NCBI GenBank assembly: GCA_025463365.1
Contig: JAOBWM010000063.1
Coordinates: 1-64,000, forward strand
Source: Acidimicrobiales bacterium
GTDB lineage: Bacteria; Actinomycetota; Acidimicrobiia; Acidimicrobiales; Iamiaceae
DNA: 64,000 bases
Reading direction: 5' to 3'
The number at the start of each line of letters is the position of its first letter. The first letter of the stretch is position 1. The notes under the pieces are model-generated. The model was not told where the DNA came from, did no database searches, and saw nothing but the letters and a program-made list of their open reading frames with translations. Positions 1 through 64,000 of the stretch are shown here, in pieces. Both the position numbers and the translations under genes were made by a program.

Positions 1-25
1 AGACGGAAACGAGGTACTGGGGCAT
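1..25 (-). CDS. N-terminus of a YCII-like protein (runs off window)
   Basis: Reading leftward from an ATG at 25, the first eight codons give MPQYLVSV, the usual opening of small YCII-related (DGPF-type) proteins. An AAGGAG ribosome site lies nine bases upstream. Only the first codons are in the window, so the family call rests on a short match and is tentative. The next gene on the same strand starts upstream at 515 and ends at 69. Confidence 0.4.
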
Positions 26-68
26 GGTGGGATTCTCCTTGACCCGAAGGTTCGATGGGGTCGGTTGG

Positions 69-515
69 TCAGTCGGCGAGTCGCCGGGCGAGGACGGGGA
101 CGACGATCGCGGCGGCGACGAGGTGCGCGAGCACGAGCCCGAGCTTGGTGCCCAGGGCGGGCGGGAGGGCGACCGAAGGGATGCAGGAGAGCACCGTGAG
201 GGCCGCGGTCACCTGGAGGAACCGACGGTGAGGGTGGGCGCTGCGCTTGTTGAACGAGCCCGCCAGCAGTCCGCCGATCACGGCCCCGAGGAAGGCCATC
301 TGCGCGAAGCCGAGCAGCGGGATCATCTCGCCGTCGATCTCGAACGAGACGCCGGCGGCGTGGACGGTGGCGGCGACCGCCGTCGTGACCGTGGCGGCGA
401 TCAGGCCGACACCGACGGTGACCTTGCGCAACGACGAGAGAGCGCGCGGCAGGGGCGAGGTCGTCGTCGACGCGTCGGGGGTGGAGGTCGTGGTCGTGGG
501 GGTGATGGCGGCCAT
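69..515 (-). CDS. Small four-helix membrane protein, DUF6069-like
   Basis: A 148-residue protein with a Thr/Ser-rich N-terminus and about four hydrophobic helices separated by short loops (a basic loop with RSAHPHRR near the middle). It ends in a basic tail. Length and layout resemble the DUF6069 family of actinobacterial membrane proteins, whose function is unknown. The ATG at 515 is chosen because GGAAGG sits about seven bases upstream; the reading frame continues further but that stretch has poor protein character. The gene reads toward the YCII-like gene at the window edge. Confidence 0.65.
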   Translation of the reverse strand: MAAITPTTTTSTPDASTTTSPLPRALSSLRKVTVGVGLIAATVTTAVAATVHAAGVSFEIDGEMIPLLGFAQMAFLGAVIGGLLAGSFNKRSAHPHRRFLQVTAALTVLSCIPSVALPPALGTKLGLVLAHLVAAAIVVPVLARRLAD

Positions 516-1120
516 GGAGGGTCCTTCCGGGTTCGACAGTGCCGATGCACTGCTCACCCTCTCCACGAACCGCATCGCCCAAATCGACACCCGCGCCGGA
601 GAAATCCCGGGAGTTCTCCCCGCCGGGCCACGATGCCCTGGTCGGGCAGCTCGATGGGGCGCCCTCGACCGGAGGGGGCACCGGGCGTGGCGACCTCGAT
701 CGGCCGGCGAAGGCGACGGGCGTGGGATCCCGGCGAGGCGGCCGGTGGGGGCGGGACCGTCGGCGATGTACACGCGTTGGTGCCTCGCCAGCGAGGGCTG
801 CGCGCGTCGCCAGGCCCAACGGCGCAATCGGGTGGGCGACCGTGTTGGTCGGGCCCCCGGCGGCGAAACCCACCGTCGCCGCCGGATCGTCGGGCCCAGA
901 GGGGTCCGACACAGCTTGCTCATACGGGTCGGCCGCTGAACATCTGCATCTTGCGCGGGACAGAGGCCATGACTTCGGTCGGCCAACAGCGGTTCGCGTT
1001 CATCAATGGCGAGACGCGGGCCCCCACGGCGAGTCCTCCTGGACGGCGAAGATGTGTCTCACCTGGGGGGCAGCGCCGCCGAGGCCGACGTGCAGTCGGT
1101 GATCGGGTGGTACGACCAGT
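516..1120. other. No convincing gene
   Basis: Every frame here is open because of the high GC content. The translations are rich in Arg, Pro and Gly and have no recognisable domain or ribosome site. It probably holds the upstream region of the membrane protein ending at 69 and decayed sequence. Confidence 0.5.
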
Positions 1121-1249
1121 TCAGCACCAAGTATTCGTCCGAGCTGACGTGTCGCTCGGAGCGGAAAGCTGGTGATCTTCGCTTGGCAATGCGACGACAG
1201 GGAGGAGGGCGACGGCAACGCTTGTTGCGATTCGTGCGGCCTTCTTCAT
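1121..1249 (-). CDS. Small exported peptide, coupled to the lipoprotein gene
   Basis: A 42-codon frame beginning MKKAARIATSVAVALL, a good Sec signal peptide, followed by a short polar tail ending NTWC. Its ATG lies one base after the TGA of the lipoprotein gene upstream (TGACATG), an arrangement typical of translational coupling. There is no domain. It may be a genuine small secreted peptide, or the start of a longer secreted protein cut short by a frameshift. No other frame downstream continues it convincingly. Confidence 0.4.
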   Translation of the reverse strand: MKKAARIATSVAVALLPVVALPSEDHQLSAPSDTSARTNTWC

Positions 1250-1250
1250 G

Positions 1251-1934
1251 TCAGAGGACCGCCTTTGCCAAAGGAGCGAGTTGCTCGGGCCCGAATGGCG
1301 GCGCATCGTCATCCTTCACTGACAGCCCTCGAATCGAGCCCTGCACGATCCGGCCGTATTGGTTGACGGCCTGGAACTGATAGGCACTAATGCCGGCAGT
1401 GGCGTCTCCAATCTGGTGGATGTAGATGTCGAGGCCATCGACGGTTGCGTGGACGGCAGCACCACTCTTCACTGCTGCTTCGGTGCCGGGCGGCATCGTG
1501 ATCGGCTCCGTGAGCTGCCTCCAGCTCAGGTTGAACGAGACCGACCCTCCTACAAACTGTGCGCTCACCAGCCGCTGCCCCGACTCGGTGAATGCGATTG
1601 TGCGGGTGGATCGGAATTCGCCCGGAATGGTGATCGCTTGGAGCACCGCGTCAACCTTGCCTTGGTCGTCGCGTGTGACCTTCTCTGGCACATCGACGTC
1701 GGTCGGCAATGGAGGAAGCGTCGTGCTTCCCTCCACCTTCGCAGTCGTCGTCGTGGTGGCAGCATCGCGCAGGAGGACCCAGTCGGCCGGCTCCTTGGGA
1801 GCCTGGCCAGACCCGAGAGGCTGCTGAGCCGTGGAGTTGTGGCTTGTCGCAACATGCGTGCTCGGGTTCGACCCGCACGCTGCCGCCGGAAGCACACAAA
1901 CCACCAAGCCGACAAAGGCGACTTTCGTCTTCAA
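1251..1934 (-). CDS. Secreted lipoprotein of unknown function
   Basis: A 227-residue protein with a lipoprotein signal peptide: a short basic start (MKTK), a hydrophobic stretch and a lipobox ending LPAAAC with Cys20. A Ser/Thr/Pro-rich linker follows, then a globular part of about 130 residues rich in beta-type sequence. No family is recognised. The start is TTG at 1934, preceded by GGGGATGG; no ATG is available in frame. A 42-residue exported peptide follows one base downstream. Confidence 0.6.
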   Translation of the reverse strand: MKTKVAFVGLVVCVLPAAACGSNPSTHVATSHNSTAQQPLGSGQAPKEPADWVLLRDAATTTTTAKVEGSTTLPPLPTDVDVPEKVTRDDQGKVDAVLQAITIPGEFRSTRTIAFTESGQRLVSAQFVGGSVSFNLSWRQLTEPITMPPGTEAAVKSGAAVHATVDGLDIYIHQIGDATAGISAYQFQAVNQYGRIVQGSIRGLSVKDDDAPPFGPEQLAPLAKAVL

Positions 1935-2183
1935 TTCGCCATCCCCATTCGCCTAGTCCGATCGCACGGCGAAGGTAGCCCGCTTCCCAAGATCTGTCCG
2001 GCAGAGGCTCAACGTACCCGGCATTCGGCCAAAAGTGGCTCCACGCGACTGGCCTGGGCCGGCGAGCACGGATGCTCGTGACGGTTGGAGTCTGGTAGTT
2101 GGGGTTGGTGCCGCCGGCGAGCAGGATGCGCTGGGGCGCCCCGGGTTTCGTGGAGGCAGCGATCCCACGGGAAAGGTGGAGTC

Positions 2184-2441
2184 ATGCCAGCCGTTAGCGC
2201 TGCACTCGTAGTTCCGCAAGCCTTCGATCAAGGAGCCAACTCCCAGGCGATCGAGCGTGTGGGGTGGGGCTTGGCGGCGAACGTGTTCGCCCTCGGCTCG
2301 CTCGTCTCGGGCAAGCTGCTGTTCACGTTCGTGTCGACGTTCCCGACACCCGGCACCTACGTGCTGACCGCTCGCTATGGGGGCGACGAGACCCATGCCG
2401 GTTCGGTGACGACCTCCGAGCTCGTCCAGACGATCACCTGA
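2184..2441 (+). pseudogene. Remnant of an Ig-like repeat surface protein
   Basis: The last 50 or so codons read as the end of a bacterial Ig-like repeat (PGTYVLTARYGGDETHAGS), the sort that occurs in tandem in large surface proteins. Upstream only a short stretch without signal peptide precedes it. An ATG at 2184 has AGGTGGAG nearby, so an 85-residue product is possible, but a single incomplete repeat without secretion signal looks like the 3' end of a lost gene. Confidence 0.4.
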
Positions 2442-2583
2442 GCTCGCCGACGAACAAGGAGCGGCGCAGCCAGCGAGCCATCGGCGGCACCGCATCCAAC
2501 TGCGGATCCGATGCTCGCGGAACGGGCGACTGGTACCTTCCCGGACACGCCACATCGTCTCGATGCTGCGGAAAGGGGGTCCG

Positions 2584-3696
2584 TTGTCGCTGGACACGAC
2601 GGATGACGTCGAATTGGTGGGGGTTTCCAAGCGATTCGGTGGCGTGACCGCGGTCGACCACATCGACCTGGCGGTGGGCGCCGGGGAGTTCTTCTCCCTG
2701 CTCGGGCCGTCGGGATCGGGCAAGACGACGTGCCTGCGGATGATCGCCGGGTTCGAGCAGCCGACCTCGGGCGAGGTCCTCCTGCAGGGACGCGACGTGG
2801 CCGGTCAGCCGGCGTACGAACGTGACGTGAACACGGTCTTCCAGGACTATGCGCTGTTCCCCCACCTGACCGTGGGCGAGAACGTCGAGTACGGGTTGAA
2901 GGTCAAGCGGGTCGCCAAGCCCGAGCGCCGGTCCCGAGCGACCGACGCGCTCTCGATGGTGCGGCTCGACGACTTCGGCACCCGCAAGATCAACCAGCTC
3001 TCCGGCGGCCAACGCCAGCGGGTGGCCCTCGCCCGGGCACTGGTCAACCGACCCAAGGTGTTGCTGCTCGACGAGCCGCTCGGCGCCCTCGACCTCAAGC
3101 TCCGCGAAGAGATGCAGCTCGAGCTCAAGCGCATCCAGGCCGAGGTGGGCATCACCTTCATCTACGTGACCCACGACCAGGACGAGGCCCTGGGGATGAG
3201 CGACCGGCTGGCGGTGTTCTCCGACGGCCGGCTCGAGCAAGTGGGGACGCCCGACGAGGTCTACGAGCGCCCGGCGTCCGCGTTCGTCGCTCGGTTCGTG
3301 GGCACGTCGAACGTGATCGAAGGCGACCTCGCCACGCGCCTGCGGGGCACCCCGGAGTCGTTCACCGTCCGACCCGAGAAGATCCGTGTCCTCTCGGTCG
3401 ACGTCGCGCCCGACCCCGGCGACGGCGAGATCCGCGCCACCGGGCGCATCCGGTCGTCTCGCTACCTGGGCGAGCGCACGCGCTTGCTCGTCGACCTCGA
3501 TGGTGGCGGCGAGATCCTCGCCGTCGAACAGAACCGCTCCACGTCCGATCCGGACGCGCGGAACCAGCAGGGCACGGCGGTGCGGTTGGCATGGGATCGC
3601 CGCCACGACCGCGTCCTGCCGAAGGGCGCCGACCAGCTCACCGACGAGCAGGTCACCGCCATCACCAGTGCCGGACCCACCCAGGAGGACCCATGA
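2584..3696 (+). CDS. potA: Polyamine-type ABC transporter ATP-binding protein
   Basis: The ATPase of a spermidine/putrescine-type importer, about 370 residues. It shows Walker A (GPSGSGKTT), a Q-loop (VFQDYALFPHLTV), the signature LSGGQRQRVALARAL, Walker B (VLLLDEPLGALD), the switch His in YVTHDQDEA and a C-terminal TOBE-type regulatory domain. A TTG at 2584 is preferred because AAAGGGGG lies just upstream; an in-frame ATG at 2563 lacks a ribosome site. Its stop overlaps the binding-protein start by four bases (ATGA), opening a four-gene operon. Function is firm at class level; the exact substrate is inferred from the family. Confidence 0.9.
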   Translation: MSLDTTDDVELVGVSKRFGGVTAVDHIDLAVGAGEFFSLLGPSGSGKTTCLRMIAGFEQPTSGEVLLQGRDVAGQPAYERDVNTVFQDYALFPHLTVGENVEYGLKVKRVAKPERRSRATDALSMVRLDDFGTRKINQLSGGQRQRVALARALVNRPKVLLLDEPLGALDLKLREEMQLELKRIQAEVGITFIYVTHDQDEALGMSDRLAVFSDGRLEQVGTPDEVYERPASAFVARFVGTSNVIEGDLATRLRGTPESFTVRPEKIRVLSVDVAPDPGDGEIRATGRIRSSRYLGERTRLLVDLDGGGEILAVEQNRSTSDPDARNQQGTAVRLAWDRRHDRVLPKGADQLTDEQVTAITSAGPTQEDP

Positions 3697-4880
3697 AGCC
3701 CTACAGGACGAAACGCCCGTTGGCCGTGCTCGCGATGGTCACGGTGGTGGCACTCGCCGCCGCGGGCTGCGGGAGCAGCGACTCCAACGCGAAGGACACC
3801 GCGAAGGCCCCGACCAAGCTCAGCAAAGGCGAGGGCGCGCTCAACATCATCGCCTGGGCCGGCTACGCCGAGGACGGCTCCAGCGACCCGAAGGTCGACT
3901 GGGTGTCGGCCTTCGAGAAGGACAGCGGCTGCAAGGTCAACGTCAAGATCGGCAACACCTCCGACGAGATGGTCCAGCTGATGAAGACGGGGCAGTACGA
4001 CGGCGTGTCCGCCTCCGGTGACGCAACGCTCCGCCTCATCGCCGGCGGCGACGTGGCCCCCGTCAACACCAAGTTGGTGAAGAACTACGCCGACATCTCC
4101 CCGTTCCTGAAGGACACGCAATACAACTCGCAGGACGGCGTCAACTACGGGATTCCGCACGGGTGGGGCGCCAACCTCCTCATGTACAACCCGGCGACGG
4201 TGAGCCCGGCCCCCACGTCGTGGTCGGTCGTGTTCGACAAGAACTCCCCGTACAAGGGCAAGGTCACCGCCTACGACTCGCCGATCTACATCGCCGACGC
4301 CGCGCTCTACCTGATGAAGCACGACACCAAGCTCGGGATCAAGGACCCGTACGCGCTGAAGCAGGACCAGTTCGACGCCGCGGTCAAGCTGCTGGAGACG
4401 CAGAAGGCGAACATCGGCGAGTACTGGTCCGACTACCTGAAGGCGGCCGACGCCTTCCAGAAGGGAAGCCTCGTGCTGGGCACCACCTGGCAGGTCATCG
4501 CCAACACGGTGGAGGGCGCGAAGGCCGGGACGGTGAAGACCATCCTCCCGAGCGAGGGGTCCACCGCGTGGTCGGACACGTGGATGATCTCCTCGAAGGC
4601 GAAGCACCCGAACTGCATGTACCGCTGGCTCGACCACATCACCTCGCCCTCGGTCCAGGCCCAGGTGGCCCAGTACTTCGGTGAAGCCCCCGCCAACCCG
4701 AAGGCCTGCACCGAAACCGAGAAGGGCTTCTGCGACCAGTTCCACGCGACCGACGCCGACTTCGCCGCCCAGCTGCACTACTGGACCACGCCGACGAAGA
4801 AGTGCCTCGACGGCAGTGGTGACGACTGCATCGACTACCAGCAATGGACCAAGGCCTGGAACGACCTCCGGGGTTCCTGA
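3693..4880 (+). CDS. potD: Polyamine-type ABC transporter substrate-binding lipoprotein
   Basis: A 395-residue extracytoplasmic binding protein. The signal peptide ends in lipobox AAAGC with Cys26, so it should be lipid-anchored outside the membrane. The mature part has the PotD/PotF pattern (NIIAWAGYAEDG near the N-terminus, PHGWGANLLMYNP in the middle). Start ATG has AGGAGG five bases upstream and overlaps the ATPase stop. It should deliver a cationic amine to the two permeases encoded directly after it. Four extra cysteines near the C-terminus may form disulfides. Confidence 0.88.
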   Translation: MKPYRTKRPLAVLAMVTVVALAAAGCGSSDSNAKDTAKAPTKLSKGEGALNIIAWAGYAEDGSSDPKVDWVSAFEKDSGCKVNVKIGNTSDEMVQLMKTGQYDGVSASGDATLRLIAGGDVAPVNTKLVKNYADISPFLKDTQYNSQDGVNYGIPHGWGANLLMYNPATVSPAPTSWSVVFDKNSPYKGKVTAYDSPIYIADAALYLMKHDTKLGIKDPYALKQDQFDAAVKLLETQKANIGEYWSDYLKAADAFQKGSLVLGTTWQVIANTVEGAKAGTVKTILPSEGSTAWSDTWMISSKAKHPNCMYRWLDHITSPSVQAQVAQYFGEAPANPKACTETEKGFCDQFHATDADFAAQLHYWTTPTKKCLDGSGDDCIDYQQWTKAWNDLRGS

Positions 4881-4884
4881 CCCG

Positions 4885-5784
4885 GTGACGGCCCCGCCCT
4901 CGACGATCGCGCCGCCCCCTCCTCGCAAGGGGATCGGGCGGCGCGCGTCGCGGGTGCTCTCGCGCCACCCCCGCCTGGAGCTCGCGAGCCTGCTTGGAGC
5001 TCCGCTGACCTGGCTGGTGCTCGTCTACCTGGGATCGCTCGCCGCGCTCCTGGTGACCGCGCTGTACACGACCGACCCGTTCACCGGGAACCTCGTGCAC
5101 ACCACCAGCACGACGAACCTGCACGAGCTCGTCACCAACCGAACGCTTCGCGTCGTCACCCAGCGCACGGTCGGCGTGGCGTTCGCGGTCACCGTGATCG
5201 ACCTCGCGCTCGCGCTCCCCATCGCGTTCTTCATGGCCAAGGTGGCCTCGCCGCGGACCCGGCGGGCGCTCGCGGTGGCGATCGTGCTGCCCCTGTGGGC
5301 GAGCTACCTGGTGAAGGCCTATTGCTGGCGGGTCATCCTGGATCCCGAAGGCGGCGTCTTGAGGAAGGCGTTCGGCGTCTCACCCGGGTTCGGGGTATCC
5401 GGCGCGGTGGTGGTGCTCGCCTACTTGTGGCTGCCCTACATGGTGCTTCCGATCTATGCCGGCCTCGAGAAGCTGCCGAACTCCTTGCTCGACGCCGCGG
5501 GCGACCTCGGGAGCCGCCCGGTCGGGACCTTCCGGTCGGTCGTGCTGCCGCTGCTCAAGCCGGCGATCCTCGCCGGTGCCGTCTTCACCTTCTCGTTGTC
5601 GCTCGGCGACTACATCACCGTCCAGATCGTGGGCGGCAAGGCCCAGCTGATCGGCAACGTCGTCTACCGAGACTTCGGCGCCGGCCTGATCCCGGGAGCT
5701 GCCGCGTTCGCCATCGTGCCGATCCTGATCATGGTGGCGTTCCTCCTCATCGTCCGGCGCAGCGGCGCGCTGGAAAACCTCTGA
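4885..5784 (+). CDS. potB: Polyamine-type ABC permease, PotB-like
   Basis: A 299-residue inner-membrane permease with about six helices and the binding-protein-dependent transport EAA-type loop (DAAGDLGSRPVGTFRSVVLPLLKP), which contacts the ATPase. It starts at GTG 4885, four bases after the binding-protein stop; a proline-rich 35-residue cytoplasmic N-terminus precedes the first helix. It shares one base with the next permease gene (TGATG), so the two are surely co-translated. Confidence 0.88.
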   Translation: MTAPPSTIAPPPPRKGIGRRASRVLSRHPRLELASLLGAPLTWLVLVYLGSLAALLVTALYTTDPFTGNLVHTTSTTNLHELVTNRTLRVVTQRTVGVAFAVTVIDLALALPIAFFMAKVASPRTRRALAVAIVLPLWASYLVKAYCWRVILDPEGGVLRKAFGVSPGFGVSGAVVVLAYLWLPYMVLPIYAGLEKLPNSLLDAAGDLGSRPVGTFRSVVLPLLKPAILAGAVFTFSLSLGDYITVQIVGGKAQLIGNVVYRDFGAGLIPGAAAFAIVPILIMVAFLLIVRRSGALENL

Positions 5785-6593
5785 TGCTCGTCTCCACGCC
5801 GGCTCGCTGGGTCCTCCGTGGCCTCACCGCCCTGGTGCTCGCGTTCCTGTACGTGCCGCTGGTGGTGATCGCGGTCCTCTCGTTCAGCTCCTCCAAGTCG
5901 TTCACCTGGCCACCGCCCGGCTACAGTACGAAGTGGTGGCACGCCGCGGCCCGGGCGTCGGGCCCGCGCGAGGCGCTGCTCACCTCGTTGCGCGTCGCCG
6001 CTCTCGCCACGGTGGTGGCGCTCGTCCTCGGAAGCCTGGCCGCGTACGCGGTCAACCGCTTCCGCTTCTTCGGCCGCGACACCGTGTCGCTGCTCATCCT
6101 GTTGCCGATCGCGCTGCCCGGCATCGTCACCGGCGTCGCCCTCAACGCCGCCTTCCGCCAGGTCGGGCTGGACCTCGGCTACCTCACGATCGTGCTGGCC
6201 CACGCCACCTTCTGCATCGTGGTGGTGTTCAACAACGTGGTCGCCCGCCTCCGACGGCTCGCACCCAACGTCGACGAGGCATCGGCGGACCTGGGGGCCG
6301 ACCTGTTCCAGACGTTCCGGTTCGTCACCTTCCCGCTGATCCGCTCGGCGCTCGCCGCCGGCGGCCTGTTGGCGTTCGCCCTCTCGTTCGACGAGATCGT
6401 GGTCACGACGTTCACCGCCGGTCCCGGCGACCAGACCCTGCCGCAGTGGATCTTCAACAACATGTTCCGACCCAACCAGTTGCCGATCGTGAACGTCGTG
6501 GCCGTGGTGGTCATCACCCTGTCGATCATCCCCGTGTACATCGCCCAACGCCTCAGCAGTGACCCCACCGGCGGCCTCGCCCCGAACGAGTAG
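5784..6593 (+). CDS. potC: Polyamine-type ABC permease, PotC-like
   Basis: A 269-residue permease, second membrane subunit of the importer. It has six hydrophobic helices and the EAA loop DEASADLGADLFQTFRFVTFP, close to classical PotC. The ATG overlaps the stop of the PotB-like gene by one base. It ends the importer operon; the next gene starts 265 bases downstream with its own ribosome site. Confidence 0.88.
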   Translation: MLVSTPARWVLRGLTALVLAFLYVPLVVIAVLSFSSSKSFTWPPPGYSTKWWHAAARASGPREALLTSLRVAALATVVALVLGSLAAYAVNRFRFFGRDTVSLLILLPIALPGIVTGVALNAAFRQVGLDLGYLTIVLAHATFCIVVVFNNVVARLRRLAPNVDEASADLGADLFQTFRFVTFPLIRSALAAGGLLAFALSFDEIVVTTFTAGPGDQTLPQWIFNNMFRPNQLPIVNVVAVVVITLSIIPVYIAQRLSSDPTGGLAPNE

Positions 6594-6858
6594 CGCACCG
6601 AGGAGCCGAAGGGCCGGAACCAGGTCGGTCCGCGTCGATCCCGCGAGGAGGCAGTCGGGCGTCGGGTGTGGGCCTAGGAGAACCGCGCCGCGTAGGGGCC
6701 GGAGGTGAGCACCATGAGGGCGAACACCTCGGAGGGTTGCGTGGCGCCGGCCTCGAGGAGGGAGACGGTGTTCGTGAACTCGGCCTTCCCGATGCTCAGC
6801 GGTTTGGCGATCGGCGGGGCGGGCAGTGCCGGGCGACATCCCGCGATAGGAGGCACTG
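6594..6858. other. Intergenic region after the importer operon
   Basis: No convincing gene. A minus-strand frame of 60 codons (6674-6856) ends with a plausible-looking stretch (SLLEAGATQPSEVFALMVL) but lacks a start signal and cannot be assigned; it could be a gene remnant. Confidence 0.35.
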
Positions 6859-7830
6859 ATGGTCGACCGATCCCCCCAAAAGAAGAGCCGTCGCCAGGCG
6901 CTTGCGGCCACCGGCGGCGCCGTGGGCGGCGTGCTCCTCGCTGCGTCGCCTCTGTTCGATGGGGCAGCGGGCGCCGCCGCGTCCGTCGCCTCGGAACACC
7001 ACCACGGCCACCTGCCGGTCCACGACATCGAGGAGATCGTGGAGGCCGAGGGATCGGTCAGCGGCGGGGTCTTGAGCATCGGCATCTCGCGCGACGACAT
7101 CGGCGATGTGAAGGGCCCGATGGGGGTCACGTTCACGCCTGCCTTCGAGGTGGACGGGACGCTCACGTTCCAGCCGCTTCACGGCGGACGGGCCTTCTTC
7201 AACGGTGACCTCGCATTGAAGGTCGACGAAACGAACCCGGTCATCGACGCGATCATCGAGAACGACCTCGTCTTCCAAGCCTTCCACCAGCACTACGACG
7301 ACATGGATCCGCAGATCTGGTTCATCCACTTCCGCGGCACGGGAACGCCGCGCAAGTTGGCGCGCAGCGTCCGCAAGGTGCTCGCCGCGACCTCGACGCC
7401 GCTGCCCCAGACCCCGCCCGAACACCCCACCACGAGTCTCGACCCGGATCGTCTCGCAGCCATCCTGCACGGCGACGCTGAGGTCGGCGACGAAGGGGTC
7501 GTGACGGTGACGGTCCCCCGAAACGACACGATCGTCGTGGACGGCATCCAGGTCTCACCGGAGGCCAACATCTCCACCGTGATCGAGATCAAGCCGCTCG
7601 ACTTCGTCGGTCACGTTGCCGCCGTCGCCCCGGACTTCTCGCTTCGGAGCGACGAGATCCAACGGGTCGTCGCCACGATGCGGAAGGACGCCTTCCACGT
7701 CGGCTGCCTCTACAACCAGGAGACAGCCGAGACCCCGCAGCTGTACTTCGCCCACATGGTCAAGGTCGGTGAGCCCTACGTCCTCGCCCACGAGATCCGT
7801 AGGGCCCTGGACCACACGCGCAGCGCCTGA
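6859..7830 (+). CDS. DUF1259 (LppY/LpqO-like) exported protein
   Basis: A 323-residue protein with a Tat-like leader (SRRQALAATGG, then a hydrophobic stretch and Ala-rich cleavage region). The mature part holds two copies of the DUF1259 fold, seen as repeated patterns ISRDDIGDVKGPMGVTF and VPRNDTIVVDGIQVSPE about 140 residues apart, and His-rich segments (EHHHGHLPVH, FQAFHQHYDD). LppY/LpqO proteins are exported in mycobacteria and have no settled function. The start is well supported by AGGAGGCACTG before ATG. Confidence 0.8.
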   Translation: MVDRSPQKKSRRQALAATGGAVGGVLLAASPLFDGAAGAAASVASEHHHGHLPVHDIEEIVEAEGSVSGGVLSIGISRDDIGDVKGPMGVTFTPAFEVDGTLTFQPLHGGRAFFNGDLALKVDETNPVIDAIIENDLVFQAFHQHYDDMDPQIWFIHFRGTGTPRKLARSVRKVLAATSTPLPQTPPEHPTTSLDPDRLAAILHGDAEVGDEGVVTVTVPRNDTIVVDGIQVSPEANISTVIEIKPLDFVGHVAAVAPDFSLRSDEIQRVVATMRKDAFHVGCLYNQETAETPQLYFAHMVKVGEPYVLAHEIRRALDHTRSA

Positions 7831-7973
7831 GCCTGCGAGGGCCACGTCTGGGCCATGCGACGCGTGCTGGGGCCGAGGCGCGATCGGAACGGACCCTCAT
7901 CCACCCAGGGGTGGAGGCAAGGTTCGAGCCGTGGGCTGAGTCGCCCGGTCGCCACGGGGTGCACCATCGAGCC

Positions 7974-8927
7974 ATGACCGATTTCGAAGTCGATGACGAA
8001 GTGGTGACCGTTGCCGGGTTGCGCAAGAGCTACGGGGATCGCGTGGTGGTCGATGGGCTCGACCTTGCGGTCCGAACGGGTGAGATCGTCGGGCTGATCG
8101 GCGCCAACGGCGCCGGAAAGACGACCACCGTCGAGTGCATCCAAGGCTTGCGTCGCCCCGACGCGGGGACGCTGCGCGTGTTCGGCATGGACCCGATGAC
8201 CCAAGGGGTCCGGGTGCGACGCCTGCTGGGGAGTCAACTGCAGGACGCATCGCTGCCTGACCGCCTGCGGGTCGCCGAAGCCGTCGACCTGTTCGACGAG
8301 GCGCGATTCGGCGACGGCGCGGACCTCTTGGAGGAGTTCGGGTTGGCCGCCCGGCGACGGTCACCGTTCGCTGCATTGAGCGGTGGGGAACGGCAGCGGC
8401 TGTTCCTGGTGCTGGCGTTGCTCAACCGGCCCCGGCTGGTCATCCTCGACGAGCTCACCCAGGGACTCGATCCCGCCGGGCGCCGCGACGTGTGGGCCGC
8501 GGTCCAGCGCCTACGTCGGAGCGGACGAAGCGTGCTGCTCGTCACCCACGAGCTCCAAGAGGCACAGGTCTTGTGCGACCGCGTGATCGTGATGGGCGCC
8601 GGACGAGTCCTCGACGTGGGGACACCGACCGAGCTCGTCGCCCGTCACGGCGGCCACATCACGATCCGATTCTCGCTACCGGACAGCAACCCGGCACCGT
8701 CGAGCCTCGATCAGGTGCAGGGCGTCCACGAGGTGATCGTCGATCGAGCGACGATCACCATCAACGGCGACCGCGAGTGCATCGTCCACGTCGGCGCCGC
8801 GCTCGCGGCGCAGGGCTTGTTCCCTGCAGATCTGACCGTCGACTCGCCCGACCTCGAACAGGCTGTGCTGCGCATGCTCGTCGACGCAGAACCTGTTGCC
8901 GGCGATCTGGTCGTGACGACATGTTGA
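7974..8927 (+). CDS. ABC exporter ATP-binding protein
   Basis: A 317-residue ATPase of the drug/antibiotic-efflux (CcmA/NatA) type. Walker A GANGAGKTT, signature LSGGERQRL, Walker B LVILDELTQGLD (Leu-Thr instead of the usual Pro) and switch His in LLVTHELQEA are present. A C-terminal domain of about 90 residues follows. The ATG at 7974 begins just ahead of the ABC domain. Its end overlaps the permease start by seven bases, and a two-component system follows, suggesting an exporter regulated by that kinase-regulator pair. Confidence 0.85.
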   Translation: MTDFEVDDEVVTVAGLRKSYGDRVVVDGLDLAVRTGEIVGLIGANGAGKTTTVECIQGLRRPDAGTLRVFGMDPMTQGVRVRRLLGSQLQDASLPDRLRVAEAVDLFDEARFGDGADLLEEFGLAARRRSPFAALSGGERQRLFLVLALLNRPRLVILDELTQGLDPAGRRDVWAAVQRLRRSGRSVLLVTHELQEAQVLCDRVIVMGAGRVLDVGTPTELVARHGGHITIRFSLPDSNPAPSSLDQVQGVHEVIVDRATITINGDRECIVHVGAALAAQGLFPADLTVDSPDLEQAVLRMLVDAEPVAGDLVVTTC

Positions 8928-9661
8928 GCGGTGCGACGGGCCGTCTGGTCCGGACCGAACTGACCCTGATGAAACGCGAGCCCGTCACGCTCACCTTCGT
9001 GTTCGCCTTCCCGGTGATCACGATGTTGATCATCGGGGGCTCCTTCGGGACCGAGCCCGACATCGCCTTCGACGGCATCAACCCCTCCCACTGGTACGTC
9101 GCCTCGTACCTGACGGTGGTGATCGCCGCGACCGGCCTCATCATGGTTCCCGTCCATCTGGCCTCGTACCGAGAGCGCGGCGTCCTGCGTCGCTTCGCCC
9201 TCGCCGGGTTCCCTCGCTGGTCGTTCGCCATCGCGCAGTTCGTCACGGGATCGGTCGCCGTGGCGGCATCATCGCTGCTCCTGCTCGCCGTGGCCGCACC
9301 CGTCTACGGGATCCCGACACCGACTGGATGGCTCCCTCTGCTGGCGGCGCTCGCCTTCGGGACCGTGGCCTTCGTGAGCATCGGCGTGCTGCTTGGGATG
9401 ACCCTTCCATCGGCTCGTGCTGCACAGGCCGTCGGGCTGTTGTTGTTCTTCCCGTCGTTCCTGCTCGGCGCCGGGGGCCCGCCTCCCCATGTGATGGGAT
9501 CCACCTTGCGTGGGATCGCCCATGTGCTTCCGTTGACCTGGCTGACGGACGCGGTCCGGGGGCCGTGGCTCGGTCTGGGCACCGCGAGCGGGTCGCTCGC
9601 GCTCACCGCGGTCACCGCCTTGGCCGCCAGCCTGGCTGCACTTCGCCGCTCTCGTGTGTGA
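8921..9661 (+). CDS. ABC-2 type exporter permease
   Basis: A 246-residue membrane protein with six predicted helices and the ABC-2 pattern: long N-terminal helix (LTFVFAFPVITMLII), an external loop with SHWYVASYL, and a C-terminal segment IAHVLPLTWLTDAVRG typical of the family. It overlaps the ATPase gene by seven bases and must form the exporter with it. The exported compound cannot be told from sequence; neighbours suggest a signal- or stress-induced efflux. Confidence 0.82.
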   Translation: MLSGATGRLVRTELTLMKREPVTLTFVFAFPVITMLIIGGSFGTEPDIAFDGINPSHWYVASYLTVVIAATGLIMVPVHLASYRERGVLRRFALAGFPRWSFAIAQFVTGSVAVAASSLLLLAVAAPVYGIPTPTGWLPLLAALAFGTVAFVSIGVLLGMTLPSARAAQAVGLLLFFPSFLLGAGGPPPHVMGSTLRGIAHVLPLTWLTDAVRGPWLGLGTASGSLALTAVTALAASLAALRRSRV

Positions 9662-9725
9662 GCGCCGTTGGACCAGCGCACCTCCCCAGCCGGGCGGCCA
9701 CATTCGTACCCGTAGCCTGACCGGC

Positions 9726-10865
9726 GTGTCGTCCAGATCGGGGTCACCGCTCGTCGTCGCCTCCTCGCTCAGCGTTTCGCACCGGGCGGCAACCTTCGGC
9801 GCGTTCGCCGTCACCGTCGGGCTGGGGCTTGCCAGCGCCGCTCCGCGTAGCCCGACGCTGGTGGTGGGTGGAGCGTTGCTGGCGCTCGGCGCCGGCGCCG
9901 CCCTCTTCCTGTTCGCGGCGATCGACCGGATCGTCCTCGTCCTGCCGACCGCCGCGGGAATCGTCGAGGTGGCTCACGGCGACTCCTCGAGCCTCGCCTG
10001 GTTCGGACTTTGCATCCTGGGCGGCTGGACGGCGTTCACCGGGGGCCGAACGCTCGGCTTCGCAGCCTGGATCGCCGGGGTGCTGCTCCTCGCGGCGGAA
10101 GACATCTTCACGGTCCAGGACCCAGGGTGGGCAGCGTGGAGCGCCGGGCTCGCGCTCACGATCCTGGCGTCGCTCCTGCTCCGCCACCAGATCGAGCTGG
10201 TCGAACAGATGCGCCGGCTCCAAGCCGACCTTGCCCAACGATCACGGGCTGAGGAACGCAACCGGATCGCCCAGGACATCCATGACGTCATCGCCCACAG
10301 CCTCACGGTGTCGCTCCTGCACGTCTCGAGCGCGCGACTGGCGATGGAGCACGATCCCGACGACGCGGTGCGAGCACTCAGCGACGCTGAACGTCTCACC
10401 CGACAGAGCCTCATGGACGTCCGCGCCACGGTCGGCCTCCTGAGCTCGGGCGACGGCGCGATGGCGTCGCCTCCGCAACCCACCCTCGGCGAACTGCCGA
10501 AGCTCATCGAGGAGCTGCGAGCCGCACAGGCCGACGTGTCGTTGCACCTCGACGGCGACCTGGACGAGCTCGCCGCGACCACCGCAAGCACCGCCTATCG
10601 GATCGTCCAGGAGGCGTTGACCAACGCAGCCAGGCACGCCCCTGGCTCCCCGGTTCGTGTTCGGGTGGTGGGCGAACGAGAAGCCATCGACGTCTCGGTG
10701 TGGAGCGCGGGCACGCCGGGACGAGGCGCCGGGATGGGGCTGCGGAACATGGAGGAACGAGCCGAAGCCGTCGGTGGACACCTGGCAGCCGGACCGTTCG
10801 CAGACGGGTGGCGCGTCCACGCCTCGTTGCCGCGCGTCAGCGTCCCCGGGATCGGTGCCGAGTGA
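9726..10865 (+). CDS. Sensor histidine kinase (HisKA_3 type)
   Basis: A 379-residue membrane kinase. The N-terminal 150 residues form about five or six hydrophobic helices; a coiled segment leads to the dimerisation box with the phospho-acceptor His (RIAQDIHDVIAHSL), and the C-terminal HATPase has NAARHAPGS (N box) and GMGLRNMEERA (G box). GTG at 9726 is chosen to follow the permease stop. The stop overlaps the response-regulator start (GTGA), so the two are a cognate pair, probably controlling the exporter just upstream. Confidence 0.85.
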   Translation: MSSRSGSPLVVASSLSVSHRAATFGAFAVTVGLGLASAAPRSPTLVVGGALLALGAGAALFLFAAIDRIVLVLPTAAGIVEVAHGDSSSLAWFGLCILGGWTAFTGGRTLGFAAWIAGVLLLAAEDIFTVQDPGWAAWSAGLALTILASLLLRHQIELVEQMRRLQADLAQRSRAEERNRIAQDIHDVIAHSLTVSLLHVSSARLAMEHDPDDAVRALSDAERLTRQSLMDVRATVGLLSSGDGAMASPPQPTLGELPKLIEELRAAQADVSLHLDGDLDELAATTASTAYRIVQEALTNAARHAPGSPVRVRVVGEREAIDVSVWSAGTPGRGAGMGLRNMEERAEAVGGHLAAGPFADGWRVHASLPRVSVPGIGAE

Positions 10866-11539
10866 TCCGGGTCATGGTCGTGGACGACCAGGAGTTGGTT
10901 CGTGCTGGTCTGCGGGGGATCCTTCGCGAACGATTCGGCTTCCAGATCGTCGCCGAGTGCGCCGACGGCAACGACGTCGTCGATGCCGTCCGTCACTCCA
11001 ACCCTGACGTGGTGGTGATGGACGTGCGGATGCCGGTGCTCGACGGTGTCGCCGCCACCCGTCAGCTCAACGCCGCGTTTCCCGCCTGTCCGGTGCTGGC
11101 GATGACCACCTTCGACGACGACGAGGCCCTGGCCGGGATGTTGCGGGCCGGCGCCGCGGGGTTCGTGCTCAAGGGAGCACCCGCCGAGGAGCTGCAGCGG
11201 GCGGTGCGCGCGGTCGCCGATGGTGGGGCGTGGCTCGACGTCGCAGTCACGCAGCGGGTCCTCGCTGTGTACCGGTCGGCGCCGACCACGAGCGTCGCAT
11301 CCCGCCCTCACCTCGAGCTGGAACGCCTGACCGGCCGCGAGCGCGAGGTCCTGATGCTCGTCGGCCAGGGCCGGACGAACCCCGAGATCGCCAAGCGGCT
11401 CTTCGTGAGCGAGGGAACCGTGAAGACCCACATCAACCACGTGTTCGCGAAGTTGCACCTGCGCGACCGAGCAGCAGCGATCATCTTCGCCTTCGAGCAC
11501 GACCTCGTCGGCGGTGCCTCAGATCCTGAGGGTCGATAG
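10862..11539 (+). CDS. NarL/LuxR-family response regulator
   Basis: A 225-residue regulator. The receiver domain has the acidic pocket VVDDQE and phospho-acceptor Asp in VVMDVRMPVLDG, with conserved Thr and Lys (MTTFDD, LKGA). The C-terminal LuxR helix-turn-helix reads LTGREREVLMLVGQGRTNPE and SEGTVKTHINHV. It starts with GTG overlapping the kinase stop. Co-transcription with the kinase and exporter suggests it regulates them. Confidence 0.88.
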   Translation: MIRVMVVDDQELVRAGLRGILRERFGFQIVAECADGNDVVDAVRHSNPDVVVMDVRMPVLDGVAATRQLNAAFPACPVLAMTTFDDDEALAGMLRAGAAGFVLKGAPAEELQRAVRAVADGGAWLDVAVTQRVLAVYRSAPTTSVASRPHLELERLTGREREVLMLVGQGRTNPEIAKRLFVSEGTVKTHINHVFAKLHLRDRAAAIIFAFEHDLVGGASDPEGR

Positions 11540-11729
11540 CAACGAAGGGCTCCGAACCGGGTGCGGTGGGACCGGCACGTGCGTCGCTCACACCGACGTC
11601 GGAGCTGGCGGCCGATCCTCCACATCCCCCGACGATCAGGCCGTGAACGAGTCGATGCCCAGGCCGACGGGGTAGCGGCGGCCTGGCGGGGTAGTGCTGA
11701 CGGGTCCCCTGACCACTCCGAGGTGCCAC

Positions 11730-13235
11730 GTGCAGCTTGCCGCCAGCCATGCATCGCTCTGGGAGCGCACGTCGTCGCCCGGCTTCGCGCCGCTCGCCGG
11801 GGACGTGGACGCTGATGTCGTCGTGGTGGGCGGAGGCATCCTCGGTCTGACGACGGCCGCGCTCGCGGCGCGGGACGGCCACGATGTGGTCGTCCTCGAG
11901 GGTCGCACCGTCGGCAGCGGCACGAGCGGCCGGACGACGGCCAAGGCATCGGCGCTCCAGGGCACGCGCTACCGCACGATCACCCGACAACACGGCGCCG
12001 GAGCGGCAAGCCGCTACGCCGCCGCGCAGCTCGACGCGCTCAGTTGGATGGAGGACCAAGCCATCGCGTCCGGCGTGGAATGCGCATGGGAGCATCGGCC
12101 GTCGGTCACCTACGCCACGACCGAAGCCGGGGGTCAGGTGGTGGACGAGGAGGCGCTGGCCGCCGAGGCAGCCGGTCTCGCGGTCGCGCGCAACGATCCT
12201 GGCCTGCCGTTCCCGACCACATCGAGTGTCACTCTGACCGGGCAGGTCCAGTTCGACCCGCTGCCGTACCTCGTGGCCCTCGCCGAGGAGGTCGACGGGC
12301 GGACCAACGGCACGGTCCACGAGCACACCCGGGTCAGGGCGATCCGAGGGACCAGGTCCCATCACGTCGTGACCGATCGCGGGACGGTTCGTGCCCGTCA
12401 CGTCGTCGTCGCCACGCTCCTTCCGATCGTCGACCGCGGGCTCTTCTTCGCCCGCGCCGCGCCGAAGTCTTCATACCTCGTCGCACTCCGGGTCGCCGGT
12501 TCGCTTCCGACGGGGATGTACCTCTCGGCGGACGAGCCGACGCGATCGATGCGAACCGCACGCCACGAGGGCGACGAGGTGCTGCTCGTCGGTGGGGAGG
12601 GCCACGACACGGGCCGAGGTTCACCTACGACAGCGCGCTACGAAACCCTCGTCGAGTGGGCGTCCGACCACTTCGATGTCACCGAGGTCATCGCTCGCTG
12701 GAGCGCACACGACTACGTCCCATCGGACCACCTGCCGTGGGTCGGCTCGGCCTCCCCGCTCACGCCTCGCGTCCTGATCGGCACGGGGTTCGAGAAGTGG
12801 GGCATGACCATGGGCACTGCAGCGGCGCTCGCACTCGGCGACCGGATCTCCGACCGGGCCGACGGCATCTCCCGACCATGGGCCGGCCTCTTCGACCCTG
12901 CCCGGTTGACGCCGCGTGGCGCCGCATCGGCGCTGCGGCTCAACGCCACCGTGGCGGCCCGCCTGGCGTCGGACTGGCTGCAGCCGAACGACCCGCCTGC
13001 GCCAGACGGCAGCGGCAGACGGAGACGACGCGGCCTGGAGCCCGTCGGCGCGGCCACCGAGCGCGGGACCGAGGTCTCGGTCGTCTGCACCCACTTCGGA
13101 GGCGTCTGTGAGTGGAACGACGCCGAACGCACATGGGACTGCCCGCTGCACGGCTCGCGCTTCGAGGCCGAGGGCTCCGTACTCGCCGGACCTGCGGTCC
13201 GTCCCCTGCGGGTCCGGTCGGCGCCGATGGATTGA
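11730..13235 (+). CDS. FAD-dependent oxidoreductase with C-terminal Rieske domain
   Basis: A 501-residue protein joining a DAO-type FAD oxidoreductase (dinucleotide motif VVVVGGGILGLTTAALAA near residue 30) to a Rieske [2Fe-2S] domain at the C-terminus (CTHFGG then CPLHGSRF, giving the Cys-His/Cys-His ligands). This layout is found in a family of soluble oxidoreductases of uncertain substrate. GTG 11730 with GAGGTG upstream is preferred; an in-frame GTG at 11694 would add 12 residues. It converges with the phosphoesterase gene downstream. Confidence 0.82.
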   Translation: MQLAASHASLWERTSSPGFAPLAGDVDADVVVVGGGILGLTTAALAARDGHDVVVLEGRTVGSGTSGRTTAKASALQGTRYRTITRQHGAGAASRYAAAQLDALSWMEDQAIASGVECAWEHRPSVTYATTEAGGQVVDEEALAAEAAGLAVARNDPGLPFPTTSSVTLTGQVQFDPLPYLVALAEEVDGRTNGTVHEHTRVRAIRGTRSHHVVTDRGTVRARHVVVATLLPIVDRGLFFARAAPKSSYLVALRVAGSLPTGMYLSADEPTRSMRTARHEGDEVLLVGGEGHDTGRGSPTTARYETLVEWASDHFDVTEVIARWSAHDYVPSDHLPWVGSASPLTPRVLIGTGFEKWGMTMGTAAALALGDRISDRADGISRPWAGLFDPARLTPRGAASALRLNATVAARLASDWLQPNDPPAPDGSGRRRRRGLEPVGAATERGTEVSVVCTHFGGVCEWNDAERTWDCPLHGSRFEAEGSVLAGPAVRPLRVRSAPMD

Positions 13236-13252
13236 GCACGCAGGCGGAGGCG

Positions 13253-13915
13253 CTATCCGATGTGGGGCAGGTCGGGGGTGGCGTTGGAGTCCCAGGAGGC
13301 ATCGGGGTCGGCCTTGACCTCGTCGTTCGTGCGACCGGTCTTCACCGAGCGCGGCAGGCTCTCGGGATCCCAGCCTTGTGACGCGTGGTCGTCGCGCTTG
13401 TGGATCAGCAGCCACTGCTCCTTGCCGCCGGCCGTTCCCCGACGAACGAGGGCGAACCGGCCGGCAAGCTTGGTCCCCTGGAGATCGATGTGCAGGTCAC
13501 CCTGCTCGACGGCCTCGGCCGGATCCCGGTCGTCGGCGGGCGCCCAGGTGCCCCAATCCCACACGATCACGTCTCCACCGCCGTACCCGCCGGCGGGGAT
13601 CACTCCCTCGAAGTCGAAGTACTCGAGCGGATGGTCCTCGACGTGGACCGCCAGGCGCCGGACGGACGGATCGAGCGTCGGCCCCTTGGGCACCGCCCAG
13701 CTCGCCAGCGCGCCCCCGATCTCCAGGCGGAAGTCGTAGTGGAGCCGGCGGGCCCGATGTCGCTGGACCACGTAGCGGCGGTGGCCCTGGGGTGGCTCCG
13801 AGACCACCACATCGGAGCCTCGGGGCTCGCGCGTCGAGGCGAAGTCCCGCATGGATCGGTATTGCCGCAACCGGTCTCCACCCGAACCAGCCCCGGCTGC
13901 GCGGCGCGTGGCCAT
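13253..13915 (-). CDS. Stand-alone LigD-type 3'-phosphoesterase
   Basis: A 220-residue protein equal to the phosphoesterase module of LigD, which trims 3' phosphates and ribonucleotides at DNA ends in bacterial non-homologous end joining. It shows the conserved HYDFRLE segment (RRLHYDFRLEIGG), AVPKGPTLDP, HVEDHPLEYFDFEGVIP and GGGDVIVWDWGTW. No polymerase or ligase domain is attached and no Ku gene is nearby, so it is the separate form. An adjacent GTG at 13918 is an alternative start. Confidence 0.85.
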   Translation of the reverse strand: MATRRAAGAGSGGDRLRQYRSMRDFASTREPRGSDVVVSEPPQGHRRYVVQRHRARRLHYDFRLEIGGALASWAVPKGPTLDPSVRRLAVHVEDHPLEYFDFEGVIPAGGYGGGDVIVWDWGTWAPADDRDPAEAVEQGDLHIDLQGTKLAGRFALVRRGTAGGKEQWLLIHKRDDHASQGWDPESLPRSVKTGRTNDEVKADPDASWDSNATPDLPHIG

Positions 13916-13966
13916 CACGCTGTGCTCGTGGGCTTGGCCACCGGGGTCACCTCGCCTCGACCGGGA

Positions 13967-14494
13967 TCAGGACTCGACGGCCTCAGCCAGCTCGCCTTTG
14001 GTCATGGTGGACCGGCCCTCGACGCCCTCGGCCTTGGCCTTCTCGTACAACTCGTCACGGGTCGGGCCTGCGCCGCCAACCTCCACCTGAGCCTCGAGAT
14101 CGTTCGGGTCCAGCTCGGCGAGCTCGGCGGCGGCCTTCTGCCGGAGCTCTGGGAACAACTCGCTCTCCTCCTCCTGGACGTGATGGCCGATGCCGGCCTG
14201 CAAGACCTCGATCGCTGCCTCGAACGCGCCCTCCTCGAGCCGATCCCGGGCGCCCGCCAGGCCGTCACGGGTCAGCGCATGTTCGTCCTCGGCCTCATCA
14301 GCGGTCTCGGCATCGAGGTGCTCGGCCATCAGCGGGTAGATGAACCGTTCTTCGACCTTCATGTGCACCTCGAGCGACTCGCTGAGCTCCCGAAACATGG
14401 CCTCGCGATCTTGTCCAGGCTCGGATGACTTGAGCCGGGTGAGCAGTCCCTCGACCTTGCGGTGCTCGTCCATCAGATGATCCAACACATCCAT
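13967..14494 (-). CDS. Hemerythrin-like protein with C-terminal Rho-N/SAP-like tail
   Basis: A 175-residue protein. The first 120 residues form a hemerythrin-like four-helix bundle with metal-binding His and Glu (LDHLMDEHRKVEGLL, HMKVEERFIYPL, HHVQEEESELFP), expected to bind a di-iron centre. The last 40 residues (RDELYEKAKAEGVEGRSTMT) resemble a small Rho-N or SAP-like helical module. ATG at 14494 has AAAGGA seven bases upstream. It lies downstream of, and reads the same way as, a decayed phosphatase-like gene. Confidence 0.8.
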   Translation of the reverse strand: MDVLDHLMDEHRKVEGLLTRLKSSEPGQDREAMFRELSESLEVHMKVEERFIYPLMAEHLDAETADEAEDEHALTRDGLAGARDRLEEGAFEAAIEVLQAGIGHHVQEEESELFPELRQKAAAELAELDPNDLEAQVEVGGAGPTRDELYEKAKAEGVEGRSTMTKGELAEAVES

Positions 14495-14540
14495 CGTGGT
14501 TCCTTTCGACCGGCCGCCCGAATCGGAGGCACCGGCCCCA

Positions 14541-14881
14541 CTACCCCCACGATGAGCTGACGATTCCATCCCCATCGAGGCGCGACCGAACGGTGCGAAC
14601 ACATCCGGCCGCAACGCGCCCGGACATCCGAGGAGACGCAGGAGGAGGCACGTTGGCCAGCGAGTGCTTCGCCCGCCCGCCCGCCATCGACACCGCGGAC
14701 GCGGCGCCGACCGCGACGAGACCCCGCATCGCTGCTCGACGGCCCGCGATGATCGAGACGATCCCCGCGGCGGCCATGACCGGAACCCCGTTCTGCCACG
14801 CGACGGCGTCAGCGATCGCGTCCAAGCGCTCGGATGGAGCAAGGCGACCGAGGCGGAGACGGTCTCATCGAGCAGCTGCGA
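14541..14881 (-). pseudogene. Frameshifted remnant resembling a PAP2-type membrane protein
   Basis: Two adjoining frames together read like the N-terminal part of a PAP2-family phosphatase: LDETVSASVALLHPS in one frame (about 14881-14825), continuing as DAIADAVAWQNGVPVM and AGRRAAMRGLVAVGAASAV in another (14825-14700). The catalytic signature is missing and the frame dissolves into low-quality sequence. The identification is from pattern only. The remaining bases of the 480-bp gap hold nothing else. Confidence 0.3.
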
Positions 14882-14975
14882 CGGGGTCACGCGCCGGGCC
14901 GACCCCTTCGCTGCCGAGCCCAACACGGTCGCCGTCGCGGTGTCTGGCGGTGAGGGCGGCGGGTATGGATGGCCG

Positions 14976-15449
14976 GTGCGTGCCATCCAGAAGGGATCGG
15001 GCAGCCGGTCGAACCTGACGCCGGCGTTGGTGTTGATGTTGGTGTTGGTGGGGTCAGGTTGCGTGCCGGCGGCGCGGACCAGCGGGCCGTACCAGGAGAA
15101 GCTCGTCAACGCCGCCGGGACCATCGACTCCTCGGTCCAGTCGGATCTGGTGCTCATCGACGCCGTCGCGAAGGGGCACATGCTGCCGCCGGTGGTGTCG
15201 GTCGGGACGAGTCAGGCGGCCGACGACGCGTCGTCGGCAACCTCGACCGCGTTGTCGATCGCCCCGCCGTCGAAACATGACCAGACAGCCCGTGAGGCGT
15301 TCGACCAGGTGGCAAGCCAAGCCCAGAGCGCGTTGGACGATGCGTGGATCGCCGGCCGTCGCGGCGACTACCCGGCGCTGCTCGAGACCCGCCACGATCT
15401 CGAGCAGGTCAGCGGGGCGCTGGGCCGATTCGAGAGACGCCACTCGTGA
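14976..15449 (+). CDS. Small lipoprotein, first gene of the NRAMP/PRC operon
   Basis: A 157-residue protein with signal peptide and lipobox VGSGC, then a helical, Ala/Ser-rich domain. No family is recognised. The start codon is uncertain; GTG at 14976 gives a normal-length signal peptide. Its stop overlaps the transporter start by four bases (GTGA), making it the first of four tightly overlapping genes, and hence a likely accessory to the transporter on the outer face of the membrane. Confidence 0.6.
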   Translation: MRAIQKGSGSRSNLTPALVLMLVLVGSGCVPAARTSGPYQEKLVNAAGTIDSSVQSDLVLIDAVAKGHMLPPVVSVGTSQAADDASSATSTALSIAPPSKHDQTAREAFDQVASQAQSALDDAWIAGRRGDYPALLETRHDLEQVSGALGRFERRHS

Positions 15450-16678
15450 AGCGGGTGTTGGAGGTCGCCCTCGGCATCCTGACTGCGATCGGTGGCTTCG
15501 TCGACATCGGCGAACTCGTCGCAGCCCCCGCGGTCGGGGCCCGGTTCGGGATGAGCCTGGCATGGGCCACCGTGCTGTCGCTGATCGGGATCATGTTGTT
15601 CGCCGAGATGGCCGGCCGGGTGGCGGCCGTGTCGCACCGTCCCGTGTTCGACCTCGTCCGCGAACGCCTCGGGCCCCGGTTGGCGTTGGTGAACCTCACC
15701 GGGTCCTTGGTCATCACCGTCGCCACCGTCGCAGCAGAGATCGGTGGTGTCGCCCTGGCGCTCGAGCTGGCCACCAGCATCAACTACCTGCTGTGGGTAC
15801 CGCTCGTCGTCCTGTTGGTCTGGATCGTGATCTGGCGCATCAACTTCGAAGTCATGGAGAACCTCTTCGGGTTGCTCGGCCTCGCGCTGCTGGTCACCGC
15901 GGTCGGCGTGTGGCGACTGAACCCGGACTGGGGCAACGTCGCTCACCTGGCTTCGCATCCGTCGATTCCCCACGCCGAAGGGAAGGCGCAGTACTTCTAC
16001 TGGGCCATCGCGATGTTCGGCGCCGGGTTCATGCCCTATGAGGTGCTGTTCTTCTCATCGGGAGCGGTCGAGCAGAAGTGGAGCCGCCGCGACCTGGTGG
16101 TCGAACGGGCCAACGTCATCATCGGGTTCCCGCTCGGCGCGCTGGTCACCCTGGCGCTGATGCTCGGCGCGGCGCTCGTCTTCCAACCCCGCGGCATCCA
16201 TGTGACCAACCTCTACCAGGCCACCCTTCCGACGAGTGTGGTGTTGGGCAAATGGGCGCTCATCTCGTTGCTGGTCGGGTTCTTCGCGTGCACCTTCGGT
16301 GCCGCCCTCGAGACCGCGCTCTCCTGCGGCTACGCCGTCGGCCAGTACTTCGGCTGGCAATGGGGCAAGACGGTGGAGCCCCGCGATGACGCCCGCTTCC
16401 ACCTGTCGATCATCGGGTTCCTCTGCGTCGCCACGGGCTTGGTGATGACGAGCATCGACCCGCTCAAGATCACCGAGTTCGTCATCGTGTTGTCCGCCGC
16501 CGCACTGCCCCTCACCTACTTGCCGGTGCTCATCGTGGCCAACGACCCCGACTACATGGGCGATCAGACCAACTCGCGGTTCACCAACAGCCTCGGATTC
16601 GCGTTCCTCTTGCTCTTGATCGTGATCTCGGTGGCAACCGTTCCGCTGATGATCATCACGAAGGGAGGCGGATCATGA
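15446..16678 (+). CDS. NRAMP-related transporter with altered metal-site motifs
   Basis: A 410-residue protein with about eleven membrane helices and the overall NRAMP pattern, including a TM6-like segment AMFGAGFMPYEVLFFSS. In classical manganese/iron NRAMPs, TM1 carries Asp-Pro-Gly-Asn and TM6 Met-Pro-His. Here the first helix reads GGFVDIGELVAAP and the second motif is Met-Pro-Tyr, so the usual transition-metal ligands are changed. It may carry another cation or be a divergent branch. It overlaps its neighbours by four bases on both sides. Confidence 0.75.
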   Translation: MKRVLEVALGILTAIGGFVDIGELVAAPAVGARFGMSLAWATVLSLIGIMLFAEMAGRVAAVSHRPVFDLVRERLGPRLALVNLTGSLVITVATVAAEIGGVALALELATSINYLLWVPLVVLLVWIVIWRINFEVMENLFGLLGLALLVTAVGVWRLNPDWGNVAHLASHPSIPHAEGKAQYFYWAIAMFGAGFMPYEVLFFSSGAVEQKWSRRDLVVERANVIIGFPLGALVTLALMLGAALVFQPRGIHVTNLYQATLPTSVVLGKWALISLLVGFFACTFGAALETALSCGYAVGQYFGWQWGKTVEPRDDARFHLSIIGFLCVATGLVMTSIDPLKITEFVIVLSAAALPLTYLPVLIVANDPDYMGDQTNSRFTNSLGFAFLLLLIVISVATVPLMIITKGGGS

Positions 16679-17091
16679 CCACGCCCGGGCGGTCCCTGTG
16701 GGCCGCGCTCAACCTCCTCGACCGGCAGGTCCAGGACACCAATGGCGTGACCTGCGCCAAGGTCGACGACCTCGAGTTCACCGCGAGCCAAGAACCCGAC
16801 GGGCTCCCGATCCTCACGTCCATCATCTGCGGACAAGCCGGCCTCGCCTACCGGTTCTCCCACCGGATCAGCCGCCATCTCGAGCACGCCAGGCGCGTCA
16901 TGGACCCCAGGGTCGATCCCGGGCCGGCCCGCATCTCCATGGGTGTCGTCAAGCGAGTCGCCACCGACATCGAGCTCACCATCGACCGCCGCGAGCTTCC
17001 GGTATCGACGTGGGAACGGTGGCTCAGCAACCACATCGTCGCCCACATCCCCGGCTCTCGCGTCGGCGAAGACCCGGACCGACGGTCATGA
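16675..17091 (+). CDS. PRC-barrel-like protein
   Basis: A 138-residue soluble protein starting with LWAALNLLDRQVQD and VTCAKVDDLEF, the usual opening of PRC-barrel domains, which are small beta barrels found in RNA-processing and photosynthetic proteins. The second half is helical and basic. The ATG overlaps the transporter stop and the TGA overlaps the next ATG. Role unknown; the operon suggests it works with the transporter. Confidence 0.6.
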   Translation: MTTPGRSLWAALNLLDRQVQDTNGVTCAKVDDLEFTASQEPDGLPILTSIICGQAGLAYRFSHRISRHLEHARRVMDPRVDPGPARISMGVVKRVATDIELTIDRRELPVSTWERWLSNHIVAHIPGSRVGEDPDRRS

Positions 17092-17450
17092 GGCTTTCCG
17101 ACCTGCTCGAACACACCGTCATCGACACCGGCGGGCGAGGCTGGGGTCCGATCCATGATGTCCTCCTCATCCAAGACGGGCCCCTCACGGCCAGCGGTGA
17201 AGCCAGCTACCGCATCCACGGCTTGATCGCCGGCCCCCACGACTTCGCCACCCGGCTCGGCTACGCCACCCGCCCCGCCACTGACGGCAACGAAACCCGC
17301 GGACCGTGGCCCATCCGCGCCTTCCTCCGCCGCGCTCACCAGGAGGCGGTGTACATCCCATGGAGCGCCGTGCAAGACATCGACGACGAGATCACGGTGA
17401 GGGTCCCACCCAACGGGTTCGAGCGCGCCGCCGAGGCCACCGCTGTGTAG
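17088..17450 (+). CDS. Second PRC-barrel-like protein
   Basis: A 120-residue protein: MRLSDLLEHTVIDTGGRGWG and IHDVLLIQDGP give the PRC-barrel pattern, and the C-terminal part ends with a beta strand around EAVYIPWSAVQDIDDEITV. It is the last gene of the lipoprotein-NRAMP-PRC-PRC operon. The two PRC-like proteins may pair on the cytoplasmic side of the transporter; this is inference from gene order only. Confidence 0.6.
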   Translation: MRLSDLLEHTVIDTGGRGWGPIHDVLLIQDGPLTASGEASYRIHGLIAGPHDFATRLGYATRPATDGNETRGPWPIRAFLRRAHQEAVYIPWSAVQDIDDEITVRVPPNGFERAAEATAV

Positions 17451-17476
17451 CGAGCCCACGGATGGGGGGCGAAGGT

Positions 17477-18352
17477 TCAGGTGATGAGCGCTGGAGCCAG
17501 GGCGCGCGACTGCTCGAGCGGGAACGCGAGCGGATCGTCGGTCAGGACCTGGATGCAGACGTGGTCGGCGCCGGCATCACGATGCTCCTGGACCCGAGCC
17601 GCGATGGCCGCCTCGTCACCGAACACCACGAGCGCGTCCACCAATCGGTCGCTGCCGCCGTCGGCGAGGTCGTCGTCGGTGAAGCCCTGACGCTTCCAGT
17701 TGTTCGAGTAGTTCGGCAGGCCGAGGTACCTCGACAGGTGGACGCGGGCCGTGGCACGAGCTCGGTCCCGGTCCGTGTCCAACACGACCCCTTGCTCGCA
17801 GGCCACCAGGCGGTCAGGGCCGACCCCCTCACGAGCCCGCGCCGTGAGCTCCGGGGTGACGAGGTACGGATGGGTGCCGGCCGCGCGGGTCCGGGCGAGC
17901 TCGAGCATCTTCGGGCCGAGCGCCGCCAGGACCCGGTCCTCCGGTGCCAACGGCACCTCCGCCGCGTCCAAGGCGTCGAGGTAGGCCGCCATCGTCGCCA
18001 CCGGCCGTTGGTACGCGCCCGGCGAGTGCACGTGGTCGATCAGCGGGCGATGGCTGATCCCGATGCCGCACAGGAAGCGCGGCCCATGCTCGGCCGTCAG
18101 CGCCGCGTGCTGAGCCGCCGTCTCCTCGGGGGTGTGCATCCACAGGTTGAGGATGCCGGTGGCGATCGTGGCCGTCGAAGTCGCGCCGAGCAGGTTGGCG
18201 AGCGGCCCGAACAGGTCGCCGCCGATGTCGGGGATCCACATGGCGGTGTAACCGAGGTCCTCCAGCTCGGTGGCCTGTGCGGCCGCCTCGCCACGATCGC
18301 CGTAGCGCAGCGCGCTGCTCCAGATGCCGGTGCCAGTCAGTCGAGTCGTCAT
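17477..18352 (-). CDS. LLM-class (luciferase-like) F420-type oxidoreductase
   Basis: A 291-residue TIM-barrel flavin/F420 oxidoreductase of the luciferase-like family: LEDLGYTAMWIPDIGG near the N-terminus, TSTATIATGILNLW, FLCGIGISHRPLI and a C-terminal ADHVCIQVLTDD. The family members reduce or oxidise diverse substrates with F420 or FMN. The ATG at 18352 matches the family start. Substrate cannot be inferred. It converges with the NRAMP/PRC operon. Confidence 0.8.
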   Translation of the reverse strand: MTTRLTGTGIWSSALRYGDRGEAAAQATELEDLGYTAMWIPDIGGDLFGPLANLLGATSTATIATGILNLWMHTPEETAAQHAALTAEHGPRFLCGIGISHRPLIDHVHSPGAYQRPVATMAAYLDALDAAEVPLAPEDRVLAALGPKMLELARTRAAGTHPYLVTPELTARAREGVGPDRLVACEQGVVLDTDRDRARATARVHLSRYLGLPNYSNNWKRQGFTDDDLADGGSDRLVDALVVFGDEAAIAARVQEHRDAGADHVCIQVLTDDPLAFPLEQSRALAPALIT

Positions 18353-18466
18353 GGCACCAGCGTTGCAGGCAGAACACCACCACGGTCCGGAGGCCGCTCC
18401 GAGCTCGACATCGGGCCGCCCCGGACGGCACCGATTCGCCACCTGGGAGGTCTCCTCAGGGCGCCG

Positions 18467-19567
18467 TCAGGTGCGGATCAGGATCGGACTTCCGCCGGAC
18501 GGAAGCGTCACGGGGCTGCTGGTGAAGGTCCCGTCCCCGTTGCTGCCGTTCCAGTAGGCGCTGCTGCCGCTGCCCGTCCCGCGGTACCAGAGGATGTCGT
18601 CACCGCTCGAGGCCCCGGCCGTATAGCGACCCACCACAGGCGTGTAGGTACCGTCGATGTGGAGGGTCGTGACGACGACGGGGCTGTCGGCGACGAAGTT
18701 CCACAACGGGTCCGGCTTGGGTCCGGGCGCGTACCAGAGGATGTCACTCTCGAAGGAGCCCACTCTCGTGTCGAACCCTCCGACGACCGGGATGTAGGTG
18801 CCGACGATCGAGTAGTGGGCGATGGTCCCGGCGGCGAAGTCGTAGAGGTCGTCGGCGCCGGAGCCGGGGCGGTACAGGAAGAGGTTGTAACCGCTCGGGC
18901 TGCGCAGGACGAGGGGTTGAGCGGCGCTGCCAAGGGAATGCGCCGTCTGGGTGATGGAGCCGTCGCGGTTGAAGTCCCAGAGCGAGGACACGCCATTGGG
19001 CTTCAGCCAGAGGATGTCGTCGGAGAGGTCGGTGGTGGCGCCGTCATCCCACTTGAAGCCCCCGACGATCGGCGTGTAGGTGCCACTGATCGACAGGGCG
19101 CTCCTGGTGATCGTGCCGTCGTTGTTGAACACCCAGAGCGGGTCAGGGGTCGGCCCGGGGGCGTAGAAGAGGATGTCGTCGTGGTCGTTTGCCCCGGTGG
19201 CGCCTTCCTTGAAGATGCCGACCACCGGCGTGTAGGTCCCGCTGATCGAGATCGGGATGCTCGTATGGGACCCGTCTGCCTGCATCTTCCAGAGCACGTC
19301 GGTCGCCGTGCCCGGCCGGTACCAGAGGATGTCCTGGGTCGTGTCCCCGACGAAGTCGCCCACGATGCTCTGGTAGGTCTGCGTGATCGACGTCGGCGTC
19401 GTGCCCTCGGGCGTCCAGAACACATCGGAGGCCGAACCGGCGCGGTAGATCAGCACCCGGTCGGTCGGTGTCGCCGCGGTAGCGGGTCGAGGCCCCACGA
19501 CGACGAGGACGCTGAGCACGGTCAAGGCCGCGACCGACCGCACCGAGAAACGCCTGGTCCTGTCCAT
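18467..19567 (-). CDS. Secreted FG-GAP/VCBS-like repeat protein
   Basis: A 366-residue secreted protein with a signal peptide (basic RRFSVRSVAALTVLS, cleavage after ATAA) followed by seven or so repeats built around DDILWYRPG or DILWYAPG and GTYTPVVGxF. These resemble FG-GAP/VCBS-type beta-propeller blades, usually extracellular. ATG at 19567 has GGAGG about six bases upstream. The repeats are similar enough to suggest internal duplication. No enzymatic domain is attached. Confidence 0.75.
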   Translation of the reverse strand: MDRTRRFSVRSVAALTVLSVLVVVGPRPATAATPTDRVLIYRAGSASDVFWTPEGTTPTSITQTYQSIVGDFVGDTTQDILWYRPGTATDVLWKMQADGSHTSIPISISGTYTPVVGIFKEGATGANDHDDILFYAPGPTPDPLWVFNNDGTITRSALSISGTYTPIVGGFKWDDGATTDLSDDILWLKPNGVSSLWDFNRDGSITQTAHSLGSAAQPLVLRSPSGYNLFLYRPGSGADDLYDFAAGTIAHYSIVGTYIPVVGGFDTRVGSFESDILWYAPGPKPDPLWNFVADSPVVVTTLHIDGTYTPVVGRYTAGASSGDDILWYRGTGSGSSAYWNGSNGDGTFTSSPVTLPSGGSPILIRT

Positions 19568-19804
19568 GCCAACCCTCCGACTCGACACACCGGCGCCGGC
19601 CATCCGCCGGGCCTCGGTCGTCGCCGTGGACCCTACCGGCGGTATTGGCTTCCATGTTCGGAAGACCGGGAGGCCACCAGAGGGTTCCACGCACTCCGCG
19701 ACCTCGGAGTTCAAGTCTTCGTTCGCCCCGCCGATGGTCACTCCGTGGGTGATGCGCTCAGCTCGGGGAGGTTGGGCCCGATCTCCGATCGGCTTGGCGG
19801 CTGG

Positions 19805-21100
19805 ATGATCAGCGCGACCTTGCGGATCTCGGGCCGGTCTGCCTGGCTGTTGATCGCGGTCGGCCTCGCAGTTTGCTGGGGGACGACCCTCGTGTTGGGC
19901 GGCGAGGCGCACGTTCCACCGCACCTCTTCTACATTCCGATCGTCTTCGCCGGCGTCCGCTTCGGCCTCGGAGGGTCCCTGCTGACGGCAATCGCGTCGG
20001 GAGTGATTGCCGGACCTCTCACGCCGGCCGATGTCGCCCTCCACACCGCTCAGCCCTTTTCGTCGTGGGGCACGCGGGCCGTCTTCTTCATCTTGATCGG
20101 TCAGGCCCTCACCGCGATCGCAACGATCACGACGTCGACGATGGCGGCCGAGCTCGCCGACCTTCGTGGCGCGAAGGCGCTGTGGAGTGCGTTGGATCAA
20201 GATCGCTTCGAGGTGTATTTCCAGCCCATCGTGTCCCTCGCGACCGGGAACAGCGTCGTGGGGGCAGAGGCGCTCGTCCGCTTGAACGATCGAGACCGCG
20301 GCGTGGTCTGCCCGGACGACTTCATTCCTCTCGCCGAGAGGACCGGGATGATCCGGGCGATCGGCGTCTACGTGCTTCGGTCGGCGTGTGCGCACACGGT
20401 TGGTTGGCAGCAGCGTGCGCTCGTCGGGCCGGACTTCATGCTCAGTGTGAACGTCTCCGCACGCGAACTGGACGCTCCGGCGTACGCGGCACGGGTTGGC
20501 GAGGTCTTGGACGAGACCGGGCTGGACCCGGCTTGCCTGCAGCTCGAGATCACCGAGACGGCTCTCGCCGACGACCCCCGTGTGTTCCTCGACACGCTCC
20601 ACGATCTGCGACGCCTCGGCGTCCGGATTGCCATCGACGACTTCGGCATCGGTCAGTCGACGCTCGCTGAGGTTCAGCGGATACCAGCTGACGTCATCAA
20701 GATCGACAAGGCGTTCGTCGCCACGCTCGGCGACGGCGCCAACGGCTCGGCAATCGCAGCCAACGTGCTATCGCTGGCGGTCTCGCTCGGACTCGTGCCA
20801 GTCGCGGAAGGCGTGGAGACCGACGAGCAGGCGGCCATCCTGACGAAGCTCGGATGTGACCTGGCGCAGGGTTACTTCTTCAGCCGACCGATTCCATCAG
20901 CCCGATTCGAACTGCTCCTGGGCCTGCCCCCGGTTCGGTTGACATCCCCGGGAAGCCCTGCCTCGCGCAACGGATGTTCCGATGCCGAAGAGGTTCCCAC
21001 TCCCGAACACGGAGTCGTGGCCTTCACGGTTCCGGGCATGGGCGAGTTCATCCAACGCCAACCGGAGCCCGGCCCCCGCCCCGACCGTACGTCGACTTGA
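19805..21100 (+). CDS. Membrane EAL-domain c-di-GMP phosphodiesterase
   Basis: A 431-residue protein. The first 110 residues form about four hydrophobic helices (LFYIPIVFAGVRFG, AVFFILIGQALTAIA), a membrane sensor. The EAL domain has FQPIVSL, the signature GAEALVRL, SVNVSAREL, ITETAL, IDDFGIGQS, KIDKAFV and AEGVET, so the metal-binding and catalytic residues look intact and it should hydrolyse cyclic di-GMP. No GGDEF domain is present. ATG at 19805 is the first good start; the frame is open far upstream without coding character. Confidence 0.85.
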   Translation: MISATLRISGRSAWLLIAVGLAVCWGTTLVLGGEAHVPPHLFYIPIVFAGVRFGLGGSLLTAIASGVIAGPLTPADVALHTAQPFSSWGTRAVFFILIGQALTAIATITTSTMAAELADLRGAKALWSALDQDRFEVYFQPIVSLATGNSVVGAEALVRLNDRDRGVVCPDDFIPLAERTGMIRAIGVYVLRSACAHTVGWQQRALVGPDFMLSVNVSARELDAPAYAARVGEVLDETGLDPACLQLEITETALADDPRVFLDTLHDLRRLGVRIAIDDFGIGQSTLAEVQRIPADVIKIDKAFVATLGDGANGSAIAANVLSLAVSLGLVPVAEGVETDEQAAILTKLGCDLAQGYFFSRPIPSARFELLLGLPPVRLTSPGSPASRNGCSDAEEVPTPEHGVVAFTVPGMGEFIQRQPEPGPRPDRTST

Positions 21101-21156
21101 CGCCCCTTCCGGTCGAGGAGACCGATGGGCTCAACCAGCCGAGGCGCGGCACGTCA

Positions 21157-21549
21157 TCACGACGGTGCGACCACCAAGATCCCAAGCGCCTCCGCAGCCG
21201 ATGCGAGGCGATCGTCGTACGTGATCATGCCGTCGAGATCGTCGCCGAGGTCCAGTGCGGCTGCGAGGTGAAGCGCATCGAGGCTCCGGAGCAGGTCGGG
21301 CTCCAAGTCGGCCGCCCGTTCGAACAACGGCGTCGAGAGGGTCAGCAGGACGAGCGAGTCAAGCACGACCCTCGCCTGGTGCATCTGATCAGGAGCACCT
21401 CTCCGCGTGGCCCGCAGCAGTTCGGTGCGGAGCAGGTCGCTCGAGACGATCGGCTCGTTGGCCTTGCGCACCCAGGACCGCAATGCCTTCGAGCCGACTT
21501 CCTCGACGACCAGCTTCACGGCTGCGGAGGTGTCCAAGTAGTAGGCCAT
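21157..21549 (-). CDS. vapC: VapC-like PIN-domain toxin
   Basis: A 130-residue PIN-domain ribonuclease: YYLDTSAAVKLVVEE carries the first acidic residue, SSDLLRTELLRA the second, LRSLDALHLAAAL the third and MITYDDRLASAA the fourth, all as in VapC. It would cleave RNA when its antitoxin is lost. It starts 13 bases after the antitoxin gene. The symbol is by family, since many VapC proteins exist. Confidence 0.85.
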   Translation of the reverse strand: MAYYLDTSAAVKLVVEEVGSKALRSWVRKANEPIVSSDLLRTELLRATRRGAPDQMHQARVVLDSLVLLTLSTPLFERAADLEPDLLRSLDALHLAAALDLGDDLDGMITYDDRLASAAEALGILVVAPS

Positions 21550-21562
21550 CGCTGCCGGCGCG

Positions 21563-21838
21563 CTAGTAGCGCTCGGCGTCGCGCATCTCGGCGAGCGTCG
21601 CAGAGAGAGAGGACCGACCCGCCTTGCGACGGGCCGGAGCCGGAAGCTGCGACAACGGACGCTTCGGCAGACGAGCGCGACCGGAGGCAACGAGCGCGTT
21701 CAGACGGCCAGATGGGATCGGCACGACCAGAGCAACCGGCCGACCTCGATCGGTGATCGTCACCTCGTCTCCAGCGGCCGCCGCCGCAACCACGGCGGAA
21801 GCGTTCTGCTTCAAGGCTCGGACACCGACCTGACCCAT
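21563..21838 (-). CDS. vapB: Phd/YefM-type antitoxin
   Basis: A 91-residue protein with the Phd fold: VGVRALKQNASAVVAAAAAG and EVTITDRGRPVALVVPI form the DNA-binding N-terminus, and the basic C-terminal tail (PARRKAGRSSLSATL) is the likely toxin-binding part. It lies directly upstream of the PIN toxin, and a palindrome overlaps its start, as expected for an autoregulated module. Confidence 0.8.
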   Translation of the reverse strand: MGQVGVRALKQNASAVVAAAAAGDEVTITDRGRPVALVVPIPSGRLNALVASGRARLPKRPLSQLPAPARRKAGRSSLSATLAEMRDAERY

Positions 21839-21858
21839 GTGCTACATCGTAGCTCACG
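21838..21858 (-). promoter_or_regulatory. Likely autoregulatory operator of the toxin-antitoxin pair
   Basis: Read on the minus strand, GCTAC and GTAGC arms flank GAT, extended outward with partial symmetry (GTGAGCTAC ... GTAGCACAT, 7 of 9). It touches the antitoxin ATG, where Phd-type antitoxins usually bind. Binding is inference. Confidence 0.45.
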
Positions 21859-22162
21859 GACCACCGAACACAACTGAAGGCTCGGGTCGTGGCAAAAGGT
21901 CGGCCGCTATGAAGCCCCAGCCGGCGACGGCAGCGGGGCCGAGATCGTGGGTGGGGGGAGCTGGCGCAGGGTGCCTTCTGTGCCGGGACTCGTGGACCTT
22001 CTGATGTCGACAAAGAGTGGCGGGGCTTCCTGCAACAGTGCCTGGGAATTGAGCATTGGCTACTCAAGACGCTCTGGGACCTGCTCGGTACGTTCTGTTC
22101 GGAACCCAGGACCCGCGACTGCGGCGCCGGGGCACATCGGGCAAACACAAAGGACGGGAACC
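21859..22162. other. Intergenic region between toxin-antitoxin and surface-protein genes
   Basis: No gene seen. It should hold the divergent promoters for the antitoxin and the collagen-like protein. No clear hexamers could be assigned by eye. Confidence 0.4.
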
Positions 22163-23068
22163 ATGACCTACCGAGTCGACGATCGCACGCGGGCCGGCCG
22201 AGGACGAAGGTTCGCGAAGGTGGGCGTGCTGGTGGCCGCGTTCAGCTTCGCGGGATCGGCGGTGGCGTTCGGGGCGATCCCGGATGCGGCAACGAACACG
22301 ATCTTCGGCTGCTACACCACCGCCACCGGAGCGCTGCGGGTGATCGACCCCGGCGCGGGTCAGAGCTGCGCGGCGGGACAGGTCGCCCTGAACTGGTCGC
22401 AGCAGTCGCTCAGCTGGAAGGGAGCCTGGAGCAACGCCCTCACCTACGCCAAACAGGACGTCGTCTCACAGAACGGGGCGTCCTACATCTCCAAGGTGGA
22501 CGGCAACCTCAACTTCGCCCCGGCCGGCAACGCCGCGAAGTGGGGCCTCCTCGCCGCCAAGGGCGCCACGGGTCCCGCGGGACCCATGGGTGCCACCGGG
22601 CTCGAGGGCCCGACCGGCCCGGCGGGCTCGCCGGACACCCCCCAGGAGGTGTTGGACAAGATCGTCCAGGTCGACGGGCAGGGCTCCGGGCTCGATTCGA
22701 GCTTCCTCGACGGCATCGACTCAACGGGCTTCCTCCGGAACAACGGCAAGGCGGTCGACGCCGACAAGCTCGACGGCCTGAACTCCACCGCCTTCGCCAC
22801 GAAGGCGACGAAGAGCTCAGGCTCGATCGGCCTCACCGCGATCCCCGCGAACACGTGCAAGGACATCGTGTTGGGGATCGCCAACGTGCTGCCGGGCGAC
22901 ATCGTGACGGTCCGGGTGAAGGAGGGCGACACCATCCCCGCCCGCCTGACCTTCCATGAGATGGACGTGCCCGCCGCGGGCAAGCTCAACATGCGGGTGT
23001 GCAACGGCACGAGCGCCGCTTCGCTGGCCGACAGCGACATCCAGCTCCGCTGGTACGCCCTGCGGTGA
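22163..23068 (+). CDS. Secreted protein with short collagen-like stretch
   Basis: A 301-residue secreted protein. A signal peptide (VGVLVAAFSFAGSAVAFGA) precedes an N-terminal domain with a carbohydrate-binding-like pattern (WKGAWSNALTYAKQDVVSQN, as in chitin-binding ChiC-type modules). Then come about eight Gly-X-Y triplets (GATGPAGPMGATGLEGPTG), and a C-terminal domain of about 90 residues with DKLDGLNSTAFATK. Such proteins are common on actinobacterial surfaces; function unknown. ATG at 22163 follows AAGGACGGGAACC. Confidence 0.7.
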   Translation: MTYRVDDRTRAGRGRRFAKVGVLVAAFSFAGSAVAFGAIPDAATNTIFGCYTTATGALRVIDPGAGQSCAAGQVALNWSQQSLSWKGAWSNALTYAKQDVVSQNGASYISKVDGNLNFAPAGNAAKWGLLAAKGATGPAGPMGATGLEGPTGPAGSPDTPQEVLDKIVQVDGQGSGLDSSFLDGIDSTGFLRNNGKAVDADKLDGLNSTAFATKATKSSGSIGLTAIPANTCKDIVLGIANVLPGDIVTVRVKEGDTIPARLTFHEMDVPAAGKLNMRVCNGTSAASLADSDIQLRWYALR

Positions 23069-23459
23069 ACCGAGGGGCGACACCGGCCGGAGCGGCGACG
23101 ACCTGCTCCGCCCGGTGCGCTTCACCCCTTCGATCCCACCGCCTCGAGCGTCGGAGGCAGCGGATGGACGACGACGAGGCGGCGGCGTCGTGGAGCAGAA
23201 GCTCCTCGATGGGCAACGTGGCGTGAGAGGAATCGCCGGCGAGTCACGAAGCTCCGCGTCGTCGTTGATGCCCGTACTGCGACCCGAGCGCTGCGACCCG
23301 AGCGATCGGTCGGCCGGGCGCCTCAGCCCTGCGACCGGCGGCTCGAGCCCGCTCGGACCTGGTGGCGTCGAAGCGGCGTGGCAGCCAGCGGGAGCAACAC
23401 CTGGAACACTGGCGGGACCGGTCGCCCCTGGGGGCCGGGCGAGCCTTGGAGGGGTGGCA
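23069..23459. other. Intergenic region, nothing identified
   Basis: Translations on both strands are short or Arg/Pro-rich without motifs. The region probably contains the terminator of the collagen-like gene and the promoter of the next gene; the ribosome site of the next gene (TTGGAGG) is at its end. Confidence 0.4.
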
Positions 23460-24827
23460 ATGAGCGTGGTCGATGAGTATGAGGTGGATCGGGTGCGCCT
23501 GGCGGCGCTCGAGGCGGAGCTGGCCGAGATGCGTCAGCAGATGGCCGAGCTGCGCGCCCAGGTGCGTGGGGGCCCGGGCGAGGCGAGCCCCTCGACCGAC
23601 GCTCCTGCGCCCTTCGAGGGCGGTGACGAAGGAGCCCGGTCGGTGAGTCGGCGGGGCCTGATCGCCGGGGCCGCCGGCGCCGTCGTGGCGGGGGCTGCCG
23701 TCATCGTGGGGAACGCCGCCCCGGCGGCGGCGAACGGCCAGAACCAGTCCTTGACGCTCGGAGACTTCACCAACTCGTGCACCACCACGACGGGCCTCCA
23801 CGCCACGAACGTCGGGCCCGTGCTGATGGTGACCAGCTACGGCAACGACGGATCCAACGCCGCCCAGTTCTACGTGCACGACGCCACCGGCACGGGAGCG
23901 GTCACCCACCACGAGACCGCCGGCCTCGGCCCCGCCGCCGAGTTCATCGCCTCGAACACGGCGAGCACGGCTTCCGCCGTGGCCGTGAACACGAGCGGCA
24001 ACGGTTCGGCCGGCTCGTTCGTCGTGACCAAGACCTCGAACACCGCCGCGGGCCTCGGCGTCCTCCACCGGGGCACCGGCTCCGCGGTGAACTCGGTCAA
24101 CAGCGGTGGAGGGAGCGCCGGCTTCTTCGGGGCCAACGGCGCCAAGGAGGCGCTGTTCGTCGCGATGACCGGCACGGGAAGCGCGCTGGTGGTCAACAGC
24201 ACCAGTACGACGAGCACGAACCCCACGATGTCCGTCCAGACCACGGCACCGGCGCCTGCGATCCGCGCCAAGGGCCCGATCACCAACCTCAGCCTCTCGG
24301 CTCGCACCAGCAGTGGCGCGCCGACCGCCGACACCGTGTCGCACAGCGCGGGCGATCTCGTGGAGGACTCGACCGGCACCCTGTGGGTGTGCGTCACCGG
24401 GGGGACGCCCGGCCAGTGGCGCAAGCTCGCCGGTCCCGCCACCGCAGGAGCGCTCCACGTCCTGTCGACGCCGGTGCGGATCTACGACTCGCGGACCGGC
24501 ACGCCTCCCGCCATCGGCTCGAAGACCAAGCTCGCCAGCAACGTCGCTCGGACCGTCGACCTCACCGTGAACAGCTCCGGCGTCCCGGCCGGCGCGATCG
24601 CAGCCATGGTCACCCTCCTGATCGTCAACGCCGCGCCCGGGAGCGCGAACTTCACGCTCTGGAAGAACGGGACCGCCCAGCCATCGTCGAACACCATGGT
24701 CTGGGGCGGCAGCGTCGGCCGCTTCTCGACGCTCGCCGTCACGTCACTGGATCCGTCCGGCAAGGCCCAGGTCGTATCGAGCGTGGCGACCGACGTCGTC
24801 ATCGACGTCGTCGGCTACTACCGCTGA
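23460..24827 (+). CDS. Tat-exported surface protein of unknown function
   Basis: A 455-residue protein. A coiled coil (LAALEAELAEMRQQMAELRA) at residues 10-40 is followed by a Tat-type signal (SRRGLIAGAAGAVVAGAAV). The mature part is a beta-rich Gly/Ala/Ser/Thr region like a beta-helix (residues 90-270), then a conserved C-terminal domain of about 120 residues (LHVLSTPVRIYDSRTG to VVIDVVGYYR) widespread in actinobacterial secreted proteins. Having a coiled coil in front of the signal is unusual. A deleted copy of its middle lies at 29528-29724. Confidence 0.7.
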   Translation: MSVVDEYEVDRVRLAALEAELAEMRQQMAELRAQVRGGPGEASPSTDAPAPFEGGDEGARSVSRRGLIAGAAGAVVAGAAVIVGNAAPAAANGQNQSLTLGDFTNSCTTTTGLHATNVGPVLMVTSYGNDGSNAAQFYVHDATGTGAVTHHETAGLGPAAEFIASNTASTASAVAVNTSGNGSAGSFVVTKTSNTAAGLGVLHRGTGSAVNSVNSGGGSAGFFGANGAKEALFVAMTGTGSALVVNSTSTTSTNPTMSVQTTAPAPAIRAKGPITNLSLSARTSSGAPTADTVSHSAGDLVEDSTGTLWVCVTGGTPGQWRKLAGPATAGALHVLSTPVRIYDSRTGTPPAIGSKTKLASNVARTVDLTVNSSGVPAGAIAAMVTLLIVNAAPGSANFTLWKNGTAQPSSNTMVWGGSVGRFSTLAVTSLDPSGKAQVVSSVATDVVIDVVGYYR

Positions 24828-24842
24828 TTCCGCTGAGGTCCA

Positions 24843-27800
24843 TCACCAGCGCGGGGCGTACCACCTCTCGTTGGCTGAGGCAGTCCTGACCGTGGCCTGC
24901 TTCGTGGGGCCGCCGATCGGCGCGGTCGCGGCAGAGCCGGACGACTGGGCGCCGGTCCCGACGTCGTTGATGGCGGCCACCTTGAAGGTGTAGGAGCTTC
25001 CCGACGTCAGCCCGGTGACGGCCTGGCTCGTCGCCGTGGAGTGGAAGGTCTGCGCCGACTGGGCCACGCCCCCGATGTACGGCGTCACCACGTAGCCGGA
25101 GATCGGCGAGCCGTTGGCCGCAGGAGCCGTCCAGCTGACCGTGGCCTGGCCGGTGCCGGCCGTGGCCGTGACCCCGGTCGGCGCCGACGGGAGGCCGACC
25201 TTCACCGCGCCGGTCGTGCCGTACGGGCCGGCGCCCACCGCGTTGATCCCGGCGATCCGGAACGTGTAGGTGGTCCCGTTGACGAGCCCGGTGACGATCT
25301 GCGCCGTGTTCGTGTTGTTGAAGGTCTGCGGCGTCATGACCGTGGTGCCCTTGACCGGCGTGACCACGTAACCGGTGATCGGCGAACCGTTGGCGACCGA
25401 GGCCTGAAACGCGACCTTGGCCGAAGAGTCGAGCGGCGCCCCGTTCGGGAAGCCCGGCGAGGTCGGCGTGCCCACCTTGATGGCCGTCGTGGTGCTCGGC
25501 GGGCTGGCCCCCATCGCGTTCACCGCGGAGATCTTGAAGGTGTAGGTGGTACCGCTGGTGAGGCCGGTGACGATGTCGTTCAAGTTGGCGTTGTTGAACG
25601 TCTGCGGCGTCTGGGCCACCGTCCCGATGTAGGGCGTGATCACGTGCGACGTGATCGGGGACCCGTTGGCGCCGGCGGCGAGCCACGCCACCTTGGCGGT
25701 GCCGTTGCCCGGCTGCGAGGACGGGAACCCGGGCGAGGTCGGGGCGCCGACGACGACCGTGTTGGTGGTGGCGTAGGGGCCGGTGCCGACGCTGTTGGTG
25801 GCCGCCACCCGGAACGAGTACGTCGTGCCGTTGGTGAGGCCGGACACCGTGAGCTGCTGGGATGCCGGCGTGTTGAACACCTGTGGGGCCAGCACCGTGC
25901 TGCCCTGCACCGGCCAGACCGTGTAGCTCGTGAGCGGCGCGGCGTTGGCCGCCGGGATCAGGTAGATGACGTTGGCCGTGGTGTTGCCGGGCATCGCCGA
26001 CTGGAACGCCGGGTTCGCCGGCGTTCCCTCGATGATCACGCCGGTCTGGCTCTGCGGGCCGGTGCCGATGCTGTTGAACGCTGCGATCTTGAAGGAGTAC
26101 GAGGTGCCGACGGTGAACCCGGTCAGCACCTGCACGGTCGACGTCGAGTTGAACGTGACCGGGGTCTGGGCCACCGAGCCGATGTAGGGCGTGACGATGT
26201 AGCCCTGGAGCGGGGCGCCGTTGGCCACCGAGGCCGCCCAGGTGAGGCGGGCGGTGGTGGTGCCGGGGACGGCCGTCGGGAAGCCCGGGCCGGTGGGCGT
26301 GCCCACGATGATCGGGGTGGTGACGGCCTCGATGCCGACGCCGTTGCCGTTGATGGCGGCCACGCCGAAGGAGTACGTCGTGCCGTTGGCGAGCCCGGTC
26401 ACCACATCGCTGGTGGCCGTCGTGTTGAAGGTCTGCGGGGCCTGCGGGGTCGTGCCGATGTAGGGCGTGATGCGGTACCCGGTGATGGACGACCCGTTGT
26501 TGCCCGGCGTCGTCCACGCCACCTTGGCGGTGGCGTTGCCCGGCTGCGACGTCTGGAACCCAGGGGCCAGCGGCGATCCGGCGGTGACCGAACCGGAGTC
26601 AGGGGACTCGGCACCGGCGCCGACGGCGTTCTTGGCCGCCACCCGGAACGTGTAGGTGGTCCCGTTGGTGAGCCCGGTGACGGTCTGGGTCTTGGCCGTC
26701 GAGTTGAACACCACCTGGGCTTGGGCCGCGCCGGAGATGTAGGGCGTGACGACGTAGCCGGTGATCGCCGCGCCGCCCGTGCTGGCCGGCGCCGTCCACG
26801 TGACGGTCGCGCTGCCGTTGCCGGGGATGGCCTTGGTGACGGCCGGGGCGCTCGGCACGTCCGGCAGGGTCACCGAGCTCGATGGGCCCGACTCGGCGCC
26901 GGTGCCCACCGCGTTGGTGGCCGAGACCGTGAACGTGTAGGTGGCGCCGTCGGTGAGCCCGGTGACGGTGCGGGTGGTGACCGACGCGTCGAACAGCGAG
27001 GCGGGTTGGGCCACCGCGCCGAGGTATGGCGTGACGACGTAGCCGGTGAGGGACGTGCCACCGTCGTCGGCCGGTGCGGTCCAGCTCACGCTGGCCTGGT
27101 GGACGCCTGCTGTGGCGCTCACGCCCGTAGGCGTGCCGGCCACGGTGGTGGCCACCGGGGTGACGTCGGCCGACGGGTCCGAGTCCGTGCTCCCCACCAC
27201 GTTGGTGGCGGAGACGATGATGTTGTACGTGGTCCCGTTCGTGAGGCCGGTGAGCGCGCGGGTGGTGGCGGAGGTGTCGAAGTCCGCCGTCACGTCGGGG
27301 TTGCCGAAGCTGGTGGCCCTCAGGGAGTAGCCGGTGAGCGGCGAGCCCCCGTCTGACACAGGAGCCTCCCAGGACACGGTGGCCTTGGCGTTGCCGCCCA
27401 CCGCACTCACGTTCGTGGGCTTGCCCGGAGCGGAGGCGGGGGTCACGGCGTTGGAGGCAGCCGACTGGCCGCCGGTGCCGATGGCGTTGATGGCCGCCAC
27501 CTTGAACGTGTAGCTCGTGCCGTTGGTGAGGCCGGTGACCGTCTGCGATGTCGCCGTCGAGTTGAACGTCTGCGTCGCTTGGGCGACGGCACCGACGTAG
27601 GGCGTCACCACGTAGCCGGTGATGGCCGAACCGCCGTCGGACGCGGGCGCCGTCCAGGTCAGGCCGGCTTGGGCATCGCCCGGCGTGGCCGTGCCGATGG
27701 TGGGCGCGCCGGGCGCGGCCTTGATGCAGCCGGACAGCTGGAAGCTCGCGTTGCGGGTGGCCCAGTTGAAGCTGCCGTTGCTGGGCAGGTACTCGGTGGA

Positions 27801-29456
27801 GAACCAGAACGTGCAGTCGTCAACCGGATCGACCGTCACGCTGGCGTAGTCGCCCCAGCGGGTGAGCGAGTTGCTGTTCTGGACGCCGCCGCCGGCCTGG
27901 AGGGTGGCCTCGGTCTGGGTCATCGTGCCGAGGGGGTCGCCGGCCAGGCGGCCGACAGCCATGACGGAGGGCTTGGTCACCGAGCTCGAGAGCGAGTAGC
28001 CGAGCGCGATGTTGCCCGCTTGGTCCATGGCCGCGGAGCCCATCCACCGGTAGCTGTTGTCGGGCGCATAGGTGCCCTGCTGGTACACGACGGGGCTGCC
28101 ACCGGACATCCGGAACTCGTACCAGCGGATGCCGGTGCCGGTACCGGCGGTGACGCTGTGGGTCACCACCATCGACTCGTGGTCGCCGAAGTTGCGGTAC
28201 GCGTAGCGGTTCATCAGGCGGTCGGCCAGGGAATCGAGCTTCTGGGTCGTACCGGGCTGGACCACGCAGGTTCCGCCGTTGCACGCCGGGGAGTACGACG
28301 CCACCGTCAGGTTGGTCGGGCCGGTGAAGGTGGAGTTGGCGGGGGTGGTCCAGTCGACGTGGAACTTCCAGGTGGCCATCGTCGTGCTCGTGAGCCCGAG
28401 ACCAACGATCGGGTTCGGCGCGTTGAGCGGCGGAGCCGTGGCTGAGTCGACATCCCCGGGGAGGAGGCCGCCGTAGGAGGAACTGGTGTCGAAGCACTGC
28501 TGGGTGGCCGCGAGGCCGGCCATCATCTTCGCCCGGTCCATGGCGCAGACCTTCGTGCCCGCGAACGCCGATGTCGTGAACATGTTGTAGGTCACGTAGT
28601 AGGCGTCCGGCCAGATGCCCATCTTCGGGTAGTCGGGGAAGTTCGAGTACTGGAACGAATACCGGTAGTAGGCGCCGGTGGGGTCGCTGGTCTGGGAGAC
28701 CGCGATGCACTCGTAGTACGGGCCCACCTTGGCCGACGCGTTGGCGAACTGGCTGATGATCCAGCGGGCGGCGAGGCGGTCGTAGCGCACGATGCCGTCG
28801 CCGTCGTCGTCGGTCTGGCAGTGGCCACCGAAGCCGCTCCAGAGGGTGTTGGTGGCCGCCGGCCCGTAGACCGGGGTGCCCGACTTGTTCATGATGGCGA
28901 AGGCGCTGTTGACGATCTCGACCAGGTGGTTCGGACCGATGGCGGAGTTGGTGTCGGGTGGGGCCGAATTGACGGTGAACGAACCGGCCGGGCCGGAGAA
29001 CCCCGCGCCCACGCCAAGGACGTTGGTACCAAGCGTCACCGACGACCGGGTGACCGGTCCCTTGCGCTGGAGCGCCCCGTCGGGAGCGCCGCCCTTCGGG
29101 TGGGGCAGGAACTCGTCGCGGCTGGTGCCGCCCTCGCCGGTGGTCTTGGGCGGTCGCACGGGCGCGATGTCGCGAAGCGGCGGCGACGTGTCGTTGTGGA
29201 CCGAGCCCGGGAGGGTCTTACCACCCGGCGCATGCCCCTTCTCGCCGTCGCGACCGCGCTCGGACTCGACACCGGTGCTGGCGGCGCCGCGGCTCCCCGC
29301 CTCGCGCTCTCGCTCCGCCTGGCTCTGCTTGGCCCTCGTCGTGGCGGCCGGCTTGGCCGCCGAGGTCGACCCGCTGGGCGACGATGAACAGGCCGCTGCC
29401 CCCAAGGCGATGATGAGGGAGAACCCCACGAACCAACGACGATGCGCGCCCGGCAT
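24843..29456 (-). CDS. Large lipoprotein with ten fibronectin type III repeats
   Basis: A 1537-residue cell-surface protein. The signal peptide ends in lipobox LGAAAC, so it is lipid-anchored. Residues of about 130-570 form a domain of unknown family with Cys pairs (VGPYYECIAVSQT, PACNGGTC, DDCTFWFSTEY) resembling large secreted hydrolase-like or propeller proteins. Ten consecutive fibronectin type III repeats of about 92 residues fill the rest (each with ITGYVVTPY and GLTNGTTYTF patterns). ATG at 29456 has GAGGGGGG six bases upstream, better than ATG 29471. Likely roles are adhesion or polymer binding. Confidence 0.8.
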   Translation of the reverse strand: MPGAHRRWFVGFSLIIALGAAACSSSPSGSTSAAKPAATTRAKQSQAEREREAGSRGAASTGVESERGRDGEKGHAPGGKTLPGSVHNDTSPPLRDIAPVRPPKTTGEGGTSRDEFLPHPKGGAPDGALQRKGPVTRSSVTLGTNVLGVGAGFSGPAGSFTVNSAPPDTNSAIGPNHLVEIVNSAFAIMNKSGTPVYGPAATNTLWSGFGGHCQTDDDGDGIVRYDRLAARWIISQFANASAKVGPYYECIAVSQTSDPTGAYYRYSFQYSNFPDYPKMGIWPDAYYVTYNMFTTSAFAGTKVCAMDRAKMMAGLAATQQCFDTSSSYGGLLPGDVDSATAPPLNAPNPIVGLGLTSTTMATWKFHVDWTTPANSTFTGPTNLTVASYSPACNGGTCVVQPGTTQKLDSLADRLMNRYAYRNFGDHESMVVTHSVTAGTGTGIRWYEFRMSGGSPVVYQQGTYAPDNSYRWMGSAAMDQAGNIALGYSLSSSVTKPSVMAVGRLAGDPLGTMTQTEATLQAGGGVQNSNSLTRWGDYASVTVDPVDDCTFWFSTEYLPSNGSFNWATRNASFQLSGCIKAAPGAPTIGTATPGDAQAGLTWTAPASDGGSAITGYVVTPYVGAVAQATQTFNSTATSQTVTGLTNGTSYTFKVAAINAIGTGGQSAASNAVTPASAPGKPTNVSAVGGNAKATVSWEAPVSDGGSPLTGYSLRATSFGNPDVTADFDTSATTRALTGLTNGTTYNIIVSATNVVGSTDSDPSADVTPVATTVAGTPTGVSATAGVHQASVSWTAPADDGGTSLTGYVVTPYLGAVAQPASLFDASVTTRTVTGLTDGATYTFTVSATNAVGTGAESGPSSSVTLPDVPSAPAVTKAIPGNGSATVTWTAPASTGGAAITGYVVTPYISGAAQAQVVFNSTAKTQTVTGLTNGTTYTFRVAAKNAVGAGAESPDSGSVTAGSPLAPGFQTSQPGNATAKVAWTTPGNNGSSITGYRITPYIGTTPQAPQTFNTTATSDVVTGLANGTTYSFGVAAINGNGVGIEAVTTPIIVGTPTGPGFPTAVPGTTTARLTWAASVANGAPLQGYIVTPYIGSVAQTPVTFNSTSTVQVLTGFTVGTSYSFKIAAFNSIGTGPQSQTGVIIEGTPANPAFQSAMPGNTTANVIYLIPAANAAPLTSYTVWPVQGSTVLAPQVFNTPASQQLTVSGLTNGTTYSFRVAATNSVGTGPYATTNTVVVGAPTSPGFPSSQPGNGTAKVAWLAAGANGSPITSHVITPYIGTVAQTPQTFNNANLNDIVTGLTSGTTYTFKISAVNAMGASPPSTTTAIKVGTPTSPGFPNGAPLDSSAKVAFQASVANGSPITGYVVTPVKGTTVMTPQTFNNTNTAQIVTGLVNGTTYTFRIAGINAVGAGPYGTTGAVKVGLPSAPTGVTATAGTGQATVSWTAPAANGSPISGYVVTPYIGGVAQSAQTFHSTATSQAVTGLTSGSSYTFKVAAINDVGTGAQSSGSAATAPIGGPTKQATVRTASANERWYAPRW

Positions 29457-29527
29457 GCAATCCCCCCTCATGACCGCCGAACCAGACCGAAATGTACCAG
29501 TTGTACAGGTCGTCCGGCCACGTTTGT

Positions 29528-29724
29528 GGCGCTGTTCGTCGCGATGACGGGACGCGAGGCGCGCTGGTGGTCAACAGCACCACTCGACGAGCACCAACCC
29601 CACGATGTCCGTCCAGACCACCGCGCCGGCGCCTGCGATCCGCTCCACGTCCTGTCGACGCCGGTGCGGATCTACGACTCGCGGCCCGACACGTCTCTCG
29701 CGATCGGCTCGAAGACCAAGCTCG
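29528..29724 (+). pseudogene. Deleted copy of part of the gene at 23460
   Basis: This stretch nearly repeats bases of about 24149-24266 joined directly to 24454-24530 of the surface-protein gene, with scattered substitutions. The join falls on a shared CGC, so 187 bp present in the intact gene are missing. It lacks a start and its frame is broken. The flanking 29457-29814 gap holds nothing else except the upstream region of the fibronectin lipoprotein. Confidence 0.7.
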
Positions 29725-29814
29725 ACGGTTCCGAGCAGACCAGCTCGTCCAAACCCGCCCGCCGCGGGACGTTCGACCCTGGTCCGATGAGCCCGCGTGG
29801 GTGAGAGTGCAGTC

Positions 29815-30480
29815 ATGGACGACGTCACCAGCCCGATCGGGGTGTTCCTGCTCGATGATCACGAGATCGTCCGGAGAGGCCTGAGTGACCTGATCGAGGG
29901 TGAACCCGACCTCCACGTCGTCGGTGAGGCCGGATCCGTCGAGGAGGCGCTGCGGCGCATCCCCGCGTGCCAGCCCCAGGTCGCGGTGCTCGACGTGCAA
30001 CTCGGCGACGGATCAGGCATCGAGGTGTGCCGCGACGTCCGCGCCGCGCACCCCAAGATCGCGTGCGTGATGTTGACGTCGTATGCCGACGACGAGGCGC
30101 TGCTCGACAGCGTCGTGGCTGGAGCAGCCGGCTACGTGCTCAAGCAGGTGCGGGGCAACGACCTGCTCGACGCCATCCGCCGCGTCGCCGACGGCCAGTC
30201 GCTCCTCGACCCTGCGGTCACCGCACGCGTCATCGAACGCCTGCGACGCGGACCCCGGGAGGACCACCGCTTGGCGCTGCTGACCGCCAGGGAGCGCGAG
30301 ATCCTCGAGCTCGTGGCGGACGGGCTCACCAACCGCCAGATCGGCGAGTCGTTGCACCTCGCCGAGAAGACCGTCAAGAACAACGTCTCGAACGTGCTCA
30401 TGAAGATGGGGATGCAGCGCCGCACCCAGGCCGCGGTCTACGCCGCGCAGCACTCCGACCGGCGATCCTGCGAGAGCTGA
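29815..30480 (+). CDS. DevR/NarL-type response regulator
   Basis: A 221-residue regulator. The receiver has FLLDDHE, phospho-acceptor Asp in VAVLDVQLGDGSG, Thr in MLTSYADD and Lys in VLKQVRG; the LuxR-type output is LTAREREILELVADGLTNRQ and AEKTVKNNVSNVL. The arrangement is that of mycobacterial DevR/DosR. A GAF-containing histidine kinase is encoded convergently next door and is its likely partner, by analogy with DevS. Confidence 0.85.
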   Translation: MDDVTSPIGVFLLDDHEIVRRGLSDLIEGEPDLHVVGEAGSVEEALRRIPACQPQVAVLDVQLGDGSGIEVCRDVRAAHPKIACVMLTSYADDEALLDSVVAGAAGYVLKQVRGNDLLDAIRRVADGQSLLDPAVTARVIERLRRGPREDHRLALLTAREREILELVADGLTNRQIGESLHLAEKTVKNNVSNVLMKMGMQRRTQAAVYAAQHSDRRSCES

Positions 30481-30499
30481 TCGGCGACGTTCCTCGAGC

Positions 30500-31645
30500 T
30501 CAGGGCTCGGACCCGAGCGCGAGCGGCACCCGCCAGTGCAGGCGGCTCCCGCCTCCCGGAGCGCCTTCGAGCAGCGACGTCCCGCCCAGCTCTTCGGCGC
30601 GCGAGGCCAGGTTGGCAAGCCCTCGCCCGCTGGATCGGGCGGGGCCAGGCCCGGGACCAGAGTCGGTGACGACGACCTCGAGCCAGCCGGCCGCGATCGT
30701 CACGGCGACCATGGCCTTCGACGAAGGCGCGTGGTGGGCGACGTTGGACAGGGCTTCGCGGACCACCGCAAGGAGGTGTCGCGCCTCCTCGGGACCGAGC
30801 ACCGTGTCGATCGGACCGTCGAAGCGGAAGCTGGGTGGCTTCCCGATCGCCTCGGTGAGCTCCTCCCCCAACCGGAGCAGCGCGCGCCGGGGTCCGCGTT
30901 CGACGACGTCGGCCCGTTGGAGGTCGAAGATCGACGTCCGGATCTCGCGCACGGTCTCGTCCAGGTCGTCGACCGCGGTCTCCACGCGGGCCCGGATGTC
31001 GGGCTGGTCGATCAACCGGGTCGCGGCCTGGAGCGAGAGGCCGGTGGCGAACAACCGCTGGATGACCGTGTCGTGGAGGTCACGGGCGATCCGCTCGCGG
31101 TCGCGGATGAGGTCGAGGTCTCGGGCCCGTTCGTGCAACCGTGCGTTGTCGATGGCGATGGCAGCGGCCTTGGCAAGACCCGAGGCCATCTCTTCGTCGA
31201 CCTCGGTGAACTCCTCGCCATCCGCCTTGTCGGTCAGGTAGAGGTTCCCGTAGATCTCCCCACGCACGAACAGGGGGACGCCAAGGAACGACGTCATCGG
31301 CGGGTGACCCGGCGGGAACCCGTAGCTGTCGGGATGCTGGGCCAGGTCCGGGAGCCGGATGGCGACCGGTTCCACGATGAGGAGGCCAAGGATCCCGTGG
31401 CCGCGCGGGAGCTCTCCGATCCGCTCGCGCTGCTCGTCGGTCAACCCGACCGTGACGAAGTCGACCAGGTGCGTGCCGGACGGGTCGAGCACACCGAGTG
31501 CGCCGTAGGTCGCTCCGATGAGCTCCACCGCCGTCTCCACGATCCGCTCGAGCACGACGCTGAGCTCGAGCCCGCTTCCGACGCCGACCACGGCACCAAG
31601 CAGCCGCCGGAGCTGTTCCGCCCCCGTGTGACCCAGCCCTTGCAC
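30500..31645 (-). CDS. GAF-domain histidine kinase, DevS-like
   Basis: A 381-residue soluble kinase. One GAF domain (residues of about 20-170; ATYGALGVLD, SFLGVPLFVRGEIYGNLYLTDK) is followed by the HisKA_3 box with phospho-acceptor His (RIARDLHDTVIQRLFATGL) and an HATPase (EALSNVAHHAPSS, GRGLANLASRAEELGG). Mycobacterial DevS has two GAF domains and binds haem in the first; whether this single GAF binds haem is unknown. The start is GTG at 31645. It converges with the DevR-type regulator, leaving 19 bases between them. Confidence 0.85.
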   Translation of the reverse strand: MQGLGHTGAEQLRRLLGAVVGVGSGLELSVVLERIVETAVELIGATYGALGVLDPSGTHLVDFVTVGLTDEQRERIGELPRGHGILGLLIVEPVAIRLPDLAQHPDSYGFPPGHPPMTSFLGVPLFVRGEIYGNLYLTDKADGEEFTEVDEEMASGLAKAAAIAIDNARLHERARDLDLIRDRERIARDLHDTVIQRLFATGLSLQAATRLIDQPDIRARVETAVDDLDETVREIRTSIFDLQRADVVERGPRRALLRLGEELTEAIGKPPSFRFDGPIDTVLGPEEARHLLAVVREALSNVAHHAPSSKAMVAVTIAAGWLEVVVTDSGPGPGPARSSGRGLANLASRAEELGGTSLLEGAPGGGSRLHWRVPLALGSEP

Positions 31646-31764
31646 GGGAGCGACCCTACGCCGGGCACTGTGGCGGGACCTTCGGCCCTGCCCCGTTCAC
31701 GCCCCCAACCGTACGGTCGAGCAGAGCAGATCGACCGATCGGCTCAGAGCGATCGGACACCACC

Positions 31765-32421
31765 ATGAGCACCCAGACGATGGAACGGACCCAACCGGCC
31801 GAGACCACCGACAATGACCTGTTCCGGCTCCCGCGCCGCAAGGTCGACGAGATCCTGATCGGCTTCGGGATCGTCGCAGCGGTCGTCCTGGTCGTCGCCG
31901 GGGGACTGCTCACGTGGGGTTCGAGCTTCTCGAGCGACTACGTCCACAAGGAGCTCGCCTCCCAGAACGTCTTCTTCCCCGGCGCGACCGCCCTGAAGGC
32001 CGAGGGCCGCTCCGATCTCGTGGGCCACGCCGGCGACCAGGTCACCACCGGCAGCGAGGCCCAGGTCTACGCCGGTTACATCGCCGGCCACCTCGAGGGA
32101 ATCGCCGGCGGCAAGACCTACTCCCAGATCGATGACCGCGGTGCCGCCACCGCCGTCACCGACGCCCAGGCCGCCGGAGCCAGCAAGGCCAAGGTCGCCA
32201 CGCTGCAGGCCACCGCCGACGGCCTCAAGGCCCAGCGCGACACGCTGTTCAAGGGCGAGACGCTGCGAGGCCTCCTCCTGTCCGCCTACGCCTGGTCGAC
32301 CATCGGAACCATCGCCGGCATCGCCAGCATCGTCACCTTCATCGCCGCCGCCTCGATGGCTCTCCTCACCGCAGCCGGCGTCGTCCACCTCCGCCGCACC
32401 ACCCACCGAGCCATCGCCTGA
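31765..32421 (+). CDS. Two-helix membrane protein of unknown function
   Basis: A 218-residue protein with one helix near the N-terminus (ILIGFGIVAAVVLVVAGG), a soluble external part of about 100 residues rich in Ala, Gly and Lys, and a second helix (IAGIASIVTFIAAASMALLT) near the C-terminus. Similar proteins of unknown function occur in many actinobacteria. It ends before a strong bidirectional terminator-like palindrome. Confidence 0.6.
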   Translation: MSTQTMERTQPAETTDNDLFRLPRRKVDEILIGFGIVAAVVLVVAGGLLTWGSSFSSDYVHKELASQNVFFPGATALKAEGRSDLVGHAGDQVTTGSEAQVYAGYIAGHLEGIAGGKTYSQIDDRGAATAVTDAQAAGASKAKVATLQATADGLKAQRDTLFKGETLRGLLLSAYAWSTIGTIAGIASIVTFIAAASMALLTAAGVVHLRRTTHRAIA

Positions 32422-32446
32422 CCGAAACGATGACCGAAGGCGGACA

Positions 32447-32478
32447 GCGAGTGCCGGGCCTGCAGGCCCGGCACTCGC
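32447..32478. terminator. Perfect 32-bp palindrome, probable bidirectional terminator
   Basis: GCGAGTGCCGGGCCTG is followed at once by its exact reverse complement. It lies between converging genes (the membrane protein and cobF), the usual place of a terminator. No T-run follows on either side, so it could be a Rho-aided stop. Confidence 0.55.
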
Positions 32479-32553
32479 CGCGCCCGAGTCAGGGCTCGCC
32501 GGAGTTCGTCGCAACCAGCTCGTGGTCCCACTGGGTCGCCTGGCCGAACCGGA

Positions 32554-33330
32554 TCAAACCCTCGAGGCTCCACCCAGCTGGTCGTTTCGTCGGATCAAGT
32601 ACGTATCCATGATCCAGCCGTGCCGCTCCCGAGCGTCCGCTCGTGCACGGATGATGTCGTCACGCACGTCGGCAACGACGCCCTCGATGAGCATCTCGCT
32701 GGTCGTGCCCAGGTAGGCACCCCAGTAGATGTGGTCAAGGTCGGGCAGGGTCATGAAAGCCGCCGCCCCATCGAGCATGACGACCAGGTCGCAGCCCTCG
32801 GGCACCTCGCCAGCGGCGAGTCGACGGCCTGTGGTGATCTGTACTGGTCGGCCGATGCGGTTGAGGGGGATCCGGTGTCGAGCGGTGAGTGCCTGGATGC
32901 TGCTGATTCCTGGCACCACCACGATCTCGAGACCGGGGACCTGGAGAGCGACGTCGGTGGCGACGCGCAAGGTGCTGTCGAAGAGTGCCGGGTCCCCCCA
33001 GACGAGGAAGGCGCCGACACCGTCCGATGCAAGCTCTGCGTGGACTGCCGCTGCGAGGAGCTCCGCCCGGCGCTGGTGCCAGTCGCGCACGGCGGCGCCA
33101 TAATCGGCGGGGTGGCGGTCACGCTCTGGGTCGGGTAGCCGGACCGTCCGGTACCCCTCATCAGGGCGGTGTCGGCGACACACCGCTTCGCGGAACTGGC
33201 TGAGATCGTGGCGCTCGGGGCCTTTGTCGACCACGAAGAAGACGTCGACGCGCTGCAGGGCGTCGACGGCCTCGAGGGTGATCTGGTCCGGGTGGCCAGC
33301 GCCGATCCCGATGAGGACGAGCTCCGTCAC
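32554..33330 (-). CDS. cobF: Precorrin-6A synthase (deacetylating)
   Basis: A 258-residue SAM methyltransferase of the aerobic cobalamin route: it methylates C1 of precorrin-5 and releases acetate. The TP-methylase motifs are GIGAGHPDQITLEA, GDPALFDSTLRV and VPGISSIQALTA, and the long family-specific C-terminus includes YWGAYLGTTSEML. CobF occurs only in the oxygen-dependent pathway. The GTG start overlaps the stop of the micro-ORF upstream (GTGA). It is the last gene of the minus-strand cob operon. Confidence 0.9.
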   Translation of the reverse strand: MTELVLIGIGAGHPDQITLEAVDALQRVDVFFVVDKGPERHDLSQFREAVCRRHRPDEGYRTVRLPDPERDRHPADYGAAVRDWHQRRAELLAAAVHAELASDGVGAFLVWGDPALFDSTLRVATDVALQVPGLEIVVVPGISSIQALTARHRIPLNRIGRPVQITTGRRLAAGEVPEGCDLVVMLDGAAAFMTLPDLDHIYWGAYLGTTSEMLIEGVVADVRDDIIRARADARERHGWIMDTYLIRRNDQLGGASRV

Positions 33331-33422
33331 AGGCCGACGTCGGCCTGGGCAAGCGGGCGAGAGGCCCGGACCGTGATCAGATCGGGGTCCCGGGGGCCGG
33401 CACCAGCGAGGTCGACCGTCAC
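33327..33422 (-). pseudogene. 31-codon vestige of a uroporphyrinogen methyltransferase-like gene
   Basis: Reads MTVDLAGAGPRDPDLITVR and ends ADVGL-stop. This matches the first beta strand and SAM loop of CobA/SUMT-type methyltransferases (usually VGAGPGDPDLLT), then stops. It overlaps cobE by four bases (GTGA) and cobF by four bases (GTGA), so it sits in the operon like a normal gene. Either an internal deletion removed the rest of a cobA-like gene or a tiny peptide is made. No intact CobA is in this window. Confidence 0.5.
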
Positions 33423-33796
33423 GGCGGGGTCACCCGGGCAGAAGCCACCGCTACCGCGGCAGTGGCATGGGGCGATCGCTGGGTGGCCACCACAAGCGCG
33501 GCCCCCGGCCCCGCCCCCTCGAGGGCGCAGCCTTCGGCCACCCGGGCGTCGAACCGCGGTACACGGCCGAGCGTCCGGATGGCGCGGTGCTTGTCGACCA
33601 GGGTGGCATCGTCGATCGACATGATCGGAGGCCCGAGCGAGACGCGGCGGTCCCCGGCGAACACCTCGCGGGTGGACACCACCGAGACCGACCAAAGGTC
33701 ATACCCAGCCCGGGCCAGCGTTCGGCACGCCAGATCGAGCACCTCGGACCGCGTGGCTCCCGACGACAGGCCCAGGCCGAGCGACACGCGACTCAC
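33419..33796 (-). CDS. cobE: Cobalamin biosynthesis protein CobE (CbiG C-terminal domain)
   Basis: A 125-residue protein equal to the C-terminal domain of CbiG: SLGLGLSSGATRSEVLDL at the start, PRFDARVAEGCAL in the middle and ATAAVAVASARVTPP at the end. CobE is needed in aerobic cobalamin synthesis in Paracoccus/Pseudomonas relatives; its exact step is unsettled. It starts at GTG 33796, overlapping the cobL stop, and overlaps the vestigial frame downstream. Confidence 0.8.
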   Translation of the reverse strand: MSRVSLGLGLSSGATRSEVLDLACRTLARAGYDLWSVSVVSTREVFAGDRRVSLGPPIMSIDDATLVDKHRAIRTLGRVPRFDARVAEGCALEGAGPGAALVVATQRSPHATAAVAVASARVTPP

Positions 33797-35016
33797 ATCG
33801 GCCCCCACGCGACGAACACCGGGTTCATGGGTTCCATGCGCACGCCAGAGGTGCCGAGCGCGACGCACCGGTCGACGCGTACCTGGATCAGGTTGCCGAG
33901 TCGCGCATGCGCGCCAATCGCACGGTCGAGCAACACGTAGGTGGCCACCACGGTCCCGCCGGGCCGTAGCCGGTCCAGGCACGCGTCGAGAACGTCGATA
34001 CCGCCGCCGCCGATGAAGACCCGGTCAGGGTCGGGCAAGCCGACCAGCGCATCCGGGGCCGACCCGACGACCACGCGCAGATCGACCTGATGATCCGTCG
34101 CGTTCTGTTCGATTCTGGTGGCATTGGAGGAATCGCGCTCGATGGCCCAGACCTCGAGCGCGGGGACGACCGCCGACGCCTCGATGCCCACCGATCCGCT
34201 CCCCGCGCCCACATCCCACAGCACCCCCGTGGCCGGCAGGCAGAGCTTGCCGAGCACGACGGCGCGCACTTCAGCCTTGGTGATCATCCCGTCGCGGTGG
34301 GCAAAGGCGCGCTCGGGGAGACCCCACGCGATGCTCGGGCCGGTCTCTGCGCCTTCGGATGAAAGGAGCACGACCACCGACAGAGGGTCGAAATCCCCAG
34401 CGGCCAGACCCGGCACATCGGTTCGCACCGATCGCTGGTCGGGTTCGCCGATGCGGCTCACGAGCACCACATCCCGGGCGATGCCCTGCTCGCAAAGGGC
34501 TCTGCCCAGCGCCTGTGGGCTGTTGACCGGGTCGGTCAGCACCGCAGCCTTGGTGGAGCGACGCACCGCACTGACGGCCAGCGACAGCGGGCGACCATGT
34601 GCGGAGATCACGGTGGCGTCGTCCCAGTTGGTGCCCGCCTGCGCGAACGCAAGGGCGACCGATGATGGGGCTGGGCGGATGCGAAGCGCGGCAGGGCCAA
34701 GCCGGCGGGCCAGAACGCGCACGATGCCGAAGAAGCCCGGGTCACCGGACGCGAGGACGCACACTCGTTGGCCGAGCGAGCGCCGCCGCTCGATGTGGTC
34801 GATGACGTCGTCGAGCGGTCCCGCCAGGTCGATCATCTCCGGCTCCGAGCAGAGCCGGTGAGGCCCAGCGGCCAGGGCGGCCCGTTGCCGACCCGATCCG
34901 ACCACCACATCGGCGTTGGCGATGGCGAGGCCCGCCTCGGCTCCGAAGACCTCGCCCCCGACCAGCCCAACCACCGAAACGGGGGGCAGCGTCGAGGTGG
35001 CGTCAACGAGCGGCAC
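33793..35016 (-). CDS. cobL: Precorrin-6Y C5,15-methyltransferase (decarboxylating)
   Basis: A 407-residue fusion of CbiE (residues of about 10-200; VVGLVGGEVFG, ASGDPGFFGIVRVLARRLG) and CbiT (about 215-400; WDVGAGSGSVGIEAS is the SAM site). It methylates C5 and C15 and decarboxylates the acetate at C12. GTG at 35016 gives a normal N-terminus and a 14-base overlap with cobM. It lies in the minus-strand operon between cobM and cobE. Confidence 0.9.
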   Translation of the reverse strand: MPLVDATSTLPPVSVVGLVGGEVFGAEAGLAIANADVVVGSGRQRAALAAGPHRLCSEPEMIDLAGPLDDVIDHIERRRSLGQRVCVLASGDPGFFGIVRVLARRLGPAALRIRPAPSSVALAFAQAGTNWDDATVISAHGRPLSLAVSAVRRSTKAAVLTDPVNSPQALGRALCEQGIARDVVLVSRIGEPDQRSVRTDVPGLAAGDFDPLSVVVLLSSEGAETGPSIAWGLPERAFAHRDGMITKAEVRAVVLGKLCLPATGVLWDVGAGSGSVGIEASAVVPALEVWAIERDSSNATRIEQNATDHQVDLRVVVGSAPDALVGLPDPDRVFIGGGGIDVLDACLDRLRPGGTVVATYVLLDRAIGAHARLGNLIQVRVDRCVALGTSGVRMEPMNPVFVAWGPM

Positions 35017-35794
35017 GGTCGCCCTCCGCTGAGGCAGCGCGAAACCTGGTGGCGTAGGCCGAGGCGTACACGTGGCTTCGACGCGGGGGATCGGCCACTG
35101 CCAGGGCTGGGCCGATGAGCAACATGGTGGCCGCGTCGAAGCCCGCCTCCGCGACGGCCTCCACCAAGCCGTCGAGCGTGGTGCGGACGATCTGCTCGTC
35201 GGCCCACGAAACCCGGTGGCCAGCCACCACCGGCGTCGCCGGGTCCAGCGCGGCCTCGCCGTGGACGAGTTCCTCGACCAGCTCGCGCACGTGCCCGATG
35301 GACAAGAACAGGGCAAGCGTGCCACCAGCCGCCGCCGCCGAAGCCAACGACTCGTTCGGTGGCATCGAGGCGCTGGTACGTCGGGCCATCCGGGTCATGA
35401 CGATCGTCTGCGACAGGCCGGGGACCGTGAGCTCGCACCCAGCAGCCGCCGCCGTTGCGGCCACCGAGGTCACGCCGGGGATGACCTCGAACTCGCGGTC
35501 GTTGGCGCGGCACCACGCCACCTGCTCGCCGATGGCGCTGTAGATCGACGTGTCGCCCGAGTGCAGCCGGACGATCGCTGCATCCTGGTGCGCGGCGTAC
35601 ACCGCACAGACCTCGTCGTGGGTCATCGTCTTGGAGTCGTGCACCACGACCCCGGGCGAGCAATGGTCCAGGAGCTCGGCGGGGACGAGCGACGCAGCCC
35701 AGACGACGACTCCGGCCTCTGAGAGGCGCTGCGCCCCCCGCAAGGTGATCAGGTCTGGCGCGCCCGGACCCGCGCCGACGAACGAGATCGTCAC
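35003..35794 (-). CDS. cobM: Precorrin-4 C11-methyltransferase
   Basis: A 263-residue TP-methylase that adds a methyl group at C11. Motifs: FVGAGPGAPDLITLRG, VRLHSGDTSIYSAIGEQ, VIPGVTSVAATAAAAG and VVAGHRVSWADEQIVRTTL, all typical of CobM/CbiF. The GTG start overlaps the stop of the ribbon-helix-helix fusion gene by four bases. Confidence 0.9.
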   Translation of the reverse strand: MTISFVGAGPGAPDLITLRGAQRLSEAGVVVWAASLVPAELLDHCSPGVVVHDSKTMTHDEVCAVYAAHQDAAIVRLHSGDTSIYSAIGEQVAWCRANDREFEVIPGVTSVAATAAAAGCELTVPGLSQTIVMTRMARRTSASMPPNESLASAAAAGGTLALFLSIGHVRELVEELVHGEAALDPATPVVAGHRVSWADEQIVRTTLDGLVEAVAEAGFDAATMLLIGPALAVADPPRRSHVYASAYATRFRAASAEGDRAAR

Positions 35795-36663
35795 GCCGGC
35801 TCCACGGCCGGGAGGATCACCGTCGCGAGGTACGACACCGGGCCGTCACCAAGATCCTCCAGCGCTTCGATCCGCTCGCCCGGCACCCCGAGCAGTTCCC
35901 CCACGCGGGCGAACGGAAGCCGGCCGGTGGCGGCGGCCTGATGACGGATGTGCCCGACATCGGCGCTGCCCTTGTAGACCACGACCGCGTTGAGCTGATC
36001 CGCGAGGAGGTCGTCGGGCACGGCGCCATCGAGGAGCACGACGCGCTGGCCGGGGCGAGCGAGCGTGGTGGCCGTAGCGGCAGCAAGGGCCTGGAACGGA
36101 GCGATGCCCGGCACCATCTCGATGGCGATCGCGGGCCGTTGCTCGGCCACGACGTCGGCCAGGTCGCCGAACACCGACCAGAGCGTCGGGTCGCCGACGG
36201 TCACGACCACGACGACCTCACCGGCATCGAGGGCGGCAACGACCGGGCCCGCCAGGCGGCGCAGCGACGTGGCGCGGCCTTCGCCGTCGGCCGCGATGTC
36301 GTGCACGAGTCGTTCGATGGCGACGGTGGGGGCCACTGCTCGGGCAACCGTCTCGGCCCGACCGATGGATCGGCTGGTCCAGGACATGGCGAACACGCGC
36401 TGGGCGCCAAGCAGGGTGGACCGGGCCAGATCGGTGACGTGCCGCGGATCGCCCGGACCGAGCCCCACGCCGATGAGGAGTGGGCCCTGGCGACGGACCA
36501 CCGCGTGCGAGCCCGAGGGGGCTTCTGGCTCGACGGCCGAGACGGCGAGCAGCCGCTCGATGGCCTGACGGATCAGGTCCGCCTCGGCGCGACCGGAACG
36601 GGCGGCGAGCGCGGCCAGGTCGGCCTTGAGGGGGTCGGGGAGGTAGATCGACGACTTGTGCAC
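35791..36663 (-). CDS. Ribbon-helix-helix domain fused to CobI-like methyltransferase fold
   Basis: A 290-residue protein. Residues 2-41 (HKSSIYLPDPLKADLAALAA ... RQAIERLLA) form a textbook CopG/Arc-type ribbon-helix-helix DNA-binding domain. From about residue 60 it is a precorrin-2 C20-methyltransferase-like TP-methylase (LLIGVGLGPGDPRHVT, VTVGDPTLWSVFGDL, VPGIAPFQALAAATA). A conventional CobI is encoded at 40472, so this is an extra paralogue. It may be a regulator sensing SAM or a corrin intermediate, or a bifunctional enzyme. The start is GTG 36663; ATG is not available in frame. Confidence 0.75.
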   Translation of the reverse strand: MHKSSIYLPDPLKADLAALAARSGRAEADLIRQAIERLLAVSAVEPEAPSGSHAVVRRQGPLLIGVGLGPGDPRHVTDLARSTLLGAQRVFAMSWTSRSIGRAETVARAVAPTVAIERLVHDIAADGEGRATSLRRLAGPVVAALDAGEVVVVVTVGDPTLWSVFGDLADVVAEQRPAIAIEMVPGIAPFQALAAATATTLARPGQRVVLLDGAVPDDLLADQLNAVVVYKGSADVGHIRHQAAATGRLPFARVGELLGVPGERIEALEDLGDGPVSYLATVILPAVEPA

Positions 36664-36674
36664 CGAGGCCGACC

Positions 36675-38051
36675 TTATCGGACATAGGGCGTACGTAGGG
36701 CAGACTGCTGGACCGCGACTGCCGCACACGTGGACACGAATCGTTCAGCCAGATCAGGACGAGCGGCCAGGTGCAGGTGGAGGTACGACGCGAGCAGGGT
36801 GGACGACCCGAAGCCGCCGATGGAAGCTCCCGTCCGGCCCTCCAAGGCAAGCGCGCCGCCTGCCGGGTCGATGGTCGAGTAATGGAACTCGTGGCCTCTC
36901 ACGGCGGTGCCCGCCGGCCCCAGTGGAGTGGCCGCCTGGGTGACGCCGTGCCGGTAGCCGAGCGTGAGCCGGTCGGTCATCGTTGCCCGAGCGTCGATGG
37001 CGCCAACCAACAGGTGGTCGCCCAGCATCTTGCTGAGCCAGAGGAGCCCGCCACACTCTGCCCACACCACCAGGCCGCCAGCCATCGCGGTTCGAACGTC
37101 GGCGAGCAGCGAGCGGTTGTCGGCCAGCGCGCCCCCGTACACCTCGGGGAACCCGCCGCCGGCCACCAGCCCTACGCACGCGTCGGGGAGCCGGGGGTCG
37201 GTGCAGGGGTCGAACTCCAGCAGCTCGGCCCCCGCGGCGCGCAGGGCCTCGAGGTTGTCCGGGTAGCTGAAGCTGAACGCCGGACCGGCAGCCACGGCGA
37301 TCCGAGTTCCCGGGGCGACGGACCGGGGCATGGCCAGGTCGGTCACCGATCGGCCGAGAGGGCGCCGAGCGATGGCGACGAGGCCCTCGAGATCGCACCG
37401 ATCGTCGAGCAGCACCGCGAGCTGGTCCAACGAGCGCGCGATCTCGTCGCGTCGTTCCACCACAGGCACCAGACCCAGGTGACGATCGCGCCACACCAGA
37501 CCGGGATGGCGCCGCAACGCACCGAGGACGGGGATCCCCGACGGAGCCAGCGCAGCACGGAGCATGGCCTCATGGCTGTCGGAGCCGACCCGATTGAGGA
37601 TCACCCCGGCCACCTGTACCCGCGGGTCGAACGTGGCGAACCCGTGCACGACCGCGGCAACCGAGGTGCTGGCCGATGCCGCATCCACCACGAGGACCAT
37701 GGGCGCATCAAGCGCCACGGCGATCTCCGCGGTGGAGGAGGGCGCACCGTCAGCCGCCCCGTCGAACAGTCCCATGACCCCTTCGATCACCAGCACGTCA
37801 CAGCCGGCACCTGCGCGCGCTGCCAGCGCCGGGATCACCTCGAGCCCCGACATCCACGCATCGAGGTTGCGCGACACTCGGCCGGTGGCGAGATGGTGGT
37901 AGCCGGGATCGATGAAGTCGGGCCCGACCTTGGCGGCGCCCACCCGCAGGCCACGGCGGCGCAAGGCGGCCATGACCCCGGTGGCCACCGTGGTCTTACC
38001 GACGCCCGAGTGGGTGCCGGCGATGACCACTCGAGCGCCGAGCGACGTCAC
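36675..38051 (-). CDS. cobB: Cobyrinate a,c-diamide synthase
   Basis: A 458-residue glutamine amidotransferase. Residues 10-20 carry the P-loop (GTHSGVGKTT); VGPDFIDPGYHH, IEGVMGLFDG and the C-terminal amidotransferase core with nucleophile Cys (WAECGGLLWLS) and His in the HEFHYS region follow. It amidates the a and c side chains of hydrogenobyrinic acid. It starts at GTG 38051, one base after the cobO stop; its last codons overlap the putative operator half-sites. Confidence 0.92.
   Translation of the reverse strand: MTSLGARVVIAGTHSGVGKTTVATGVMAALRRRGLRVGAAKVGPDFIDPGYHHLATGRVSRNLDAWMSGLEVIPALAARAGAGCDVLVIEGVMGLFDGAADGAPSSTAEIAVALDAPMVLVVDAASASTSVAAVVHGFATFDPRVQVAGVILNRVGSDSHEAMLRAALAPSGIPVLGALRRHPGLVWRDRHLGLVPVVERRDEIARSLDQLAVLLDDRCDLEGLVAIARRPLGRSVTDLAMPRSVAPGTRIAVAAGPAFSFSYPDNLEALRAAGAELLEFDPCTDPRLPDACVGLVAGGGFPEVYGGALADNRSLLADVRTAMAGGLVVWAECGGLLWLSKMLGDHLLVGAIDARATMTDRLTLGYRHGVTQAATPLGPAGTAVRGHEFHYSTIDPAGGALALEGRTGASIGGFGSSTLLASYLHLHLAARPDLAERFVSTCAAVAVQQSALRTPYVR
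36682..36701. promoter_or_regulatory. Two half-sites matching the cobO/cobG palindrome
   Basis: On the plus strand ACATAGGGC is followed 11 bp later by ACGTAGGGC, differing at one base. The first matches the inner arm of the 51-bp palindrome at 38580 exactly over nine bases (ACATAGGGC as the complement of GCCCTATGT). An 11-bp period suits ribbon-helix-helix dimers. The site falls in the last codons of cobB, about 20 bases ahead of the fusion gene start. Binding is inferred. Confidence 0.45.
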
Positions 38052-38052
38052 G

Positions 38053-38574
38053 TCAGAACTCGATGCCCTTGCGGGCGGTGATGCCCTGGTCCATGGCGTG
38101 CTTGACCTTGACCATCTCGGTGACGGTGTCAGCGATCTCGATGAGCTCAGGCGGCGCGTACCTCCCGGTCATCACCACGTTGGTGCGCGTGGGCCGCGCC
38201 GCGATCACCTCGACGAGGTCACCGACGGGCACCCAGCCGTACTTCACCACGTAGGTCGCCTCATCGAGGATCACCAGGTCGTGATCCCCAGCAGCGATGA
38301 GCTCCGCCGCCCGACCCCAGGCGGCGCGTCCCTTGGCGGCGGTCTCGTCCATGTCGGTGGACTCCCACGTGAACCCGTCGCCCAGCGTGTGCCACTCGAT
38401 GCCCAGGTGCTCGGCCAGCTTGCGCTCTCCGACCTTCCACTTCTCGCTCTTGACGAACTGGACCACCGCGGTGTCCCACCCTCGGGCCCACGACCGGCCC
38501 ATGACCCCCATCGCGGCCGAGCTCTTGCCCTTTCCGGTGCCGGTGTTGATGAGGAAGCGTGATGCGATGGGCAT
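38053..38574 (-). CDS. cobO: Cob(I)yrinic acid a,c-diamide adenosyltransferase
   Basis: A 173-residue CobO/BtuR-type adenosyltransferase, transferring the adenosyl group of ATP to cobalt. P-loop TGTGKGKSSAAMGV, WARGWDTAVVQFVK, LGDGFTWESTD and DLVILDEATYVVKYGW are typical. The ATG at 38574 lies only five bases from the 51-bp palindrome, so its expression should be controlled there. It is the first gene of the minus-strand operon. Confidence 0.92.
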   Translation of the reverse strand: MPIASRFLINTGTGKGKSSAAMGVMGRSWARGWDTAVVQFVKSEKWKVGERKLAEHLGIEWHTLGDGFTWESTDMDETAAKGRAAWGRAAELIAAGDHDLVILDEATYVVKYGWVPVGDLVEVIAARPTRTNVVMTGRYAPPELIEIADTVTEMVKVKHAMDQGITARKGIEF

Positions 38575-38579
38575 CTGTC

Positions 38580-38630
38580 GGACCGTACCACCCACATAGG
38601 GTGGACTGCCCTATGTGGGTGGTACGGTCC
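38580..38630. promoter_or_regulatory. 51-bp perfect inverted repeat between cobO and cobG
   Basis: Two 22-bp arms are exact reverse complements around the 7-base spacer TGGACTG. The arms end inward in ACATAGGG and CCCTATGT. The element fills nearly the whole 60-bp gap between the divergent cobO (start 38574) and cobG (start 38635), leaving almost no room for separate ribosome sites. A dimeric DNA-binding protein, such as the ribbon-helix-helix fusion in the operon, is the simplest reader. TATGTG hexamers on each arm could serve as divergent -10 elements. Confidence 0.7.
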
Positions 38631-38634
38631 CCAC

Positions 38635-39843
38635 GTGCCGCCGATCGCCCAACTCCCCGTGGTCCGTGGGGTGTGCCCCGGGGTGACGACCCCCCTCGAA
38701 GCGGCCGACGGCATGCTGCTCCGGGTCCGCGTGCCGGGCGGCTCGCTCTCCGCTGCGGGGCTGCGCACCATCGCCGAGGTGGCGGAGCGCTGGGGCACCG
38801 GGTCCATCGAGCTCACGGCACGCGCCAACGTGCAGGTTCGGGGACTCGACGCCGTCGATGTGGGCGCGGCGTCCGACCTGATCGTGGCGGCCGGGCTGGC
38901 GCACCCCGACGCGGACCGTGACGGCCGACGCGATGTCGTCGGCCCGCCCCTGGCTGGCCACGACCCGACGGAACTGCTCGACGTGTCGAGCCTGGTGGCG
39001 GAGATCGCCGCGTCGCTGGCTGGCGCCGATGGGCTCACATCGCTTCCGGCCAAGTTCTGCGTGACGATCGATGGCGGCGGCGCCGCCGGTGTCCGCGCCG
39101 TTCCGGCCGACGTCGCGCTCGGTGCCCTACGGGTCGACGATGCCACCGTCGGGTTCCAGGTCGAGTTCGGTCGACCCCTCGATGCGGGCAACGACAGCCA
39201 GGCAACCGGCGACCGGATCGTCCACATCCCCATTGGCGCTGCCGTGCCCCTGGTGCTCGCCGCCGCCCGCCTGGCGGCAGCATCAGGTACCCGGCTCCAG
39301 GCTCGCGCGGCCGTCGCCCTGGTCCCCGATCATCGGATCGCGACCGCAGCCCGACCGCCGATCCAAACCGGCGACGAGCAGAGCCGGATCCACCAATCAG
39401 TTGGCCTCCTCCCGCACCGCCGTGCTGGCCGGGCCAGCCTCGGTGCGGCTCCGTTGCTCGGACGCACCACACCGGCGGCACTCCGAGTGGTCGCCGCCAT
39501 CGCCGATGAGCACGCGGCATCAGTCCGGCTCACACCGTGGCGGGGGTTGATCATCACCGACCTCCCCGCCGCAGAAGCAGCGAGAGCGCAGGCTGCGCTG
39601 ACCGACGTCGGCCTCTCGAGCGATCCGTCTGCGTCGAGCCACCGGGTGTCGGCCTGCATCGGGTCACCGGGGTGCGCATCGTCTCGGGCTGACACCCTGG
39701 CCGCAGCCGCTGCGCTGCTGGGTGCACCCGATCCGATCGTGCGGCGGATCCACCTGTCTGGGTGCGAGAAGGCGTGCGGGGCGGCGACCTCCGAGATCCA
39801 CATCGCCGACGAGCACGGCCACTTCCCGCGGATCGGTCGATGA
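38635..39843 (+). CDS. cobG: Precorrin-3B synthase
   Basis: A 402-residue oxygen-dependent enzyme of the nitrite/sulfite-reductase family that hydroxylates precorrin-3A at C20. The siroheme/4Fe-4S cysteines are seen in CIGSPGCASSRADTL and LSGCEKACG. CobG marks the aerobic route and is absent from several actinobacteria. The GTG start lies four bases after the palindrome; the end overlaps cobH by four bases. Confidence 0.88.
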   Translation: MPPIAQLPVVRGVCPGVTTPLEAADGMLLRVRVPGGSLSAAGLRTIAEVAERWGTGSIELTARANVQVRGLDAVDVGAASDLIVAAGLAHPDADRDGRRDVVGPPLAGHDPTELLDVSSLVAEIAASLAGADGLTSLPAKFCVTIDGGGAAGVRAVPADVALGALRVDDATVGFQVEFGRPLDAGNDSQATGDRIVHIPIGAAVPLVLAAARLAAASGTRLQARAAVALVPDHRIATAARPPIQTGDEQSRIHQSVGLLPHRRAGRASLGAAPLLGRTTPAALRVVAAIADEHAASVRLTPWRGLIITDLPAAEAARAQAALTDVGLSSDPSASSHRVSACIGSPGCASSRADTLAAAAALLGAPDPIVRRIHLSGCEKACGAATSEIHIADEHGHFPRIGR

Positions 39844-40469
39844 GCTTCTCCTACGAGCGAGACGGTGCCGCCATCTATGCCGAGTCGTTCGCGATCATCC
39901 GCTCGGAGGCTGACCTCACAGCGGTGCCGAGCGATCTCGAAGCGGTCGTGGTCCGCATGATCCACGCCTGTGGCATGACCGATCTGCCCCCGCTGGTCGC
40001 CGCCTCGCCCGGGTTCGCCACGATCACCCGAGCCGCGCTGGCCAGCGGGGCGGCGATCTTCGCCGATGCCCAGATGGTGGCCAACGGTGTGACCCGCTCC
40101 CGGCTTCCTGACGACAACGCCGTCGTGTGCACACTTGCCGAGCCGGGCGTGCTCGAGGCCGCCGCCGCGGCTGGGACGACGCGATCTGCTGCGGCGATCG
40201 AGCGTTGGCTCCCCCGCATCGATGGAGCGATCGCCGTGTTCGGCAATGCCCCGACCGCCCTGTTCCGGCTGCTCGAGCTGATCCTCGACGGCCGGGCTCG
40301 ACCCGCCGCGATCATCGGCTTGCCGGTCGGCTTCGTGGGGGCGGCCGAATCGAAGGATGCCCTGGCATCGATCGACCATGGGATCCCGTACCTCATCGTG
40401 CGGGGCCGCCGAGGAGGCAGCGCCATGGCTGCTGCTGCGGTGAACGCACTGGCGAGCGAGAAGGAGTGA
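39840..40469 (+). CDS. cobH: Precorrin-8X methylmutase
   Basis: A 209-residue CobH/CbiC protein that moves the methyl group from C11 to C12, giving hydrogenobyrinic acid. Catalytic His lies in VVRMIHACGMTD; FADAQMVANGV, GNAPTALFRLLELI and GLPVGFVGAAESK are characteristic. The ATG overlaps the cobG stop (ATGA), and cobI starts two bases after its stop. Confidence 0.92.
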   Translation: MSFSYERDGAAIYAESFAIIRSEADLTAVPSDLEAVVVRMIHACGMTDLPPLVAASPGFATITRAALASGAAIFADAQMVANGVTRSRLPDDNAVVCTLAEPGVLEAAAAAGTTRSAAAIERWLPRIDGAIAVFGNAPTALFRLLELILDGRARPAAIIGLPVGFVGAAESKDALASIDHGIPYLIVRGRRGGSAMAAAAVNALASEKE

Positions 40470-40471
40470 CG

Positions 40472-41194
40472 ATGGCGAAGCTGTATGGGGTGGGCGTGGG
40501 TCCGGGTGACCCCGAGCTCATGACCGTGAAGGCCCGGCGAGCCTTGGCCGAGTGCCCGGTCATCGCCTACTTCGCGGCGCGCCGCAGCCGCGGCAACGGG
40601 TTTGCGGTGGTCGAGCCGTTCGTCGAGGACCACCATCAGTTGCTACGTCTCACCTATCCCGTCACCACCGAGTCCGTGGACCGGGCCGACTACGAGCGGG
40701 CCATCGGTGCGTTCTACGACGAGTCTGCTCGGGCAATCGAGGAGCACCTCATCGCCGACCGCGACGTGGCCGTGGTCTGCGAGGGCGACCCGTTCTTCTA
40801 CGGCAGCTACATGTACATCCACGAGCGGCTCGCCGATCGCCACCCCACCGAAGTGATCCCCGGGGTCACCTCGTTCTCCGCTGCGGCGGCGGCGGCCGGT
40901 CGCCCGCTCGTGTCGATGAACGAGACGCTCACGGTGATCCCCGGGGTCCTTCCTCCCGACGAGCTCAAGGAGGCGCTGGCGCGCGTCGATGCGGCCGTCG
41001 TCATGAAGGTTGGGCGCCGGCTGCCTGCGGTCCGCGAGGCCGTGGAGGCGTGCGGGCATGGGGACCGCGCGATCTACGTCGAACGGGCGAGTTGCGAGTC
41101 CGAACGCGTGCTGCCATTGACCGAGACCCGTGACCTCGATGCGCCGTACTTCTCACTGGTGCTGATCCCCGGCACGGGCATCGCCGAACGATGA
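40472..41194 (+). CDS. cobI: Precorrin-2 C20-methyltransferase
   Basis: A 240-residue TP-methylase methylating C20 of precorrin-2. GVGVGPGDPELMTVKA, CEGDPFFYGSYMYIHERL and VIPGVTSFSAAAAAAGRPL match canonical CobI closely, so this is the biosynthetic enzyme while the ribbon-helix-helix fusion is the extra paralogue. AAGGAG precedes the ATG within the cobH end, and the stop overlaps cobJ (ATGA). Confidence 0.92.
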   Translation: MAKLYGVGVGPGDPELMTVKARRALAECPVIAYFAARRSRGNGFAVVEPFVEDHHQLLRLTYPVTTESVDRADYERAIGAFYDESARAIEEHLIADRDVAVVCEGDPFFYGSYMYIHERLADRHPTEVIPGVTSFSAAAAAAGRPLVSMNETLTVIPGVLPPDELKEALARVDAAVVMKVGRRLPAVREAVEACGHGDRAIYVERASCESERVLPLTETRDLDAPYFSLVLIPGTGIAER

Positions 41195-41985
41195 CCACCG
41201 CCATCGCCAAGGTAGGCCGGCTTGCCGTCGTCGGCATCGGCCCGGGACGGCTCGGATGGTGCACCCCGGAGGTGGCGGACCGGATCGCCTCGGCCACCGA
41301 CCTGGTCGGCTACACCACGTACCTCGACCTGGTGGCGGTGGCCACCGATGCTCGCCGGCATGGATCCGACAACCGGGTCGAGGCCAAGCGCGCCGCTGCC
41401 GCGCTCGACCTGGCCGCGGCTGGCAGGGACGTGGTGGTGGTGTCCTCGGGTGACCCCGGCGTGTTCGCCATGGCGAGCGCGGTCGTGGAGCAACTCGACC
41501 GCTCCCCCGGCAAGTGGGACCACGTGCCCGTCGACGTGCTCCCCGGGGTCTCGGCCGCCCACGCCCTCGCTTCGCGGGTGGGCGCTCCCCTGGGCCACGA
41601 CTTCTGCACCATCTCGCTGTCCGACGTCCTCAAGCCGTGGGATGTGATCGAGCGGAGGCTCGATGCTGCAGCCGGTGCCGATTTCGTGATCGCGCTCTAC
41701 AACCCAACGTCACGCCACCGCCCCTGGCAGTTCGGTCGGGCACTCGAGGTGATCGGCGAGCACCGGACTCCGGATACGCCGATGATCGTGGGGCGAGACG
41801 TCGGTCGACCAGACGAGCACGTGCAGGTGGTGACCCTGGCCACCTGCGAAACAGCGGCCATCGACATGCGCACCGCAGTGATCATCGGTTCGTCCACCAC
41901 CAGGGTCGTGCCGGGACGCCCACTGGCCAGCAGCGTCTACACGCCGCGCTGGTACGACCGTTCAGCCACCCACGCCACCGCGTGA
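41191..41985 (+). CDS. cobJ: Precorrin-3B C17-methyltransferase
   Basis: A 264-residue TP-methylase causing ring contraction by methylating C17. Motifs: VVGIGPGRLGWCTPEV, VGYTTYLDLV, VVSSGDPGVFAMASAV, VLPGVSAAHALASRVGAPLG and ALYNPTSRHR. It is the last gene of the plus-strand operon; its 3' end overlaps the converging cobK by 49 bases, an unusual tail-to-tail overlap. Confidence 0.92.
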   Translation: MTTAIAKVGRLAVVGIGPGRLGWCTPEVADRIASATDLVGYTTYLDLVAVATDARRHGSDNRVEAKRAAAALDLAAAGRDVVVVSSGDPGVFAMASAVVEQLDRSPGKWDHVPVDVLPGVSAAHALASRVGAPLGHDFCTISLSDVLKPWDVIERRLDAAAGADFVIALYNPTSRHRPWQFGRALEVIGEHRTPDTPMIVGRDVGRPDEHVQVVTLATCETAAIDMRTAVIIGSSTTRVVPGRPLASSVYTPRWYDRSATHATA

Positions 41986-42686
41986 TCCACATCGGACACC
42001 ACGGTCACCGCTGGCTGCGCTGGCCGCTCGACCATGACGACGGGAAGGCCCAACTGGCGCGCTGCGGTGAGCTTGGCTTCGGTGGCGTTCCCGCCGGAGT
42101 TCTTGGTGACCACCGCATCGATCCGCAGGTCTCGCAGCAGGGCCAGCTCATCGTCGAACCCGAACGGTCCCCGATCGAGGATCAGGTGGTGGTCGTCAGG
42201 CATCTCGTCGGGCGCGTCGATGGCCCGGATCGCAACGTGTGCATGGCTGCCGGTGAACGCCCAGGTGCTCTGGCGACCCACCGTCAGCAGCGGACGCCGG
42301 GACCCCAGGACCTCGAGAGCGGCCGCTGCCGCGGGCAGGTCGCCCACCGAGATCCAACGATCGTTCACGACCGGTTCCCATGCGGGCCGCAACAGGCGAC
42401 ACGACGGGATCCCCGTGGCCGCGGACGCGTCAGCAACGTGATGGGGCATCACTGCGGCGAACGGGTGGGTGGCATCGACGATCACATCGGGACGATCCTG
42501 GCGCAGGTGGGCGATCAGCCCGTCGGTGCCGCCGAAGCCGCCGGTGCGCAGGCGCCCCAGACGCCTCACTGGGTTGGTCGTCACGCCAGCGAGCGACGAC
42601 AGCACGTCGACGTCATGCTCACGGACCAGGGCGTCGGCCAGCCGGGTGGCCTCGCTGGTGCCAGCCAGGAGGAGCACGGTGGTCAC
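41937..42686 (-). CDS. cobK: Precorrin-6A reductase
   Basis: A 249-residue NADPH-dependent reductase of precorrin-6A: LLLAGTSEATRLADAL at the N-terminus, DATHPFAAVMPHHVADA and VTKNSGGNATEAKLTAA are CobK hallmarks. It starts with GTG and lies only 23 bases from the divergent cobQ, so both transcripts must have very short leaders. Its end overlaps cobJ. Confidence 0.92.
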   Translation of the reverse strand: MTTVLLLAGTSEATRLADALVREHDVDVLSSLAGVTTNPVRRLGRLRTGGFGGTDGLIAHLRQDRPDVIVDATHPFAAVMPHHVADASAATGIPSCRLLRPAWEPVVNDRWISVGDLPAAAAALEVLGSRRPLLTVGRQSTWAFTGSHAHVAIRAIDAPDEMPDDHHLILDRGPFGFDDELALLRDLRIDAVVTKNSGGNATEAKLTAARQLGLPVVMVERPAQPAVTVVSDVDHAVAWVAERSYQRGV

Positions 42687-42709
42687 GGCCGCGATGGTAG
42701 GGACTTCTG

Positions 42710-44113
42710 GTGAGCGACCAGCTCCGTCCGTTGATGGTGCTCGGGTGCACGTCTACCGCCGGGAAGAGCCTCATGGTCACCGCGCTGGCCCGCTGGTTCT
42801 CGCGCCAGGGCGTCGACGTGGTCCCGTTCAAGGCGCAGAACATGTCGAACAACGCCCGGGTGGTCGAAGGAGGCGAGATCGGCGTGGCCCAGTGGCTGCA
42901 AGCCGGGGCCGCGTCGGTGATCGCGCACCCCGACATGAACCCCGTGCTGCTCAAGCCCGAGGCCGACACCCGCAGCCAAGTCATCGTGTCTGGGCGGGCG
43001 CGCCACGACCTGACCCAGATGCCGTGGCGCGATCGAGGCCCCCACCTGTGGCCGGCCATGACCGAGGCGTTCGCCCGCCTGCGGGATGCCCACGAGCTGG
43101 TCCTGATCGAGGGCGCTGGCAGCCCCGCCGAGATCAACCTGCCGGACCTGGTCAACAACCGGATGCTCCAGCACGCCGACGCGCAGGCACTTCTCGTGGC
43201 CGACATCGATCGTGGCGGCGCCTTCGCCCACTTGTACGGGACCTGGGCCCTCGTGCCCGCCGCCACCCGTGAGCGCCTGGCCGGGTACATCCTCAACCGG
43301 TTCCGTGGCGACGCGTCGCTACTCGAACCGGGGCCGACGATGCTGACCCAGCGCACCGCCATGGCCTCAGTCGGGGTGATGCCGATGCTCGCCCACGAGC
43401 TTCCCGATGAGGAGGGCGGCAGCGTACGAGCCATGGCCCCGCCGGGCGCGCCCACCGCTGCCGTGGTGCGGTATCCGTACGCGTCGAACCTCGATGAGTT
43501 CCACCTGCTCCCCCATGCCGCCCATGTCCGCTGGGCCACCGGACCGGCCGACCTCGCCGGTGCCGACCTCGTGATCCTGCCCGGCTCGAAGCACGTGGCA
43601 GCCGACCGCGAGTGGCTGCGCGATCGTCAACTCGACGATGCCATCGTTGCCCGGACGCAAGCGGGCGGGCGCACGCTCGGAATCTGCGGGGGCGCCATGC
43701 TGCTGGGCGAGCGGGTGACCGACTCCGCGGGGATCGAGGGAGCGGCGGAGGGGTTGGGGCTGCTCGAGCTGAACACGGCGATGGTGCCCGACAAGCTCAC
43801 CCGCGCCGTCACCGTGCAGATCCCTCTCCTGGATCGCCCCTGGTCCGCCCTTGGTGGCGTGTCGGCATCGGGTTACGAGATCCGCAACGGCGAGGTCGTG
43901 GCCGACGGGTGCGAGGTCGCGCCGCGGCTGTGGTGCACAGGCTCGGTCCTGGCCACCACCGTGCACGGGTTGCTCGAGGAGCCGATGGTGCTCGAGGCCC
44001 TGTTCGGCACTCGCCCGACGAGGGTGCTCCAAGACACGTTCGAACTGCTGGCCGACGCCGTCGACGAGCACCTCGACACCGAACTGCTGTGGCGCCTGGT
44101 CCGGTCCCGGTAG
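42710..44113 (+). CDS. cobQ: Cobyric acid synthase
   Basis: A 467-residue amidotransferase that amidates side chains b, d, e and g. P-loop-like GCTSTAGKSLMVTAL, FKAQNMSNNARV, VLLKPEADTRSQVIV, the nucleophile Cys in LGICGGAMLLGE and the His in TTVHGLLEE are all present. The start is GTG 42710. It converges with the chelatase fusion gene, whose stop lies 22 bases away. Confidence 0.92.
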   Translation: MSDQLRPLMVLGCTSTAGKSLMVTALARWFSRQGVDVVPFKAQNMSNNARVVEGGEIGVAQWLQAGAASVIAHPDMNPVLLKPEADTRSQVIVSGRARHDLTQMPWRDRGPHLWPAMTEAFARLRDAHELVLIEGAGSPAEINLPDLVNNRMLQHADAQALLVADIDRGGAFAHLYGTWALVPAATRERLAGYILNRFRGDASLLEPGPTMLTQRTAMASVGVMPMLAHELPDEEGGSVRAMAPPGAPTAAVVRYPYASNLDEFHLLPHAAHVRWATGPADLAGADLVILPGSKHVAADREWLRDRQLDDAIVARTQAGGRTLGICGGAMLLGERVTDSAGIEGAAEGLGLLELNTAMVPDKLTRAVTVQIPLLDRPWSALGGVSASGYEIRNGEVVADGCEVAPRLWCTGSVLATTVHGLLEEPMVLEALFGTRPTRVLQDTFELLADAVDEHLDTELLWRLVRSR

Positions 44114-44135
44114 GTGGAGCCAAGGAGCCACTCGC

Positions 44136-45979
<1,844 letters not shown>

Positions 45980-45983
<4 letters not shown>

Positions 45984-48900
45984 CGTTGCTCCTCCCATCC
46001 CTCGGACTCCAGGACAGCATCGACCAACGTCTGGCGAGCCTCAGGCGAGGCGTCCCACAGGTCTCGGGCTGCCGCCTCGAGCAGCCGTTCGGCGATCGAG
46101 CGCAGGGCCCACGGGTTCGACGCCGCGAAGAATGCTCGCATCTCGGGGTCGGCCACGTAGGCGTCGGCGACCCGCTCGTACATCCAGTCCTCGACGATGT
46201 CGGCAGTGGCGTCGTAGCCGAAGAGGTAGTCGACCGTCGCGACCAACTCGAAGGCCCCCTTGTACCCATGACGGCGCATGGCGTCGATCCAACGCGGGTT
46301 GAGCACCCGGCTGCGCACGACCCGCGCCGCCTCCTCCTTGAGCGACCGCACCTGTGGACGGCTCGGGTCCGACGTGTCGCCGAACCAAGCCTTCGGTGCC
46401 TTCCCGCGCAACGACCGGACAGCGGCGACCATCCCGCCGTGATCCTCGAGGTACTCGCTCGAATCGAAGATGTCGTGCTCGCGGTTGTCCTGGTTCTTGA
46501 CCGCGACCTCGATGGCGGCGAAGCGACGGCGCATCGCGGCGGCATCCTCTGCGCCGCGCATCCGGCGCCCGTAGGCGAAACCGGACCACGACAGGTACAC
46601 GTCGGCAAGGTCCTCGTCGGTGCGCCACGCTCGATCCTCGATCGCCCGCAGCACCCCAGAGCCGTAGCCCCCAGGCGGTGGACCCCACAGGCGAGACTCG
46701 TGCACCCCGGCCGCCCGCACCGGGTTGTCCGCTGCCGACTCATCGAGGGCGCCAACCAGCGACACCGCGTCGTCGAGCAGATCGATCACGTGCGGGAACG
46801 CGTCGCGGAAGAAGCCGCTGATGCGCAGGGTCACGTCGATGCGGGGACGGCCCAGCTCCGTGAGCGGGATGACCTCGAGCCCGATGATGCGCTGGCTCTC
46901 GGGATGCCACTGGGGGCGGACGCCCAGCAGGGCAAGCGCCTCGGCTACGTCGTCGCCAGATGTGCGCATGGTGGCGGTGCCCCAGAGGACCAGCCCCACC
47001 GTGGCGGGTGCGGCGCCGACCTCGGCCACGTGGCGCTCGACAAGGCGAGCCGCCAAGCCTTGGCCCACCTCCCACGCGAGCGCGGACGGGATGGCCTTCG
47101 GGTCGACCGAGTAGAAGTTCCGCCCGGTGGGCAGCACGTGGGCGCCGCCGCGGCTCGGGGCACCGCTGGGACCGGCCGGCACCCGGCCTCCGGCCAGGCC
47201 GCCCAGCAGGTTGGTCAACTCATCGGGGGTTTGGAGCAGGTCTGGAACCAGCTGTTCGGCGACCCATCGCAGGGTCGGACAATCGTCGGGCGACGAGGTC
47301 CAGCCCGCAGCCGCGAGCGCTTCCACCCGCGCCCTGCACACCGCTTCGATCCGGTCGACCACGGCTCGCGAGCCATCGTCCGGGTCGAGGCCCAGATCGG
47401 CCGCCACCGTGGCGCGGAGCGAAGGAACGCTCCCCTGCCGCAAGCGGGTGATCGACAGCACGGTGTCGACGAGCGCTTCGCCCTCGGGCGGCTGGCCCAG
47501 GACGTGCAGCCCACCTCGGATCTGCGCGTCCTTGAGGGCGCACAGGTAGCCGTCGACGTGCAGCAGCACGTCGTCAAACGCACCCTCTTGTGGTGGCGCA
47601 TCGCCGAGGTCCAGATCGCGATGGATCTCGGCCTGAACCAGGAGCTCCCAGACCTGCGTTCGCAGCGCCGGGAGCTTGTCGGGATCCATGGCCTGCACCC
47701 GGGCGTACTCGTCGAGAACCTGCTCGATGCGCACCAGATCGCCGTAGGCCTCGGCCCTCGTCATCGGCGGGGGCAGGTGGTCGATCACCACGGCATGGGT
47801 GCGACGCTTCGCCTGCGCGCCCTCGCCCGGATCGTTGACGACGAACGGGTAGAAGAAGGGAAGGTCGCCGATCGCAGCATCGGGAAAGCAGCTTGCGCTG
47901 GGCGCGAGTGCCTTGCCTGGAAGCCACTCGAGCGTGCCGTGCTTGCCCAGGTGGACCACTGCGTCGGCACCCCAGCCACCTTCGCTCCGAGCGGTGGCCA
48001 GCCACCGGTAGAAGGCCAGGTAGTGGTGCGGCGGAGGCAGGTCGGGCGAGTGGTAGGTGGCGATCGGATCGGCGCCGAACCCGCGCGGCGGCTGGATCGT
48101 GACCAGCACGTTCCCGAGGTCGAGCCCGGGGAAGTGCAGCCCTCCGTCGGACACGTACACCTCGCCGGGGGCCGGACCCCATCGACCCTCGACCGCCGCT
48201 CGGGCGCCGTCGGGCAGACCCGCGAACCACTGCTCGTAGGTGGCGGACGGCAACGATCCGGCGGCCACGCAGACCTGCGCAGGGGCCAGGTCGGCGTGGT
48301 CGTAGGTGAACCCGTCGGCCAGCTCCGCCATCAGCTCGTCGCCGTGATCCGGAATGCGCTCGACCCGGTGACCGGCCTCGTCGAGGGCGTGCAGCAACCG
48401 GACGGCCGATGCCGGGGTGTCGAGCCCGACCGCGTTGCCCAAGCGGGCTCGGCTCGTCGGGTAGGCCGAGAGCACGATGGCCACCCGACGATCGGACGCG
48501 GGGATCTGGCCGAGCCGTGCTGTCCGCACCGCGAGCCGCGCCACGGCCGCGGTGCGCTCACGGTCGGCTCGGGTGGCCACGATCTCGCCGCCCTGGAGCG
48601 CGCCGCCTTCGTCGACCACCTCCTTGAACGCATAGGTGGGTCCGATGATCCGGCCGTCGAACTCCGGGATGGCAACGCCGGTGGCCACGTCGAAGGGCGA
48701 AAGCCCGGCATCGTCGTTGGCCCACGCGCTACGGGACCGACTGGTAGCTGGTGCCTGGATCACCGGGATGTCGAGGCCGTCTGGACCAGGGACCGACCAG
48801 CCGTCGCCCTGCTGGTCGGCGGAACCGGCTGCCAAGGTCGACGTCACGATCACATCGACCTCGTGCTGGCGGCAGAGCTCGAGCGCGCCCACGGCACCAT

Positions 48901-49528
48901 CGGCATCGCCCCGAAGCGAGTAGGTCCAGATCGCCAGGGCGTCGCAGCCGGCAGCCTCGATGGCGCGGCACAGGTCGGCCACATAGGTGGTGTTCCCGGC
49001 GACGAGGTGCGCCCGGTAGAACACCACGGCCACCAGTGGCCGATCCGAGTCACGCCGGTGACCGGCTGCACCGAGGCCTGCCCCGTCCCAGACCCCGATC
49101 TGGGCGATCGATCGCGGTGCCTCGAACCCCAGGCCCGTCATCCGCAGGGTGTCCGACAGGAAGCGGAGGAGCTGACCGACGTTGTCCGGTCCACCAGCGC
49201 TCAGGTACCGGTGCGCCTCGTTGGCGACCCCGGCGGGAACCGACGAGGCCGCCACCATCGCAGCGTCGGGGCGATCCTCTCCGCCGGCTGCCACCAGCGG
49301 GATGGCGCGATCCGCGCAGGCCTGGCGGAGCTCAGCGAATGGTTCGGTCCACATCGTCGTGCCGCCGAGGAGGCGCACCACGACGAGGCCGACGCCGTCG
49401 AGCGACGGCACCCGGTCGGTGCGATCGGGATGGAACCACGAGACCGGTCCCAGCTCGGCGGGGAGCACGTCCACGATCGACCGCAGGGCCAAGAGGTCCG
49501 TATCGGCGTTCGAGCCGAACACGATCAC
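45980..49528 (-). CDS. cobN: Cobaltochelatase subunit CobN
   Basis: The large cobalt-inserting subunit, 1182 residues, somewhat shorter than classical CobN. It shows VVHLGKHGTLEWLPGKA, PTGRNFYSVDPKAIPS, KNQDNREHDIFDSSEYLEDHGG (quoted in part: DIFDSSEYLEDHGG) and PRWIDAMRRHGYKGAFE, standard for the family. It works with the ChlI-ChlD fusion encoded directly after it (4-bp overlap) and starts at GTG overlapping the FhuF-like gene stop. The operon also contains CbtBA, linking cobalt import and insertion. Confidence 0.93.
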
Positions 49529-50322
49529 GAGGCACCCCTCGCGTCCGAGACCTCGGCGTCGATCGCGTCCTGGTACCGCTGGGCGCGTTCGGCATCGGTC
49601 CACAGCGAGCAGTCGGCGCATCGGCTTCCCGAGTCCGTTCGGTACCAGAGGCAGCAGGCTTGACGCTCCCAGGCCCAGACCGAGCCCACCGGTACCAGCC
49701 GACCTGACCGCGCCAACTCGGGCCGGGCAGCGGCGAAGAACGCCTCAGCTCGATCGCGGACCTCTGCCCGTCGCTCGTGGAGAGGGGCCATGAACGCGCC
49801 GAACGACGAAGCACAGGCCGCGGCCACGTTCGACCACAGGAGTGCCTCTCCCACCCGACAGGCACCGTGGGCGGTGACGACCAGTCGAGCAAGGTGTGCG
49901 TCGATCAGTTCCGCGTGCAGAGAAGCGAGCGTGGGCGGCGCGGCCACGATCGTGGCGGCCTCGAGCCGGACGGCGTTGGGCCGATGCCGGCCGATGGCGA
50001 TCGCGCACCGGGCGGGCGCCACATCGAGCACCACCTCGTCGAGCAGCCATGCACCGATGGCGACCGACGCGATCCGGAACGCATAGCCCTGCACCAGCAG
50101 GGACATCGCAACATCGTCGCGGTCGGTGCCCCGGCCGGCGGCCGTAGACCGCGCGAGGTCGAGCAACCGGCCCTGGTCAGCGCACAGCTCCGCGCACGAG
50201 AACCAGTCAGTTGCCGGACCGACTGCCGGACCGTCGGCCGGCTCATGCTGCGCACCCACCTGGACTCGCAGGTAGCTCACCGCAGCGGTGAGGTGGTCGA
50301 TCGCCTCGATCGCCGTCGTCAT
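49525..50322 (-). CDS. FhuF-like [2Fe-2S] reductase in the cobalt operon
   Basis: A 265-residue protein whose C-terminus carries Cys-Cys-x10-Cys-x2-Cys (CCLWYRTDSGSRCADC), the iron-sulfur motif of the FhuF ferric-siderophore reductases, preceded by helical sequence as in FhuF. It sits between cobalt transporter and chelatase genes under a cobalamin riboswitch, with 4-bp overlaps at both ends. A role in reducing cobalt or a corrinoid, or releasing cobalt, is plausible but inferred. Confidence 0.75.
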   Translation of the reverse strand: MTTAIEAIDHLTAAVSYLRVQVGAQHEPADGPAVGPATDWFSCAELCADQGRLLDLARSTAAGRGTDRDDVAMSLLVQGYAFRIASVAIGAWLLDEVVLDVAPARCAIAIGRHRPNAVRLEAATIVAAPPTLASLHAELIDAHLARLVVTAHGACRVGEALLWSNVAAACASSFGAFMAPLHERRAEVRDRAEAFFAAARPELARSGRLVPVGSVWAWERQACCLWYRTDSGSRCADCSLWTDAERAQRYQDAIDAEVSDARGAS

Positions 50323-51071
50323 GCCCGGGTCCCAGCGAGCTCCGGCGATGGGGTTGCCTCGAGGGTTCGTTCCGAGTGCCGCTCCAGCAGCCAGCCGAAC
50401 CCGGTCCCGAGGCCCAACCAGAGCAGCGCGAGGCCCCCGAACGACCGAACCCGGAAGTCCCAGAGGAGCTGCGCTGACACGCCCCTTCCGATCGTGTCGG
50501 GCGAGCCGGGCGTGATGGCGAGGAGCGTGGCGTAGGCGGCCACGGTCGCCACGACAAGGAGGGCACCGTGCGCTGACGGAGCAACCCGGTGGCGCAACCA
50601 ACCCGAGAGATGGGTGAGGACGACGGCGAGCAGGATCGACAGGGCCAGGAGGGCGAGGTACTGCGTGGTGCGCTGGCCGATCGTGTTCGGGTCGCCCACC
50701 CCCGGCGGGTTGGCCGGGTACTTGATCGCCGGTACGAGCGCGACCGCACCGAACCCGACGGCCGCGAGCCAGGCGACCCGCGTCACCTCGTTGGCCAGAG
50801 AGAGGCGGTGGCGAACCGCCGCGTAGACGGTCCCGAAGATGGCCCCGACGATGACGCCATAGATGATCGAGGCCGCGGCTCCTCCGCCCTTCTGCGTGGT
50901 CCGCGCGAACATCTCTTTGGCGTCGTGGCCGTGGTCGTGTTCTGCCGCGTGCTCAACCGCGATGGCTCGGTCGATCGTCGGCTCGATCACCGCGAACACG
51001 TAGATCGCCACCAGCAGACCAGCCATCAGACCGGCCACGAGGGCGCGCAGAAGCAGAGGCTTGTAGCTCAT
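50319..51071 (-). CDS. cbtA: Cobalt transporter subunit CbtA
   Basis: A 250-residue membrane protein with about six helices and the CbtA pattern: LRALVAGLMAGLLVAIYVF, then a His/Asp-rich loop (EHAAEHDHGHDAKE) likely to bind cobalt, and GGGAAASIIYGVIVGAIFG. CbtA proteins are predicted cobalt transporters controlled by B12 riboswitches. It follows cbtB by 18 bases and overlaps the FhuF-like gene (ATGA). Confidence 0.88.
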   Translation of the reverse strand: MSYKPLLLRALVAGLMAGLLVAIYVFAVIEPTIDRAIAVEHAAEHDHGHDAKEMFARTTQKGGGAAASIIYGVIVGAIFGTVYAAVRHRLSLANEVTRVAWLAAVGFGAVALVPAIKYPANPPGVGDPNTIGQRTTQYLALLALSILLAVVLTHLSGWLRHRVAPSAHGALLVVATVAAYATLLAITPGSPDTIGRGVSAQLLWDFRVRSFGGLALLWLGLGTGFGWLLERHSERTLEATPSPELAGTRA

Positions 51072-51089
51072 CAGGTCAGCCTCGGGCGA

Positions 51090-51290
51090 TCAGTGGCACG
51101 GCACGCCGAGGGCGTGCCGACCATCGTGGAACAGCTCGTGCGCGACCATCCAGGAGTGGTGCAGCAAGGCACCGTTCTCCTGGAGCATCACGTAGAGCGC
51201 AAGCGTCCCGAGCAAGACCAGGGCCCAGGCGAGCGCGGGAACGCGGATCGGGGCGGTGGTGTGCGCGGGCACGGTGAATGCTGCGGCCAT
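51090..51290 (-). CDS. cbtB: Cobalt transporter subunit CbtB
   Basis: A 66-residue protein with one helix (LAWALVLLGTLALYVML) and a His-rich C-terminus (HHSWMVAHELFHDGRH ... CH), the mark of CbtB, thought to capture cobalt for CbtA. GGAG lies eight bases before the ATG. It is the first gene after the minus-strand cobalamin riboswitch. Confidence 0.9.
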   Translation of the reverse strand: MAAAFTVPAHTTAPIRVPALAWALVLLGTLALYVMLQENGALLHHSWMVAHELFHDGRHALGVPCH

Positions 51291-51325
51291 TGGGAATCTC
51301 CATCCTCGTGGTTGTCAATGGCTTG

Positions 51326-51470
51326 GCGGTGTCCTGGCTCCCAGATCAGCGCTTCCCTCCGCCTTCCAACCAAACGGCCGTGGCTTCGTGGAGGGTTGCT
51401 CCCTGGTGACAGTTGCGGGACAGCCCCGGATTTGCACCGGTGTTCCCGACAAGCGATCGGCAACGTAGCA
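51326..51470 (-). ncRNA. Cobalamin riboswitch upstream of cbtB
   Basis: Read leftward, the strand contains GGGAACACCGGTGCAAATC, CCCGCAACTGTCACC, GCCACGG and then GGGAGCCAGGACACC, matching the conserved core and 3' part of the cobalamin riboswitch. It lies 35 bases before cbtB and should reduce cbtB-cbtA-fhuF-cobN-chlID expression when adenosylcobalamin is plentiful. Ends are approximate. Confidence 0.88.
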
Positions 51471-51510
51471 GGCGAGCGCTCCGCCGGCTCAGGGACCGCG
51501 TTGACCCGCT

Positions 51511-51662
51511 TGCGCTACCGTGCGCCCCGCCACGGAATGGGAAGTCGGTGCAAGTCCGACACGGTCCCGCCGCTGTAACCGGGGAGCGAACCTCGAACGA
51601 TGCCACTGGGCCCTCGGGCCTGGGAAGGCTGAGGGAAACACCGATCCGGGAGTCAGAAGACC
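51511..51662 (+). ncRNA. Cobalamin riboswitch upstream of cobU
   Basis: Reading rightward: GGGAAGTCGGTGCAAGTCC, CGGTCCCGCCGCTGTAACC, GCCACTGG, CCTGGGAAGG and CCGGGAGTCAGAAGACC, the canonical conserved segments. It starts about 40 bases from the divergent riboswitch and should control cobU-cobS-cobD-cobC-fusion. Ends are approximate. Confidence 0.9.
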
Positions 51663-51717
51663 ATCCGTGGTGGACAAGTGGGCCTCGCGCCTGCTCCACG
51701 AGGATGGAGATCACACC

Positions 51718-51765
51718 GTGCACCGCACCGACCCGCGCTCCCCCAGCGCACACCACCGCCGATGA
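51718..51765 (+). CDS. Short His/Arg-rich leader frame before cobU
   Basis: A 15-codon frame (VHRTDPRSPSAHHRR) begins at GTG 51718 after GGAGATCACACC and ends overlapping the cobU ATG by four bases (ATGA). cobU has no good ribosome site of its own, so translation may be coupled through it. An in-frame upstream GTG at 51668 would lengthen it. It could be a leader peptide or the remnant of a small gene like cbtB. Confidence 0.4.
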   Translation: MHRTDPRSPSAHHRR

Positions 51766-52262
51766 TCCACCTGATCCTGGGCGGCTCGCGCTCGGGCAAG
51801 TCGGAGATGGCCGAGCGGCTCGCCGCGACCTTGCCCGCACCGGTCACCTACCTCGCAACCGCCACGGTGTCCCGCGGCGATCTCGAATTCGCTGAGCGGG
51901 TCGAACGCCATCGCCTTCGTCGGCCCAACACATGGCGCACCGCCGAGACCGGGCCGGACCTCGTGACGCACCTCGCCGCCGAACCCGGAACCGTCCTGGT
52001 CGACAGTCTGGGCACCTGGGTGGCTGGCCACCGAGATTTCGATGTCGACCTCGACGGGCTCGTCCGAGCGCTGGTGGCGCGCACCGGCACCGCCGTGATC
52101 GTCTCCGACGAGGTGGGGCTCGGCGTCCACCCCTCCACCGAGGTGGGCGGGCGGTTCCGGGACGTCTTGGGCAGGACCAACCAGGTGGTCGCCGAGGTTG
52201 CGGACCGGGTCTCTCTCGTGGTCGCTGGCCGTGTGCAGCATCTCGACCGGAGTCCCTGGTGA
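51762..52262 (+). CDS. cobU: Adenosylcobinamide kinase/guanylyltransferase
   Basis: A 166-residue bifunctional enzyme phosphorylating and then GMP-linking adenosylcobinamide. P-loop LGGSRSGKSEMAERL, ATATVSRGDLEFAERVERHR with the guanylylated-His region, RRPNTWRTAE and VSDEVGLGVHP are classical. The TGA overlaps the cobS start (GTGATG). Confidence 0.92.
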   Translation: MIHLILGGSRSGKSEMAERLAATLPAPVTYLATATVSRGDLEFAERVERHRLRRPNTWRTAETGPDLVTHLAAEPGTVLVDSLGTWVAGHRDFDVDLDGLVRALVARTGTAVIVSDEVGLGVHPSTEVGGRFRDVLGRTNQVVAEVADRVSLVVAGRVQHLDRSPW

Positions 52263-52966
52263 TGGCGGCTCTCGGGTTCTTGAGCGTTCTGGGCCGACCC
52301 GGCGTGCCCCGTCGATCCACCGTGGCCTGGTTCCCGGCGGCGGGTGCCCTCATCGGCCTCGTGGTCGGTGGGGTCTGGTGGGGGGCCGACCAGTTGTGGG
52401 CGCCCGGCGTGACCGCGGCCCTCGCCGTGACCGCAGACTTCGCCATCACCGGAATGCTCCACCTCGACGGGTTGGCGGACAGCGCCGACGGCCTGCTGCC
52501 ACATCTCGACCGCGAACGCCGTCTCGCCGTGATGACCCAGCCCACGGTGGGAGCGTTCGCACTTGGCGCAGTCGTGGCGGTCGGGTTGCTGCGGTGGTCG
52601 GCGCTGGCCTCGATGCCCGCGAACGTGGTCCTGATCGTCGCCCTCTGGATCGCATCGCGCACGGTCATGGCCGTGGCAATCGGCGCCGTCCCGTATGGGC
52701 GGCCTGGCGGCGGCCTCGCCACCGCGTTCGCGGGATCGACCGCCTGGCCTCCTCTCGCCATCGCCGGTGGTGCTGCAGCGGTCGGGCTCGGCGCCGTGGC
52801 GGCCGGAGGGCAGGGGGTCGTCGCCATCCTGAGCGCATTCCTCGCCGGCGCCACCGTCGTTGCGCTCGGTGTCCGACGGCTCGGGGGCTACACGGGAGAT
52901 GTCCTCGGTGCGGCTGGCATCGTGGCCGAGACCGTGGGCCTCGTCGTGGCGGCGGCTCGATGGTGA
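52262..52966 (+). CDS. cobS: Cobalamin synthase (adenosylcobinamide-GDP ribazoletransferase)
   Basis: A 234-residue membrane enzyme with about six helices joining adenosylcobinamide-GDP to alpha-ribazole. The metal-binding HLDGLADSADGLL motif is intact, followed by MTQPTVGAFALGAV and RRLGGYTGDVLGA. ATG at 52262 shares its first base with the cobU stop; GTG at 52259 is an alternative. Overlaps cobD by seven bases. Confidence 0.92.
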   Translation: MAALGFLSVLGRPGVPRRSTVAWFPAAGALIGLVVGGVWWGADQLWAPGVTAALAVTADFAITGMLHLDGLADSADGLLPHLDRERRLAVMTQPTVGAFALGAVVAVGLLRWSALASMPANVVLIVALWIASRTVMAVAIGAVPYGRPGGGLATAFAGSTAWPPLAIAGGAAAVGLGAVAAGGQGVVAILSAFLAGATVVALGVRRLGGYTGDVLGAAGIVAETVGLVVAAARW

Positions 52967-53874
52967 CCCGACGCCTGTTGGCGGTTACCGCCGGGCTGGG
53001 CCTGGATCGCGCCTTGGGCGAGCCTCCCACCGGACTGCACCCTGTGGCCTGGTTCGGGACCGCGATGACCGCCTGCGAGCACCGGACCTACGCGCCACGC
53101 CGCACGAACGGTGCCCTGCATGCCGCCGTCGGCCTCCTCGCCGGGGTCGGAGCAGGCCGGGCGCTCCCCGGCACCGAGGTCTCCACCGCTGGCGCCACCG
53201 CGATCGCGACGGCGGGCCAAGCGCTCGGGCAGGCGGCCACCGCCGTCGGAGACGCACTCCAGCGAGGCGATCTCCAACAGGCGCGGGGACTGCTGCCGTC
53301 GCTGGTGGGACGCGATCCGAGCGACCTCGGCGAGATCGAGTTGGCCCGCGCAGTCGTGGAATCGGTCGCGGAGAACACGGTCGACGCCGTGATCGCCCCC
53401 GCGCTCTGGGCCGTGGCAGGAGGTGCGCCCGGGGCGCTCGGGTATCGGGCGGTCAACACGATGGATGCCATGGTGGGCCACCGGTCGGACCGGTACGCAC
53501 GGTTCGGCACGGCCGCAGCACGGCTCGACGACTTCGCCAACTGGGTACCTGCCCGCGTGACTGCCCTCCTGGTCATCGTGGCCCGACCGGCTTCGGCGCG
53601 GGCGGTGTTGCGAGCCGTGCGCGAGGACGCTCCCGGGCATCCCTCGCCCAATGCCGGCGTCGCCGAGGCAGCCTTCGCGGCGGCCCTCGGCATCCAGCTC
53701 GGTGGGACCAACCGATACGGCGACCGGACCGAGGATCGGGTCGTCTTGGGGACCGGGCGCGGCGTCGAGCGGGCCGACATCGCCGCCGCGGTCCGACTCT
53801 CCCGGGACTGCACGATGGTCCTTGCTGCGCTGCTGCTCGCTGGTGCCGCTGCCGCTCGATGGGTGGCCGCATGA
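52960..53874 (+). CDS. cobD: Adenosylcobinamide-phosphate synthase (CobD/CbiB)
   Basis: A 304-residue membrane protein that attaches aminopropanol (or its phosphate) to adenosylcobyric acid. GLGLDRALGEPPTGLHPVAW, ESVAENTVDAVIAPALWA, AVNTMDAMVGHRSDRYARFG and SPNAGVAEAAFAAALG are CbiB signatures. Start could be ATG 52960 or GTG 52963; its stop overlaps the cobC ATG. Confidence 0.92.
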   Translation: MVTRRLLAVTAGLGLDRALGEPPTGLHPVAWFGTAMTACEHRTYAPRRTNGALHAAVGLLAGVGAGRALPGTEVSTAGATAIATAGQALGQAATAVGDALQRGDLQQARGLLPSLVGRDPSDLGEIELARAVVESVAENTVDAVIAPALWAVAGGAPGALGYRAVNTMDAMVGHRSDRYARFGTAAARLDDFANWVPARVTALLVIVARPASARAVLRAVREDAPGHPSPNAGVAEAAFAAALGIQLGGTNRYGDRTEDRVVLGTGRGVERADIAAAVRLSRDCTMVLAALLLAGAAAARWVAA

Positions 53875-54767
53875 TCCCGCCCGGTCGCCACGGCGGCGAT
53901 GGTGCGGCCGTGGCCGCAAGCCTCGGGCTCGATCCCGGCGACGTCCTCGACCTGTCGGCCACCCTCAACCCGTGGGCGCCCGACCTCGGACCGATCCTGG
54001 CTCGGCGAGCTGGATCGGTGCGCCGCTATCCCGATCGCACTGCCGCTGCTGGCGCCCTGGCCGACGCAGTCGCCACCGACGTCAGCCGTGTGCTCATCAC
54101 CAATGGCGGGAGCGAGGCGATCTCCTTGGTTGCACGAGCGATCGGCGGCGGGGTGACGGCAGAGCCTGAGTTCTCGCTGCACCCGCGATGCGCGGAGGGC
54201 CCGCGCTGGCGGAGCGACCCCCACAGCCCATCCGGGTCACTCGCCGGTCCGGGCGAACACGCCGACGTCTGGGATGAAGCGTTCTACCCACTCGCCACTG
54301 GCTCGTGGACGGCGGGGCCAGCTCGCGGCGCCGGCGCCGAGGGCCTCGTGACCGTGGGATCGCTCACCAAGGTCTTCGCCTGTCCGGGGCTGCGGCTCGG
54401 GTACATCATCGCCGACGACGTCGACCGGTTCGCCCGCCTCCAGCATGAGTGGCCGGTCGGCACCCTGGCCCTCGATGTCCTGGTCGACCTGCTTGGGATG
54501 GTTGACCTGTCGCTCTGGTGCTCGCAGATCGCCGAGCACCGCAGCGGCCTCGTCGAGGTCCTCGCCGAACACGGCCTCGCTGCGGAACCTTCCGATGCCC
54601 CCTGGCTGCTCGTCCGCGCTCCCGGGCTCCGCGAGCGCCTCGCTCGGCAGGGGGTGGTCGTGCGCGACTGCACATCGTTCGGATTGCCGGGTTGGGCGCG
54701 CATCGCCGTCCCCGACGGCGAAGGTCTGGCCCGCCTCGACCTCGCCCTCCGCCGGAGCGCGCCATGA
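53871..54767 (+). CDS. cobC: PLP-dependent threonine-phosphate decarboxylase-like CobC
   Basis: A 298-residue class I/II aminotransferase-fold protein that, as CobC/CobD, makes aminopropanol phosphate for the nucleotide loop. HGGDGAAVAASLGL, DLSATLNPWAPDLG, ITNGGSEAISLVA and the PLP lysine in VGSLTKVFACPGLRLGY are clear. It is shorter than usual (about 330-360); the loss is mainly in the central part. It is in the riboswitch operon with 4-bp overlaps at both ends. Confidence 0.85.
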   Translation: MIPPGRHGGDGAAVAASLGLDPGDVLDLSATLNPWAPDLGPILARRAGSVRRYPDRTAAAGALADAVATDVSRVLITNGGSEAISLVARAIGGGVTAEPEFSLHPRCAEGPRWRSDPHSPSGSLAGPGEHADVWDEAFYPLATGSWTAGPARGAGAEGLVTVGSLTKVFACPGLRLGYIIADDVDRFARLQHEWPVGTLALDVLVDLLGMVDLSLWCSQIAEHRSGLVEVLAEHGLAAEPSDAPWLLVRAPGLRERLARQGVVVRDCTSFGLPGWARIAVPDGEGLARLDLALRRSAP

Positions 54768-56950
54768 GGCTGCCCCAGAACCTCCTGGCCGTTGTGTTCG
54801 ACATCGGCGGGACGCTCGTGGTCGAGGCCCCACCGGGCACCCCGGTCGCCGATCTGGAGGTTCGCTGTCTGGCTGGCGTGGTGACAGACCTCACCGACCT
54901 CAGCAAGCACGTGCGCCTGGCTGCGGCGACCAACACGGCGGTCATGACTGAGCACGACGTCCGGATGTTGCTCGCGCCCACGGGGCTCGACGAGCTGCTC
55001 GAGGTGCTCGTCACCTCCGCCGACGTCGGGGCCGACAAGCCCGACCCCACCGTGCTCCACGCGGTGCTCGAGCGGCTCGGCATCGACGATCCCAGCCGCG
55101 CGTTGTATGTCGGCAACCTCGACACCGACGAGACCGCAGCACGCGCCGCGGGCATGCCATACGCCGCGGTGCATCCCGACGGCATCCGCGCCGCCATCGA
55201 CGCGTGGGCAGCGCGGCTCGACCAAGGGCCCGGGCTCGGACGCGGTCGCACCTGGAACCGCCCCGTCCCGCTGATCGGCGACACCACCAGCGCGGCCGAG
55301 CGAGCCGCTGACCCGGGGGCCTGGCGCCTCTCCGCCGCAGATCGGGCCGGGCTCTACGCGGCGATCTCCACCCGACGAGACATCCGTCGCTACCGACCGG
55401 ACCCCATCGACCAGGACGTGGTGCAGCGCGTGCTCGGGGCCGCCCACGCTGCACCAAGCGTGGGGCACTCACAGCCGTGGCGATTCGTCCTGGTCGACGA
55501 CTCGCAGATCCGGGAGCAAGCGGCGCACATCGCCGACCGAGAGCGGCTCCTTCAAGCTGACGTGTTCGGACCCGACGCGGCGCGCCACCTCCTCGACCTA
55601 CAACTCGAAGGCATCCGGGAAGCGCCGCTCGGGATCGTCGTCTGCTGTGATCGAAGGACTCCGGCCGCTGGCGTCCTGGGCCGACGGACGTTCCCCGATG
55701 CCGATCTCTGGTCGTGCGCGTGTGCGATCGAGAACCTGTGGCTCGCCGCACGGGCCGAGGGTCTGGGGGTGGGCTGGGTGACGCTCTTCCCGCCTGATGA
55801 GCTCGCCGCGCTCTGCCACCTGCCCGACGGCGTCGAGACCCTCGGATGGTTGTGCATCGGGTGGCCTGACGAACGACCCCCAGCGCCGGGCCTGGAACGG
55901 GCTGGCTGGTCGAACCGGGCGACCCTCGACGAAGTCATCATCCGCAACCGCTGGCCGCACGAACACGACGAGCCCAAGCCACCGATCTCGAGGTTGCACG
56001 CCCCAGACCAGCACGCGGTCGTCACCGCGCGCGACGCCGCAGACCCGATCCTGTCACCGCCTGGGTCGCTCGGCGTCTTGGACCGCGCCATCGACCGGAT
56101 CGCGGCCCTCGGAGGGGCCAGCATCTCCACCGGAACCCTGGTGTTGGTCGGCGGCAGACATCCCGTGGCATCACTCGGGGTCAGCGCCTTCTCAGCCGGG
56201 GTCACCGATGACGTGCTCGATGCGGCGCGCTGCGAGCGCTCGCTCGGCGCCGTCGCCGCCCGGAGCGCCGGACTGGCAACCGTCGCCATCGACGCCGGCA
56301 CCAGCCACGGCAACCTCCGCGACGCCGATCCGCTGACCCATGATGCGGTCGCCGAGCTGGTCGAACACGGCATCTCGGCCGGGCACGATGCCGCCCAGAG
56401 CGGTTTGGTGGTGCTCGGCGAGGTCGGCATCGGCAACACGACGGTGGCCGCCGCCTTGGCCTGCGTCTTGTTGGGGCTGAACCCAGATGACGCCGTCGGC
56501 CTCGGGGCGGGATCAGACACGGCGATGGTCGCGACCAAGGTCGCCGTGGTCACGATGGCGATCAAACGGGCGAGGAAGACGTACGGACCAGATCTGCTCG
56601 ACCCGCTGACCCTGCTTTCGGCGCTCGGGGGGCCGGAGTTCGCGACCCTCGCCGGCGTCGTCATCGGGGCATCTCGAGCTGGCGCACCTGTCATCCTCGA
56701 CGGACTCGCCACCTCGCTCGCAGCCCTGGTGGCTTCACTGATCGAGCCCGGTGTTGCATCGCACGTGATCGGCGGACATCGCAGCCGGGAGCGCGCCCAT
56801 TCGCTTGTCCTCACCCAGTTGGGCCTCGAACCACTGCTCGACCTTCGGCTCCGCTCGGGAGAAGGCGTCGGTGCCTGCCTCGCCTCCGGCATGCTCCTCC
56901 AGGCGCTTCAGATGCGTCGCGACGTCGCCCGCACCGCCCCGGATCGTTGA
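54764..56950 (+). CDS. HAD-BluB-CobT triple fusion for lower-ligand synthesis
   Basis: A 728-residue fusion. Residues 8-150 form a HAD-type phosphatase-like domain (VVFDIGGTLV with Asp13, Lys92 in ADKPDP, YVGNLDTDE); the second motif-I Asp is Gly. Residues 195-395 are BluB (RRDIRRYRPDPI, APSVGHSQPWRF, DLWSCACAIENLWLAARAEG), which makes 5,6-dimethylbenzimidazole from FMNH2 and oxygen. Residues 420-728 are CobT (LSPPGSLGVLDRAI, LGEVGIGNTT, RSGEGVGA with the catalytic Glu700), forming alpha-ribazole phosphate. The HAD part could be the missing alpha-ribazole phosphatase, but the changed motif makes this uncertain. Confidence 0.88.
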   Translation: MRLPQNLLAVVFDIGGTLVVEAPPGTPVADLEVRCLAGVVTDLTDLSKHVRLAAATNTAVMTEHDVRMLLAPTGLDELLEVLVTSADVGADKPDPTVLHAVLERLGIDDPSRALYVGNLDTDETAARAAGMPYAAVHPDGIRAAIDAWAARLDQGPGLGRGRTWNRPVPLIGDTTSAAERAADPGAWRLSAADRAGLYAAISTRRDIRRYRPDPIDQDVVQRVLGAAHAAPSVGHSQPWRFVLVDDSQIREQAAHIADRERLLQADVFGPDAARHLLDLQLEGIREAPLGIVVCCDRRTPAAGVLGRRTFPDADLWSCACAIENLWLAARAEGLGVGWVTLFPPDELAALCHLPDGVETLGWLCIGWPDERPPAPGLERAGWSNRATLDEVIIRNRWPHEHDEPKPPISRLHAPDQHAVVTARDAADPILSPPGSLGVLDRAIDRIAALGGASISTGTLVLVGGRHPVASLGVSAFSAGVTDDVLDAARCERSLGAVAARSAGLATVAIDAGTSHGNLRDADPLTHDAVAELVEHGISAGHDAAQSGLVVLGEVGIGNTTVAAALACVLLGLNPDDAVGLGAGSDTAMVATKVAVVTMAIKRARKTYGPDLLDPLTLLSALGGPEFATLAGVVIGASRAGAPVILDGLATSLAALVASLIEPGVASHVIGGHRSRERAHSLVLTQLGLEPLLDLRLRSGEGVGACLASGMLLQALQMRRDVARTAPDR

Positions 56951-57222
56951 CCGGCGGCAACCCCTCCACTCCACGTGTCTCACGCGCGAGTTTCGAGACC
57001 AGTGACATCACCGTCGACTGGGGCGATGGCCTCGACACATTGTCGGTCACTGGCTGCAAGCTCGGGGTCGCATGCTCGGAGCGCGGGATCGCCTTCCAGG
57101 GAGCACGCCACAGCGCGCTGGCCGACGCCCGAGCTACGGCCCAACTACTTGTCGCGACAGCGCACGACTACCCGAGCGCCGGCACCCCAGCAATGGCACG
57201 CCCGCCGAGGTCACGCCCATGA
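56947..57222 (+). pseudogene. Remnant of a DnaQ-like 3'-5' exonuclease
   Basis: Codons from about 57031 read GVACSERGIAFQGARHSAL then ADARATAQLL, the third motif (His-x-Ala-x-x-Asp) of DEDDh exonucleases; the first two motifs are missing. The frame begins at a TTG overlapping the stop of the preceding fusion gene (TTGA). It is probably a truncated gene end; the rest up to 57312 holds nothing recognisable. Confidence 0.45.
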
Positions 57223-57312
57223 AGGTGCACACGCGTCACGGAACAGGACAGGCAGTTGTTCCTGCTCCGTACCTGGCCGCGCTCGCCGCAGGCGTGCATT
57301 GGCACGGTCTAA

Positions 57313-57903
57313 TCACTCGTTCTGCGAGCCGGAGAGCGTGTCGAAGTAGGCCAGGGCACGGTGCAGCACAGGTTGCATGGATTGGGCGTGGTTCTCGGCG
57401 TACTCTTCGAACTCTGCGCGAGCTGCAGCGATGTCTCCGCCGATGCACGCAAGTACAAAAGGACGATCTCCGGCAATGAGAATGTAGTCCTCGCTTGTGC
57501 ATGCGACGAGGTTCGTGAACGACGGAGAGTCCGTGAGGGTGTAGTTCAGGCCGCTGCACTCATGGTTGAACGCAAGGAGGTCCGCTTGTGTCGCTTCGAG
57601 TCGGTAGGCAAGCGTCGAGTTTTCGAGGGGTTCTGTGGCCACCGCCAGGAGGTCCGGAACGCCGAGCAACCGGAACGCGTCGGCGTATCGCGCCGACATG
57701 TCTTTGTCGAGATGGAGTGCGCTTTCTTCGACCGCTGCAGACCTTCCGCGCAGCCAATCCTCGGCGAGCGTCCAAGGCTCCGGAAAGATGAGCCTGGCCT
57801 GACGGTGTAGTTGGCCTTGGGTAGTCGGGTCGAGGGGCTCGAGCACAAGTACGGATCGTAATGGTGAGGTCGGTCTCGTCGGAGAATATCGGCGGTGCAG
57901 CAC
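57313..57903 (-). CDS. Hypothetical protein in a lower-GC patch
   Basis: A frame of 196 codons with normal protein composition (ATQADLLAFNHECSGLNY, DYILIAGDRPFVLACIGGDI, ARAEFEEYAENHAQSM). No family is recognised. Start is uncertain: an in-frame GTG near 57846 (VLEPLDPTTQ) may be better than the upstream start, as the first 18 residues are Arg/Pro-rich. The patch is visibly poorer in GC than its neighbours, suggesting acquisition from elsewhere. Confidence 0.55.
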   Translation of the reverse strand: MLHRRYSPTRPTSPLRSVLVLEPLDPTTQGQLHRQARLIFPEPWTLAEDWLRGRSAAVEESALHLDKDMSARYADAFRLLGVPDLLAVATEPLENSTLAYRLEATQADLLAFNHECSGLNYTLTDSPSFTNLVACTSEDYILIAGDRPFVLACIGGDIAAARAEFEEYAENHAQSMQPVLHRALAYFDTLSGSQNE

Positions 57904-57925
57904 AACGGACCCCTATGAGATCTGT

Positions 57926-57957
57926 CGATCCATCGATCCATCGATCCATCGATCCAA
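57926..57957. repeat. 8-bp tandem repeat CGATCCAT
   Basis: Three exact copies of CGATCCAT followed by CGATCCAA, just upstream of the small gene at 58014. A short slippage-prone repeat; no function known. Confidence 0.8.
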
Positions 57958-58013
57958 CGGCCCGAGCAGCCCAGGTCCGCCATCGCCGCTGGCCACCTCC
58001 TATCGTGCGGCCC

Positions 58014-58403
58014 ATGCGGGTGGGCATCACTGATCGGGTGGCGACGGGAAGGGTCACCTCCGAACACGTCCTCGACGACGTGCCGGAGACCCTCTCGCTT
58101 CGCGACCTCATTCGCCTCCGGGTCCGCGAGGAGGTCGCCCGGCACAATGCGAACCCCTCCGACGTGTTCGACGGGCTGGTCTGCCCCGAGGACGGCGAGG
58201 CGGGCCCCTCCGGGTATCGACTTCCCAGTTCCCGAAGGATCGACTGGGAGCAGCAGGCTGATGCGGCCATCCGGGCCTTCGAGCACAACGGCTTCTTCGT
58301 GCTCGTCGGCAACGCCCAGGTGACCGACCTCGATGCGCAGGTCGACCTCTCCGAGGCGACAGAGGTGGCCTTCGTCCGCCTCGTGCCCCTCGTGGGTGGC
58401 TGA
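58014..58403 (+). CDS. Hypothetical 129-residue protein
   Basis: Starts MRVGITDRVATGRVTSEHVL and contains ETLSLRDLIRLRVREEVARH, WEQQADAAIRAFEHNGFFVL and ends with VAFVRLVPLVGG. Similar-looking small proteins of unknown role are widespread, sometimes with a large partner gene downstream. Here the downstream frame is disrupted. ATG at 58014 lacks a strong ribosome site. Confidence 0.6.
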   Translation: MRVGITDRVATGRVTSEHVLDDVPETLSLRDLIRLRVREEVARHNANPSDVFDGLVCPEDGEAGPSGYRLPSSRRIDWEQQADAAIRAFEHNGFFVLVGNAQVTDLDAQVDLSEATEVAFVRLVPLVGG

Positions 58404-58985
58404 GGCGGACCACGGTGACCGACAGCACCCCCTACATCACCTATTCGCGCATCGGAGCGGCACGACCGGCGATCTCGGATCGTTTGGGTGGTGAGGCGTC
58501 TCCTCGTACTGCCGGCCTGAAGGCGCTGCAGGAACGTCTTGATCACCACCTGGTGGCTGTTGCACCGCTCCGCGCTCACCTGCCCATGTTCGGTGAAGGC
58601 ACCGACACGGCCACGCAGATGAGCGCTCCCGACAGGTTCCTGTCTGGCGGCTTCGGCGCGTCCGGACTCGGATCGGCAGCCACGGACGAGGCGACCCGAG
58701 CCCAGATCGGCTCCCGGCCGGCACAGGCGCGGCCTCTACGATCGTTTCGCGTCGCCGGCGCTCGAGCTCGGGGAGTTTTCTCCCAGGTTCTCTTCCGGCC
58801 CCGCCCTCGTGGGGCCGGTAGGAAACCCCGCCTGACCAGGTCAGAGCGCCGACAATTGGCCTCTCGGAACGGATTTTGCCGCTTTTCGAACGGATCCCGG
58901 GATCGTCGAGAACGGCCACGTCCACTTGATGGTGCCTGGGGTGGAATCGAGCCCGGATTCAGTTGTCAAGGGGCAGGTCACCGGT
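58404..58985. other. Degenerate region with a possible truncated gene start
   Basis: Directly after the 129-residue protein a GTG at 58415 opens MTDSTPYITYSRIG, which could be the beginning of a partner gene, but the frame quickly becomes Arg/Pro-rich. A hairpin occurs at 58795-58818. No transposase or other gene is recognisable; it may be a deletion scar. Confidence 0.35.
58795..58818. terminator. Hairpin with 8-bp perfect stem
   Basis: CCGGCCCC and GGGGCCGG flank the loop GCCCTCGT, with a smaller GGGAG-TTTT-CTCCC hairpin a few bases upstream. Possible terminator for the 58014 gene; no T-run follows. Confidence 0.35.
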
Positions 58986-59030
58986 TTGGCCGGATTGGCC
59001 GGATTGGCCGGATTGGCCGGATTGGCCGGT
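58986..59030. repeat. 9-bp tandem repeat TTGGCCGGA
   Basis: Five consecutive 9-bp units (the last is TTGGCCGGT) end exactly at the stop codon of the minus-strand gene that finishes at 59030. In the plus-strand frame they would code Gly-Arg-Ile repeats, but that frame is not a gene. Confidence 0.85.
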
Positions 59031-59509
59031 CAATCGGGGTCGAGGTAGGCGTAGAAGTTCTCGCCGGTCTCGGCCGCGTGCTTGGCGTTCGAGGTGATGA
59101 TCTGGACGAGGCGTCGGAGGAGGACGCGGGCGTAGCTGCGCTGGGCTGGCTCGGCCTGCCGCCAGCCTTGATTGGTGCGGAAGTCTCCGTGTCGTGCGAG
59201 CCGGCGGAGGGCCTTGAGCGCGTCGAGGAGTTGCGCCCGGTTCTCCGCTGTTGCCACGTCGACGGCGAGGCGTTCTGCGGGAGATGCGATCAGCTGCTCG
59301 TACCAGCTTCGGCCATCGGTGGCAAAGGCCTCGGCGAGTAGCTCGTGGTGGTGTTCGGGGATCTGTGGGTCGATGATGTCCAGGTCCGCATCGTCGGCGA
59401 TGCCCAGATTGAACCGACGGTTTGCGCGAGCGCTGGGGGTTGCGTCAACAAGGGCGAGATCTCTACGTGCGTTGTGGAGCTTGTTGAGTCGGTTCCAGGC
59501 GTTAGTCAT
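59030..59509 (-). CDS. Hypothetical helical protein, last gene of a three-gene cassette
   Basis: A 159-residue, mostly helical protein (TNAWNRLNKLHNARRDLALV, HHELLAEAFATDGRSWYEQL, LLDALKALRRLARHGDF, SYARVLLRRLVQIITS). No family recognised. It overlaps the helix-turn-helix gene by eight bases, so they are co-translated. The product may work with that DNA-binding protein. A tandem repeat touches its stop codon. Confidence 0.6.
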   Translation of the reverse strand: MTNAWNRLNKLHNARRDLALVDATPSARANRRFNLGIADDADLDIIDPQIPEHHHELLAEAFATDGRSWYEQLIASPAERLAVDVATAENRAQLLDALKALRRLARHGDFRTNQGWRQAEPAQRSYARVLLRRLVQIITSNAKHAAETGENFYAYLDPD

Positions 59510-59954
59510 CGAGGTCGTCGTCATCAGGTTCCTCGTCGTCAAGGTACGGGACCGTCCAGCCCTGCTCGACTGCGATCGATTGCTCGAGGCGCTCGAGCCG
59601 ATCAGCGAACTCTTCGGCCTCAAGGCGACTGCCAAGGGGGATGGCGGTGCGGATGGCGCCAAGCAGGGTGGTGTCGGACTCGGTGTTCACCAGGAGCCAG
59701 TCCAACTTTTCGAGGGCCCTGTCGACAAGGGCGGGGATCTTGGCGTTGATCTCGTCGGTACGCTCGCGGCGGATCTTGTGGACGAGCCGTCGGAACTCAT
59801 CGTCCTGCAACAACCGACGGATAGTGCGTTCGCTGGTCCCCGTCTGCACTCGGATCTCCCGCTGTTTGACACCGTCGGCATAGAGGGTGGCGATCTCCAG
59901 GTTGCGCTCTCGACGCCGGTCCGCGGCGCTGGCCCGCTCCCCGGTCACGACCAT
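59502..59954 (-). CDS. Helix-turn-helix protein, small-terminase-like
   Basis: A 150-residue protein with an N-terminal helix-turn-helix (ATLYADGVKQREIRVQTG and TSERTIRRLLQDDEF), central helices and a very acidic tail (YLDDEEPDDDDLDD). The layout resembles phage small terminase subunits or mobile-element DNA-binding proteins. It overlaps both neighbours (10 and 8 bases). The call as phage-related is tentative; no other phage gene is near. Confidence 0.55.
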   Translation of the reverse strand: MVVTGERASAADRRRERNLEIATLYADGVKQREIRVQTGTSERTIRRLLQDDEFRRLVHKIRRERTDEINAKIPALVDRALEKLDWLLVNTESDTTLLGAIRTAIPLGSRLEAEEFADRLERLEQSIAVEQGWTVPYLDDEEPDDDDLDD

Positions 59955-60259
59955 GCCCCTAGCGCTCGGCCCTTACAGATCGCGATAGCCGCCCAGACGA
60001 ACACGCGCGCAAGCACGGCGGGTGGCACATCAGCCTGGTCCGCGTGTTGCGCCAGTCCGAGATAGCTAGACGGTGACGGCGGTTCCAGTGCACCGGGAAG
60101 CGCAAGCCGCACGAGATCGATCGCTTCCATCCCAGCCGTAACGGCAATCCCGCTCCTCTCGACGACACCGCAGAGGGCGAGGACACCGACCACATCGTCC
60201 GTCCCATCGAGCCGACCAGGCAGCGCCAGGTCATAGCAGTTGCGGTTTCCAATCCTCAT
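59945..60259 (-). CDS. Hypothetical protein, first gene of the cassette
   Basis: A 104-residue protein (MRIGNRNCYDLALPGRLDG, VVGVLALCGVVERSGIAV, VPPAVLARVFVWAAIAIC). No domain recognised; two mildly hydrophobic segments could be buried helices. The start is well supported by GAGGAGG five bases before ATG 60259. It overlaps the helix-turn-helix gene by ten bases. Confidence 0.6.
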   Translation of the reverse strand: MRIGNRNCYDLALPGRLDGTDDVVGVLALCGVVERSGIAVTAGMEAIDLVRLALPGALEPPSPSSYLGLAQHADQADVPPAVLARVFVWAAIAICKGRALGAWS

Positions 60260-60623
60260 CGGACCTCCTCGATTGCTTGTTCCACCTATTAGGTAGGACT
60301 CAACCGCGATCGGACAGGGAAGCTCCCCGCGACGACCGCGAACGGGCAAGGCCCGTTCGCGCTGCTGGCTAGCGCTGGTCACGATGGGCACCTTGGACAT
60401 CCTCACGATGGCGGACCGCTCTGACAGGCAGTGGACGCGCTGGCACCTCTTAGGCCCACTCATTCCGGGTTGGACAGGGACCGACGCTCCGCGAGGTGGT
60501 CGACGTCGCCTAGGCACCTCTTCTGCACGATCTGGCCTGGGCGATCGTGGCATCGACTTCGCTCATCCCGAGCGCGAGCGTGATCCACCGCACGGAGCGA
60601 TCGACGATGGAGGTGGAGGTCGG
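60260..60623. other. Intergenic region with palindrome and hairpin
   Basis: No gene seen. ACCTATTAGGT at 60284-60294 is an 11-base palindrome about 25 bases before the cassette start, suitable as an operator for the cassette helix-turn-helix protein. GCGAACGGGC and GCCCGTTCGC around AAG at 60338-60360 make a 10-bp-stem hairpin, likely a terminator for the large gene ending at 60624. Confidence 0.5.
60338..60360 (-). terminator. Hairpin between large NTPase gene and cassette
   Basis: Perfect 10-bp stem with a 3-base loop. Placed 264 bases after the minus-strand NTPase gene stop and before the cassette. No T-run. Confidence 0.4.
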
Positions 60624-63545
60624 CTACCGGTCGGGGGGCTGCGGGTCCGCCTCGAGGCCCACCGCTGTGGACTGACCGCTGTCCAAGCGCACACCGTTGA
60701 GGTCCGCACCCTTGAAGTCCGCACCGCCGAGATCCGCTCCACGCAGGTCGGCAAAGGAAAGGTCCGCCCGCCGCAGGTACGCCCGCCGCAGGTCCGCGCC
60801 GCGCATCGAGGCCTGGCAGAGGACCGCATCGCCGAGCCGAGCGTCGACCAGTCGGGCCTCGACCAACGAAGCCCCCGTCAGATTCGCTCCTTCAAGGTCA
60901 GCGTGATCCAGCCTGGCGTGATCGGCGTTTGCCGACCGCAGATCTGATCGTGCGAGCGCCGATGATCGAAGGTCGGCTCCTACGAGCCACGCTGACGAGA
61001 GATCCGTGTTTGAGAGGTCCAAGCCGGCGAGATCAGCGCCGCCGAGCTGCATCGGTGGCGCCGATCCCGTCGCGCCAAGCGCACGGAGGAGGAGAAATGA
61101 GTTGACCCTTGCCGAGTTCGGCACGGTTGCCGGGTCGGCGAGGTGAACGGAGGTCAAGGCCTCCTCAACCTCGCCCTGCCGCCCCTGCTCCACCACCTCG
61201 GCCCACACGTCGACGGCAAAGGCGGGGAGGCGCGGGATGCTCATGCCGTGCATTAGATAGCTCAGATCGGCTGATGCGAGCGATCGTCCCAGGAACCACT
61301 CAGCGAGCACGCGATGGGTAAACCCGTAGTCCTCGACCCCAATCCGCCGCAGGAACGGGCAGGTGGCGAGCGTTCGGTGCACATCATCAGACATGTGCCC
61401 GGGCAGGTTGGACCACAGCTCCTCGATGGTCGTGAGTCCGATCGAAGAACGCTGGCTGACATGCAACGCAGACGCCATCTCGCCGAGGAGTACCGCGGCA
61501 TCCTCAGGAGACGACAGCGGCGTTTCGGAGAGCCAGTGCTCCATGGCCTGCGCGATGAGGACGCTCAAGGTCAGGTCCTGCGCACTCACCTCGGCGTGAT
61601 CCATCAACAGCTGGAGCCCGAGTGGCAAGGATACGAGCGCAGCCAGTGACGGGTCAGCTGCAAGTCGGGTTCGGACCTGTTCCGCCTCCCTCGTACCGAA
61701 GGTCTGCTCCAGTAACCGACCGAGCTCACGCTGCTCGATCCCCAGAAGAGTCACCATCCTCGCCGGCTGCAGACCAGCAAGCTCCGCGAAGCGGGCAGAG
61801 CGGCACGTTGCGATGACGGGACCGCGCGAGGCGGCATCCTGGAGCGCAAGTGCAACAAGTGCGTCAGGGGCGATCTCATCGACCCCGTCGATCAAGATGA
61901 CCAGGCGGCGGGTGCGACGGAGGTAGTGGACGACCTCCGTCGTCGTCGCAATGCCGTACGACGCCGCTACGCGGACGACCAGGTCTTCGATCGGTTCCAG
62001 TTCGGCCGCACGGATGTCGGCGGCCGTGACCAGGACCGGGAGAACGCGGTGCTCGAAGTCGACGGAAGAATGCCAGATGGACCCGAGTCGAGCCACAAGT
62101 TGCCGGAGCACCGTGGACTTTCCCGAGCCCGGTGGCCCGACCACGCACGTGAGCCCAGGTTCTGCCTCCAGCGCCAGGTCGTTGAGCTCCTCGATGAGCC
62201 ACATCGACCCCGGTGCCCCGTCCATCTCGTAGCCCTGTCGCTCGGCGTATCGGAACGCCCCCGACACCGGCGTCTGCTTCTCGAGCGCTCGCAGCATGGG
62301 CCCGACGTCGAAGAGCTGATCGACCAATTGGTGCGTGCTGACCACGGCAACGCCGCGGCGCCGGGCCTCCTCGGCGACCGCCACCGATGGATTGCGCCGC
62401 GACACGAGGAGCGCCTCCAGACGCTCGCCACCCTGACCCTCGACGCGGCGAAGTGCATCGCCGGCCTGGCTGATGGAGGCAAGGTCAATCAGGCTGGGGA
62501 CGCACCAGAGGATCGTGGATCGCCGAACAAGCGCTGACGACGGCGGCACAAGGAGCGCATCAAACATGCGATCAGACTCGGGCGCCTCGAGCAGCTCCCA
62601 GCCGAGCAGGTGGAGGAGGCCGAGGACGTCCTGCTCGAACGCCATCGGGCCGGTCCGCTGATCTTCGGACTCCATCGAATGGGCCGGGAGCACCTCCTCG
62701 ATCCAGCGGACGACCGGGCGGAATGGCACCGCCTCCTCGCCGAGCCCGCCATCCAGCGAGGGCACCAAGTCGTCGATCAAACGCGCGGGGACAAGCGGCA
62801 GCTCGACGTCCGCCGCCAAACCGTGCTCGGACAACCGTCGTGTCTGCGCATCGTAGGCCGTCGTGATGCGGGGGTTGCTCGCCCGCTCCACATCGTCGGG
62901 CACAAGGTTCGCCACGAGCAGGGTGCGCGGCGGCGGCTCGGAACCGACCGCCCGGGTGATTGCCTGGTGGGCGGTACGGAGGCCCTCCACGTTCTGGTCG
63001 GACATCCCGAACACGATTACGACCGCATCGGCCAGCAGCCGACTGCTCAGGTAGCCGAGGTCCGTCAGACCGGTGCGCGCATCGATCACCACGACGTCGA
63101 AACGATCGGCCAGGTGGTCCGCTATCGACAGGAAGGAGTTTTGCGCCCGGTTGGATGCGTAGTCCGCGCCCCAGTCGATCGCCCAGTACCGCTCGGCGTA
63201 GCTGCGACCGTTGCTAGCCTCGTCGGCCGTCAGGCAGGCGGTCCCGGCGGCCATGAGGAAGGAGACCTCGTAGTCCGTCCCGTGGAGCTTGACGACCGCA
63301 TCGTCGACCGCATCGGGGCTGACGGCGCCGTCGACCGCCGCCCCTTCGAGGAGGTCGAGCGTTCCGGTCCTCAACTGCACCCGCAAGTCCGCAAGCTGCG
63401 CGTGGCGGTGGAGAGCCGGCGCCTCCAGATCGAGGTCCCAGATGCAGACCGACCGGCCATTGCGCGCCAGTTGGGCGGCCGCCTCGAGGGCAGTGAAGGT
63501 GCGGCCGACGCCGCCCTTGAACGAATAGAAACTGACGATCGTCAA
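60624..63545 (-). CDS. KGGVGR ATPase-NACHT NTPase-pentapeptide repeat protein
   Basis: A 973-residue protein. Residues 1-285: ParA/MinD-like ATPase with variant P-loop SFYSFKGGVGRT. Residues of about 302-420: a restriction-nuclease-fold-like region (FEQDVLGLLHLLGWELLEAP) without the usual catalytic (E/Q)xK. Residues 465-770: NACHT-type NTPase with Walker A GPPGSGKST and Walker B LVILIDGVDEI. Residues 833-955: pentapeptide repeats (ADLAGLDLSNTDL onward). Such STAND proteins are often antiviral sensors. The TTG start overlaps the winged-helix gene stop (TTGA) and gives the family start MTIVSFYSF. Confidence 0.82.
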   Translation of the reverse strand: MTIVSFYSFKGGVGRTFTALEAAAQLARNGRSVCIWDLDLEAPALHRHAQLADLRVQLRTGTLDLLEGAAVDGAVSPDAVDDAVVKLHGTDYEVSFLMAAGTACLTADEASNGRSYAERYWAIDWGADYASNRAQNSFLSIADHLADRFDVVVIDARTGLTDLGYLSSRLLADAVVIVFGMSDQNVEGLRTAHQAITRAVGSEPPPRTLLVANLVPDDVERASNPRITTAYDAQTRRLSEHGLAADVELPLVPARLIDDLVPSLDGGLGEEAVPFRPVVRWIEEVLPAHSMESEDQRTGPMAFEQDVLGLLHLLGWELLEAPESDRMFDALLVPPSSALVRRSTILWCVPSLIDLASISQAGDALRRVEGQGGERLEALLVSRRNPSVAVAEEARRRGVAVVSTHQLVDQLFDVGPMLRALEKQTPVSGAFRYAERQGYEMDGAPGSMWLIEELNDLALEAEPGLTCVVGPPGSGKSTVLRQLVARLGSIWHSSVDFEHRVLPVLVTAADIRAAELEPIEDLVVRVAASYGIATTTEVVHYLRRTRRLVILIDGVDEIAPDALVALALQDAASRGPVIATCRSARFAELAGLQPARMVTLLGIEQRELGRLLEQTFGTREAEQVRTRLAADPSLAALVSLPLGLQLLMDHAEVSAQDLTLSVLIAQAMEHWLSETPLSSPEDAAVLLGEMASALHVSQRSSIGLTTIEELWSNLPGHMSDDVHRTLATCPFLRRIGVEDYGFTHRVLAEWFLGRSLASADLSYLMHGMSIPRLPAFAVDVWAEVVEQGRQGEVEEALTSVHLADPATVPNSARVNSFLLLRALGATGSAPPMQLGGADLAGLDLSNTDLSSAWLVGADLRSSALARSDLRSANADHARLDHADLEGANLTGASLVEARLVDARLGDAVLCQASMRGADLRRAYLRRADLSFADLRGADLGGADFKGADLNGVRLDSGQSTAVGLEADPQPPDR

Positions 63546-64000
63546 GCGGCATCCGAGCGCGAGGACCACTGGCTGGCGGGACGGGCACCAAATCCGTGCG
63601 CCTGGATGCGCTTGGACGCAAACGTGTTCCGGGTCTCGAACAACGGGAACACGGGGCTGGCGACCTCTCCGAGCGGTGGGGCGAGCGCTGCGACCGCGGC
63701 CGCCCGGGACGCTCGCCGCTCGCGTGCTAGGGCCGACTGCCCGGCGCCGGTGATCACGAGCCGACGGTGGCGGCCCTCAGCCCAACGCAAGATGAGATCG
63801 GCGTCGGCCAGGCGGCGCACCACCTTCGACAGGTAGTCCGTGGGGATGCCCGTGGCCCGCTCTACGTCACCCTGGAGCAGCCCCTCATCCGGCTGCTGAT
63901 CGAGGAGCTCCAGCACGTCACGGGGCTTGCCACTAAATGTGCCGAGCACATCAACGGGGATCGACCGTGCCACGGCCGCTAGGCGAGGCAGCAGCGCGGT
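63542..64000 (-). CDS. Winged-helix protein (5' end beyond window)
   Basis: The frame is open to the window edge with good coding character (TALLPRLAAVARSIPVDVLG), so the gene starts outside. The visible part holds a winged helix (VLELLDQQPDEGLLQGDVER, DYLSKVVRRLADADLILRW, RHRRLVITGAGQSAL), MarR-like in pattern. An internal GTG at 63973 could be a start but is not needed. It is translationally coupled to the NTPase gene and may be its regulator or partner. Confidence 0.65.
   Translation of the reverse strand, partial: TALLPRLAAVARSIPVDVLGTFSGKPRDVLELLDQQPDEGLLQGDVERATGIPTDYLSKVVRRLADADLILRWAEGRHRRLVITGAGQSALARERRASRAAAVAALAPPLGEVASPVFPLFETRNTFASKRIQAHGFGARPASQWSSRSDAA

Follow-up and report, generated by a model that had tools for sequence, protein, structure and literature searches.

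A perfect palindrome between divergent cob operons, likely the shared operator of an autoregulatory RHH-CbiL fusion

In bacteria, control of the genes for B12 biosynthesis is commonly attributed to cobalamin riboswitches, which respond to the end product. The window analysed here, a stretch of 64,000 nucleotides from an Acidimicrobiales genome (assembly GCA_025463365.1, contig JAOBWM010000063.1), raises the question of what a long and perfect palindrome does in the short gap between the divergent genes cobO and cobG. An earlier note had read it as a shared operator, tied to a nearby ribbon-helix-helix (RHH) gene, and this reading is supported, since both of its parts survive independent comparative tests. 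The palindrome is likely the shared operator of an autoregulatory repressor of corrin-ring synthesis, RHH-CbiL, an assignment that rests on comparative inference, without binding, expression or start-site data.

The palindrome in the cobO/cobG gap

The gap measures 60 bp, from the ATG of cobO (38574, minus strand) to the GTG of cobG (38635, plus strand), and the palindrome occupies 51 of them. Its arms are complementary at 22 of 22 positions around a 7-nt spacer (GGACCGTACCACCCACATAGGG-TGGACTG-CCCTATGTGGGTGGTACGGTCC). Among the perfect short-spacer inverted repeats of the window it is the longest, and it is present once in the 4.3-Mb assembly, where about 6e-5 repeats with 22-bp arms would be expected by chance (4.31 Mb). 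The description given in the earlier note, a perfect 51-bp palindrome with two 22-bp arms and a 7-base spacer filling most of the gap, was thus confirmed. To the left the gene order is cobO, cobB, a 290-aa RHH-CbiL fusion, cobM, cbiET and cobF, and to the right cobG, cobH, cobI and cobJ (Table 1). Directly downstream of cobF there is another perfect palindrome, of 16+16 nt without spacer (32447-32478), perhaps a terminator.

Table 1. Coordinates of genes, half-sites and putative promoter elements in the window
Feature	Position	Strand	Evidence
cobF	32554..33330	-	profile match
cbiET (cobL-type) fusion	33793..34983	-	profile match
cobM	35003..35794	-	254.2 bits vs cut-off 259.65
RHH-CbiL fusion, 290 aa, proposed autoregulatory repressor	35791..36663	-	PF01402 E 3e-5, PF00590 E 6.8e-24; PDB CbiL 8xj3, VapB26 5x3t
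Possible -10 box TAAGGT of the fusion gene, 8 nt before GTG	36672..36677	-	sequence; inference
cobB	36675..38051	-	profile matches
Putative operator half-site CCCTATGT before the fusion gene, overlapping the cobB 3' end	36682..36689	-	sequence
Putative operator half-site CCCTACGT before the fusion gene, 11 bp from the other	36693..36700	-	sequence
cobO, first gene of the leftward operon	38053..38574	-	profile matches
51-bp perfect palindrome, likely shared operator with two mirrored -10 boxes	38580..38630	.	22/22 arms, single genomic copy, core kept in relatives
Probable -10 box TACGGT of cobO, 7 nt before ATG	38582..38587	-	TAnnnT at starts of related gaps; leaderless start inferred
Putative operator half-site CCCTATGT, cobO side	38594..38601	-	sequence; inverted pair in relatives
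Putative operator half-site CCCTATGT, cobG side, 15 bp from the cobO-side half-site	38609..38616	+	sequence; inverted pair in relatives
Probable -10 box TACGGT of cobG, 6 nt before GTG	38623..38628	+	TAnnnT at starts of related gaps; leaderless start inferred
cobG, first gene of the rightward operon, aerobic pathway	38635..39843	+	TIGR02435 above cut-off
cobH	39840..40469	+	profile match
cobI, full separate precorrin-2 C20-methyltransferase	40463..41194	+	TIGR01467 226 bits vs cut-off 163
cobJ	41191..41985	+	profile match

The palindrome appears to be built in two layers, with an inner inverted pair of CCCTAYGT octamers 15 bp apart and outer arms that likely represent two mirrored -10 boxes, TACGGT. 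In this regard, 13 starts were identified on the flanks of seven such gaps, and at every one of them a TAnnnT sequence lies 6-8 nt upstream of the start codon, compared with a background of 0.28% of start-like triplets in the window. Boxes placed 6-7 nt before the start codons make leaderless transcription of both operons probable, although the start sites themselves are inferred and no transcription-start data support them. Both TANNNT -10 boxes and leaderless transcripts have been documented in M. tuberculosis, where they are over-represented in toxin-antitoxin modules (PMC3898074).

Alignment of the same gap in related genomes, which the earlier note had asked for, revealed that the CCCTAYGT pair recurs at cobG divergent promoters in the 15-bp register, with imperfect arms. 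The inverted pair in this register is shown for the own genome and for G011, G084, G187, G380, L036 and L039, with one mismatch allowed in G187, L036 and L039. On the other hand, arm complementarity is perfect in the own genome only (22/22) and falls to 19/22 in G187 and G220, 18/22 in G380 and 17/22 in G011; L036 and L039 were left out of this 22-bp comparison, and the 15-bp core pair alone was used there. In the gap of G220, the nearest copy to that of G187, the sequence aligns in register with a degraded left half-site (CCCTACAC) and fails the one-mismatch pair test. The outer symmetry stems from the mirrored -10 boxes, and relatives keep it only in part, so that only the inner pair, and not the whole palindrome, can be regarded as the conserved operator core, a first refinement of the earlier reading. 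If an ancestrally imperfect layout became fully symmetric in this genome alone, template-switch homogenisation would be a fitting cause; such homogenisation is known to occur in inverted repeats (e.g. PMC8604942), but here it remains one possible inference.

Three genomes help to delimit this pattern. G182 has a divergent cobG|cobO arrangement with no fusion gene in the assembly and no motif pair in the gap, and serves as a negative control from a single genome. In G084 the inverted pair is present and no fusion was found in a fragmented assembly, and in G380, which also carries the pair, the fusion match begins at a contig edge and its RHH end is not visible. Matches resembling cobG in G050, G099, G102 and G144 are about 30% identical, have no other cob gene in the part of their flanks that was read and are probably nitrite/sulfite reductases; they were excluded as cobG.

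Two readings of the palindrome that involve no regulatory protein can be weighed against these data. In the first, it acts as RNA, forming a hairpin in the 5' leader of one operon or of both that works as an attenuator, as a block to translation or as a bidirectional terminator, and the very stable fold of the strand (-32.5 kcal/mol with DNA parameters, z -9.6) speaks for it. Against it, merely 4-5 nt separate the hairpin from the start codon, and the putative -10 boxes are located inside the arms, so that the hairpin would not be transcribed. Moreover, there is no T-run and no match to any Rfam family, RF00174 being absent from the gap in a scan of the window, and relatives conserve the inner motif and not the stem pairing, all of which makes this reading very unlikely. 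The second, a copy of a mobile element or repeat family (MITE, REP or an inserted terminal repeat) in the promoter, draws on the fact that such elements typically have long and perfect inverted repeats. It is all but excluded by the single copy in the genome, by a 60-bp gap too small for an insert, and by related cobO|cobG gaps that share the position and the 7-nt spacer despite a different outer sequence. The hairpin, terminator and mobile-element readings were accordingly rejected on fold context, copy number, the negative Rfam scan and the gaps of relatives.

A paired motif that accompanies the RHH domain

The earlier note had also reported the inner motif again at 36682-36701, as two copies 11 bp apart before the RHH gene, and this claim held (36682-36689 and 36693-36700). 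Both octamer copies overlap the last codons of cobB. The genome-wide search for GCCCTAYGT proposed in the same note led to a second refinement, as single copies elsewhere proved to be background: the lone CCCTAYGT octamer has 96 matches in the genome compared with 81 for a reversed-pattern control and is uninformative, therefore only pairs were used. The 4.3-Mb genome contains just two paired CCCTAYGT sites, one inverted (the palindrome) and one tandem (before the fusion gene), which are 2 kb apart. The reversed-pattern control for pairs gave no match in this genome, and near-matches of pairs at two mismatches occurred there at control level only.

Across the order, a motif-first scan of 397 genomes looked for exact tandem pairs 3-4 bp apart and exact inverted pairs 6-8 bp apart. 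Tandem pairs were found in 18 genomes, in 14 of them directly upstream of an RHH-CbiL gene, and inverted pairs in 5, of which 4 are at a cobG promoter; the reversed-pattern controls yielded 2 tandem and 0 inverted pairs. A protein-first test, which searched for either kind of pair within 150 bp upstream of homologues from a protein search, showed the same co-occurrence. With at most one mismatch a pair precedes 7 of 9 RHH-bearing genes and none of 19 RHH-less homologues (Fisher p 3e-5), and with at most three mismatches 8 of 9 against 0 of 19 (p 3e-6). The named relatives with the fusion are Acidimicrobiales-type MAGs, and in several of them, L035, L036, L037 and L039, the pattern is found again, either before the fusion gene or in the cobG gap. 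G011, which fails at one mismatch upstream of its fusion, has an exact inverted pair at its cobO|cobG operon promoter, and G033 keeps the fusion without a paired motif and shows a cobalamin riboswitch instead, between the fusion gene and cobB. The latter (L120, 11739-11870), upstream of the one fusion without a CCCTAYGT pair, may represent an intermediate state.

A coding constraint on cobB was considered as the source of the tandem copies, and it is possible for the own genome, G187 and G220; at other loci the pair is also met outside cobB. Since in distant loci the tandem pair is found outside cobB or in other reading frames, a conserved cobB tail does not account for it. As separate observations, an exact tandem CCCTACGT pair was met directly before the start codon of an unidentified gene with no fusion nearby (L193 of G400, 4918-4937), and a perfect 22-bp palindrome, ACATAGGGGAATTCCCCTATGT, in an AT-rich stretch (L164/L197, G070:C25:44210-44231) has no cob gene found nearby and is probably unrelated.

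The RHH-CbiL protein, VapB antitoxins and riboswitches

The RHH domain of the 290-aa protein passes the PF01402 profile with 24.2 bits (cut-off 20.5), as do the L036 and L037 proteins, with no such match in the L035 protein at E 0.001 in the profile search. The rest is a tetrapyrrole methylase (PF00590) nearest to CbiL/CobI, which scores 118.1 bits with TIGR01467, below the equivalog cut-off of 163.25. Sequence searches of the PDB gave CbiL as the best matches for the body (8xj3, 2qbu, 2e0k) and VapB26 as the sole RHH chain matched by the tip (5x3t, E 7.8e-5). A structure model of the fusion (7 sequences, mean pLDDT 75) places RHH helices at residues 10-23 and 27-43, followed by a methylase fold whose best structural matches in the PDB are again CbiL; the model is a monomer only, with low confidence for residues 1-5. 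In comparison with the C20-methyltransferases CbiL and CobI, which act on precorrin-2 or cobalt-factor II and share with it domain and fold, the fusion thus differs by the extra RHH, the sub-cut-off score, a drifted active-site motif and the presence of a separate full CobI in the same genome.

The drift concerns the motif TLGDPNxYSTF, which reads TVGDPTLWSVF in the fusion of the window. Fusions from anaerobic-type clusters retain the motif or keep near it; drifted versions occur in clusters with cobG and a separate CobI, such as TLGDPSMWSVF in G187 and VLGDPTQWAPF in G011, and L035, also with cobG and cobI, retains TLGDPNAYSTF. The fusion of the own genome is about 70% identical to those of G187 and G220, in line with its enzyme neighbours, and is therefore under selection. 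A possible view is that the CbiL domain is moving from catalysis to sensing in some lineages, activity and ligand being here inferred without any assay.

The RHH domain is VapB-antitoxin-like, a kinship shown by the match to VapB26 and by the operator layout of standalone RHH genes. Of 74 such genes, 61 have two CCATAYGT-type half-sites at a distance of 11-12 bp within 60 bp upstream of the start, with no more than 4 mismatches in 16 positions, compared with about 1 of 74 in shuffled sequences; gene L045, for instance, carries CCCTACCT-N4-CCCTATGT. Place and spacing agree with those of the pair before RHH-CbiL, where a single base is different, CCCTAYGT versus CCATAYGT. These standalone relatives themselves look like VapB antitoxins, and autoregulation is known for VapBC29 (PMC6118392). 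VapB-type antitoxins such as VapB26 and VapB29 therefore resemble the fusion in RHH sequence and in a half-site pair about one helical turn apart that abuts the start codon. They differ in half-site, and the fusion has a CbiL-like C-terminal part and no toxin gene: no VapC (PIN) toxin is adjacent and no toxin-binding tail is present, the C-terminal part being TP_methylase and the neighbours cob genes. The cobG|cobO site departs further from VapB-type operators in being inverted, with a 15-bp register.

These data bear on a further rival, in which the palindrome is the operator of a different, unlinked transcription factor and RHH-CbiL an enzyme whose N-terminal domain is incidental. It is common for an operator to serve a regulator encoded elsewhere, and there are no binding data for RHH-CbiL. 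However, the motif follows the RHH domain and not the methylase (7-8 of 9 versus 0 of 19), its layout equals that of standalone RHH antitoxin genes, and the cobG|cobO gap of a fusion-less genome lacks it, which leaves this rival unlikely.

Cobalamin riboswitches (RF00174), the RNA elements that control cob operons elsewhere, were found upstream of the CbiL gene or its operon in the RHH-less loci L011, L013, L127, L128 and L129; riboswitch-looking leaders were not counted in L015, L018 and L022, unconfirmed by Rfam, or in L021 and L023, with weak scores. None was seen directly upstream of the fusion gene in the scanned operator-bearing loci, some of which have one at another B12 gene. The operator thus differs from this RNA element, which is not found at the palindrome, and is apparently used in its place, as seems likely. 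In the window, the only RF00174 matches are at 51307-51469 (-) and 51538-51663 (+), indicating that other B12 genes of the own genome are under RNA control. These two riboswitches are divergent and lie between CbtA-like and cobS-like genes, named by eye.

Proposed regulation and history of the fusion

In the mechanism proposed, the palindrome would serve two divergent promoters for both halves of the aerobic corrin-ring pathway, cobO-cobB-[RHH-CbiL]-cobM-cbiET... and cobG-H-I-J. Dimers of RHH-CbiL, produced from the third gene of the leftward operon, would occupy both CCCTAYGT half-sites and block both -10 regions, excluding RNA polymerase from the two promoters at once, and binding to the tandem pair before its own gene would make the protein self-limiting. 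The CbiL-like domain is the likely sensor, with a corrin intermediate (precorrin-2 or cobalt-factor II) or SAM/SAH as its putative ligand, whose binding may alter DNA affinity and so adjust the operons to flux. Whereas the operator assignment is a strong comparative inference, protein-DNA binding, the sign of regulation and the ligand are all inferred.

It is possible, on the other hand, that RHH-CbiL binds as proposed but activates the operons or merely holds them constant, the CbiL domain being an enzyme only, without sensing. The anaerobic-type loci that were read show no separate CbiL and an intact methylase motif, which makes a catalytic role of the domain probable in these clusters. VapB-like RHH proteins, for their part, are able to regulate themselves with no small ligand involved. 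However, the half-sites lie between or over the -10 boxes, in the position of a repressor, and aerobic clusters with a separate CobI keep the fusion under selection although TLGDPNxYSTF has drifted.

As a repressor of its own pathway, RHH-CbiL would be closest in logic to PutA, an autogenous repressor with an N-terminal RHH fused to a metabolic enzyme of the pathway (PMC5293562). It meets the marks of a PutA-like trigger enzyme, in that an RHH is fused to an enzyme-type domain of the pathway proposed as its target and, by comparative evidence only, a paired motif is present at its own and at the pathway promoters. Unlike PutA, the fusion has a corrin methylase and no PRODH/P5CDH, belongs to biosynthesis and not catabolism, carries a VapB-like RHH and suggests no membrane switch. 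BzdR-type regulators likewise join a DNA-binding domain to an enzyme-like domain (PMC3602430), with other domains and another pathway. The open-access literature searched, which leaves out most subscription papers, yielded no account of a regulator that combines an RHH with a corrin methylase, and control of B12 synthesis by such a fusion is undescribed within that literature.

A bolder reading can be put forward, for which the present evidence falls a little short of an even case. An RHH module from a toxin-antitoxin system would have been captured onto CbiL, giving a one-piece regulator of the corrin pathway that stands in for the riboswitch; where an aerobic cluster also encodes a separate CobI, the methylase half would no longer be catalytic and would be given over to sensing a corrin intermediate or SAM/SAH, acting on both pathway halves via one symmetric operator. 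If true, this would be a protein switch made from a pathway enzyme and able to sense an early intermediate, with an enzyme domain caught en route to a sensor. Core metabolism would, moreover, have taken over the DNA-binding domain of an antitoxin, whose operator code has apparently changed by one base. Such a switch would also offer a testable half-site, two defined operators in the own genome and riboswitch-bearing relatives as a natural comparison.

Concerning the history of the fusion, the protein tree gives no single origin for the RHH-bearing proteins and forces two changes, with which loss in some genomes and more than one gain are both compatible, either being possible. In two genomes of the same genus, G003 and G009, CbiL lacks the RHH and its operon is preceded by a riboswitch (among L128, L129, L184 and L185), and the closest copies of the window's cluster, in G187 and G220 (about 70% in the fusion), belong to other families, a combination that suggests horizontal exchange of the cluster. 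Finally, G087 has a second RHH-CbiL copy (L122, G087:C135, 9758-10611) that is split in two pieces, as is the adjacent cobB, next to an intact operator; it may be a pseudogene or an assembly error.
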